DNA of 37,320 nucleotides, from positions 1-37,320 of the IMG/VR virus record IMGVR_UViG_3300005731_000120; one strand, written 5' to 3'. This document shows, one piece after another, positions 1-37,320 of this stretch. The notes beneath the pieces were generated by a model. The model was given only the letters and a program-made list of their open reading frames with translations, ran no database searches and was not told the origin of the DNA. How positions within the stretch are numbered: the stretch's first letter is position 1; each line of letters starts with the position of its first letter. The position numbers and the translations under genes were made by a program. The DNA is from a virus.

Positions 1-70
1 ATTGCAGAGTATTGTTGTTGTGAGTGAGGCAACCCGCAACAACCCGAAACCCGAAACAGGAGTTGAGACG

Positions 71-406
71 ATGTTCAAAGTAGTTTACCAGCGCGATACC
101 GCAACCGGTTGTATTTTGGTCAATGGTGGTTCTTTCGATACCCGATTCGATGCCGTTTGTGCAATCCATCGAAATATCGATACACGATTCGAAACCGCAT
201 TCATTAACGACAGTCAATACTGTTCTGAACTGTTCGAAATGTCAATTGATCAATTGACCGATTTTCTCGATGGGTTTTTCGATGTTGAGCCTACGTCCAG
301 AAACATTTATCAAATTGAATGTGAATTGTTGCGTCGCGGATGGAAACCACCGAAAATCGAAATTCATTCTCCGAACACAATCATTTTTGATGATGTTGCG
401 TTTTAG
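71..406 (+). CDS. Hypothetical protein, 111 aa
   Basis: I do not recognise this family. The ATG at 71 is chosen because an AGGAG ribosome-binding site lies 8 bases upstream; the frame stays open to base 2 through a TTG, but that extension has no comparable site. The product is mixed alpha/beta with a central acidic stretch (SIDQLTDFLDGFFDVE), no signal peptide and no membrane segment. It is the first of three small rightward genes whose translation signals look alike (GGAGT-GAGA just before the start), so they are probably co-transcribed. The gene could begin upstream of the window. Confidence 0.6.
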   Translation: MFKVVYQRDTATGCILVNGGSFDTRFDAVCAIHRNIDTRFETAFINDSQYCSELFEMSIDQLTDFLDGFFDVEPTSRNIYQIECELLRRGWKPPKIEIHSPNTIIFDDVAF

Positions 407-650
407 GTCAGCAGGTCAGCTAACTAACATTTAAGGAGTCGAGATAATGACATTAGAAAATCTTCTCAATTCGGCGTGGCACGCAGGTTATAACGATTAT
501 GAGGATAATCGTGATAATTCGGGTTACTGGTTAGATATGTTCGGTGATGTCGCCTATAACGAATATCTTGCGGGGCGCGGTTGTGCGGTTCGTGATTATT
601 GATCGTGAGCAGGTCAGCAGGTCAGCTAACTAACATTTAAGGAGTCGAGA
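405..650 (+). repeat. 40-bp direct repeat forming two gene leaders
   Basis: Bases 405-444 and 611-650 are identical over 40 bases. Each copy ends a few bases before the ATG of a small gene (447 and 653) and carries AAGGAG as ribosome-binding site plus two GGTCAGC units. The first copy overlaps the stop codon of the preceding gene. The duplication suggests the two downstream genes arose by tandem copying of a leader-plus-gene cassette, or that the leader is a conserved regulatory element. Confidence 0.85.
447..602 (+). CDS. Small acidic hypothetical protein, 51 aa
   Basis: A 51-residue frame starting at ATG 447, with AAGGAG 9 bases upstream inside the duplicated leader. The product is rich in Asp, Asn, Tyr and Gly and contains SAWHAGYNDYEDN near the N-terminus, a pattern seen in small phage proteins of unknown role. 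No membrane segment or cysteine pair. A similar GYND signature appears in interrupted reading frames of the repeat array at 2480-2550, which suggests common ancestry. Function unknown. Confidence 0.65.
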   Translation: MTLENLLNSAWHAGYNDYEDNRDNSGYWLDMFGDVAYNEYLAGRGCAVRDY

Positions 651-652
651 CG

Positions 653-844
653 ATGAGCGAGTTTAACGAGTTTGACGATTGTGACGATTTTGACGATTTT
701 GAGGATTGTACCGATTTGGAATCTCAATTGGATTTTCTGCTTGAAAACGAGTATTTCGATGATGACGAGTTTGACGATTGTAACGAGTTTGACGATTGTA
801 ACGAGTTTGACGATCAAGCGATCAGGGAGATGTGTGATGAATAG
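653..844 (+). CDS. Acidic low-complexity protein, 63 aa
   Basis: Starts at ATG 653 behind the second copy of the duplicated leader, with AAGGAG well placed. The product is almost entirely Asp, Glu, Phe, Asn and Cys in short repeats (EFDDC, NEFDDC), strongly negatively charged. The DNA is built from 9-base units related to GACGATTGT, the same unit that dominates the repeat array at 1800-2530, so the gene may have grown by repeat slippage. A DNA-mimic role is conceivable for so acidic a protein, but nothing here proves it. It is the last gene before the rightward terminator. Confidence 0.5.
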   Translation: MSEFNEFDDCDDFDDFEDCTDLESQLDFLLENEYFDDDEFDDCNEFDDCNEFDDQAIREMCDE

Positions 845-966
845 TCTGATTTTACCGGTTGTAACGGTTTCATATGTGGTCTGGCATTGTTGCCACGTTT
901 GCCAGTTTCTCAATGATGTTTTTGGTTCTCTGCAATTCTAAGCGCCACAATCACCACAATCACCAC

Positions 967-1006
967 AATCACCACAAGTCGCAAAGTCGATTTGTGGTGA
1001 TTTTTC
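967..1006 (+). terminator. Intrinsic terminator after the rightward small genes
   Basis: AATCACCACAA (967-977) pairs perfectly with TTGTGGTGATT (992-1002). The stem extends inward to 981/988 with one G-U pair, giving about 15 base pairs and a 6-base loop, followed by a T tract at 1001-1005. The left arm lies in a run of CCACAATCA tandem repeats starting about 945. It would stop transcription arriving from the genes at 71-844. Confidence 0.75.
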
Positions 1007-1135
1007 GTTTGAATCGGTGGTTTCACTACAAATTGTTTGAATCGGCACAAACGGACAAAAGGCGGTATTTTGCGTAAAATCGTTAAAATCGAAAAAAGGG
1101 GTAGCAAAAAAGTTAAGATTCGCTTATCGCGTTAA

Positions 1136-1167
1136 GTCGGCATAATCGGCAAGGTCGGCATAATCGG
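1136..1167. repeat. Tandem 14-bp direct repeat
   Basis: GTCGGCATAATCGG occurs at 1136-1149 and 1154-1167, with an 18-base period. The unit resembles the left arm of the large array at 1801-2190 (CGACATAAT, TCGGCATAA), so it is probably an outlier of the same repeat family. Confidence 0.6.
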
Positions 1168-1222
1168 TTCTGACAGTATTATATATACAAACAAAACAAC
1201 CACTATGACCGGATTTCAGGGT

Positions 1223-1440
1223 GATTGGTGGTTTCCGGTCTCGGAAATGGTCTAAAAACGCTCTCAGAGGCTCTCAGAGGCTCTCTGGTGCGTTTTGTTC
1301 TCTGGAAGGTGTTCTGAGTCTCATTTTTTATTTGAACGCAGGAGAACGGCTCTCAGGAGATTGGTGGTCAGAATCGGTCTGATTTTTTGTGAGTTTGTGC
1401 AAGTTTTGTCTGATTTTTGCGTCGTAAGATCATTGGTGGT
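1223..1440. repeat. Short dispersed repeats CTCTCAGAGG and ATTGGTGGT
   Basis: CTCTCAGAGG is tandem at 1261-1270 and 1271-1280 with a partial third unit, and a related GCTCTCAGG sits at 1349-1357. ATTGGTGGT occurs at 1224-1232, 1360-1368 and 1432-1440. GTCTGATTTTT occurs at 1377-1387 and 1408-1418. No reading frame with a ribosome-binding site covers them. Together with the adjacent iteron-like motifs they suggest protein binding sites. Confidence 0.45.
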
Positions 1441-1705
1441 AATGGTTTACGTTCGTTTTTTGTCGTTTTGTGCAAATTTCTGCAAAACTTCTGTATATAT
1501 CAATTATTTTCTTTTTTCTTTTTTTGCTTACTAACTTTATGAATAAGGACAAAAACAAAAATAGAGAAGAAAACCTATATGCCATAAGGAGTTACGTCGA
1601 ATCTCGCGCACAAAACGCGCACAAAAAAACAGCGATTGCACAAAACGTTTTTTGTGGAAATAATTTTGCACAAAACTTGCACAAAACGAAAATTTGCACA
1701 AAAAC
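1393..1705. repeat. Iteron-like GCACAAAAC repeats flanking an AT-rich core; candidate origin
   Basis: GCACAAAAC or a one-base variant occurs at 1608, 1619, 1638, 1668, 1679 and 1696 on the plus strand. Inverse copies (GTTTTGTGC or a close variant) lie at 1393-1400 and 1465-1473. Between the opposed clusters, 1490-1570 is very AT-rich, with long pyrimidine then purine runs. Repeated protein-binding motifs beside an easily melted stretch are the classic architecture of iteron replication origins. No recognisable initiator gene is in the window, so the assignment rests on architecture alone. Transcription from both sides points into the region, which also suits a replication or terminator locus. 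Confidence 0.4.
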
Positions 1706-1800
1706 GAGCAAGATGAGCGCGCCAGCTATGCAAATTTCATGCCAAAACAGGGCAAAATTAGGTCACTTTCCCATTATTGAGAATCTTGAAAATAAACCAC

Positions 1801-2190
1801 CCTATCGTCCTATAATCGATAAAATCAGTGCAATCATTCAAGTCGATACAAAGATCATAAGTGGTATGTGCGCCATATACGCTATAATCGGCACAATCAG
1901 TACAATCGACACAAAGATCATAAGTGGTACAATCATTCAAGTCGATACAATCATTCAACTCGACATAATCGACATAATCGACATAATCGGCTTGATCGGC
2001 ATATTCGCTATGAGCCACAAAGCCGTTGCAATCGCGTAAGTCGTTATAATCAGTAGAACTATATCAATCACTCTAATCGACCTATCCCGCAACTCCGATA
2101 GAATCATGCAAGTCGATACAATCGACATAACCAGCAAGGTCGTTATAATCAGAACCAGCGGTATATCCGCTACAATTGACATAATCGGCA
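1801..2190 (-). repeat. Left arm of inverted 9-bp repeat array
   Basis: Built from units such as CGACATAAT (three exact tandem copies at 1961-1987), TCGATACAA and TCGGCATAA. A 21-base sequence at 1831-1851 recurs exactly at 1930-1950 and with small changes near 2102-2122. A 25-base sequence at 1843-1867 recurs with two changes at 1906-1930 and as a perfect inverted copy at 2249-2273. Read on the minus strand, one frame gives Asp-Cys-Tyr-rich peptide with several stops. Another gives a 78-residue hydrophobic frame (2191 down to 1955) with AGGAG about 11 bases upstream. Because the 9-mer is open in all frames, I regard these as by-products. Confidence 0.6.
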
Positions 2191-2208
2191 TAATTAGTGT
2201 TTCTCCTG

Positions 2209-2530
2209 ATGTGGTGGGATTGTATCGATTGTACCATCTGTGCGGCTTATACCACTTATGATCTTTGTATCGATTGTACCGATTGTGACGGTTACATCAA
2301 TACTCGGTATATTACGGAGTTTATCGAGTGTGCTGATAAGTTGGTTTATATCGGTTGTGTCGAGTTGTCTGATTAGTTTGATTGTATCGAGTTGCATGAT
2401 TGTGATCTCTGTATCGATTGTATCAGTTGTGTAAGATGATCGGGTGGTGTGGATTGTGACGATTGTATCAATTGTATCGGTTGACCGGGTGGGTCTAATT
2501 GTGCCGGATATACCTTTGGTGCGGGTTATA
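2209..2530 (+). repeat. Right arm of inverted 9-bp repeat array
   Basis: The plus strand carries the complementary orientation: GATTGTATC, GATTGTACC and GATTGTGAC units. The orientation flips at about 2195-2208. One plus frame from ATG 2209 reads 55 residues with CxxCxxC clusters (Cys 5, 8, 11 and 20, 23, 26) to TAG 2374. The same frame then continues as Cys-Asp-rich peptide through TGA 2437 and a later TGA to about 2552. There is no Shine-Dalgarno before 2209; the sequence there is CTCCT, the complement of one. It looks like a decayed or never-translated relative of the acidic gene at 653-844. Confidence 0.6.
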
Positions 2531-2678
2531 ACGACAGCGCAGTACATTTTTAGAGCGAGTTCAAAAAATGGACCTACGCCGCGTTATGACCCCGACCCGA
2601 ACCACCTAGAACCTTTGGACCTTTGAATCTTTGGACCATTTTCTCTAAACATTCTAGGCACTTGTCCGTAATAATAAC

Positions 2679-2787
2679 CCACTTAGGTTCTTAGGTTCTC
2701 GAAAACCTTTGTAACAAAGAACCTAAGTGGTCAGGAGGAATCCTGCGTCCACCACCGAGGTTCTTGGAGACAGAGAACCCCGGTGGT
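2679..2787. other. Cluster of three stem-loops
   Basis: Hairpin 1: a perfect 14-bp stem, 2679-2692 with 2717-2730, enclosing smaller stems (AGGTT/AACCT and CTTTG/CAAAG). Hairpin 2: CAGGA-GGAA-TCCTG at 2732-2745, with a GNRA-type tetraloop. Hairpin 3: a 14-bp stem with one mismatch, 2751-2764 with 2774-2787. The outer arms of hairpins 1 and 3 resemble each other (CCACTTAGGTTCT and CCACCGAGGTTCT), and both right arms end GTGGTCA. They lie just beyond the end of the leftward operon. No T run follows on either strand, so they suit an RNA end-protection or processing element, or a protein-binding site, better than a textbook terminator. Confidence 0.6.
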
Positions 2788-2854
2788 CAACATGAAAATA
2801 AAAATTTTTGAAAATTGGTATTAAGTCACCGCGTTTCCCCGGCAGCTAAGTGGT

Positions 2855-3091
2855 TCAGACCACAGGGAACACTCTCTCCCAATGTAGTCGGATCACTTTT
2901 CTCACCCGAAGGTTTTGAAATAATTTCTGGTCGTGAGTCCCATAAGAACCTACTTCACTTGGTCTCAACACAGAACTCTTAATCGACCAACACACTTTAC
3001 CATCTTTGAAATTACCGAGAGTGTATGTGTGAAACTCGTCGTAACACTCCATTACAATATCCTCAGTAATCGCAATATTACCTACTCTCAC
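2855..3091 (-). CDS. Hypothetical protein, 78 aa, last gene of leftward operon
   Basis: Starts at GTG 3091, sharing a GTGA overlap with the stop of the VWA gene upstream, so translation is probably coupled. The product is soluble and mixed in composition, with an acidic N-terminal half (TEDIVMECYDEFHTYTLG) and a basic C-terminus (RVRKVIRLHWERVF). I recognise no domain. Its place directly after the VWA gene suggests a partner, but that is inference from position only. Confidence 0.6.
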   Translation of the reverse strand: MRVGNIAITEDIVMECYDEFHTYTLGNFKDGKVCWSIKSSVLRPSEVGSYGTHDQKLFQNLRVRKVIRLHWERVFPVV

Positions 3092-3714
3092 GACATTAAA
3101 TCCCGTTCTTGGTCAGTGAAACTGGCAACTTCTAAGGATTCCCCTTTAGCAACGGCACTACGTGTACGCCCCAATTTCCAACCAACAACATCGTAGAGTT
3201 TATCCATCTTATCTGTACTATAAGAAGCAATGTCACCTTCGTTAATACCCATTCGAGTACCTTGGAAATCATTTTCGTCCGCACCAAGGAAAGTAAACTG
3301 CCAGCTATATTTCTCTCGCTGTTCAGTAATAATTTTCCTAATCTGAGAGAATGAGTATTCCCTACTATGGTTCTCTTGACCATCTGTGACGATTACAACC
3401 AAAACCAAGTCTGGTCGTTCAGATTGGGACATGTTAGCAAACCGTTCACCTTCTTCGTCAATGGTTGTACCTACAGCGTCCAAGAGTGAGGTCCACCCTC
3501 TGGGTTTCAACTGATACCCCTCGAATTCGTCAATGGGCATTCCTCGACATAAGCACTTAACATCAGTGGAAAATTCCACAAGGGTCAACTCAGTCTCACC
3601 ACTTTCTTTCTTTTGATCTTCAATCAATCGATTGAGACCACCTTCTGCATCGGACTGACATTTGTACATTGATCCACTTCGATCAACAATAACAATTAGA
3701 CTTGTTTTCATCAT
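3088..3714 (-). CDS. VWA-domain protein with complete MIDAS
   Basis: The 208 residues are essentially one von Willebrand factor A domain. The metal-ion-dependent adhesion site is complete: D11-x-S13-x-S15 (DRSGSM), T75 in RGWTSLLDA, and D111 in VIVTDGQENH. VWA domains bind partners through a divalent metal. In bacteria and phages they occur alone or with AAA ATPases, metallopeptidases or TerD-type proteins; none of those is beside it here. The start is ATG 3714, in an ATGA overlap with the zinc-ribbon gene; a GTG at 3720 is the alternative. There is no signal peptide, so the protein is cytoplasmic. Function in this phage is unknown; the domain call is firm. Confidence 0.85.
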   Translation of the reverse strand: MMKTSLIVIVDRSGSMYKCQSDAEGGLNRLIEDQKKESGETELTLVEFSTDVKCLCRGMPIDEFEGYQLKPRGWTSLLDAVGTTIDEEGERFANMSQSERPDLVLVVIVTDGQENHSREYSFSQIRKIITEQREKYSWQFTFLGADENDFQGTRMGINEGDIASYSTDKMDKLYDVVGWKLGRTRSAVAKGESLEVASFTDQERDLMS

Positions 3715-3908
3715 ATACACCCTAAAAAACTTTTACAAAGTTCACAATATCTTAAATCCCAACTAAACCCCGCCTTATCGTAGACAAGTTTGTGTCGGCA
3801 CTTACCACACCGATAGTATGCTTTTTCGCGCGATACTTCGAGCGAAGTAGCAGGTCGAACTGTCGAACCATGACCAGTTGGGTGAGGGATTTCAATATAA
3901 TATGTCAT
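3711..3908 (-). CDS. Small zinc-ribbon protein, 65 aa
   Basis: Start ATG 3908 makes an ATGA overlap with the upstream gene; an ATG at 3920 is possible but unneeded. Two CxxC knuckles (RCGKC near residue 34 and YCELC near 55), about 20 residues apart and separated by a short strand-rich linker, form a typical rubredoxin-like zinc ribbon. Such proteins act as small DNA- or protein-binding adaptors. It is translationally coupled to the VWA gene. No specific role can be assigned. Confidence 0.65.
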   Translation of the reverse strand: MTYYIEIPHPTGHGSTVRPATSLEVSREKAYYRCGKCRHKLVYDKAGFSWDLRYCELCKSFLGCI

Positions 3909-4168
3909 TCTTTCGCCCAAGATGAAGTTGCTTTACCAACGATGGCACAGGAACCAATAACCCCATAAGTTAGTTTACCATAATCCGACCCAACTTGGAA
4001 TCGATATCCACCCATCTTTTTGATAATTCGTTGAATGACCGCAACTCGATACTTATCTTTGTCGATATAGAAGAGGGTATCATTCACTTGTAATGTCGAA
4101 GGGTTTCTAACGGGGACAAAACTAAAATGGGTATTCTCATGTTGTAGGTTGATTTGCTGCATACTCAT
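3905..4168 (-). CDS. Hypothetical protein, 87 aa
   Basis: Starts at ATG 4168 in an ATGA overlap with the gene before it; an ATG at 4162 is the alternative. The sequence alternates short hydrophobic and charged stretches (TLFYIDKDKYRVAVIQRI, then YRFQVGSDYGKLTYGVIG), suggesting a small all-beta fold such as an SH3-like barrel. That is inference from pattern only. No cysteines in pairs, no membrane segment. Confidence 0.6.
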   Translation of the reverse strand: MSMQQINLQHENTHFSFVPVRNPSTLQVNDTLFYIDKDKYRVAVIQRIIKKMGGYRFQVGSDYGKLTYGVIGSCAIVGKATSSWAKE

Positions 4169-4518
4169 TTTTCATCTTCTTCTGCTAATGACAAATAATG
4201 GCAAGCATTACTTAAACAAGTGTGTTCATATTTTGCTTTGTATCGGTCCCGCAACTCGATACCTTTCTCTTTACTAACATTCTGGGCAATACATGATATC
4301 AATTGCTTGTAGTTATACCCTTGGATAATACATTTGTGAAACCACATTGTGAACTCAGAATGCCCTGCCGGAATGTCATATAAACCGGTGAGTATGGTAT
4401 TATGGAACTTGTAATAATCCCCCAACCACACTTTCTTAATTGTACCATCATGTGGGTCCACAAACAAGAACAAACTGTACTTTTTCTGAGGTTTTTCTTT
4501 TCTTTTTCTAGTAAACAT
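4165..4518 (-). CDS. Hypothetical protein, possibly diverged GIY-YIG-like
   Basis: The 117 residues begin with a basic tail (FTRKRKEKPQKK) and then LFLFVDPHDGTIKKVWLGDYY. This parallels the YMYVDP...YFGVGGY opening of the gene at 5024. Later blocks also run parallel: a Phe-x-x-Trp region and a C-terminal Glu followed by a Tyr-rich helix. I infer that the two are distant paralogs of a GIY-YIG nuclease fold, this copy having lost more of the signature. Start ATG 4518; the stop overlaps the next start by ATGA. Confidence 0.55.
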   Translation of the reverse strand: MFTRKRKEKPQKKYSLFLFVDPHDGTIKKVWLGDYYKFHNTILTGLYDIPAGHSEFTMWFHKCIIQGYNYKQLISCIAQNVSKEKGIELRDRYKAKYEHTCLSNACHYLSLAEEDEK

Positions 4519-4532
4519 AGTTTTTCTATCTC

Positions 4533-4988
4533 TTAGATATCTCCGTTCGCTACCATATTTAACATGTTTTTGATTGGAGTTAACTGACTCCTCGGTGCTG
4601 TTTGAAGTGTCATGTTATACCTATCGACTAATTTCCAAAGACTACTAGCCAATAACACGCGAAACGGGGGTTGAAATTCTCCAACTAACAAAAAACCTCT
4701 TGTTCTCACCTGTAATTTACAGAAACGGCATTGATTATTAGGGCTAATATTAGCAGACCCGCACAAACATACAATGTCATCACCTTGTCTTGTCACAGAC
4801 ATTGTATCATACTCTACTTCAGGTGTCCAAATGTCAATAGACGTTGTATGCCACCCGTACCTTAAATCAGTATCTTCTCGGTCTAGTTGTACTAGAAATA
4901 AGTTATGGTGGAATTGCCCTAATGCCATATCCCCTTGACGGAAACCGGGGTTGTCGGGCGAACCTGTTAACCTGAATGCTCTAGGCAT
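4533..4988 (-). CDS. Hypothetical protein with CxC...CxxC zinc site, 151 aa
   Basis: Starts at ATG 4988 behind an AGAGG site. The middle carries CLCGSANISPNNQCRFC, two cysteine pairs about 12 residues apart that should bind zinc. It resembles the CYCG...CKFC arrangement in the protein encoded at 6277, so the two may be distant relatives. The first 70 residues are hydrophilic and rich in Asp, Trp and His; the C-terminal part is helical (SSLWKLVDRYNMTLQ). Function unknown. Confidence 0.6.
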   Translation of the reverse strand: MPRAFRLTGSPDNPGFRQGDMALGQFHHNLFLVQLDREDTDLRYGWHTTSIDIWTPEVEYDTMSVTRQGDDIVCLCGSANISPNNQCRFCKLQVRTRGFLLVGEFQPPFRVLLASSLWKLVDRYNMTLQTAPRSQLTPIKNMLNMVANGDI

Positions 4989-5023
4989 TTTTTAACCTCT
5001 AAGTCTTCTAGTGTTTCAAATAC

Positions 5024-5545
5024 TCAAGCCGTAGTACATTCGTCTTCTACTAAGGTGCAATCTTTCATGTCCAATTCAACGATTTCGTACCTGCGATTGG
5101 CAACCCACGCTTTTACAAGGACTTTTTTAGTCCGTTGATAGGATTTAAGAATCGTTGATGTCATTTTAACACCTTTATGCCAAAATTCAACTTTCATACC
5201 TGTTTTCATCTGATAATCAAATCCCCAACCGCCTAAAACGGTTTCTTGATAACGTTTTGTCATTTCGTTGGCGTAAAACTGTGCTTCAACTTGACTACAA
5301 GGACCGAAAATACGCATTCGGTAATTACGCCAATTAACTTTACCTTGCTCCTGTACCCATTTGTAAAATGGACTCTTATTTGCTTTTCTCGACGGTTTTG
5401 TGATCGAATAAAGCATCGCATACCCGCCAACACCAAAATATCTCGGTTCATGTGTGTTTGGGTCTACATACATGTAAACATATTGATCCCCTTTTGTTTC
5501 GGGGGTCTTACTGAGTTGGTTTATGTCTTTCATTAAGTCCGGCAT
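5024..5545 (-). CDS. GIY-YIG-like protein, 173 aa
   Basis: After an N-terminal helix, the sequence YVYMYVDPNTHEPRYFGVGG matches the spacing of the two beta strands that give GIY-YIG nucleases their name. It is followed by a region with FYKWVQEQG and a candidate catalytic glutamate in VEAQFYANEM. The C-terminal 60 residues are basic and beta-rich and could bind DNA. GIY-YIG enzymes cut DNA in homing, repair or host DNA attack. ATG 5545 is preferred over the TTG at 5560. A sigma70-like promoter and a 15-codon leader frame lie just upstream, so this gene may start its own transcript. Confidence 0.5.
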   Translation of the reverse strand: MPDLMKDINQLSKTPETKGDQYVYMYVDPNTHEPRYFGVGGYAMLYSITKPSRKANKSPFYKWVQEQGKVNWRNYRMRIFGPCSQVEAQFYANEMTKRYQETVLGGWGFDYQMKTGMKVEFWHKGVKMTSTILKSYQRTKKVLVKAWVANRRYEIVELDMKDCTLVEDECTTA

Positions 5546-5610
5546 GTTATTCCAAATCAAAATAATGAGGTAACGAGTGCAACTGAGTTAATAAAGTCTT
5601 CCATTACTCT

Positions 5611-5638
5611 ATCCTACCACATTTTTAAGGAAAGTCAA
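5611..5638 (-). promoter_or_regulatory. Internal sigma70-type promoter in leftward operon
   Basis: On the minus strand TTGACT (5638-5633) and TAGGAT (5616-5611) are separated by 16 bases. The -35 box overlaps the stop codon of the HAD-like gene, in one of the few real intergenic gaps of the operon (5546-5634). Just downstream is a possible 15-codon leader peptide (ATG 5604 to TGA 5557), for which the AGGATAGAG overlapping the -10 would instead be a ribosome-binding site. The two readings compete. Confidence 0.4.
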
Positions 5639-6171
5639 GCATTTAATTCATGTAAAATACGAATTTGTTGCTCTAAATGTCCTAAAACATATCTTCCACG
5701 GAGTTCATTGGCTAATTGAGGGACTAAAATCGCTTTACCACCAGCTTCCCGCCACTTTTTTACGTTTCGACCAGAATCATCGATCAAAACAGCGTCTTCT
5801 CGACAATATTTTGTCTTGTTATGTTCAAAAATAGGGTTTTTTGCAAGATGGGGGTAGTTTTCTTGTAACCACACCATCTTCCCTCGCCTAATTTCAATGG
5901 GATTGGAGTACCCGCATGAACTAAGGATCGTTACCGAGTCGAAATGGTAGTGCAATAGACCTACAATCTCATCTGCGAACTCTAATTTTGGTAAAGTCGC
6001 GTATAATTCAGCGTCTTTTACTAATCTCCAGAACAAATCGGCAGAGATACCTTGATCTTGGTAAAAAGTCCAAGAATCCCACTGATCAACCCACTCAGGG
6101 TGTCCAATTTTATTACAAAAACCGGTTATAAAGTCGGCAATGACCCCGTCCATGTCTAAATAAGCGTGCAT
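5635..6171 (-). CDS. HAD-family 5'(3')-deoxyribonucleotidase-like phosphatase
   Basis: The 178-residue length and motif order fit the cytosolic 5'(3')-deoxyribonucleotidase (NT5C-like) group of HAD hydrolases, which dephosphorylate nucleoside monophosphates. Motif I is DMDGVIAD, with nucleophile D6 and acid-base D8. Motif II is TILSS (81-85), motif III is around K119 in HNKTKYC, and motif IV is IDDSGRN (D131, D132). All catalytic residues are present. Start ATG 6171 overlaps the preceding small gene by TAATG. A nucleotidase together with the deaminase at 11208 suggests remodelling of nucleotide pools during infection. The family is firm; the substrate is inferred. Confidence 0.85.
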   Translation of the reverse strand: MHAYLDMDGVIADFITGFCNKIGHPEWVDQWDSWTFYQDQGISADLFWRLVKDAELYATLPKLEFADEIVGLLHYHFDSVTILSSCGYSNPIEIRRGKMVWLQENYPHLAKNPIFEHNKTKYCREDAVLIDDSGRNVKKWREAGGKAILVPQLANELRGRYVLGHLEQQIRILHELNA

Positions 6172-6284
6172 TATAGGTCCATATCTGGTAAAGTGTCAAA
6201 AATATCCTTCTGTGTGATATCATAATGAGGATTCAGTAAATTTCCAAACTTATCGACTGCTAATCGCCAACCTTGCCTAATCAT
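6171..6284 (-). CDS. Hypothetical small protein, 37 aa
   Basis: A short frame from ATG 6284 to TAA 6171. It overlaps the preceding gene by 8 bases and the HAD gene by one base (TAATG). Fitting exactly between two coupled genes, with no other coding possibility for the gap, argues that it is translated. The sequence MIRQGWRLAVDKFGNLLNP followed by an acidic tail (DIFDTLPDMDL) has no recognisable motif. Confidence 0.55.
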   Translation of the reverse strand: MIRQGWRLAVDKFGNLLNPHYDITQKDIFDTLPDMDL

Positions 6285-6585
6285 TGTTTAGTACCTGTAA
6301 AACTTGTTTTGTTCGAACTTTGTCGTCAAAACTTGTGTAGAAATTGTAATCCGCGTCATAAATGTGACCACGTCGGACAAAAAATGGTTTTTTGAACGTC
6401 CGCCCCACAAATGCGGGGTTAAAATGACCCTCATGCCAGTGTCCAACCATACATTCACAGAATTTACAGTAAAAATTGGATTCGCAGACTATCCCACCAG
6501 CTAAATCAACAATTTCATCAAAAAAACGTTGATGCCCACAATAACATTCTATAGGTTCACCATAAGAGGTATGTTTTGCTTTCAT
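6277..6585 (-). CDS. Hypothetical zinc-binding protein, 102 aa
   Basis: Start ATG 6585 is in an ATGA overlap with the upstream gene. Cysteines in ECYCGHQ (near 14-16) and YCKFCEC (near 40-45), with His-rich GHWHEGHF right after, form a probable zinc site. The C-terminal half is basic and aromatic (RTFKKPFFVRRGHIYDADYNFYTSF). It resembles the zinc region of the protein encoded at 4533. Function unknown. Confidence 0.6.
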   Translation of the reverse strand: MKAKHTSYGEPIECYCGHQRFFDEIVDLAGGIVCESNFYCKFCECMVGHWHEGHFNPAFVGRTFKKPFFVRRGHIYDADYNFYTSFDDKVRTKQVLQVLNND

Positions 6586-6968
6586 AGTGAATATGTCATC
6601 GTGTAACTGAGTTTAAGGACGTCCCCGGCATATACACAGTGTTGTGCAATGTTTTTATACAGAATATCATCCTCATCATCTACCACCTTGATATGCTGTG
6701 GGTATGATGTGTATTCTAATTTGATTGGGTGAAAAGTGATAACGGTTTCTAACTTAGTATCCTTAATCCCTGATATTTGGAGTGGAATTTCCCGTTCTGA
6801 TTTAGTTGTTGTGAATCTTGGTCGTGCGTTTAGATCAAAAAGACGTTGAAAAAGGTTTCTCTTAACCTCTTTCCTTACGTTTTCTGTCAATACCACCGAG
6901 AACCGAGGGTATTTATTATGAACAAACACATTACATAACATTTTAAGTTGAGATTTAGGTGTCATCAT
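6582..6968 (-). CDS. Hypothetical protein, 128 aa
   Basis: I prefer ATG 6968, which forms TAATG with the upstream stop and has GAGGAAG about 7 bases before it. ATG 6974 is the alternative, but its spacing is too short. The N-terminal 50 residues are basic (NVRKEVKRNLFQRLF), and the C-terminal half is beta-rich (LETVITFHPIKLEYTSYP, VLKLSYTMTYSL). No motif recognised. Coupled to neighbours on both sides. Confidence 0.55.
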   Translation of the reverse strand: MMTPKSQLKMLCNVFVHNKYPRFSVVLTENVRKEVKRNLFQRLFDLNARPRFTTTKSEREIPLQISGIKDTKLETVITFHPIKLEYTSYPQHIKVVDDEDDILYKNIAQHCVYAGDVLKLSYTMTYSL

Positions 6969-7210
6969 TACCATTCTTCCTCTATTCGTTTAATTTTTAA
7001 CTCTCGACCTTCTTTGCCTGCCTTATGTGCGGCTTTTAACATTTCAGGAATGCTATAGATGTCATTAAAGTTCCGGCAAAGACCATTATCTTCAGGTTCT
7101 CCATCACAGAAGGAATACTCTTTATTCCCGATATGGAAATCAATTCGTGATCTTCCATCCCACTCATCTTCGGCAGTCACCACAGTTACTTCAAAATCTG
7201 GTTTACTCAT
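6968..7210 (-). CDS. Hypothetical acidic protein, 80 aa
   Basis: Starts at ATG 7210 in an ATGA overlap with the secreted protease gene. The first half is acidic and strand-forming (FEVTVVTAEDEWDGRSRIDFHIG); the second half is a charged helix (MLKAAHKAGKEGRELKIKRIEEEW). It has no signal peptide, so it would stay in the cytoplasm although its gene is coupled to that of an exported protease. An immunity or inhibitor role is only a guess. Confidence 0.6.
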   Translation of the reverse strand: MSKPDFEVTVVTAEDEWDGRSRIDFHIGNKEYSFCDGEPEDNGLCRNFNDIYSIPEMLKAAHKAGKEGRELKIKRIEEEW

Positions 7211-7845
7211 TCTAAAAATTCCTTAATTTCGTCAATTCGGGGTGATACAATATATTTTACACCATCAACGGTCGAACGTCCACTCTGAATCCCTAATAAT
7301 TTCCTATTTTCTCCAATAATTGCGGCACCAGAGTATCCCATAATGCCCTCACCTTCAAAAAGCATGATATAATGATCACCTTCTCGCATGGCTTTGAACT
7401 TTGGTTTGGATTGATACCTCAACGGTTTCAGATAATTGCCAACGTATCCTTTTGATTCTACATACTGTCGTCCATCTGACAACACTCCCAAATCAATTGG
7501 AGTCACATTGACTACAGCGTTGACTTCAAGCAGCGCTAAATCTTTAAGGTGGTTCAGCCGGACAATTTTAGCGGGGTACGAGTGATATGACGGTTCATCA
7601 CCATAGATACGGACTTGTCTATGAGTACCTTCCATATGCGCACAGGTTAACACCTGAAGCGGGTGTACTGATATGATGACTCCTGAGTGGTAATGATCCT
7701 TATCGTTCAGGACGCGAACGTAGGGACTCTCAGCTAGGGTCAGGGTACTCAAACAGATAAAGAAAACGAATAATATGTTTGGCAACATTCCAACCCAAGA
7801 ATTTTGAGAGGAATTCGATTTCTGCAATTCTCTTATCAGCTTCAT
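7207..7845 (-). CDS. Secreted trypsin-like serine protease
   Basis: The 212 residues form an S1-type (trypsin/chymotrypsin-like, DegP-type catalytic) protease. Numbering from ATG 7845, the triad is H70 (LTCAH), D102 (KDLALLEV) and S172 (GYSGAAI). A hydrophobic segment, ILFVFFICLSTLTLA (24-38), with a plausible signal peptidase site after LTLA, points to export. No PDZ domain follows. ATG 7845 is chosen for its GGGGAG site 9 bases upstream; ATG 7788 would give a shorter signal peptide and ATG 7878 a longer N-terminus. Its first 116 bases overlap the upstream gene. Trypsin-like proteases are rare in phage early regions; targets could be host envelope proteins or incoming phage receptors (inference). 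Confidence 0.8.
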   Translation of the reverse strand: MKLIRELQKSNSSQNSWVGMLPNILFVFFICLSTLTLAESPYVRVLNDKDHYHSGVIISVHPLQVLTCAHMEGTHRQVRIYGDEPSYHSYPAKIVRLNHLKDLALLEVNAVVNVTPIDLGVLSDGRQYVESKGYVGNYLKPLRYQSKPKFKAMREGDHYIMLFEGEGIMGYSGAAIIGENRKLLGIQSGRSTVDGVKYIVSPRIDEIKEFLE

Positions 7846-8119
7846 ATTTACATTCTCCCCAAGTTTGACATTGTTCATAAAAACACACCCATTCCAACCA
7901 TTCGGTCACCTTAGTATCTGTGATTAAACAGTGGGAGATAGGTATTCCATTTTGTGGTATAGGTAACCCCATACGTGCCATCATTGCAGCCACAAAGCAA
8001 AATCCTTGTGGGTAGCTAGTATTTTTGGCACCAACATACTGATACCGATACCCATCGAAATAGTTCGCCGGGTAAGTCTCTGCAAGTTTCTCAGCTTCTT
8101 TCTTCAAATGTTTTGACAT
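7730..8119 (-). CDS. Hypothetical protein, 129 aa
   Basis: Starts at ATG 8119 with AGGGAAG 7 bases upstream. It is soluble: a basic N-terminal helix (KHLKKEAEKLAETY), a central conserved-looking stretch (YPQGFCFVAAMMARMGLPIP), and several cysteines in CFYEQCQTWGEC. It shares 116 bases with the protease gene in another frame, an unusually long overlap for this operon. No family recognised. Confidence 0.6.
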   Translation of the reverse strand: MSKHLKKEAEKLAETYPANYFDGYRYQYVGAKNTSYPQGFCFVAAMMARMGLPIPQNGIPISHCLITDTKVTEWLEWVCFYEQCQTWGECKYEADKRIAEIEFLSKFLGWNVAKHIIRFLYLFEYPDPS

Positions 8120-8408
8120 ATGATTGCTTCCCTGAACGTATAAATTTCATTACCGTATCTGTGTATGTTCTTAGGTCATCATCTTTGATCGCCAACAGAA
8201 GTATTACCTTAGTCCTACTTAAAGTAATCCAATGGATAACAAGAGGGGCTTGTATGCAAAACTTACTCCAAGCCACCTGATGGAATATCATAATGTCGTT
8301 CTGACTTGTGATACGTTTTATGTAGACAATCTCACCCCAAGGTTTTTCCGATTGAGGGTAAGGTGACATCTGTTCAACATATTCTTTGATATTATTAAGG
8401 AGTGTCAT
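8091..8408 (-). CDS. Hypothetical protein, 105 aa
   Basis: Start ATG 8408 lies inside the end of the preceding 58-residue gene, and its stop lies inside the next gene. The pattern is alpha-beta (WGEIVYIKRITSQNDIMIFHQVAW, then KVILLLAIKDDDLRTYTDTVMKFI). That is reminiscent of the beta-rich small phage protein at 8568, which also ends with a strand followed by a helix. No recognised motif or membrane segment. Confidence 0.55.
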   Translation of the reverse strand: MTLLNNIKEYVEQMSPYPQSEKPWGEIVYIKRITSQNDIMIFHQVAWSKFCIQAPLVIHWITLSRTKVILLLAIKDDDLRTYTDTVMKFIRSGKQSYVKTFEERS

Positions 8409-8571
8409 AATTCTCTATTAAATTATCTAAATAGTGTGCGTCTTCAACTGTCTCACCAGTAAAAGCATTTTTCCAATCACCTACGTTACCAACGAATACT
8501 ACGATACCTGTGTGGTCAATCATTGTAATTTGGTAACCTTCATCATCGATGTAATCTATACAGATTTTCAT
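8395..8571 (-). CDS. Hypothetical protein, 58 aa
   Basis: ATG 8571 overlaps the upstream stop by ATGA, and the TAA at 8395 lies 14 bases inside the next gene. The frame MKICIDYIDDEGYQITMIDH then a short beta stretch (GIVVFVGNVGDW) and an acidic C-terminal helix looks like a compact beta-hairpin-plus-helix protein. Tight coupling on both sides supports it as real. Function unknown. Confidence 0.6.
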   Translation of the reverse strand: MKICIDYIDDEGYQITMIDHTGIVVFVGNVGDWKNAFTGETVEDAHYLDNLIENYDTP

Positions 8572-9002
8572 ATTTTTATCAATTTGCTTGGGAGTTCTGA
8601 GTAAGTAGAGGAGTGTTCGGTCTCAACTAATACTTTTTCGATTAACAACTGGGAATTTTGTCTATACTCTTTTGATGTTATCTCTTTACGAGAATCACAT
8701 GCTACTAACACAATTAGAGACCTATTAAATGTTCCGAAGCCTACTACACGAATATCATCAAGTGGTAGATGTATAAGTTTTACAGGTAATCTATTACAAA
8801 TGAAGTCAAAACATGGTTTTATATTAGTGTTAAAGTATGGCTCAACCAAAGAACTTTTATCGAAATAAAACTCTCGTGCCATTAGTATTGGTCCACAATT
8901 ATAAAAACCCCCGTAAACTTTCCATCGTTGTGCGATAAACATATCAAGTGCTAATCTAAAGATACCAGCACTACTATTTGATTTAGCTTGAAACAGTGAC
9001 AT
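8568..9002 (-). CDS. Hypothetical protein, 144 aa
   Basis: I choose ATG 9002, 20 bases inside the previous gene, with a GAAGAAG stretch before it; earlier in-frame starts (9014, 9032) would lengthen the overlap. The product mixes helix and strand (GIFRLALDMFIAQRW; VGFGTFNRSLIVLVACDS) and contains scattered cysteines without zinc spacing. The strand-then-helix end (SLIVLVACDSRKEITSKEYRQNSQLLIEKV) resembles the end of the protein at 8091, suggesting a distant pair. Confidence 0.55.
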   Translation of the reverse strand: MSLFQAKSNSSAGIFRLALDMFIAQRWKVYGGFYNCGPILMAREFYFDKSSLVEPYFNTNIKPCFDFICNRLPVKLIHLPLDDIRVVGFGTFNRSLIVLVACDSRKEITSKEYRQNSQLLIEKVLVETEHSSTYSELPSKLIKI

Positions 9003-9321
9003 CTTCTTCACCATTAACTGGAGTAATAACATTGGCGTCAGTCAATTCTCCTACCATGCCATGTAATTCAGCTTTGGTCATCATATCACTAATCTTAGCG
9101 TCGGTCTCTGCACCAACGGGGCAGTCGGGCATAATGATTGTGACAATGACACCCATATTATATTCTTCCCCTACCTCAAAGTTATGTTCACCAGTGGCTT
9201 TAATACTTGGTGAACTTTCACCTTCAAAATGGATTAGTGCTGTACCGTCTTCAAGATTATCAATTTTACTCACAGTAACTTTGATTTTATCACGTGTTTT
9301 TAGAGTATGAATATTTGACAC
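8983..9321 (-). CDS. Hypothetical protein, 112 aa, possible OB-like fold
   Basis: Starts at GTG 9321 in a TAGTG junction with the upstream stop. The first 60 residues alternate strands (DKIKVTVSKIDNLEDGTALIHFEG, then IKATGEHNFEVGEEYNMGVIVTI), compatible with a small beta-barrel of OB or TRAM type. The rest is a short helix and an acidic tail (PVNGEEDVTVSS). An OB-like nucleic-acid-binding role is possible but unproven. Confidence 0.55.
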   Translation of the reverse strand: MSNIHTLKTRDKIKVTVSKIDNLEDGTALIHFEGESSPSIKATGEHNFEVGEEYNMGVIVTIIMPDCPVGAETDAKISDMMTKAELHGMVGELTDANVITPVNGEEDVTVSS

Positions 9322-9614
9322 TAGAGTAAATTCCTCATTAGAGTTTTAATGGTTTCTTGGGTGGTATCTGCAAAAACATATCCGAGGGCGTACCCAAAGG
9401 TAATATTGAGACCAATAAGAAGACCAAATAATAAACCTAGTTTATTATTATTTTTAGGTTGGTCTTTATTTTTCAAGAAATTTTCAAAAACGTCGGTTGT
9501 CAACTTTATAGAATAGTTACTAAGTAAGTTGAGTTCGTCTTTTGTCACTGATTGACAGGATTTCATCTTATTATAGACATCAATAACATTAGGTGGTATT
9601 TCAATTTTCATCAT
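9321..9614 (-). CDS. Small single-pass membrane protein, 97 aa
   Basis: About 55 hydrophilic residues, then KDQPKNNNKLGLLFGLLIGLNITF continuing into GYALGYVFA, a clear transmembrane helix near residues 59-83 with a basic flank on the N side. A short C-terminal tail follows. ATG 9614 or 9611 overlaps the upstream stop (ATGATGA). Its role is unknown. Being in the early operon rather than beside the holin-like gene, it is more likely a superinfection or host-takeover membrane factor than a holin (inference). Confidence 0.6.
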   Translation of the reverse strand: MMKIEIPPNVIDVYNKMKSCQSVTKDELNLLSNYSIKLTTDVFENFLKNKDQPKNNNKLGLLFGLLIGLNITFGYALGYVFADTTQETIKTLMRNLL

Positions 9615-9796
9615 GGTAATGCCCTAAAGGTAACAGTAAACATTCCCGTATTCAAGGGTGTGTATAATATCTCGTAGTATTGACCTTTGTAAATACCAAT
9701 ACCACCATTTTCTATAACCCAATTGTCAATTTCTGTTTGAGACACAAGGTAAGATTTGTTTGGGGTCCAGTCCGTGGAGAAATCAAAATCATTCAT
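9611..9796 (-). CDS. Hypothetical protein, 61 aa
   Basis: ATG 9796 overlaps the preceding small gene by 8 bases. The sequence is acidic and aromatic at the start (NDFDFSTDWTPNKSYLVSQ) and strand-rich later (GIGIYKGQYYEILYTPL). No motif recognised. It sits in a run of very short coupled genes. Confidence 0.55.
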   Translation of the reverse strand: MNDFDFSTDWTPNKSYLVSQTEIDNWVIENGGIGIYKGQYYEILYTPLNTGMFTVTFRALP

Positions 9797-9968
9797 CTTT
9801 TTCTTCCTCTGTTAAAACGAATGCTACGGTAGAATCGCCTTCAGAATTTCGTTCCCCATATAGTTCGATAACTTTACCCCAACCGGTAAATTCTGGTGAT
9901 TCAACACGAATCCGCTTATTTAGTAACCGTTCAACACGACGGTCGCAAGGGATCGTTAATACTGCCAT
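9789..9968 (-). CDS. Hypothetical protein, 59 aa
   Basis: Frame from ATG 9968, with AGAGGA 8 bases upstream, to TGA 9789. The product (MAVLTIPCDRRVERLLNKRI, then ESPEFTGWGKVIELYG) has a basic first half and an acidic tail (LTEEEKDE). The good ribosome-binding site and its fit between neighbours make it a likely real gene. No family recognised. Confidence 0.6.
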   Translation of the reverse strand: MAVLTIPCDRRVERLLNKRIRVESPEFTGWGKVIELYGERNSEGDSTVAFVLTEEEKDE

Positions 9969-10066
9969 TACTTAATTCCTCTGTAAAAAATGAAAAGGGC
10001 AAATCTAATAAATATCCAACACACCAAGTCGAAGATAAATACTATACCAAAACTGGTCACATACAA
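9968..10066 (-). CDS. Possible membrane peptide, 32 aa
   Basis: In the only apparent gap of this stretch, a frame runs from TTG 10066 (or GTG 10060) to a TAA that forms TAATG with the next gene. It reads as one hydrophobic helix, FGIVFIFDLVCWIFIRFALF, with a basic end (YRGIK). No good ribosome-binding site precedes either start; GGAGG sits too far away at about 10088. Translation would depend on coupling to the upstream stop. Low confidence. Confidence 0.3.
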   Translation of the reverse strand: MYVTSFGIVFIFDLVCWIFIRFALFIFYRGIK

Positions 10067-10067
10067 T

Positions 10068-10412
10068 TTAAGACGTTCGTTTTTCAACCTCCGACAAGAC
10101 ATCTAGGAAATCTCCATTATAAACGAGAGTCTTATTTGATGTAATATAGATATCAGCTTTTGGGCGTCCTTGACCTGAATAGATTGGTACAACAGGGTAA
10201 CCATGACGATCTAACCACATTTGTACAGCTTCAACTAAGGTTACCAAATCCGATTCAGGATACAAATCTACTTTAACTCGGCTAGTAGTAATGTATACCT
10301 CTGCAACTTCTACTAATCTCGATAGAAAAAATTGAGAATCAGGGATAGGTTTGTTGTCCTCATCACTTAGGACATCTTCAAGGGTCACGCAAATTATTTT
10401 TTTAGTTTTCAT
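10068..10412 (-). CDS. HAD-like protein with substituted catalytic residues (pseudo-phosphatase)
   Basis: The 114 residues follow the HAD hydrolase template used by small phage and capsule-locus phosphatases: motif I region IICVTLEDVL, motif II ITTSR (41-45), WLDRHGYPVVPI, and GRPKADIYITSN. Where active enzymes have DxDG the protein has T10-L-E12-D; where they have ADIYIDD it has T91-S92. Both catalytic aspartate sites are lost, while the motif II serine/threonine and K85 remain. I infer a fold kept for binding, not catalysis. ATG 10412 is used because the TTG at 10421 is weaker. It is a distant relative of the intact HAD enzyme at 5635. Confidence 0.65.
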   Translation of the reverse strand: MKTKKIICVTLEDVLSDEDNKPIPDSQFFLSRLVEVAEVYITTSRVKVDLYPESDLVTLVEAVQMWLDRHGYPVVPIYSGQGRPKADIYITSNKTLVYNGDFLDVLSEVEKRTS

Positions 10413-10695
10413 TATTTTCAAAAGGTTCGTAAGAGTAATGACTGTCTTGGAACATTATACCCTGATCATGGTAGTCAGGGCAAGTGAAAATTGGTACTTT
10501 TACCAGATTTTCTTCAAATTCTTCACTAGATTTCAAACGAGAAATTCTAACATCATCAATATTGCATTCGTTTTTACCACCTGCGTCTATAGTGTCTCTC
10601 AAAGCCTCACCGGGTTTTGAAATTAAAATAACTTCTTTTGACCAGCTTTTATTATCTGGTTGGCGAAATTCCATCCAATACGCATAGAAACTCAT
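10402..10695 (-). CDS. Hypothetical protein, 97 aa
   Basis: ATG 10695 overlaps the upstream stop by ATGA. The product starts with an aromatic strand region (SFYAYWMEFRQPDNKSW), has a central GGKNECNIDDVRISRLKSSEE segment broken by loops, and ends acidic (SYEPFENNEN). Soluble, no metal site, no known family. The gene for the HAD-like protein begins inside its last codons. Confidence 0.55.
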   Translation of the reverse strand: MSFYAYWMEFRQPDNKSWSKEVILISKPGEALRDTIDAGGKNECNIDDVRISRLKSSEEFEENLVKVPIFTCPDYHDQGIMFQDSHYSYEPFENNEN

Positions 10696-11090
10696 AGTTC
10701 TAACAACCCTGTGTTAAGAGAAAGCATAGAATCCAATTCTTGCCGTGTACATTGAATTAAAAAAGAATTTGCCCCAAAAGGACCACCAGTGAAAAATAAC
10801 ATGTACTGCCCTAGTTCAACATTAGCAACAGCAATCACTGAGTCAGGTCGGAAGAACAAAGTCCCTTGTTGGGGGACATCAACTTTACAGAAGTCTGATA
10901 AAACTGATTCATCTACCCGTTGTCCGATTTGTAGTGGGTAAGGATCAAGGTAAACAACACCTTGTTGTTGTAGGTTCGGGTGAAACACAAAAGCGACTTT
11001 ATCAAAATCTAATTCAATCTCAGCCGCTTGTGCTGTGACACCATTTTCAGTTTGTACTTGTTGTACATGTAAAACTTTATGTAGATTCAT
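10692..11090 (-). CDS. Hypothetical protein, 132 aa
   Basis: I choose ATG 11090, one base after the stop of the preceding 39-residue gene, over the upstream in-frame start at 11126, which would run through that gene. The sequence is beta-rich and Gln-rich (VLHVQQVQTENGVTAQAAEI; LFFRPDSVIAVANVELGQYM), suggesting a small beta-sandwich or barrel. Function unknown. Confidence 0.55.
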   Translation of the reverse strand: MNLHKVLHVQQVQTENGVTAQAAEIELDFDKVAFVFHPNLQQQGVVYLDPYPLQIGQRVDESVLSDFCKVDVPQQGTLFFRPDSVIAVANVELGQYMLFFTGGPFGANSFLIQCTRQELDSMLSLNTGLLEL

Positions 11091-11091
11091 A

Positions 11092-11211
11092 TTAAATGTC
11101 CATGTCTTCGAAGATAAATTCGGCAAGAGCGAGAATCTCAGTATCCTCTAAATTCCAACCTTGCATTTCGTTAAACTGAGAAATTAACGTAACCAGTCGT
11201 GTAATAGTCAT
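11092..11211 (-). CDS. Hypothetical protein, 39 aa
   Basis: ATG 11211 overlaps the deaminase stop by ATGA, and TAA 11092 is one base before the next ATG. The peptide (MTITRLVTLISQFNEMQGW, then an acidic helix LEDTEILALAEFIFEDMDI) is an amphipathic helical hairpin in appearance. It fills the space between two genes exactly, the main reason to accept it. Confidence 0.55.
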   Translation of the reverse strand: MTITRLVTLISQFNEMQGWNLEDTEILALAEFIFEDMDI

Positions 11212-11720
11212 TCTAAAAACTCCAAATATTTAGGGGACCACAGTCGTCCCGAAACTCGTATGGGGTCAACATCGATTGAACCAGAGTAGTATTGTACATT
11301 AACTTTGCCTCTTTTCAAGGAAAGAAGGGCATCATCTACATCATTTTTCCAACGGTCTGGTGTTAAGTCCATTCGTTCCTTATGAACGATAAGGTTGGTA
11401 ATACCAGCACCTTTGATAGCTCTAGCACAACCTATACAAGCTGCCCAAGGGCAAACCATAATCAAACCTTGAGTCGGCACAGGGCAACCATAAATAGCAT
11501 CCCGTTCGGCATGTTCAATATTTCGTAATTTGGTGCCACGGTCAGTTTGATCACTTGAAAAACCCTGATAAAAATGGTTTACACCAATTGAGGCAAGGTT
11601 TGTAACCTCATCGCCCTCTTTAACAAGTACAGCACCATTTTGGCTAGACAGGTCAGGACTGTCTCTCGCAGAATCATAAGCTGTAAACATATAAGATTCG
11701 ATGTCATATTTACTCAACAT
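11208..11720 (-). CDS. dCMP/cytidine deaminase-family protein
   Basis: The 170 residues carry the zinc deaminase signature: H70-A-E72 (EHAERDAIYG) supplies the zinc histidine and catalytic glutamate. C95-x-x-C98 in AACIGCARAIKGAGI supplies the zinc cysteines. The layout matches deoxycytidylate deaminase-like enzymes, which turn dCMP into dUMP to feed dTMP synthesis; substrate is inferred from phage precedent. ATG 11720, 11 bases inside the previous gene, is chosen; the frame extends to 11777. With the HAD nucleotidase it suggests nucleotide salvage or control. No thymidylate synthase is present in the window. Confidence 0.85.
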   Translation of the reverse strand: MLSKYDIESYMFTAYDSARDSPDLSSQNGAVLVKEGDEVTNLASIGVNHFYQGFSSDQTDRGTKLRNIEHAERDAIYGCPVPTQGLIMVCPWAACIGCARAIKGAGITNLIVHKERMDLTPDRWKNDVDDALLSLKRGKVNVQYYSGSIDVDPIRVSGRLWSPKYLEFLE

Positions 11721-12087
11721 TACCGTGTACCCATATATAGTCAAAATTATCACAAGCCTGTTGAGGTGTGTCCCCATAGGCTACAATTTCTTGTCGTTTA
11801 GCTGACTCTGCCCATTCAGGTAGGTCTTCTTCCCCCTCTTCGAAATCAAGTGCCGCAAATTGATTTACTAATTCACATCGATATTTTTTCTCATTAGGGT
11901 CATAAAAAATCACAGTAGGATATCGGAAATGGGGTTGTCCAACTTTTTTTCGTTGTGTATATTCTAATTTTTTAGTTTCGGCTTCATATTTTGCGATTTC
12001 TAAACTAATGGACCTAATATCTAGTTGGAATTGTTCCTCTTCATTACAAAACTTATCTGAATTTTCTTCATCAGAAATCAAATTCAT
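11710..12087 (-). CDS. Hypothetical protein, 125 aa
   Basis: Starts at ATG 12087 with GGAGA 8 bases upstream. The N-terminal half is a charged helix or short coiled coil (DIRSISLEIAKYEAETKKLE). The C-terminal half has a strand-rich part (PTVIFYDPNEKKYRCELV) and ends with AYGDTPQQACDNFDYIWVHG, a pattern seen at the end of several small phage proteins (TPxxAxxNFDxxW). No catalytic motif. Confidence 0.55.
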   Translation of the reverse strand: MNLISDEENSDKFCNEEEQFQLDIRSISLEIAKYEAETKKLEYTQRKKVGQPHFRYPTVIFYDPNEKKYRCELVNQFAALDFEEGEEDLPEWAESAKRQEIVAYGDTPQQACDNFDYIWVHGNVE

Positions 12088-12580
12088 CGTTATATCTCCC
12101 TTCTTGGGGTTCTGGTAAATCCTTGTATCCAGTTTGGAGTACAGATTTATATTTGGTATTGGGGAGTATTATACCCTGTATCCTACCAGTTGTCAAGCGA
12201 AAAGTAGTAAAATTTGACTCACCGGGTCTTCGATTTAGGTTTTCTCGGTCCACATTAGCATTTAGATATCCACCTGTGGCTAAATAACGGGTCAAAGGTT
12301 TCAACCAATCAAAATCACCGTCAGGGAAGTCTAATACTAAGGAAGATGATTTATTGACTCTTAAACCATAGATACCATCCTTAATTCGTAGAATATCAGT
12401 TTCTTGTTGATTGTTAATAGTACGGGATAAACCCATATCAGGGAAACCGCCTTTGGTATCTAAAATAAATTGTGTCCCATACGGTAACTTATGTAGTGGT
12501 AGGTACTTAAAGCCATTTTCAGTATACGGGACACCCCTAAAGGCGAACTTAATCTCTTCCTGTAATTCAATATTGGACAT
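12071..12580 (-). CDS. Hypothetical protein, 169 aa
   Basis: ATG 12580 is preferred because AGGA lies 5 bases upstream; ATG 12586 would sit on top of the site. The product is soluble and beta-rich, with repeated short hydrophobic strands (LPYGTQFILDTKGGFPDMGL; GIYGLRVNKSSSLVLDFP). It contains RLTTGRIQGIILPNTKYKS near the C-terminus. No family recognised. It is the second gene of the operon. Confidence 0.55.
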   Translation of the reverse strand: MSNIELQEEIKFAFRGVPYTENGFKYLPLHKLPYGTQFILDTKGGFPDMGLSRTINNQQETDILRIKDGIYGLRVNKSSSLVLDFPDGDFDWLKPLTRYLATGGYLNANVDRENLNRRPGESNFTTFRLTTGRIQGIILPNTKYKSVLQTGYKDLPEPQEGRYNDEFDF

Positions 12581-12591
12581 AGACATCCTTT

Positions 12592-12879
12592 CTAATATTT
12601 TCGTTTAGGTTCAAACCACTCAAGATTGGATAAAACATTGTTGTCCGGCTGGTCATCTTTGTGTATACCCCACCTATCACTTTCCCCTTTGAATGCTGTT
12701 AGAACTAATCGATGTACATAATGTCTTTTTTGTACCCCATTTTTTGATAAATGGACATCCATTGTACCTTTCTTAGTCTGGCGTTGTTTAATAATACCTC
12801 GTTTAGATTTGACCCTACCTAACGAACTGACCCAATATAAACCCTCGTAATTGGGTATTTCTACCCATTCTTCGGTCAT
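12592..12879 (-). CDS. NUMOD4-HNH homing-type endonuclease
   Basis: Residues 1-30 (EEWVEIPNYEGLYWVSSLGR) form a NUMOD4 motif. Residues 50-90 contain the HNH core: YVHRLVLTAF, then HKDDQPDNNVLSNLEW, with the H...N...N pattern intact. At 95 residues it is compact, but both halves are complete. Such enzymes nick or cut DNA and usually move themselves between phages. Here it is the first gene of the leftward operon, directly behind the main promoter, with AGGAG 6 bases before ATG 12879. That position could mean insertion between promoter and original first gene (inference). Confidence 0.85.
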   Translation of the reverse strand: MTEEWVEIPNYEGLYWVSSLGRVKSKRGIIKQRQTKKGTMDVHLSKNGVQKRHYVHRLVLTAFKGESDRWGIHKDDQPDNNVLSNLEWFEPKRKY

Positions 12880-12909
12880 ATAAATCTCCTAACAAATGTT
12901 GTAAAGCCT

Positions 12910-12937
12910 AGTATACCATAATTTTAGTAAAAATCAA
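12910..12937 (-). promoter_or_regulatory. Main leftward sigma70-type promoter
   Basis: On the minus strand, TTGATT (12937-12932) and TATACT (12915-12910) are 16 bases apart, giving a transcript start near 12903, about 24 bases before the HNH gene. It is the best promoter match in the divergent region and should drive the whole leftward operon. The left half of an inverted repeat lies within its spacer and -35 box. Confidence 0.7.
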
Positions 12938-12981
12938 GCCCAAAGAGGGTTATTTTGGTGTGTTTTTACTAAATTTATTGG
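12916..12981. promoter_or_regulatory. Inverted operator-like repeat between divergent operons
   Basis: The sequence at 12963-12981 (TTTTTACTAAATTTATTGG) is nearly the reverse complement of 12916-12934. TTTTTACTAAA is exact for 11 bases, and centres are 40 bases apart, close to four helical turns. The left copy overlaps the leftward promoter. The right copy sits where a mirror-image rightward promoter would be, but no good -35/-10 pair is there. A repressor or switch protein binding both copies is the natural inference; no candidate regulator gene was recognised in the window. Confidence 0.5.
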
Positions 12982-13056
12982 TGTGACCGCGTTCGCAAAT
13001 AGGTGTTTTTTAGAGTTATATGCGTAGAGGCAATCCTTTTTAGTAGGTAAAATTTT

Positions 13057-13623
13057 ATGACAGAACACTGTAGAATAGACGACCCTCGTCGCTGTCATGG
13101 TATCACAGACCACGGTCAGTGCCAAGTATTGGCTGTCGAAAATTCAAACTTCTGCGATAAACATTACAGACAATCACCAAATGGTGGTAGACCCTCGACC
13201 CAATTAAAGAAACAAGAGATTAGACGATACAAATTAGATAATGCTAAACTTCAACAATCTTTAGATCAACAATATCAAGATGATGATTATTTGAATCTAA
13301 AAGATGAAATTCTTTTACTACAGATGTTGGTAAAAGAACGACTTGGAATGATCCGAACAGATGCCGATTTAATTATGGCAGTTGGTCAGGTTAATACCAT
13401 GATTCAACGACTTGAATCAATGAAAGTCGCCCTGTTGAAGATTCAGCAACAGTTGGGTTTTGTTCTGACAAAGGACCAAGTACGAAAACTTGGTATGCAA
13501 TTGGCAGATTTGATGGCGGAAGAATTTCAAGGTGTCGATGATAAAGACGAACGAATCAACAGAGTGTGTATTGGTTTCATCAATGCCATCCAAAACGCAT
13601 CACAAGGTGAACAACATGAGTAG
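13057..13623 (+). CDS. Candidate small terminase subunit with N-terminal zinc motif
   Basis: The 188 residues start with a cysteine/histidine motif, C13, C22, C33 and H36 (RCHGITDHGQCQ ... NFCDKH), common in phage and plasmid DNA-associated proteins. A long helical region follows (LKKQEIRRYKLDNAKLQQSL; DEILLLQMLVKERLGMIRTD) and ends in a helix-rich C-terminus. First gene of the rightward operon, helical oligomer-like design and a DNA-binding N-terminus all suit a terminase small subunit. However, the large subunit lies 3.6 kb downstream and similarity is not decisive. The ribosome-binding site is weak (AGGT). Confidence 0.4.
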   Translation: MTEHCRIDDPRRCHGITDHGQCQVLAVENSNFCDKHYRQSPNGGRPSTQLKKQEIRRYKLDNAKLQQSLDQQYQDDDYLNLKDEILLLQMLVKERLGMIRTDADLIMAVGQVNTMIQRLESMKVALLKIQQQLGFVLTKDQVRKLGMQLADLMAEEFQGVDDKDERINRVCIGFINAIQNASQGEQHE

Positions 13624-13924
13624 CCCCTATGATGGGTTAACACCCAAAAAACCAGAAGGTGAAGATATGTCAGACGACAAAACAGTTGACAAAACAGTTG
13701 ACGAAACAGTTGACAACGCAAAGCCATTAGCAGAATCACGTACTTTTTGGCTCAACCTTGCAACAATCGTTGTTAGTGTTGGTACATATTTGGTTGATAG
13801 TGAGTTGCTATCACAACATCCCGAAGTCGTTGCTATTTTAGGTACGGTTGTTGGTGTAGCTAACATTATTGTTCGTTTAGTTACCGACAAAGGTATCAAA
13901 GAAGTTGTCAACCTCAAAGGATAA
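13616..13924 (+). CDS. Holin-like membrane protein, 102 aa
   Basis: Starts at ATG 13616, overlapping the previous gene by 8 bases. Residues 1-45 are hydrophilic and include a tandem DKTVDKTVDETVDN repeat. Two membrane segments follow: TFWLNLATIVVSVGTYLV and VVAILGTVVGVANIIVRLV, with a basic end (TDKGIKEVVNLKG). Size and topology match phage holins in which a short cytoplasmic head precedes two helices. Holins permeabilise the inner membrane at lysis. Neighbouring exported proteins support a lysis context. Confidence 0.65.
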   Translation: MSSPYDGLTPKKPEGEDMSDDKTVDKTVDETVDNAKPLAESRTFWLNLATIVVSVGTYLVDSELLSQHPEVVAILGTVVGVANIIVRLVTDKGIKEVVNLKG

Positions 13925-13962
13925 ACCACGATATACGTGGGTCAATTAGAGGGAGAACTTCA

Positions 13963-14655
13963 ATGAAATTTTTCAAAACAATTTGTTTGTCGTTTATGCT
14001 GTGTTGTACAGGAGTTGTTGCACAGGATAAGCCAGTAGATAAACCAGTTGTAAAAGCAGAAATCACCATCGACGGTGAAACGGAAGCCAGTGTTGGGGAT
14101 TTAGTTGTATTATCAGTTGAGCAATCAAAAGCCACTTCTTTTAAGTGGATAATGATTCCTGAGAGTGATAATTTCTTAGTTATTGACGATGGTAAGCGGG
14201 CAGTTTTTAGTAGTGGTGTGGGTGGGCAGTTTCAATTTGTTGTAGCTTGCGCCCTTAATGATACATGTGATGTTATTGTACATACACTTGTTATTGATGG
14301 TGAACCCGTAACACCCGTTGATAGTTTAACTCGTAGGTTGAAAGGTTATTGTGATCAGATTGACTCAGCTACGAAAAAAGACGACTGTCTTAAATTAGCT
14401 CAATCTTTTTCAAGTATTGCTTTAATTGCAGATCAAGGTAAACTAACGACAATTGAAGAAATAATCGAGGCAACATTTAACTCGAATCAAGATGCTCTTG
14501 GTAGTAGTCTTGACGACTGGTTGCCTTTTAGAAATGGGTTAGCAACGGAGTTAAAAACCCTCGCTGAAAATGGACAACTACCAGATGTTCAAGCCCATAT
14601 TGACATGTGGAAAAAGATTTCTTCAACACTGAAGGAATACGCTTCCACAATCTAA
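13963..14655 (+). CDS. Secreted PKD/Ig-like protein, 230 aa
   Basis: An N-terminal Sec signal peptide (KFFKTICLSFMLCCTGVVA, cleavage before QD) leads to a beta domain at about residues 30-115. Its core, VGDLVVLSVEQSKATSFKWI followed by FSSGVGGQFQFVVAC, has the spacing of a PKD or Ig-like fold. The remaining 110 residues are helical (YCDQIDSATKKDDCLKLAQSF ..., then WKKISSTLKEYASTI). I know this combination from exported proteins of planctomycetes, but the match is by eye. Strong GAGGGAG site before ATG. It starts the exported cassette. Function unknown; a periplasmic binding or adaptor role fits. Confidence 0.6.
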   Translation: MKFFKTICLSFMLCCTGVVAQDKPVDKPVVKAEITIDGETEASVGDLVVLSVEQSKATSFKWIMIPESDNFLVIDDGKRAVFSSGVGGQFQFVVACALNDTCDVIVHTLVIDGEPVTPVDSLTRRLKGYCDQIDSATKKDDCLKLAQSFSSIALIADQGKLTTIEEIIEATFNSNQDALGSSLDDWLPFRNGLATELKTLAENGQLPDVQAHIDMWKKISSTLKEYASTI

Positions 14656-14669
14656 GTGAGGTTAGGAGA

Positions 14670-15686
14670 ATGGATAGGCGGCAATTCTTAAAAATCGGTG
14701 CTAGTGGTCTAGTAGGATCAATGGTGCCAGCAAAAATTGCACAGTGTGGTTTTGAAACACCTGTTTTTAGTGGTTGGATTCCAGATACAGAAGTTATCAA
14801 CCAAACTCTTCAAAAGTCGGCACGTCCGTATTTTTCGCAGCAAGCACCGCAAACCGTTTTAGGTAGTGGTAAAGGACAGGTTGTCTTGCTCCATAAATAC
14901 CTTGAACGTGCAATTGGTGAAATTGAAGCACATGACCAAACAATTGGTGATTGTGTGGGGCAAGCCTACGCCTTTGGTGTAGATATTCTTGCGGCTACCC
15001 AAATCTATGGATTGGGATTCAAAGAAAAATGGAAAGCCAAGGTAAGTTCCGAGATTGCTTACGGTGGATCGAGATACGAAATTGGTTATCAGGTCCACGG
15101 CAACAAAAGATTACTGACTGGTGATGGAAGTTTAGGTATCTATGGTGCCGAATTCCTCACAGAGTTTGGAACTTTGGCGAGAGATCGGTATGGAAATATC
15201 GATCTCTCCAAATATAATGGGAATACGTCAAAAGAATTTGGTCGAAATGGAATACCAGATGAACTGATTCCCTTAGTTAAAGAACATCCTGTAAAATCAT
15301 TTGCTTTAGTAAATGGTTATGAAGATTGTAGAGATAGTATCTCAAATGGATACCCTGTAATCTTTTGTTCTTCGATTGGGTTTAACCCTAATTGTCGTAA
15401 CCATAATCGAGACGGCAGAGATTCAGAAGGATTTCTAAAGAAGTGTGGTACATGGTATCACGCTATGTGTGGGATTGGAGTCGATGACACACGGAGACCG
15501 GGTATCTTAGTAATGAATAGTTGGGGAAATGATTGGGTATCAGGACCAACTAGGCATGACCAACCCAGAGGTTCATTTTGGGTTGACGCAGACACGATTG
15601 ATTTAATGTGTTCAAGTCGAGATAGTTACACAATCAGTGGATTCATTGGTTTTCCAGCCCAACGAATTGATTACAATTTGTTCTAA
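14670..15686 (+). CDS. Tat-exported papain-like cysteine protease
   Basis: MDRRQFLKIGAS at the N-terminus is a textbook twin-arginine signal. The mature part has the C1A papain layout: C95 in TIGDCVGQAYAF, H264 in TWYHAMCGIGVDD and N283 in VMNSWGNDW, all present and in order. Tat export implies folding in the cytoplasm before translocation. ATG 14670, next to AGGAG, is used rather than the earlier in-frame ATG at 14607. With a holin upstream and a secreted thioredoxin downstream, an envelope-degrading role is plausible, because the cassette has no recognisable muralytic enzyme; that role is inference. Confidence 0.85.
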   Translation: MDRRQFLKIGASGLVGSMVPAKIAQCGFETPVFSGWIPDTEVINQTLQKSARPYFSQQAPQTVLGSGKGQVVLLHKYLERAIGEIEAHDQTIGDCVGQAYAFGVDILAATQIYGLGFKEKWKAKVSSEIAYGGSRYEIGYQVHGNKRLLTGDGSLGIYGAEFLTEFGTLARDRYGNIDLSKYNGNTSKEFGRNGIPDELIPLVKEHPVKSFALVNGYEDCRDSISNGYPVIFCSSIGFNPNCRNHNRDGRDSEGFLKKCGTWYHAMCGIGVDDTRRPGILVMNSWGNDWVSGPTRHDQPRGSFWVDADTIDLMCSSRDSYTISGFIGFPAQRIDYNLF

Positions 15687-15706
15687 TGAAGAGGCAGGAA
15701 AAGGAA

Positions 15707-16384
15707 ATGTATAATGCAATGGTTCATACTGTGGAGAAAATTTGTATCTTGGCAGCGTTCTTTGTTACTCAAGTTAGTTTCGGGCAAGAAGGTCCAGTGG
15801 TTGCTGGAAATAACCAACCTAATCAAGTTAATAAACTTGATGTTAGACAAGGCTGGTTACCCGAAGCTAGAGAGTGGGAAACAAAAACAGCAGAAGGATC
15901 GGAAGCCCAAACAACTATCCGATCCTTACTCTCACTTGGTGATTGGGAACGAAACTTACTCACCCAAGAAAACAAAGTCTCAGCCCAGAAAGTGGAGAAA
16001 GTAAAGAAAGTAAAGTTTGTACCTACCAAAATTAAAGAAGCAGGGGACTCTGATAAAAACTACGCAGTTGTTTTAAGTGCAACATGGTGTGGTCCCTGTA
16101 AAACATTGGAACCGATTGTAGAAGAACTACAAAGGGACGGGTACATTATTTATAAATTTGACACAGATGATAAGAGGTATAGTAAGTTTTTTGATAAAGA
16201 CCACTATGACCTACCGGGGGTGTTACCCACAATCATCTTTGTTGAAAACGGTGTTGTTGAGGATAAAGCTGTAGGACTCCTGAAAAAAGATGTCTTTATG
16301 CAAAAATTAAAGACTCGGTCAGAGCAAGAGCCAAAACCAAAACCATCGCCAAAACCGTCGCCCAATATTTACGATGAGTTATAA
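15707..16384 (+). CDS. Secreted thioredoxin-fold protein
   Basis: A signal peptide (KICILAAFFVTQVSFG) is followed by about 75 residues of linker with a Lys-rich coil (QKVEKVKKVKFVPTKIK) and then a thioredoxin domain. That domain has the active site W127-CGPC131 (SATWCGPCK) and a cis-proline region (GVLPTIIFVENG). The tail is KPKPSPKPSP-rich. Exported thioredoxins reduce disulfides. Beside a cysteine protease it could keep the catalytic thiol reduced or open target disulfides (inference). ATG 15707, preceded by GGAAAAGGA, is preferred; the ATG at 15686 forms TAATG with the protease stop but lacks a site. Confidence 0.85.
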   Translation: MYNAMVHTVEKICILAAFFVTQVSFGQEGPVVAGNNQPNQVNKLDVRQGWLPEAREWETKTAEGSEAQTTIRSLLSLGDWERNLLTQENKVSAQKVEKVKKVKFVPTKIKEAGDSDKNYAVVLSATWCGPCKTLEPIVEELQRDGYIIYKFDTDDKRYSKFFDKDHYDLPGVLPTIIFVENGVVEDKAVGLLKKDVFMQKLKTRSEQEPKPKPSPKPSPNIYDEL

Positions 16385-16386
16385 GT

Positions 16387-16719
16387 ATGGCTAAATTAAG
16401 AAACCGAGACTTAAAGAAGGCACTGGTAAAGGCTTCAGTGAAAGCCGACCAAGATGACTTACTAAAAGACGAAGACTTGATTAAAGCAAATAACCAAGTC
16501 TATAAGTTATTTGGAGACGACCAAGATTTTATTGCCTCAGATGGTAATGGTGTCCCGAAAAATGTAACTTTTCTTACAATGTTTAGAGTAAGACGCTACA
16601 TGAAACGGAAGGGAGTCGAATGGAAACAAATGGACTCGACTTCTATTCTTAACTGGTTGTTAGAGAATTGGGTTGACGTATTAAAAGTTATTATGAGTGT
16701 TCTATTCATTTTCATATGA
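16387..16719 (+). CDS. Small tail-anchored membrane protein, 110 aa
   Basis: Starts at ATG 16387, two bases after the thioredoxin stop. About 85 charged residues (KKALVKASVKADQDDLLKDE ...) precede a C-terminal hydrophobic helix (VLKVIMSVLFIFI) that ends the protein, a tail-anchored topology. It lies between exported proteins and packaging genes. It could recruit or anchor the cassette at the inner membrane, or be an accessory lysis protein. Neither is shown by the sequence. Confidence 0.55.
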   Translation: MAKLRNRDLKKALVKASVKADQDDLLKDEDLIKANNQVYKLFGDDQDFIASDGNGVPKNVTFLTMFRVRRYMKRKGVEWKQMDSTSILNWLLENWVDVLKVIMSVLFIFI

Positions 16720-16747
16720 ATATGACTAAGCCAAGGATCAAAAACCC

Positions 16748-17191
16748 ATGCCTAAAAATCCAGTTGTTGATATTAAACTCCCTTTTTCATTTACTGATTA
16801 CGATGGCACAGTGTTGTTCATCGTAACACATAAGGGGAAAGACACTAACCACAGATGTAGTTCTAGTACAGAGATAAAGTTGGAAGTACCCAAAGGTGCT
16901 TCTGTTGTTCTTCAACGAGAATCAAATTCCAAAGAAACTTATGGACCAAAGTGGTCATATAAGGATGGAGATTGGCAAACATACGTTGAAGATAAGGAAA
17001 TAACCCCAACTACTGAACCTGAAAAGGTAAAACGTCGAAAGACACGGTCTACGAAATCGGCTACTGTTTCCTCTGATACCAAAGAGGTAGAAGTCTCATC
17101 CGACTCGCCACAGGAGACTCCCTCAGTTACGCCCGACCCCGTATCAGAGAAGGTAGACCTTGCAGACGATACCGAGAGTAAGGTTGAGTAG
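16748..17191 (+). CDS. Hypothetical protein with disordered acidic tail, 147 aa
   Basis: Residues 1-85 form a strand-rich domain (VDIKLPFSFTDYDGTVLFIV; EIKLEVPKGASVVLQRES). The rest is a low-complexity region of Ser, Thr, Pro, Glu and Lys, with a basic patch (KVKRRKTRSTKS) followed by an acidic end. No signal peptide. It could be a small virion or packaging accessory protein because the terminase gene follows 25 bases later. Not recognised. Confidence 0.5.
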   Translation: MPKNPVVDIKLPFSFTDYDGTVLFIVTHKGKDTNHRCSSSTEIKLEVPKGASVVLQRESNSKETYGPKWSYKDGDWQTYVEDKEITPTTEPEKVKRRKTRSTKSATVSSDTKEVEVSSDSPQETPSVTPDPVSEKVDLADDTESKVE

Positions 17192-17216
17192 TTGGGATAT
17201 ACAATGGAGACTGTAG

Positions 17217-18920
17217 ATGAATCCGATGGTAAACGAATTTCTTGATGCTTTTCAAACAAGTATTGAGAATAGGATTGTTACGGTCCCATCAAAATGGGCA
17301 GAACGTAGACGAGTAATGGGTCACCCTTTTGAGGGTCCATATAGTTTTAAGTATCACCCTTGGTGTCGTGAATTACATGATTCAACGGCATCTTGGAATG
17401 TGTCAATGAAGTCAGCACAGGCTGGATTTACAGAAGTCGGAATCAACCTCGCTTTATACACAGTAGATGTACTTAGGAAAAATGTCCTATATGTTCTGCC
17501 GACTTTGAATAACGCCTCAGATTTTTCTAAAGGTCGATTCAATCCAGCATTGAGTATGAGTCCATACTTAAAAAGTGTTTTCACAGATGCCAATAATGTT
17601 GGACTAAAGATGTCAGGTGACGTTGCTCTTTACATTCGTGGTAGTGGTAGTGATTCTAACCTGAAGTCGATCCCTGTTTCTGTTCTAATTCTCGATGAAT
17701 TAGATGAAATGGATCAATCTCAAATTGAATTGGCTCTACAACGTCTAAGAGGTCAACCTGATAAAAAGGTTTGGTTTATTAGTACGCCAACCGCACCCGG
17801 TCATGGTGTTGCATTAGAATACGAAAATAGCACTCAAGAACATTTTAGATTCAAATGCCCCGGCTGTAACAAAATTGACGAATTCAGATTTCCTGAATCA
17901 ATCAAAATTTGTGGTGAATCGATGAATGACCCCGATTGTTATCGGAGCCATTTTCAATGCACTTTGTGCGGTTATGAATTCAAATTATCACCAGACCCTA
18001 AGACTGGTAAGTTAAGACAATACGAAAAGTTAGATATCTTAACAAACACAGGGTTTTGGGAACCGACTATCAAGGGTACAGACCCCGATAGACGTGGTTT
18101 TAAGATCAATCAGCTTTACAGTTTTACGGTTTCAGCGGGTGAGATTGTTATCGATTATTTCAAATCGTTGACAAACTCATTTGCAAAACAAGAATTTTAT
18201 AAATCAGTTTTAGGTGAACCGTTCGTTGGCGCACAATGCCAAGTCACGGATCAAATGATTCAGAAAGCTATCAAGCCTTATTCATGTAAGGAACTGATAC
18301 CACATGACTCATCCAGAGTTATTACAATGGGTATCGACCGTGGTACATGGTGTCACTTTGTTATCTGTGAATGGTTCTTTCCACCTAATTTTACTGACTT
18401 AAATAATTCAGCACATTGTAAGGTCTTAGATGCTGGTGTCTTCCATGAGGAAGATTTACAAATGTTTGCAGGTCGTTTGATGCAAGAGTGGCAAGTACAT
18501 GCTTGTCATATTGATGCAGACCCCGGTAGACAAGAAGCCAGACGTTTTGCCAGAGAGTTCCCACGGTTTGTGTGGATGAACCAGTATAGGCAAGGTCGGA
18601 CAGGTAAGGAAATTACTATTGATGATGATGGGACAAACGCCCCTATCGCAACAGTAGATAGAACTAACTGGTTAGATATTTCATTAGGTCGATTCTACGC
18701 AGGTACTATTGATTTACCAAATGATTTACCTGCTGGATTCGCATCACATATCAAGAATTTGATTCGTGTATACGAAATGGATAAACAAGGTAACCCTGTT
18801 GCCATGTATAAGAACCATAACAAGGATGACCACTACGCCCATGCGTTAAACTACGCTGAGGTAGCATTACCTTGTGCTGTTTCAAATGCCCAAGGATGTA
18901 ACATCGAAAAACTATTATAA
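17217..18920 (+). CDS. terL: Terminase large subunit (lambda GpA-type)
   Basis: The packaging motor ATPase-nuclease. The ATPase part has a deviant Walker A (SMKSAQAGFTE, near 63-73), a Walker B with catalytic glutamate (VLILDELDE, 156-164) and a coupling motif (ISTPT, 188-192). A zinc-like insertion (CPGC at 214-217, CTLC at 248-251) is typical of the GpA family. The nuclease domain follows (TMGIDRGTWCHFVICEW; CHIDADPG). 567 residues is normal for the group. GGAG lies 8 bases before ATG 17217. GpA-type terminases often cut at specific cos sites, so the repeats or hairpins elsewhere in the window could include its binding site (inference). Confidence 0.95.
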   Translation: MNPMVNEFLDAFQTSIENRIVTVPSKWAERRRVMGHPFEGPYSFKYHPWCRELHDSTASWNVSMKSAQAGFTEVGINLALYTVDVLRKNVLYVLPTLNNASDFSKGRFNPALSMSPYLKSVFTDANNVGLKMSGDVALYIRGSGSDSNLKSIPVSVLILDELDEMDQSQIELALQRLRGQPDKKVWFISTPTAPGHGVALEYENSTQEHFRFKCPGCNKIDEFRFPESIKICGESMNDPDCYRSHFQCTLCGYEFKLSPDPKTGKLRQYEKLDILTNTGFWEPTIKGTDPDRRGFKINQLYSFTVSAGEIVIDYFKSLTNSFAKQEFYKSVLGEPFVGAQCQVTDQMIQKAIKPYSCKELIPHDSSRVITMGIDRGTWCHFVICEWFFPPNFTDLNNSAHCKVLDAGVFHEEDLQMFAGRLMQEWQVHACHIDADPGRQEARRFAREFPRFVWMNQYRQGRTGKEITIDDDGTNAPIATVDRTNWLDISLGRFYAGTIDLPNDLPAGFASHIKNLIRVYEMDKQGNPVAMYKNHNKDDHYAHALNYAEVALPCAVSNAQGCNIEKLL

Positions 18921-18929
18921 GAGGTTATT

Positions 18930-19370
18930 ATGCCATACCCAAGGGCGTCATTCCCCACATCAATATGGGATGGGTTATCAAACAATCGAGATAGGATATC
19001 TACGAATAGTAATGTTAATCCTAATGCGGAAGATTGGGAGAGAATAGCTTCCGAAGTTATTGCACTTCAAACGTATGTAGATACAACTACACTACTGGAC
19101 ACAATTACTGGTGACACAGTTTTAGATATCACTACAAACCATATAGCTTTGGTAGATTCCACTTCTGGAGATATCACTATTACGTTACCACCTACAACCA
19201 ATATGGAAGGTAAACGGGTTTCTTTGAAAAGGATTGATAATTCTGGTAATTCTATCATATTAGATGCAGATGGTTCAGAAACTATTGACGGTGAATTAAC
19301 ACAAAATATTGCCGTTCAGTTTTCAAGCATAACGATATTCTCCAATGGGGTAGGGTGGTACATTATATGA
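18930..19370 (+). CDS. Head-associated structural or fibre-like protein, 146 aa
   Basis: An N-terminal helical part (NAEDWERIASEVIALQTYVD) is followed by a beta domain: SGDITITLPPTTNMEGKRVS, then KRIDNSGNSIILDADGSETI and a final strand NGVGWYII. That pattern is widespread in phage fibre and head-decoration proteins. Lying between terminase and portal, it is more likely a head fibre or vertex protein than a tail fibre. Its stop overlaps the next start by ATGA. Confidence 0.6.
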   Translation: MPYPRASFPTSIWDGLSNNRDRISTNSNVNPNAEDWERIASEVIALQTYVDTTTLLDTITGDTVLDITTNHIALVDSTSGDITITLPPTTNMEGKRVSLKRIDNSGNSIILDADGSETIDGELTQNIAVQFSSITIFSNGVGWYII

Positions 19371-20500
19371 GTTATTTTCCCACAGGTAACGTAATTTTAA
19401 GTGGTAACTCAACTACGACATCATTAGATAACGGTGAGAGTTTTACAGGTTCATCAGTAGATGTTTCAAGATATGATTGTATCGTATTTGCTGTACTAAC
19501 TGATACCGCGACTGTCGTTCAGGCTCAATTTTCACCCGATGGTACAAATTGGGACAGTAGCCTAACATATAATGTTTCGGCTGATCTTAATGATGTTCAC
19601 AGGTTAACTGTTACACGAAGGTACTTTAGATTAGTAATCAGTAATAGTTCTGGTAGTAATCAAACTTACCTTAGAGCGCAATCTATGGCTGGTAGCTTTC
19701 CACAGTTGGCTAGTCCATTAAATATATCTGTTCAACAAGACGCTGATTCAATTGTTTCAAGGGCAATTGATCCAGAATTGGATATTGCTTCAGGACGTTT
19801 ATCTGGGTATGTTGTTCGGAATAAGTTTGGTAAAAATTCTGATATTGATACTGGTACAGTACCCGAAGATGTATGGGAGACCGGTGGAGTTTATACAGGG
19901 TTTCCAACAGGTAGTGCTGAAACCTTAGAAGTTGTTAGTTCCAGTACAGATGATACCTCGGATGGGACAGGTGCTAGGACACTAACTTTATTTGGATTAG
20001 ATGAAAATTACGAAGACCAGTCTGAGACATTTACATTAAATGGAACGACCGGAGTTATCTCTTCGAATACTTTTTTAAGAGTCCATACAGCATTTATAGC
20101 GTCTGCCGGGAGTAATGATTTTAATGTTGGAACTATCACTGTTAGACATAGTTCCACGACTGCAAATGTATTCTTAAATATGCAACCGAGTCGAAATCAG
20201 ACCAATTGTTCTGGTTATACAATACCTGCCGGTAAAACAGGGTATGTTAGACGAGTCCATGCTTCAATTAGAGGTTCTAACTCAGCAAATGTTGATGGTG
20301 CATTATGGATCAGAACATTTGGGAATGTACCTCGACTAAGACGACCTTTTACATTCGCAAAGAATGATAGGTTGAACGACACAATTTATGGTGGTCTAAG
20401 GTTACCTGAAAAAACTGATATTATAATGAGAGTCACATCCACGTCAGCGAATAATATCTCATTAACAGGTGGTTATGATATTATTCTAGTTGATAACTAA
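19367..20500 (+). CDS. Virion structural protein, 377 aa
   Basis: ATG 19367 shares ATGA with the previous gene. Residues 1-115 form a jelly-roll-like repeat (VQAQFSPDGTNWDSS, VTRRYFRLVISN) of the kind that measures deviations in phage appendages. Residues 140-377 form a second beta domain (FGKNSDIDTGTVPEDVW, GLDENYEDQSETFTLNGT, ITVRHSSTTANVFLNM, IPAGKTGYVRRVHASI). I recognise that domain from environmental siphophage structural proteins without a named function. Position suggests a capsid-attached fibre or decoration. Adhesion to the host is possible. Confidence 0.6.
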   Translation: MSYFPTGNVILSGNSTTTSLDNGESFTGSSVDVSRYDCIVFAVLTDTATVVQAQFSPDGTNWDSSLTYNVSADLNDVHRLTVTRRYFRLVISNSSGSNQTYLRAQSMAGSFPQLASPLNISVQQDADSIVSRAIDPELDIASGRLSGYVVRNKFGKNSDIDTGTVPEDVWETGGVYTGFPTGSAETLEVVSSSTDDTSDGTGARTLTLFGLDENYEDQSETFTLNGTTGVISSNTFLRVHTAFIASAGSNDFNVGTITVRHSSTTANVFLNMQPSRNQTNCSGYTIPAGKTGYVRRVHASIRGSNSANVDGALWIRTFGNVPRLRRPFTFAKNDRLNDTIYGGLRLPEKTDIIMRVTSTSANNISLTGGYDIILVDN

Positions 20501-20512
20501 CGGAGATATTAA

Positions 20513-22300
20513 ATGTCAATTATTGACACAAGACATCCAGACTATCTCTATAGTTTACCAGACTGGAGTATCTGGAGAGATATATGGGATGGTGGTGATA
20601 CTTTTGTACGACGGTATCTTGAAAAATGGTCAGAACGTGAATCAATAGTTGACTTTGAACGACGACGTAATATTACTCCTGTACCCGGCTTTGCAAAAGC
20701 TGCGTTAGTAGATATCAAAAACTCAGTCTTTAATAGAATGAGTGATATTTCTCGGCGGGGCGGCACCATAAGTTATGGTAAAGCAATTGCAGGTGAAGCA
20801 GGGGGTGTAGATCGCCGTGGTTCAAGTATGAATCACTTTATTGGTACAGAGATTCTACCTGAAATGCTATCGATGGGGCGGATTGGGGTATATGTAGATA
20901 ACATTGCACCACCGGGTCCAACACTGGCAGATGCAAGGAATGCCACACCTTATCTTTACACTTACCGTGTCGAAGATATTTTATCTTGGCAACGAGCAAG
21001 ACCCGAAGATGATAGTGATTTCAATGCTATTCTATTAAGAGATTGGTGTATTAAATACGAAACATCTTTCGGAAAGGTTCAACTACCTAAAGAGCAATAT
21101 GAACGATATCGACTTGTCTGGAAAGACGACGATGGTTTTGTCTATTATCAGTTCTTTAGTTCCGCTGGTGATCCAATTTTACCAGATGGGACACCGGGTG
21201 GTGATCCAGTTAAACTGAATATTAAACGTATACCTTTTGTAATGTTTGATATTGAGACCAGTTTACTTAAAGATATTGCGAAACACCAAATTGCGTTATT
21301 GAATCTTGCATCAAGTGATATTTCATACGCATTGAAAGCTAACTTCCCTTTTTATGTGGAACAAGGCGACACACGTGGGATGGGTGGTCACTTAAAAACT
21401 GCTGTATCAGAAGATGGTACATCGAGTACAGGCGGTCAACAATCTGCGGATAAAGAAATAAAAGTTGGTACACTAGACGGTCGTTTATATGACACTAGCG
21501 TATCTAATGCTCCTCAATTCATTAACCCTTCTAGTGAACCACTCGAAGCGTCTATGAAACTTCAAGAGAAGCTAGAAAATGATATTCGTAAATTAGTCAA
21601 CTTAGCTGTTGTCTCATTAGGAAATTCACGTGCTTCAGGTGAAGCCAAACAAATGGATAACCAAGGTCTTGAATCTGGTTTAGCATTTATTGGTCTTGTC
21701 CTTGAAAGTGGTGAAAAGAAAATTGCAGACTTCTGGTCAGCTTACGAAGGTAATGATAGTCGAGATACCGTCATTATCAAATACCCTGACCAATATCGTG
21801 TCAAGTCAAAGACTGAACGAATTGAAGAAGCTGAGAAACTAACCAAACTAATCTTTAGCTTACCTAGTATCTCTGCAAAGAAAGAACTTTGTAAAGATGC
21901 CGCTAGTTCTTTGTTAGGTGGTCGAGTGACTACCGAGAAAATGTCTGAAATCCATAAGGAAATCGATAAGGCTAGTTATGCCACAAGTGATCCTACTGTG
22001 ATTGAAATGGCGAAAGAACAGGGTTTAGCTAGTGATGTGACATTATCTAATGCTCTCGGCTTTAATGGAGAAGTAGAAATCCCTAAAGCTAGAGAAGATC
22101 ATGCTTTAAGAGTCGAGACTATCCAAGCTGCTCAATCTTCTGAAAAAATAGATGCAGGGGCTAGAGGGGTAAAGGATATGTCGGTTGATAAAAAAGCTGG
22201 TAAGAAAGAAAAAGAACAGGCAAGGAATACCGACCTTGAAGACTCAACAAAGAGTCGAGAAAGGGGTAAAACGCGAGCCTCTAAAAAATCAGGTGAATAA
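20513..22300 (+). CDS. Portal protein (DUF4055-like)
   Basis: The 595 residues show the layout of siphophage portals resembling the DUF4055 family: YLYSLPDWSIWRDIWDGGDT near the start, LPEMLSMGRIGVYVD and YLYTYRVEDILSW in the wing region, a long helical stem (LEASMKLQEKLENDIRKLVN), and a charged C-terminal tail (KAGKKEKEQARNTDLEDS). The dodecameric portal forms the DNA channel at one capsid vertex and docks the terminase. Position between head genes and scaffold/coat supports it. Stop overlaps the next ATG by TAATG. Confidence 0.85.
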   Translation: MSIIDTRHPDYLYSLPDWSIWRDIWDGGDTFVRRYLEKWSERESIVDFERRRNITPVPGFAKAALVDIKNSVFNRMSDISRRGGTISYGKAIAGEAGGVDRRGSSMNHFIGTEILPEMLSMGRIGVYVDNIAPPGPTLADARNATPYLYTYRVEDILSWQRARPEDDSDFNAILLRDWCIKYETSFGKVQLPKEQYERYRLVWKDDDGFVYYQFFSSAGDPILPDGTPGGDPVKLNIKRIPFVMFDIETSLLKDIAKHQIALLNLASSDISYALKANFPFYVEQGDTRGMGGHLKTAVSEDGTSSTGGQQSADKEIKVGTLDGRLYDTSVSNAPQFINPSSEPLEASMKLQEKLENDIRKLVNLAVVSLGNSRASGEAKQMDNQGLESGLAFIGLVLESGEKKIADFWSAYEGNDSRDTVIIKYPDQYRVKSKTERIEEAEKLTKLIFSLPSISAKKELCKDAASSLLGGRVTTEKMSEIHKEIDKASYATSDPTVIEMAKEQGLASDVTLSNALGFNGEVEIPKAREDHALRVETIQAAQSSEKIDAGARGVKDMSVDKKAGKKEKEQARNTDLEDSTKSRERGKTRASKKSGE

Positions 22301-22596
22301 TGTCAAGTTTTAATGAAACGATTAGTGTGAGTTCCCTGCAAGCGGGTGTTGGCTCTGTAGATACTACAGCAGAAGCATTAGACTCAGCGATAGCGTCCAG
22401 AAAAGCTGGTAAGGGTATTCATATTAAAAATACACATGCCTCACAGAATTTGTTTGTGGGAAACAGTGCTGTCTCATCCACACTAGGTTTTGAAATTGGT
22501 CCAGATGAAACAGTGTTTCTTCAAATCGATGACCCCACAACTGTTTTTGTTGTGGGTAGTGGGGCATCAACAACTTATACTTGGTTATCATACTAA
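22300..22596 (+). CDS. Small structural protein, 98 aa
   Basis: A compact beta protein: TAEALDSAIASRKAGKGIHI, then KNTHASQNLFVGNSAVSSTL, a DETVFLQIDDPTTVFVVG strand pair, and a YTWLSY end. This arrangement occurs in small phage head or neck decoration proteins located near portals. TAATG coupling with the portal gene suggests stoichiometric expression. No enzymatic motif. Confidence 0.55.
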   Translation: MSSFNETISVSSLQAGVGSVDTTAEALDSAIASRKAGKGIHIKNTHASQNLFVGNSAVSSTLGFEIGPDETVFLQIDDPTTVFVVGSGASTTYTWLSY

Positions 22597-22609
22597 TAGG
22601 GGGTAGAAC

Positions 22610-23152
22610 ATGGCATCAGCCTATGTCACAATTCAGGAAGCTGATGAATATTTTTCTACTCGCTTGTTTGAGACCGCTTGGAGTTCTGCGAGTAGTGCGA
22701 ATAAAACAGCATCTTTAGTTGCTGCGACACGAATCATAGATACTCTGAACTATAAAGGTTTCAAAGCATCTGTGTATGACTACAGAGTGGCAAACCCATC
22801 GATTGCAAAATTAGCAGATCAAGGGGATGTCACTTCGTTAAACTTAATCAGAACTCAAGAAGATGCACAAGAATTAGAGTTTCCAAGAGGTTCAGATTCA
22901 ACAGTACCAACTAAAATCAAGTATGCTTGCTATGAAATAGCTTATGCTCTCTTAGATGGTGTTGACCCTGAATTGGAACTCGAAAACATGTCGATGAATG
23001 ATCATGGTATCGGGTCTGTTAGGGCGAGCTACAATAGAAGTCAAAAACCGTTAGAACATTTTATGAACGGAGTACCTTCTGCAACAGCTTGGCTATATCT
23101 TAGACCATTTTTACGTGATGCCGATCATATTCGTATATCAAGGGTATCGTAA
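22610..23152 (+). CDS. Head-tail connector protein (DnaT-like/adaptor type)
   Basis: The opening YVTIQEADEYFSTRLFETAW and the following helix pair (ATRIIDTLNYKGFKAS, then ELEFPRGSDSTVPTKIKYAC) match the widespread phage neck adaptor family often labelled DnaT-like. Its members line the portal-proximal connector rather than bind replication origins. The C-terminal PSATAWLYLRPFLRD is also typical. Placement before the scaffold is somewhat early, since adaptors usually follow the coat gene. Confidence 0.75.
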   Translation: MASAYVTIQEADEYFSTRLFETAWSSASSANKTASLVAATRIIDTLNYKGFKASVYDYRVANPSIAKLADQGDVTSLNLIRTQEDAQELEFPRGSDSTVPTKIKYACYEIAYALLDGVDPELELENMSMNDHGIGSVRASYNRSQKPLEHFMNGVPSATAWLYLRPFLRDADHIRISRVS

Positions 23153-23236
23153 CCCAACATTTATAATTCGATTACCTGTCGCGAACTATAAATTAAACGA
23201 GTACAGGGTAAAATTTACTCCGAATGGGGGTTCTCT

Positions 23237-24112
23237 ATGTTATTACATTGGTTTGACATTCTAGCTGCGTATGTAGGTGAAGAAGGCGAAGGCGAAGGCG
23301 AAGGTACTGGTGACGGTATTGGTGACGAAGGCGAAGGAACTGGCGACGGTCAGGAACAAGGTCAGGGTCAAGGTTCGCAAAACTCACTATTTAACGGCGA
23401 TCAGCAAAAGGAATTGAACCGTATTCTTGCGGAAGAAAAACGGAAGTTACGGCAGAAGTATGAAGAACCATACAAACATCTTGAAAACGATTATCAAAAA
23501 TTGCTTCAAGATAAATCACTCTCTGATGAACAGAGAGGTGATTACGAGAAAAAACTAGAAGAGATTCAGGCACGACAACGAACTAAAGAACAGCAAATTC
23601 TCCACGATAGGAAACAGTCAGAAGAACAGTTTCAGTCTCGTATTGGTGAATTAGAAGAATCAGCAAAAACTTGGGAGCAACGGTATACAGAGTCCACGAT
23701 CAATCGTGAACTTCAAGCTGCTGCTGTTAATAATGATGCTTTTAACCCTGAACAGATCGTTGTACAACTTAAAAGTCAAACAGCCTTAGTGGACCAATTG
23801 GATGCTCAAGGAAAACCTACGGGTAACCTAGTTCCAATGGTCAACATGATGGTTAAAAACGAGGAATCTGGTGCGAACGAAATGCTTCAAATGACGCCTG
23901 ACGAAGCAGTCGAACACATGAAAAAGAATCCTGAGCGTTGGGGTAATTTCTTCAAGAATAATATTCGAGAGGGAATTGGCTCAACATCCGCAACCGGTGG
24001 TGCGTTAACCGGGGATGGAACTGTAGACGTCAGTCGTCTATCAGACGATCAATACTTTGAACTCCGAAAGAAGAACCCGCGTGCTCTCGGATTGGATCAT
24101 CTTGATCGTTAA
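23237..24112 (+). CDS. Capsid scaffolding protein
   Basis: Immediately upstream of the coat gene. After a short hydrophobic start (MLLHWFDILAAYVG) come Gly-Glu-Asp-Gln repeats (EGEGEGEGTGDG), a long charged coiled coil (about 60-155: ELNRILAEEKRKLRQKYEEP ...), and a C-terminal helical segment ending RLSDDQYFELRKKNPRALGL. That composition and position are characteristic of scaffolds, which guide coat assembly and then leave. The start of the protein resembles the start of the coat protein (ILAA with aromatic residues), which is unusual. Codon repeats make slippage likely in the Gly-Glu stretch. Confidence 0.8.
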   Translation: MLLHWFDILAAYVGEEGEGEGEGTGDGIGDEGEGTGDGQEQGQGQGSQNSLFNGDQQKELNRILAEEKRKLRQKYEEPYKHLENDYQKLLQDKSLSDEQRGDYEKKLEEIQARQRTKEQQILHDRKQSEEQFQSRIGELEESAKTWEQRYTESTINRELQAAAVNNDAFNPEQIVVQLKSQTALVDQLDAQGKPTGNLVPMVNMMVKNEESGANEMLQMTPDEAVEHMKKNPERWGNFFKNNIREGIGSTSATGGALTGDGTVDVSRLSDDQYFELRKKNPRALGLDHLDR

Positions 24113-24184
24113 ACCATCAACAACTTATAAATTACAGTGGGGTGTTAAACTTTATCACAAACTTTTATGTGGAGACCGTAACTA

Positions 24185-25612
24185 ATGTTACAATTTAACA
24201 TCTTGGCAGCTTTTGCCAACGACAATGATGCGCTAGTTCCAGAACTTTGGGCGCGCGAATCTATTGCTGTTCTCGAAGAGAACATGGTATTTGGTGGTCT
24301 CGTCCATCGTGACTACTCTAAAGATGTTGCAAACTATGGTGATGTGGTTAATACCCGTAAACCTGTAGATGCAACTGTTGACCGTAAGACTGATAGTGAC
24401 ACTATCTCTTACGAAGATGCACAATTGACAAACGTGCAGGTTCCTTTGGACCAGCACATGTATGTCGCCTTTGTCATCAAAGACGGTGAACGATCTAAGT
24501 CTCTTAAAGAGCTTATTCCGATCCACCTTGAAACCCGTATGAAAGCTATGGGTAACGGTATTGATCGTGCTATCGCTGGTCGTATGGCTCACGCTATGCT
24601 TGGTGATCCTGATGATCGTGTTGGTAAACTCCGTGGTCTTACTAAGACTACTGCTTACGACACTGTCCTCGAAGCACGTGAAAAACTCAACCGAAGTCTT
24701 GCTTGGATGAGTGGACGTAACTTGGTGCTTGCACCGGGTTCTGAAACTGCCATGCTTCAGACTGAGTTGTTTGTTAAAGCCAACGAACGTGGTGACGATG
24801 GTACTGCCCTCGAAGAAGCACGACTTGGTAAAATTGGTGGATTTAACACTTTCATGGATCAAAACGTGAATGGTGTTCTCTCCAACTCAAGCCGAGATAC
24901 CACTACCAGTGTTACTGGTGGAGCTATTGCTGCTGGAGAAACTGGTACTCTTACTGAGATTGACTTCACAGGTTATGTCCTCACCGTTGGTGAGTTCTGT
25001 GTCCTTGAAGACAACGGTCAGCCTACTTGGGTGACTGCTCAAACTGATAGTGCCGGTGACAATACTGCTGCTACTCTTAATGAAGCCATTAAGAACGCAG
25101 TTGGAAGTGGTAGTGCAATTACTGCTTACGGGGACGCTGCTGTTAACGCAGTTAGTGGTCTTGCCGCTGGTTACTCTGGGTACATTAACATTGATGGCTT
25201 TACTTCTGGTAAACCACCTGTTAAGGGTCAGCTATTGGCGTTCGGAACCACTACTGGAACTCGTCACACTTATACTGTGATTGAAACTCGTCCAGTTAGT
25301 GCTACTGAAGTTCAGGTTCTCTTGGACCGTCCTTTGGATAGTGCTTTGTCTAACAACGATGGAGCATTCCCCGGTCCTGCCGGTGACTTCAACGTCGCGT
25401 TCCACCGTAACGCATTCGCTTTGGTCTCACGACCATTGGCACAACCTGAGTCAGCTTTGGGCGTTCGCTCATTCGTTGCCTCACACAACGATATCGCAAT
25501 GCGTGCTACTATGCAGTACGATATCGATGCACAGGGTACTAAAGTGGTCATCGACCTCTTGTGTGGTACTGCTGTTCTCGATACTAATCTTGCAACACTG
25601 TTGCTTGGTTAA
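24185..25612 (+). CDS. Major capsid protein (P22 coat-like)
   Basis: At 475 residues it fits P22-type coats: N-terminal ALVPELWARESIAVLEENMV, then GDVVNTRKPVDATVDR, VPLDQHMYVAFVIKDGERSK, a helix RMKAMGNGIDRAIAGRMAHA, and the AREKLNRSLAWMSGRNLVLA block. A middle region (about 230-340) rich in Thr, Gly and Ala is the likely insertion domain. The fold is the HK97/P22 coat fold that builds the shell. Codons are richer in C-ending choices than in neighbouring genes, as expected for very high expression. A terminator hairpin follows. Confidence 0.9.
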   Translation: MLQFNILAAFANDNDALVPELWARESIAVLEENMVFGGLVHRDYSKDVANYGDVVNTRKPVDATVDRKTDSDTISYEDAQLTNVQVPLDQHMYVAFVIKDGERSKSLKELIPIHLETRMKAMGNGIDRAIAGRMAHAMLGDPDDRVGKLRGLTKTTAYDTVLEAREKLNRSLAWMSGRNLVLAPGSETAMLQTELFVKANERGDDGTALEEARLGKIGGFNTFMDQNVNGVLSNSSRDTTTSVTGGAIAAGETGTLTEIDFTGYVLTVGEFCVLEDNGQPTWVTAQTDSAGDNTAATLNEAIKNAVGSGSAITAYGDAAVNAVSGLAAGYSGYINIDGFTSGKPPVKGQLLAFGTTTGTRHTYTVIETRPVSATEVQVLLDRPLDSALSNNDGAFPGPAGDFNVAFHRNAFALVSRPLAQPESALGVRSFVASHNDIAMRATMQYDIDAQGTKVVIDLLCGTAVLDTNLATLLLG

Positions 25613-25627
25613 TCTCAATTGAATATT

Positions 25628-25660
25628 CACAGGGGGACATTATGTCTCCCTGTGTTTATA
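25628..25660 (+). terminator. Terminator hairpin after the coat gene
   Basis: CACAGGGGGACA (25628-25639) pairs with TGTCTCCCTGTG (25643-25654), 12 pairs with one G-U and a 3-base loop, then TTTATATT. The T run is short, so partial termination is likely, raising coat over downstream neck products. Confidence 0.65.
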
Positions 25661-25673
25661 TTAAAGGTGTCGT

Positions 25674-26048
25674 ATGGTGACAGATAGTGAAACTAGGTTT
25701 AACCTTATTGAACTATGTCTTGATAGAGAACTTGGTTTCAAACATGCAGAATCAGGTAGAGTTCAAAAGCAAATTGAATCTCTAAAAGATGATGTTCATA
25801 GTCTCCAAGGTCAGGTAGATACCTTAAAGGATTCCATAACAAATCTCAAATATGACTTGGAAGTTTTCAAGGAAACAGTTTTAGATTTGAAGGACGAAAC
25901 CCTTGGCAATAATCATAAAGACGGTTTAGTCATCGAAGTAGATCGGTTAAAACAATCTCGTTTGATTATCAAAGGTATTCTATGGACTATATTAACTTCA
26001 ATATTGGGGATTCTTGCAACTATCATAAGTAGCTATATTATTGGCTAA
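25674..26048 (+). CDS. Coiled-coil protein with C-terminal membrane helix (XhlA-like)
   Basis: Residues 20-95 are a heptad-rich coil (VQKQIESLKDDVHSLQGQVD ...). A basic hinge (VDRLKQSRLIIKG) precedes a final membrane helix, ILWTILTSILGILATIISSY. This plan matches hemolysin XhlA/BhlA-type phage membrane proteins, which cooperate with holins. Here it sits between coat and neck genes, an odd place for lysis. It could be a capsid-membrane or assembly factor instead. TAATG coupling leads to the next gene. Confidence 0.6.
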   Translation: MVTDSETRFNLIELCLDRELGFKHAESGRVQKQIESLKDDVHSLQGQVDTLKDSITNLKYDLEVFKETVLDLKDETLGNNHKDGLVIEVDRLKQSRLIIKGILWTILTSILGILATIISSYIIG

Positions 26049-26545
26049 TGGAGATCACTGTGACAAAAAGAATCCTACAAACTGTTTATAAATTAAAACG
26101 TATCTATGGTCGGGAAATCACCTTGTATCGTCAAGGTACTTTACAGACAAACACCTTAACGGGTGTAAAGTCATGGACTGATCGAAGTGCCATAGATGTT
26201 AAGCGTTGTATAGTTTTACCCGTAAAACTATCACGTGGACAAATTCAAACAATCTCAATGATTTCTGCAAACAAACAATTTGTTGAAGGTGGAATGTTTG
26301 ATACCGCTTCTCGTTGGTTCTATATTGATCCCCGTGATCTTCCAGCCAACTATGAAATCAAACGGGACGACTTCTTAATATATGGTAATAAGAAGTACGA
26401 ATTCAAAGATATCAAATATAATGAATTCGATTTACTGTGGGAAGTATTAGGCGTCGAACTTGTTGGTGAAGATATCCAACAAGTCTTTAACCTCAGTGGT
26501 TATGACATTGTAAATTTCCAACAAGTAAATGAGGAAGGTGACTAA
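26048..26545 (+). CDS. Head closure / neck protein
   Basis: The sequence contains REITLYRQGTLQTNTLTGVK, IVLPVKLSRGQIQTISMISA, FDTASRWFYIDPRDLPANYE and a pair of strands (DDFLIYGNKKYEFKDIKYNE). Together these resemble siphophage head-closure (stopper) proteins, which seal the connector after packaging. At 165 residues between coat and major tail genes, location agrees. Overlaps the next gene by one base (TAATG). Confidence 0.65.
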   Translation: MEITVTKRILQTVYKLKRIYGREITLYRQGTLQTNTLTGVKSWTDRSAIDVKRCIVLPVKLSRGQIQTISMISANKQFVEGGMFDTASRWFYIDPRDLPANYEIKRDDFLIYGNKKYEFKDIKYNEFDLLWEVLGVELVGEDIQQVFNLSGYDIVNFQQVNEEGD

Positions 26546-27039
26546 TGGCATACAACGAACATTGGCCGCGATGGATTCAAACATCGATGGGGAACCATTT
26601 TAAGGTTGTTGCTGAGAATAATAGTTACCCTACTATCATTGAAGGTATCGACGAACGGTTAACAACTTTCATGGAAGCTGACAACCGTGTTGAAATCCGA
26701 ATAACTGGACCGTTTGCCCAAGAGTTGAGTAAAGATTATTGGTACTTTAGCGTCATGGCTAATATCTTGATTCATTCTCATATGGGTGGTTCTCTACCTA
26801 ACGCCTATTTAGCGACTGAAATGGCTGGTAAGTTGGCAGAAGCCGCTGCCGATGCAATTCCAGTTTACAAATATGGTATCGGGGTTGACGATGACCAATC
26901 ATTGATTGGGTGTTTACTCCCTAAACACGGAAAGAAAGGGGGTATTAAGGTATTCCACTTTGGTGAAATTGATCGAGAAAATCGACTTCGCCAAGTTTTT
27001 GTGGATGCAGAATACAAAATGGAACTAGACCTAACATAA
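26545..27039 (+). CDS. Tail completion / neck protein
   Basis: A 164-residue alpha/beta protein (PRWIQTSMGNHFKVVAENNS; RVEIRITGPFAQELSKDYWY; NILIHSHMGGS; FGEIDRENRLRQVFVDAEYK) just before the major tail gene, where the tail terminator or completion protein normally sits. The family resemblance is general; position is the main evidence. Confidence 0.6.
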   Translation: MAYNEHWPRWIQTSMGNHFKVVAENNSYPTIIEGIDERLTTFMEADNRVEIRITGPFAQELSKDYWYFSVMANILIHSHMGGSLPNAYLATEMAGKLAEAAADAIPVYKYGIGVDDDQSLIGCLLPKHGKKGGIKVFHFGEIDRENRLRQVFVDAEYKMELDLT

Positions 27040-27053
27040 AGAGGTAATTCCCA

Positions 27054-27794
27054 ATGGCACAAATTGAACTTCGTGATGCCACGATTCGATTTAAGGACGG
27101 TTTAAGTGGTACAGGGGCGATAAACGAACCGTCAACTGCACCTGTTGCAACTGATACCAGTTTTGATATCGACACAGTGGTTCTAAATACTACTGATACA
27201 GATCAAGTACCTGTCGGTGCTAGATTTACAATAGCCGGTGAGACAGCTTCTACAACAGTACATACTGTTACTGCTCGTACTCCATCTACCGGTACAACTA
27301 CTAACATTACATTCACCCCCGCACTTGGTGCGGGTACATACTCTGACGGTGGTGTGGTTACATTCATACCACAGCAGGTCATTGTTAAAATTGGTGAAGG
27401 TAACCTTTCCTACACTATCAATAAAGAATATGAATATGTTCTTGACCGTGGAGATATTGATACTGTTCGAGAAGGTGATCAACAACCTATGGATGTTTCT
27501 ATTGATTCAGTTTATCAACAGATCACCACAGGTACAAGTGAAACTATCACCCCGTATGATGCCTTGAATGGTGTTGGTGATGCTTCTGAATGGGTTTCAA
27601 GCTCTAGTGATGCTTGTGAGCCTTATGCTGTAGACATCGAAGTTACTCACGCACGTAGTTGTGGGTCAACTCAAGATGAAACTACTACACTTCCTGATTT
27701 CCGTTATGAGTCACTTGAAGTTGACTTGGACGGTGGAACATTCGCTATCAGTGGTCGTTGTAACGCTGTTACACCTACTGTAGTTCGTTCTTAA
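27054..27794 (+). CDS. Major tail protein
   Basis: 246 residues, beta-rich, directly followed by a strong terminator and the tail chaperone frame, the standard order for tail-tube genes. The N-terminus (IELRDATIRFKDGLSGTG) and the C-terminal part (VKIGEGNLSYTINKEYEYVL, REGDQQPMDVSIDS, FRYESLEVDLDGGTFAISG) form the tube fold. A Thr-rich stretch at about 30-105 looks like an inserted surface domain. It should form the tube through which DNA passes. Confidence 0.8.
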   Translation: MAQIELRDATIRFKDGLSGTGAINEPSTAPVATDTSFDIDTVVLNTTDTDQVPVGARFTIAGETASTTVHTVTARTPSTGTTTNITFTPALGAGTYSDGGVVTFIPQQVIVKIGEGNLSYTINKEYEYVLDRGDIDTVREGDQQPMDVSIDSVYQQITTGTSETITPYDALNGVGDASEWVSSSSDACEPYAVDIEVTHARSCGSTQDETTTLPDFRYESLEVDLDGGTFAISGRCNAVTPTVVRS

Positions 27795-27816
27795 TAATAT
27801 CCTAGTGTGACTAGGT

Positions 27817-27851
27817 GCCGGGTGAGGGTATCGCCCTCACTCGGCTTTTTT
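27817..27851 (+). terminator. Strong intrinsic terminator after major tail gene
   Basis: GCCGGGTGAGGG (27817-27828) and CCCTCACTCGGC (27834-27845) form a 12-bp GC-rich stem with one G-U and a 5-base loop, followed by six T residues. The hairpin separates the abundant tube protein from the tail chaperone and tape measure. Confidence 0.85.
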
Positions 27852-27869
27852 ATTGTGAAAGGAACAAAG

Positions 27870-28370
27870 ATGAAAATTGCTGGACGGACTGTAAAAGGTC
27901 CAAACCGAGTAACTCTGGTATTACCTAGAGAAAATGATGAAGATATTATCTTCGTTGCCCAAGCTGTTACAGATATGACTGAGTTTGATCAATATCTGGA
28001 TATGCCAAAACCACCAGCGCATCGTACCCCACAGGGTGTGGAATATAACCACGATGACCCCGCTTATGTTGAACAACTAATGACGTACAACTTAAAGAAA
28101 ATGGCATGGTTGGTTATCAAATCATTAGAACCAAGTGAGATTGAGTGGTCCACAGTAGTTAATGAAAATCCTTCAACTTGGATTAACTATACTACCGAAC
28201 TAAAAGAAGCTGGTTTTTCAGATGTGGAAGTTAACCGAATCACAAGTATTGTCCTTCAAGCAAACGCATTAGATGAAGATAAATTGAATGCAGCTAGAGA
28301 GGTTTTTCTTCGTGGTCGAGTGGATCAAAAAAATACCTCTGGCCGAAGCACGCCAGTGGAGAGTTCCTAG
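27870..28370 (+). CDS. Tail assembly chaperone, unshifted product (G-type), 166 aa
   Basis: ATG 27870 follows AAAGGA. The product (KIAGRTVKGPNRVTLVLPRE; LMTYNLKKMAWLVIKSLEPS; GFSDVEVNRITSIVLQANAL) matches the helical chaperones that coat the tape measure during siphophage tail assembly. Position between major tail and tape measure genes is diagnostic. Near its end, A AAA AAT at 28328-28334 sits in the right register for a -1 shift into the downstream frame. Confidence 0.8.
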   Translation: MKIAGRTVKGPNRVTLVLPRENDEDIIFVAQAVTDMTEFDQYLDMPKPPAHRTPQGVEYNHDDPAYVEQLMTYNLKKMAWLVIKSLEPSEIEWSTVVNENPSTWINYTTELKEAGFSDVEVNRITSIVLQANALDEDKLNAAREVFLRGRVDQKNTSGRSTPVESS

Positions 28371-28546
28371 TTTGGGAAGCATGTGAAAGGTTCGGTATTT
28401 TACCACCGGGCATCACATCGAATTCTTGGGATGAATTAAGCACTTGGCAACAAAGTTTGGTTATTGCATATCACCAACGTAGTAACTTTAACACAGAACA
28501 AAGTTACAAAGAAACCAAGAAACAATCCACTCCCAAGCGGAGATAA
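27870..28546 (+). CDS. Tail assembly chaperone, -1 frameshift product (GT-type), about 225 aa
   Basis: The zero frame reads to AAA AAT at 28329-28334. Slipping back one base on A AAA AAT continues from codon TAC at 28334 for 70 codons to TAA 28544. The extension (LWPKHASGEFLVWEACERFG; WDELSTWQQSLVIAYHQRSN) has the Trp-rich helix pattern seen in T-type extensions, and the frame is otherwise unaccounted for. Programmed -1 shifting here is conserved among long-tailed phages (lambda G/GT paradigm). The ratio of products cannot be read from sequence. Confidence 0.8.
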
Positions 28547-28566
28547 CTTGGAGTTACCATTCGACC

Positions 28567-29085
28567 ATGCGTTTTAAGCTACAAGCTACAAAGTTTTCCA
28601 TCGATTTAGCTCGATGGAAAAATAAAATGGACGAAGACTTAACAGATGATTTAGAAAAAGCAGCAGGTGCTTGGATTAACAGTATTGTCTTCAGTGTTGT
28701 ACCTGTTTGGTCCGGTGCCTCTGTTGCCACTTTTCTAAAATTAGCTAGAGAAGTTAATCACCCGTTAGAAGTTAGGGGTATCCGAACAAAATTTGGTGGT
28801 GGGGTTTCACTAGGGTTGAGTAGAAGTAAAGGTGAAACCACAAAGAATAAAAATTTAGGGTTGTACACTTTTACATACCGGACAAACTTATTCCACTTAG
28901 TGTTTAATGAACAGTTCAATGCAAATGACAATCCTAAAGCGGGACGACTATTTGCTAGGTTGAGAAAACCCGGTCCTTATAACTTTAGAGAAATTGGAAA
29001 AGAGGCGTTTGAATCATACTCCAAAGAAGTGGAATTACCTTCCCCTTGGAAGACACTGAAGCGTACTAAAATAACGGTGAACTAA
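28567..29085 (+). CDS. Minor tail or neck-type protein, 172 aa
   Basis: Helical at the start (FSIDLARWKNKMDEDLTDDL) with VPVWSGASVATFLKLAREV and LYTFTYRTNLFHLVFNEQF in the middle. These are features shared by HK97 gp10-like neck and tail proteins. Between chaperone and tape measure such a gene is unexpected; the usual place is before the major tail gene. The stop overlaps the tape measure start by TAATG. Confidence 0.55.
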   Translation: MRFKLQATKFSIDLARWKNKMDEDLTDDLEKAAGAWINSIVFSVVPVWSGASVATFLKLAREVNHPLEVRGIRTKFGGGVSLGLSRSKGETTKNKNLGLYTFTYRTNLFHLVFNEQFNANDNPKAGRLFARLRKPGPYNFREIGKEAFESYSKEVELPSPWKTLKRTKITVN

Positions 29086-32000
29086 TGGCAGATGAAATCG
29101 TCCAAACACTTGGCTTTGATGCAAGTCAAGCCATTACATCCATCAACACATTAAATAGATCGTTAAATCAATTAAACTCCAGTATGAACAAACTGGCAAC
29201 TGGTTCAAAACGGTTTAACGGTACTCGACTTGATGCAAACTTAAATAAAGTCGCTCGATCCAAGGCACCAAATACATTAAGTGCTGCTGCACAAGCTGCA
29301 CAGAGATTAGGTACAGTAGGCGCAACAGCAGGTCAACAAGCTGCACAAGGTATTGACTCAATTGAGAAGAGTACCGGTGCAGCTATTATTAGTTGGCAGA
29401 CTTTATCGAGAATTATCTTAGCACAGACTGTTGTCCGTGGTATCAATGCGATTAAAAATGCGACACGTGAAGCAGTCACAGAAGTCTTAGATTTACAGAA
29501 ACGTATTGCTGAGATTCAAACTATTGCCGATGGTCAATTAGGGTCAAGTTCAGATGTTTTTTCGTCCCTTCAAGTTACATCAGAGACATTTGGTTTAGAT
29601 ATTTTAGATGTTGCTGAGGCGAAGTATCAAGAATTATCTAACCAAGTTAGAGGATCAGCAGATAGTCAAGAGTTCTTTAATAATGCTTCAAAGTTTGCTA
29701 TCACAACTAACAGTAGTTTGACAGACAGTGTGAACTTGTTGTCATCTGCATTAAATGCTTACGGTAAGGACGCAAGTGAAAGTGCTGAAATATCTGGTTT
29801 GCTATTCTCGACTATTAAAGAAGGTCGTGTACGAGCCAGCGAATTAGCTAGTTCCCTTGGTCGTGTCTTACCTTTGGCAAATGCGTTAGGTGTTAGTCTT
29901 GATGAAGTCTTTGGTTCATTGGTTAAAATCACCCAAGGTGGTACACGTGCCGATACTGGTCTGACTCAGATTCTTGGTGTTTTGAACAAGTTATCAAAAC
30001 CTACACCGGGGTTACAGAAAGCATTTGATGATTTAGGTGTATCAAACGCAGAAGAAGGTATTCGACGTTCTGGTGGTCTACTACAGTTCTTAGTTGACTT
30101 GAAGAAAGAAGCAGGCAATACCCAAGAACTTGTCACATTCTTTAATAATGTCCGTGCTATCCAAGGTTTGTTATCTCTGGTTGGTGACGACGCTGATAGA
30201 ACTGCTGATATTTTTGATCGATTAGGTGTTAGTCGTCAAGAATTAAGTAAAGTTTTCGACAACGCATCAGAAATTGCATTAGATAATGAGACCCAAAGAT
30301 TTAACGAATCATACCAAGAACTGAGAAACACATTTAGAGATTTGGCACAGGATATCATACCTTTACTTACAAGTGGGTTAGATTTTCTAAATCAATCTAT
30401 CAATACGATGTCTAATAATGTTGTATTTTTAGGTGCATTGTTGGGTACATCTATTGCAACATTGCTGATCTTCTCTGGTACTATGGCATCATTAGCTGCT
30501 GTATCTTTACCTGCTGTTGTGGCAGGTATCACCGCTGTAGGGATTGCTTTCGGACCTGCTACAATCGCTTTGATAGCGTTGACAGTAGGGTTTGGGACTC
30601 TGGTTACGGCGTTTCGAAAGAGTCAGGATGCAGCTAAAAACTTTTTATCTAATAAATTTGAAGAAGAGGTTCATAAACGGACAGTAGCACTACAGGAATT
30701 CAAGGAAGAATTACAATCTCAAGGTACAGAATTTACAAGAGGGGCAAATGCAATCCAAACATTCTTAAATGAATTCAAAGATGTTGAAGTGCAAGCCCGT
30801 CGTAATGCTGAATCCTTGAATGCGTTACAAACTGCTGAGATTTCTGGTTCCTTACAACAGTTACTTGCTGACCGAAAGAAGATTTCTAAAGAAATCCAAG
30901 ATGCAATTAACAAAGCCGACCAAGAGCTTGAAAGGTCTGCTGACCGACAAGCCGGTATCCGACAGAAGAAAGAAGATTTTATCTTCAATCGTCAAATTAA
31001 AAACCTAACTGATCTACAACGATCTTATAGGTTGTTTGAAGAGTCTCGGAAACAAGCTGGTAATGCTTTGGAAGCAATTGCTAATACCAATACTTTAGAA
31101 GACTTTGACCAAGCTGCTAATTTACTTGACAGACGTCTCCAGTTAGCTCAGGAAGGTCTTCGAGCCGCCGAAGCTACTGGTAATCGTGCAGCAATACTAC
31201 GTGCTGAACGGCAAGTGGTGACTGCTCTCAATGATCAAGTCAATTTAGAACAACGACGTTCTAGTTTGATTGAACAAAGACGCCAAGCAGCAGAAGCAGA
31301 AGCAGCAAAGGATCGTGCAGACGTTCAACTACTCCAGAAACGGATTAAAGAAGTTGAGAGTTTACTAAGTATCACAAGTAAAAGTGGTATCCTTAGTGAA
31401 GATCAATTAGATGAGAACCAAGCTAAAATCAAAGCAATCATCGATGACATTAGAAATGATGCTCTATCTGGTGATGTCCTTGATTTATCTAAGGTTTTAG
31501 GGATTTCAGAACTGGCAGACCGGTTTGAAAACCGTTTACAACAAACATCAGATTTTGTTGACCAGAAACGATCTGAGATTCCAGATAAGTTGAGACAAGT
31601 ATTTGCTGATACTAATGCTATTGTTAGTGATGACTTGTTCGAAGTTGCTATCGATCTAGGTTTAACCCAAGATAATGTCAACCAAGTCCAAGCATTCTCT
31701 AAAGCTATTGGTGATGCACAAATCGAATATAATAAACTACTTGCTGTTCAAGAAAAGGTTAACAATGTTGAAGCCCGTCTAGGGACTCAACGAAGTGCGT
31801 TTGGACGTATCTTTGAAGATGCGGCATCTGATGCACCAGCTTTAACCAAGTTTATTGACGATTTTGTTGGGAAAGTCCAAGCAGGACAACTAGATGTAGC
31901 ACAATTTAATAAAGAATTAAGTGTTATTACAAAATCATCTAACGCAGGTATCTTAGATATTGGTGCTGGTGATGATAATCTAATTCTACGTGAAGCATCA

Positions 32001-32636
32001 AGTCTATTCCTCAAGATATTAAAAACTCGACAAGAGTTGACTCAAGTTCGTGATGATAGTTCTGGTGACTTGGCTCGAACAACTGCATTAGAAAGATTCT
32101 TAACTGCTGCTAGAGGTAGTTCCTTTACAATTGGTCAAGCAGTACGTGCTACATCTAGTTTAGATGGTGCTACCAACTCAGCACAAAGTTCTGCCACAAG
32201 GTTAAGAGACTCTTGGAAAGAAGTTCAAAAATCAATTGATGCTGCTAGATTAGCAGCAGAACAGTTTAATTCAGTCCAAGGAACCTCGGCACCAAGTGCC
32301 GCATCTTCGCCTTCTACTCCCGGCAACATGTTCGGTGGGTTTAGGTACTTAGCTGCTGGCGGTGCTGCTAGAGGGACTGATAACATCCCTACTATGTTAT
32401 CCCCCGGCGAATTTGTAGTTAATGCAAAATCGAGTAGACAATTTGCTTCTCAACTAAACGCTATGAACGCAGGCGTGGCTCCGACCTTTAGAGAACAAGG
32501 TGGAACAACTGTTAATAATAACAGCGTAAATGTTGGGGATGTGATTGTGAATGGAACGAGTAATCCTGATGAGACTGCTCGTTTAACAGTAAGTAAAATC
32601 AAGAGAGAGTTCCGTCGTGGTACTTCCTCATTCTAA
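29085..32636 (+). CDS. Tail tape measure protein (TP901 family-like)
   Basis: 1183 residues, the longest gene. The region 160-330 (TFGLDILDVAEAKYQELSNQ; AFDDLGVSNAEEGIRRSGGL) matches the TP901 tape-measure core. Two or three membrane-compatible helices lie near 445-507 (VVFLGALLGTSIATLLIF; FGPATIALIALTVGFGTL). Long coiled coils (510-1050) follow. The C-terminus has the typical GGAARGTDNIPTMLSPGEFV motif. It sets tail length. By the usual rule of about 0.15 nm per residue the tail would be near 175 nm (estimate, not measured). Confidence 0.9.
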   Translation: MADEIVQTLGFDASQAITSINTLNRSLNQLNSSMNKLATGSKRFNGTRLDANLNKVARSKAPNTLSAAAQAAQRLGTVGATAGQQAAQGIDSIEKSTGAAIISWQTLSRIILAQTVVRGINAIKNATREAVTEVLDLQKRIAEIQTIADGQLGSSSDVFSSLQVTSETFGLDILDVAEAKYQELSNQVRGSADSQEFFNNASKFAITTNSSLTDSVNLLSSALNAYGKDASESAEISGLLFSTIKEGRVRASELASSLGRVLPLANALGVSLDEVFGSLVKITQGGTRADTGLTQILGVLNKLSKPTPGLQKAFDDLGVSNAEEGIRRSGGLLQFLVDLKKEAGNTQELVTFFNNVRAIQGLLSLVGDDADRTADIFDRLGVSRQELSKVFDNASEIALDNETQRFNESYQELRNTFRDLAQDIIPLLTSGLDFLNQSINTMSNNVVFLGALLGTSIATLLIFSGTMASLAAVSLPAVVAGITAVGIAFGPATIALIALTVGFGTLVTAFRKSQDAAKNFLSNKFEEEVHKRTVALQEFKEELQSQGTEFTRGANAIQTFLNEFKDVEVQARRNAESLNALQTAEISGSLQQLLADRKKISKEIQDAINKADQELERSADRQAGIRQKKEDFIFNRQIKNLTDLQRSYRLFEESRKQAGNALEAIANTNTLEDFDQAANLLDRRLQLAQEGLRAAEATGNRAAILRAERQVVTALNDQVNLEQRRSSLIEQRRQAAEAEAAKDRADVQLLQKRIKEVESLLSITSKSGILSEDQLDENQAKIKAIIDDIRNDALSGDVLDLSKVLGISELADRFENRLQQTSDFVDQKRSEIPDKLRQVFADTNAIVSDDLFEVAIDLGLTQDNVNQVQAFSKAIGDAQIEYNKLLAVQEKVNNVEARLGTQRSAFGRIFEDAASDAPALTKFIDDFVGKVQAGQLDVAQFNKELSVITKSSNAGILDIGAGDDNLILREASSLFLKILKTRQELTQVRDDSSGDLARTTALERFLTAARGSSFTIGQAVRATSSLDGATNSAQSSATRLRDSWKEVQKSIDAARLAAEQFNSVQGTSAPSAASSPSTPGNMFGGFRYLAAGGAARGTDNIPTMLSPGEFVVNAKSSRQFASQLNAMNAGVAPTFREQGGTTVNNNSVNVGDVIVNGTSNPDETARLTVSKIKREFRRGTSSF

Positions 32637-32658
32637 GTAACGATAGGAGAAATCCAAA

Positions 32659-33270
32659 ATGGATGAAATTAAATTTAATGACTCTGCTTCAATCCAAGTA
32701 GGTCGTTCAGGCAAACCACGTGGAACATCGGTTCAAGGTTTTAACCCCAAAGGACATTTTGGTGTTGAACACTGGCGTGATGGGAAACATTTGGCTACCT
32801 ATTCTTTCCCAAATGGGATCACTGATGAAGGTAAAAATAACATCTTTGATGTCTATTTTGATGCTGATACCCAGATCACCACTTGGTACATGCTTCTTAT
32901 TGATAATGCCAACTATACCGCATTAGCCGATGACGACACCTATGACGACATCGATCAAGCAGGTAATGGATGGGACGAGTTTAAGACGTATACTGATGCA
33001 GGTAATTCTGATTCTACAGTAACACGACCAGTATGGAACCCTGATGCTGCTTCCGGTGAAGCTATCTCAAATAGTTCTCAAACTATTTTTGACATCACAG
33101 GTACAGCAACAGTTAAGGGTCTTGCAATCGTTGGTGGGGGCGCTGCTTCCAATACCAAAGGTGATCATGCTGCGGATGGTACTCTGTGGTCTACAGCTTT
33201 GTTTGACCAAGGTGATACTGCCGTTATTAACGGTGACCAATTGAAAATTACTTACACAGTAAGTGCTTAA
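32659..33270 (+). CDS. Tail structural protein, 203 aa
   Basis: An extended N-terminus (VQGFNPKGHFGVEHWRDGKH), a conserved middle (TTWYMLLIDNANYTALADDD), and a beta-rich end (VKGLAIVGGGAASNTKGDHA; GDTAVINGDQLKITYTVSA). I recognise the pattern from siphophage tail-region proteins without a fixed role. A terminator follows, so it is probably made in many copies, perhaps tail decoration or an attached fibre subunit. Confidence 0.6.
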   Translation: MDEIKFNDSASIQVGRSGKPRGTSVQGFNPKGHFGVEHWRDGKHLATYSFPNGITDEGKNNIFDVYFDADTQITTWYMLLIDNANYTALADDDTYDDIDQAGNGWDEFKTYTDAGNSDSTVTRPVWNPDAASGEAISNSSQTIFDITGTATVKGLAIVGGGAASNTKGDHAADGTLWSTALFDQGDTAVINGDQLKITYTVSA

Positions 33271-33281
33271 TCATAATACCG

Positions 33282-33316
33282 ATAAGAGGGGGTCGTAAAG
33301 ACTCCCTCTTATTTTA
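33282..33316 (+). terminator. Intrinsic terminator before receptor-binding gene
   Basis: ATAAGAGGGGGTC (33282-33294) and GACTCCCTCTTAT (33300-33312) make a 13-bp stem with one G-U and a 5-base loop, then TTTATCC. Likely partial terminator limiting expression of the low-copy tail tip genes. Confidence 0.75.
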
Positions 33317-33334
33317 TCCATCTTGGGGAAACAA

Positions 33335-36247
33335 ATGGCAATCGAAAATATCACTTCCTTAATCGGTTCCCCTAACGCAGTCTTTGGATCACAATTTGTA
33401 ACCGGTGCTGGTGCTAGTGTACCAGCCACTATCAATGATCCAACAGATATTACCGGTTGTGTCCTATGGTTGGACCCTGATGATATCTCAGCTAGTGATG
33501 GTGACCCTGTTGGTGCATGGAGTGACCTATCGGGAGAAGGTAATGATGGTTCTGCATCTGGTGCAGATCGACCAGATTACCATGATGGTACAGATTTCTA
33601 CCATGAGCATCCTACATTAAAGTGGGATAATACTGGTGAACGGATTACTGTTGCTGCGGACGCTTCATTAGATAATGGTGAAGTCACATACATCATCATG
33701 GCTCGGTGTAGCGAAACAGACGTTGACCCTGATCCTTTGTGGTTGATGAATAAGGTCAACACTAATTCGGCTACTGTTGGTATTCGTGCGGATGACACGG
33801 GTGGTACTGAGGGACAATACGAAGTCTTCTTTAGGTTAGATGGTTCAGAAGGTACAGTTAGAACTTTATCTAGTACAGGACCAGTAAGAGAAGCATGGAC
33901 TGCCATTGTATTTAGGTATAATGGTTCAGTGGGTGAACTGTATTTAGACCATGCGTTGTCAGATTCATTAGCGGTTTCTGGTTCTATTGATACTGATAAC
34001 TCTGATGTTTTAGCGATTGGTAATCATAATAGTGTTGATGTAGGTTGGGCAGGGGATATTGGTGACGTTATCGTTTACGATAACGCAATTTCTGACGATG
34101 ACCTAACATCAGTTGTTGATTATCTTTTAGCTAAGTATCCTAATTCCGAATATACTAAAACTGGTACGGCAATTAGCGGTACAAACCTACGTCATGCTAG
34201 GGTCCGAACCGCAAGTGAAACCGGTTTATCTGATAACCAGATGTTGTTGGTTACAGAAGCCGGACAGATTAACCACTATACATCACCTACAAGTGACCCA
34301 CATAACTGGACTCTCGCTAATAGTTCTGTTATCACCACTGATGCTCAATATCGAACACTTGATTTTCTTGTTGTTAGTGGTACTTGGTATGTATATGTAG
34401 ACCATGCTGCTAGTAATGGTGAAATAGAATTATGGACAGGGGCGGCGGTAACAAGCCTTACCGAACATGCTTCTAGTCCGGTAATTACTGGTTCTGTCGG
34501 TAATTATACAAGAACACCGGGTGTGATTGAAGAGTCCGGTTCTTGGACCATGCTAATCGATGTCCGAACTGATAGTGTTACGGGTGGTGATGGGCATATT
34601 GATAGATATACATCATCTGATGGTATTTCATGGACTCAGGATGCTGTTAATAGTCCTGTGTTAGAATCTACGGGTTCAGGTTATGAAGCCACAGATGTAG
34701 GTCACCCATGTATCTATAAAAGAGGAACCAGTGATTATATTTTAGCATATGCTGGTTACAACGATAACCACCATAAGATATCTTGGTTCCCACATGAGAT
34801 TGGTTTAGCGACATCTACTAACTTAATTGATTTTACAAGAGTTAGTGCCGCACCATCGTTCACCCATCAAGAAGATGATACCACTGATTTAGATATTACA
34901 TCGGTATCGAACCCTTGTTTGTGGGATGATGGTACTAATTTAACTCTGTACTATTCTGGTTTCGATTCTAATATTGATATTGAAATCTACTATGCTACGG
35001 GCAATGCTAGTGCTGGAGCGTCTGATCTTACGGCTGGTAATGTTGTCACATTTGCGCATCAAGCTGATCGTGAAGCGGCTGCATCCCTTACAGCCAGTAA
35101 TACTCTTACATTTGCTCAGACTAATGATATCTCTGGTACTGTTGCTGTTACAGCAGAGAATACGATTGTCTTTACTGGTACAGCTATTGCTGCTGGACCT
35201 AAACCTGTTACAGCAAGTGATACACTGAGTTTAACGCAATCGGCGTCTAGTGGTATTATTGTACGGACTGCTTCCAATACATTCACTTTAGTGGATTCAG
35301 GTGCGTTTGTTGAAACATATAATTTAACAGCGTCCCATACTATTACGTTCGCACAGACGTCTTCAAGTGGTGCAATAGATTTATCTGCAAGTGACACGAT
35401 CACTTATAGTCAATCGAATATTCGTGTCCGAGTTGGTACAGGTTTTGATTTAACCGCCACCAGTCCGGTGGTATTTACAGAAACGAATAATCGTATACAT
35501 GTGAAACTTAGTGGTGACAGTCTTACTGCATCCCACAGTATTACATTCTACCCTAGAGCGTTAATTCCTATCGAATTAACAGGTTCAGGGACCATCACTA
35601 TTACAGATTTAGCTGATAGGTTTCCTAATCCAACTGTTACTCAGACTTTGGTTTTAACCCAAACAGTTGTATTGAATATGGTTCGATCCCGAACTGCATC
35701 TGATAGTTTGGTATTAAATCACGGATTTACTGGTAACCAATTTAGAGACGGGTTACCAATCTCTGATTCAACACGGTGTGGTATTAGGAACGTGTATTCA
35801 CCATTCTCTGCTAGTGATAACCCGGCTTTTGCAATGACAGCACCTACACTTACTAGACTAAATGATGTCATATTCTATTATCCTTCTGGTTTAATAGGTT
35901 CTGCAACTGATTCTATTACATTACGATCACCTAATTTTGGGGACCGTGATAGAAACCAGTACAACAGAATTCGACGAGAAAGTCGTGGTGGTTCACTCAG
36001 AGTGTACCGTGACACAGATTGGCCGTCAAGACGTAGTTTTGTTGTTGACTTTAGTGCTATCAAAGATAGTGAAGTGATTAACTTAATTGCTTTTCTTGAA
36101 ACCAGTTTGGGAAAAGAAATTGGATTTAGAGATTGGTTGAATAGGACTTGGTATGGTATCATCGTCAACCCCGACACTCCAGTTATTAGGCAAGGGACTG
36201 ACAGGAATGATATTGCAATTGAATTTGAAGTTAACCAATTAGTTTAA
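33335..36247 (+). CDS. Large multidomain tail protein, receptor-binding candidate
   Basis: 970 residues from ATG 33335 (GGGGAAA upstream). Domains in order: a concanavalin/LamG-like lectin fold at about 30-265 (GCVLWLDPDDISASDGDPVG; WTAIVFRYNGSVGELYLDHA); a five-bladed-propeller-like region resembling GH43/GH32 folds at about 275-560 (GSWTMLIDVRTDSV; SDYILAYAGYNDNHHKISWF); about eleven short LTASxTITFAQ-type beta repeats at 565-800; and a C-terminal tail-attachment domain (RDTDWPSRRSFVVDFSAIKD). Carbohydrate binding or hydrolysis fits host recognition. The propeller's catalytic residues cannot be confirmed by eye, so enzymatic activity is open. Confidence 0.75.
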   Translation: MAIENITSLIGSPNAVFGSQFVTGAGASVPATINDPTDITGCVLWLDPDDISASDGDPVGAWSDLSGEGNDGSASGADRPDYHDGTDFYHEHPTLKWDNTGERITVAADASLDNGEVTYIIMARCSETDVDPDPLWLMNKVNTNSATVGIRADDTGGTEGQYEVFFRLDGSEGTVRTLSSTGPVREAWTAIVFRYNGSVGELYLDHALSDSLAVSGSIDTDNSDVLAIGNHNSVDVGWAGDIGDVIVYDNAISDDDLTSVVDYLLAKYPNSEYTKTGTAISGTNLRHARVRTASETGLSDNQMLLVTEAGQINHYTSPTSDPHNWTLANSSVITTDAQYRTLDFLVVSGTWYVYVDHAASNGEIELWTGAAVTSLTEHASSPVITGSVGNYTRTPGVIEESGSWTMLIDVRTDSVTGGDGHIDRYTSSDGISWTQDAVNSPVLESTGSGYEATDVGHPCIYKRGTSDYILAYAGYNDNHHKISWFPHEIGLATSTNLIDFTRVSAAPSFTHQEDDTTDLDITSVSNPCLWDDGTNLTLYYSGFDSNIDIEIYYATGNASAGASDLTAGNVVTFAHQADREAAASLTASNTLTFAQTNDISGTVAVTAENTIVFTGTAIAAGPKPVTASDTLSLTQSASSGIIVRTASNTFTLVDSGAFVETYNLTASHTITFAQTSSSGAIDLSASDTITYSQSNIRVRVGTGFDLTATSPVVFTETNNRIHVKLSGDSLTASHSITFYPRALIPIELTGSGTITITDLADRFPNPTVTQTLVLTQTVVLNMVRSRTASDSLVLNHGFTGNQFRDGLPISDSTRCGIRNVYSPFSASDNPAFAMTAPTLTRLNDVIFYYPSGLIGSATDSITLRSPNFGDRDRNQYNRIRRESRGGSLRVYRDTDWPSRRSFVVDFSAIKDSEVINLIAFLETSLGKEIGFRDWLNRTWYGIIVNPDTPVIRQGTDRNDIAIEFEVNQLV

Positions 36248-36259
36248 TAAAGGGTAGTT

Positions 36260-36655
36260 ATGTCATTTAAGATTGAAGCACCATACCCTGCCCTTGCGAC
36301 CACAACGATCCTACCGAACCCTCAATTGCAGGATTCGGTAGGGTCAACAGGGTCAATTGAAATTAAAAGATCAATGAATGGTACGAAGTATTCTTACGTG
36401 AAGTCGAGAGACGCCCGCCGAAGACTACTTTGGACCTTCTTATTATCTTATGATAAAGTGTTAGAACTACAAGCATTCTACGATTCTTACAACAGTAATC
36501 AAATTAAGGTGACTGACCATTTTGATGTTGTTTACCGTGGGTACTTCACTTCTAACCCCTTTGATTTTGAGACACTTAGAAGGGCAGCATCTTTACCGGG
36601 TGCAAATACAATCCATCAGATTCAAGTAGAATTTGAAGGTTTTCAAATATCGTAA
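36260..36655 (+). CDS. Distal tail / minor tail protein, 131 aa
   Basis: The protein (IEIKRSMNGTKYSYVKSRDA; LLWTFLLSYDKVLELQAFYD; YRGYFTSNPFDFETLRRAAS; HQIQVEFEGFQI) resembles the last 90 residues of the upstream receptor-binding protein in strand pattern, hinting at domain duplication. The location between the large tail protein and the presumed hub fits a distal-tail (Dit-like) adaptor. Function is inferred from order and fold pattern. Confidence 0.65.
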   Translation: MSFKIEAPYPALATTTILPNPQLQDSVGSTGSIEIKRSMNGTKYSYVKSRDARRRLLWTFLLSYDKVLELQAFYDSYNSNQIKVTDHFDVVYRGYFTSNPFDFETLRRAASLPGANTIHQIQVEFEGFQIS

Positions 36656-36666
36656 AGGAGCATTAG

Positions 36667-37320
36667 ATGGCTAGAACAATTTCAGCCGCATCCCAACTAA
36701 AACTTGACCAGAATCTAGGTGCTGAACCAGCTTTAGTAGTTGAGATTCAATGGGTTGACGGTGGTTCTATCTACAGGTATTCCGATAAGGACATTAACGC
36801 TAATGAAGGACGTATCCTTCAAGTTAGTGGACTTGATAACACGGTTGTCGTCCAAGGGGTCAAGATTGGAACAACCGGTGATTCTCAACAAATTAGTGTC
36901 ACAATTGATGATACTGATGGCACTATAAAAAATATCCTCGACCAACATGATATTCACAAGCAACAGGCATGGGTTTATCAGTGGTTTGATGGTTTAGACA
37001 TTGATGAAAAATTCTTAATCTTTAAGGGACAAATTTCAAGTCCCATCCAATGGAATGAAGGTGACCGAACAGTTTCATTTGATATTCTTACTCGTATCGA
37101 AGATGCAGAAGTAGGGTTCTCAATGGAAGAAGGTGACTTTGAATATGTTCCAGAAGAATTAGTAGGAGAACCTTGGCCGCTCGTATTTGGCACCGTACTA
37201 AATTGCCCAGCGCTGCGGACAGGAAGTCCACGCAAAGGATTATTAAAGACTGGTTACGGTATTCAGGATTACATACTGCCATCGAAGAAGGAGCAAGTTG
37301 CACGTGTATGTTGTCCCTAC
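36667..37320 (+). CDS. Tail hub-like protein, partial (3' end beyond window)
   Basis: ATG 36667 follows AAAGGAG; the frame is open for 218 codons to the window end. Segments such as VVEIQWVDGGSIYRYSDKD, QQAWVYQWFDGLDIDEKFLI, FKGQISSPIQWNEGDRTVSF and EELVGEPWPLVFGTV recur in siphophage tail-tip proteins that follow Dit-like genes. A hub or central fibre-anchoring role is likely. Only the N-terminal part is visible, so domain content is uncertain. Confidence 0.7.
   Translation, partial: MARTISAASQLKLDQNLGAEPALVVEIQWVDGGSIYRYSDKDINANEGRILQVSGLDNTVVVQGVKIGTTGDSQQISVTIDDTDGTIKNILDQHDIHKQQAWVYQWFDGLDIDEKFLIFKGQISSPIQWNEGDRTVSFDILTRIEDAEVGFSMEEGDFEYVPEELVGEPWPLVFGTVLNCPALRTGSPRKGLLKTGYGIQDYILPSKKEQVARVCCPY

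Follow-up and report, generated by a model that had tools for sequence, protein, structure and literature searches.

The window analyzed here (the whole virus record of 37,320 bases, G000) comes from a tailed phage and is probably a fragment of its genome. It encodes a GpA-type terminase large subunit, TerL (17217-18920), a large conserved protein (20513-22300), a P22-type coat protein (gene at 24185) and a tape-measure protein (gene at 29085). Between a conserved gene for a protein of 188 amino acids (13057-13623) and the TerL gene (17217), five open reading frames lie adjacent to or overlapping one another on the plus strand. An earlier note, made from the sequence alone, had singled out these five genes as a candidate envelope-attack or lysis system, and both their arrangement and the nature of each product were borne out by the present analysis. 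The genes of this cassette, the active-site positions of its protease and a further protease gene outside the cassette are as follows.

13616..13924, plus strand: holin-like protein of 102 amino acids with two transmembrane (TM) segments, DUF7940-like; homologues at the same place in loci L002-L005, L013 and L030
13963..14655, plus strand: Sec-signal protein with an Ig/PKD-like domain and a four-helix C-terminal domain (AlphaFold pLDDT 90.9)
14670..15686, plus strand: C1-type papain-like cysteine protease of 338 amino acids with the N-terminal twin-arginine signal MDRRQFLKIGASGLVGSMVPAKIA (xylellain 3ois, E 1.5e-10)
14937..14939, plus strand: papain Q90, equivalent of the oxyanion-hole Gln (66/66 aligned papains)
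14952..14954, plus strand: papain C95, catalytic Cys and the intein insertion point in several relatives (66/66 aligned papains)
15459..15461, plus strand: papain H264, catalytic His (66/66 aligned papains)
15516..15518, plus strand: papain N283 of the NSWG motif, equivalent of the catalytic Asn (63 N and 3 Q among 66)
15686..16384, plus strand: thioredoxin with an N-terminal signal or hydrophobic segment and WCGPC at 16085-16099 (PF00085, E 1.6e-9)
16387..16719, plus strand: small tail-anchored membrane protein with the C-terminal tail WLLENWVDVLKVIMSVLFIFI; similar proteins in many relatives (clusters 5 and 58)
7207..7878, minus strand: second putative exported protease, trypsin-like (PF13365, Trypsin_2, E 1.5e-7), with a hydrophobic N-terminal segment; outside the cassette

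The listed reading frame of the papain begins with a GTG at 14607; the alignment with its relatives begins at M(DRRQF), position 14670, where we place the start. Numbered from this position, the catalytic residues C95, H264 and N283 named in the earlier note are exact, and the active site is intact, with the order Gln-Cys-His-Asn; Q, C and H are also kept in all 14 papain copies borne by planctomycetes. The AlphaFold model (pLDDT 90.5, pTM 0.88) has the C1 papain fold, and all 50 matches listed by Foldseek against the PDB are C1-type proteases, with xylellain at the top (TM 0.59/0.73), followed by cathepsins and papain. A profile built from the alignment of the papains matched C1 proteases in the PDB as well (best E 7e-4); it alone reached them, whereas a PHROGs search and phmmer against the PDB with a single papain as the query returned nothing useful. 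The window protein had no match to Pfam PF00112, and its relatives score 12-18 bits against a cut-off of 20.7, so that the papain represents a divergent C1-like family. Xylellain shares with it the fold, the order of the active-site residues and the NSWG motif, but the two proteins are only 16% identical, and the phage protein differs in its Tat signal, its genomic context and the lack of a recognized propeptide domain. The Peptidase_C1-domain proteins of uncultured Caudovirales in BFVD (e.g. A0A6J5TCZ4, E 3e-10) similarly present a phage-borne C1 fold, but at 18% identity, and are themselves uncharacterized; other uncharacterized phage C1 proteins in viral structure libraries are 14-18% identical to the papain. 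The protein thus has the fold and the active site of a protease, and proteolysis itself is predicted from these.

Papain-like enzymes are known in phage lysis. PeiW and PeiP (C71) of methanogen phages act on a non-murein wall (work cited in PMC10318531), but belong to another family and address another wall, and we know of no thioredoxin partner for them; the CHAP and NlpC/P60 endolysins are members of the same superfamily used for lysis, but they represent other peptidase families with peptidoglycan as the substrate. The papain could, accordingly, be an endolysin of this kind that cleaves peptide cross-links in the peptidoglycan, in the way that clan CA enzymes (CHAP, NlpC/P60) and the pseudomurein endoisopeptidases act on their respective walls, in which case the wall proteins would be irrelevant. 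Some peptidoglycan hydrolases and phage lysins have papain-like folds (PMC10318531), and there is a weak, partial fold match to the mycobacteriophage Lysin A (E 9e-4); against this, genuine C1 proteases (xylellain, cathepsins) give the best fold matches, hmmscan of the window papain against Pfam-A gave no CHAP, NlpC or C71 match, and no peptidoglycan-binding domain was seen on the protein. We consider this explanation unlikely, and return to it below with the evidence from the hosts.

The RR-containing N-terminus of the window papain resembles a Tat signal, in agreement with the first reading, and its match to the Pfam TAT_signal family is below threshold (E 0.042). An RR motif followed by a hydrophobic stretch was recognized in no fewer than 34 of the 98 papains, counting that of the window and at least 33 relatives; roughly half carry no signal, and a few have a TM anchor. 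Endolysins similarly vary between cytoplasmic, secreted and anchored forms, and an N-terminal export signal is a feature that the window papain has in common with the exported endolysins. The proximity of the papain to the terminase genes, along with the copies that have no signal at all, would also be compatible with a virion component or assembly protease, active in head maturation or as an entry enzyme that crosses the envelope. The Tat, Sec and TM N-termini argue against such a role, as does the P22-type coat of the window, a family that, to our knowledge, as a rule needs no maturation protease; furthermore, a papain-carrying phage-plasmid described below encodes its own ClpP-type head protease. 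A virion or assembly function is thus improbable.

The other products of the cassette were characterized similarly. The match of the two-helix, holin-like protein to DUF7940 is weak (E 0.007-0.013). The AlphaFold model of the Sec-secreted protein contains the Ig/PKD sandwich that had been anticipated, with the PKD domain of collagenase ColG as the best PDB match (E 1.3e-4), along with a four-helix C-terminal domain that was absent from the first description; its gene ends (14655) directly before the corrected papain start. The thioredoxin scores 38.1 bits against PF00085 (cut-off 23.5) and has the WCGPC motif. Tail-anchored proteins similar to the last product of the cassette are encoded between the thioredoxin and TerL in many relatives. 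Thus, two kinds of small membrane proteins, one with two TM segments and one tail-anchored, lie in the same block as the hydrolase, and a pore activity for them is putative, judging from sequence features.

We examined the conservation of the cassette among phages. In 42 loci related to the window through TerL, which were searched with each cassette protein, the papain was found in 25, the thioredoxin in 19 and the Ig protein in 16, and wherever several of these are present the order upstream of TerL is the same: secreted protein, papain, thioredoxin. By tblastn, no papain was found beside TerL in L029, L034 and L037. In an alignment-based scan, the papain was found to be encoded on at least 567 confirmed IMG/VR stretches from several phage lineages, and seven queries run by tblastn against 50,697 deposited phage records yielded no relative of it. 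Comparison of gene neighborhoods at 99 loci placed the papain in several phage backgrounds that are unrelated to one another: it adjoins TerL in the lineage of the window and lies among other gene sets in larger phages; in the unrelated phages, too, it has thioredoxin and holin-like neighbors, and small TM genes are frequent. A thioredoxin gene was detected near the papain in 63 of 98 loci examined, and not in about a third; under a simple hydrophobicity rule, 53 of these 63 thioredoxins have an N-terminal hydrophobic segment. Given that the thioredoxin is present in about two thirds of the loci and that the Tat signal is not general, neither is essential to the system. In 39 loci the gene immediately upstream of that for the papain encodes a relative of the Ig protein, and either an Ig/helical or a small anchored protein occupies this position in 74 loci (three clusters, two of them demonstrably related). 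The two related clusters, 7 and 16, comprise small proteins upstream of other papains (hhalign probability 85%); homology of the helical domain of the window Ig protein to these clusters was not established (hhalign probability 3%).

As judged from gene order, the recurrence of this arrangement in distant phages is more than chance. Thioredoxins and exported proteases are, as a matter of general knowledge, common cargo, and the cassette might consist of unrelated passenger genes brought together by chance; the same order in dozens of distant loci and the invariant Q, C and H of the active site contradict this explanation, which we regard as extremely improbable. Genes for exported trypsin-like proteases are located near the papain in five loci (L003, L088, L089, L100 and L114), and together with the trypsin-like gene elsewhere in the window, whose product is a possible accessory to the cassette, these would fit a proteolytic attack on the envelope.

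Several papain genes are interrupted by intein-like in-frame insertions. One insertion site places the catalytic Cys95 at the +1 extein position (L027, L031/L033, L115-L117, L121, L125 and L135); a second, occupied by a similar insertion in L030, L125 and L135, comes after the NSWG motif. Pfam recognizes Intein_splicing and LAGLIDADG domains in the insertion of L027 and LAGLIDADG in that of L030. Splicing would have to precede papain activity and, in the Tat lineages, probably export.

The earlier note had also observed that no muralytic signature is visible, and Pfam scans covering most of the window genes found no such family. In 24 related records (2.58 Mb), there was no match above cut-off to Amidase_2, GH24 lysozyme or M15; sub-threshold Amidase_2 and M15 matches in related records were judged to be due to chance. 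No muralytic enzyme was present among the Pfam families listed for two relatives of 128 kb and 125 kb (G420 and G422), which comprise all but the 12 and the 2 weakest families, respectively, and for which gene calls are incomplete. The most informative case is pPLIM01 of Planctopirus limnophila DSM 3776, a circular phage-plasmid of 37,010 bases with genes for integrase, TerL, portal, ClpP-type head protease, capsid and tail, in which the papain gene (PLIM_RS21800, annotated as hypothetical) is located just upstream of the terminase and after a membrane-protein gene: the complete list of its 25 Pfam families contains no muralytic family. The same holds for the 19 families of a papain-carrying prophage (G309); the scan of another prophage (G325) covers the best 25 of 51 families and was given little weight. 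A second papain copy of P. limnophila resides in a prophage of its chromosome (G347). The related viral records are fragments or possibly incomplete, or are incompletely called, so that only pPLIM01 and the G309 prophage make a strong case for the absence of a recognizable endolysin; Pfam scans would miss an endolysin of unknown family.

A link to hosts emerged from cellular genomes. In a scan of 84,980 species with a profile from the closer papain set, three of the four matches were in Planctomycetota and the fourth was on a phage contig within an Anaerolinea MAG. Strong papain matches were found in 13 of 392 Planctomycetota genomes and the YTV domain in 40, and all 13 carriers are among the 40 YTV genomes (hypergeometric p 1.8e-14, confounded by lineage). 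Together with two carriers from the species-wide scan, YTV is present in 14 of 15 carriers and the PBP transpeptidase PF00905 is missing from 7; all 20 non-carriers are without YTV and have PF00905. YTV is restricted to the class Planctomycetia (PMC10632474), so that its association with the papain is confounded by phylogeny; given this shared ancestry, the association is better evidence for the host range of the papain than for its substrate. The papain-carrying uncultured phages most likely infect planctomycete bacteria, and the window's own host is putatively one of these; the papains of the planctomycete carriers are themselves mostly divergent and lack a Tat signal. TerL could not be used to infer the host, as planctomycete genomes contain only distant TerL relatives, in YTV-negative genomes. 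These relatives were used solely as a control, showing that prophages can be found in such genomes in the absence of the papain: 17 genomes have GpA-TerL prophages, no YTV and no strong papain.

Protein, including cysteine-rich YTV proteins, has been described as the main constituent of planctomycete walls (PMC8567305), and P. limnophila can do without most of its peptidoglycan-synthesis genes but not without a YTV-domain gene (PMC10632474). If peptidoglycan is dispensable, an ordinary endolysin might not suffice for lysis. This dispensability, along with the lack of PF00905 in nearly half of the carriers, argues against a peptidoglycan-cutting papain; conversely, about half of the carriers still have PBP transpeptidases, and peptidoglycan has also been reported in Planctomycetia, according to work cited in PMC10632474.

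Some planctomycete chromosomes (G024-G026) contain the papain without visible phage genes, so that the protein may have a cellular role. In the phages, it might similarly serve host takeover or surface remodeling, such as receptor stripping, superinfection exclusion or control of envelope proteins, a role with which an exported or anchored protease agrees and in which the thioredoxin could contribute to oxidative folding or redox control. The close linkage of the papain to holin-like and tail-anchored membrane genes beside the packaging genes, and the scans of pPLIM01 and the G309 prophage, in which no other lysis enzyme was recognized, speak against this role, which we consider unlikely.

We estimate a probability of about one half that the cassette is a lysis module in which the papain-type protease replaces the endolysin. 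Canonical holin-endolysin cassettes are likewise compact blocks of small TM proteins and one hydrolase; the present cassette is located beside the packaging genes, its hydrolase is a protease rather than a muralytic enzyme, none of the latter being found by Pfam scans of the genomes analyzed, and it has an added thioredoxin, an Ig/helical partner and, in the window lineage, Tat export. In the proposed mechanism, the papain of the window lineage would be exported already folded by the Tat pathway, whereas in other lineages a signal-less papain would be released through holin-like pores or the papain would be membrane-anchored. Its target would then be the cysteine-rich, YTV-type protein wall of planctomycete hosts, and the co-encoded, usually exported thioredoxin may reduce disulfides in that wall or maintain the thiol of the protease in its reduced state. 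For the Ig/helical secreted protein, whose gene directly precedes that of the papain, the most likely role is that of cognate partner to the protease, as a tether, timing factor or inhibitor. The proteolytic envelope attack proposed at the outset thus gains from the conservation of the cassette, the absence of recognized endolysins in the genomes scanned and the YTV proteins of the strong carriers, whereas Tat export and the thioredoxin, both prominent in that proposal, proved not to be general. A broader reading, which we put forward tentatively and hold to be somewhat short of an even bet, is that planctomycete phages of a widespread class dispense with a peptidoglycan hydrolase when they lyse their hosts, the papain and an exported thioredoxin together dissolving a disulfide-linked, cysteine-rich wall.

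Phage lysis is usually taught as the destruction of peptidoglycan, and in many planctomycetes peptidoglycan is scarce or dispensable and the wall is rich in cysteine-rich proteins. Our literature search, which was not exhaustive, found no description of reductive-proteolytic lysis for any phage and no answer to how phages exit from planctomycetes, for which the cassette offers a concrete candidate, present both in hundreds of uncultured phage contigs and in the genetically tractable model Planctopirus limnophila. If the proposed function is correct, these proteins would provide enzymes for probing the disputed planctomycete wall and a marker for assigning uncultured phages to planctomycete hosts.

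The plasmid pPLIM01 of Planctopirus limnophila (L242; NC_014149.1, 1-37010) is a phage-plasmid that encodes integrases, a ParB-like protein and HK97-type head and tail genes, along with a papain-like protease currently annotated as hypothetical. A complete cassette, its papain showing 54% identity, is present on a phage contig (L149; DYKV01000066.1, 10797 b) that was assigned to an Anaerolinea MAG, probably through a binning artefact. In about a dozen relatives, a DUF1360-like membrane protein with the motif CPYCLSHW is encoded between the thioredoxin and TerL (1704-2018 in the relative L018; cluster 20 elsewhere among relatives).

The papain genes of several relatives are interrupted by in-frame inteins at two active-site positions, one where the catalytic Cys is the +1 residue and the other immediately past NSWG; in L125 and L135, both positions are occupied. 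The intein-bearing genes are:
3048-5216 in L027
2-2149 in L033
5845-7878 in L030
those of L115, L121, L125 and L135

The leftward gene cluster of the window includes a protease gene and four candidates; the families of these four come from Pfam, and each was matched to its gene by sequence inspection:
3088-3720 (-), candidate VWA-like gene
5635-6171 (-), candidate deoxyribonucleotidase-like gene
7207-7878 (-), trypsin-like protease whose N-terminal segment is hydrophobic
11208-11777 (-), candidate dCMP deaminase gene
12592-12879 (-), candidate NUMOD4/HNH endonuclease gene

Papain homologues are encoded on planctomycete chromosomes as well (L150, 10001-10891; L151; L152), in partly conserved surroundings without recognisable phage genes. 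In three other chromosomal loci of ~19 kb each (L172, L173 and L174), terminase-like genes lie near the papain, and the last two share a U32-peptidase-like gene as a flanking neighbour. These three loci may represent cryptic prophages or gene-transfer-agent-like elements.
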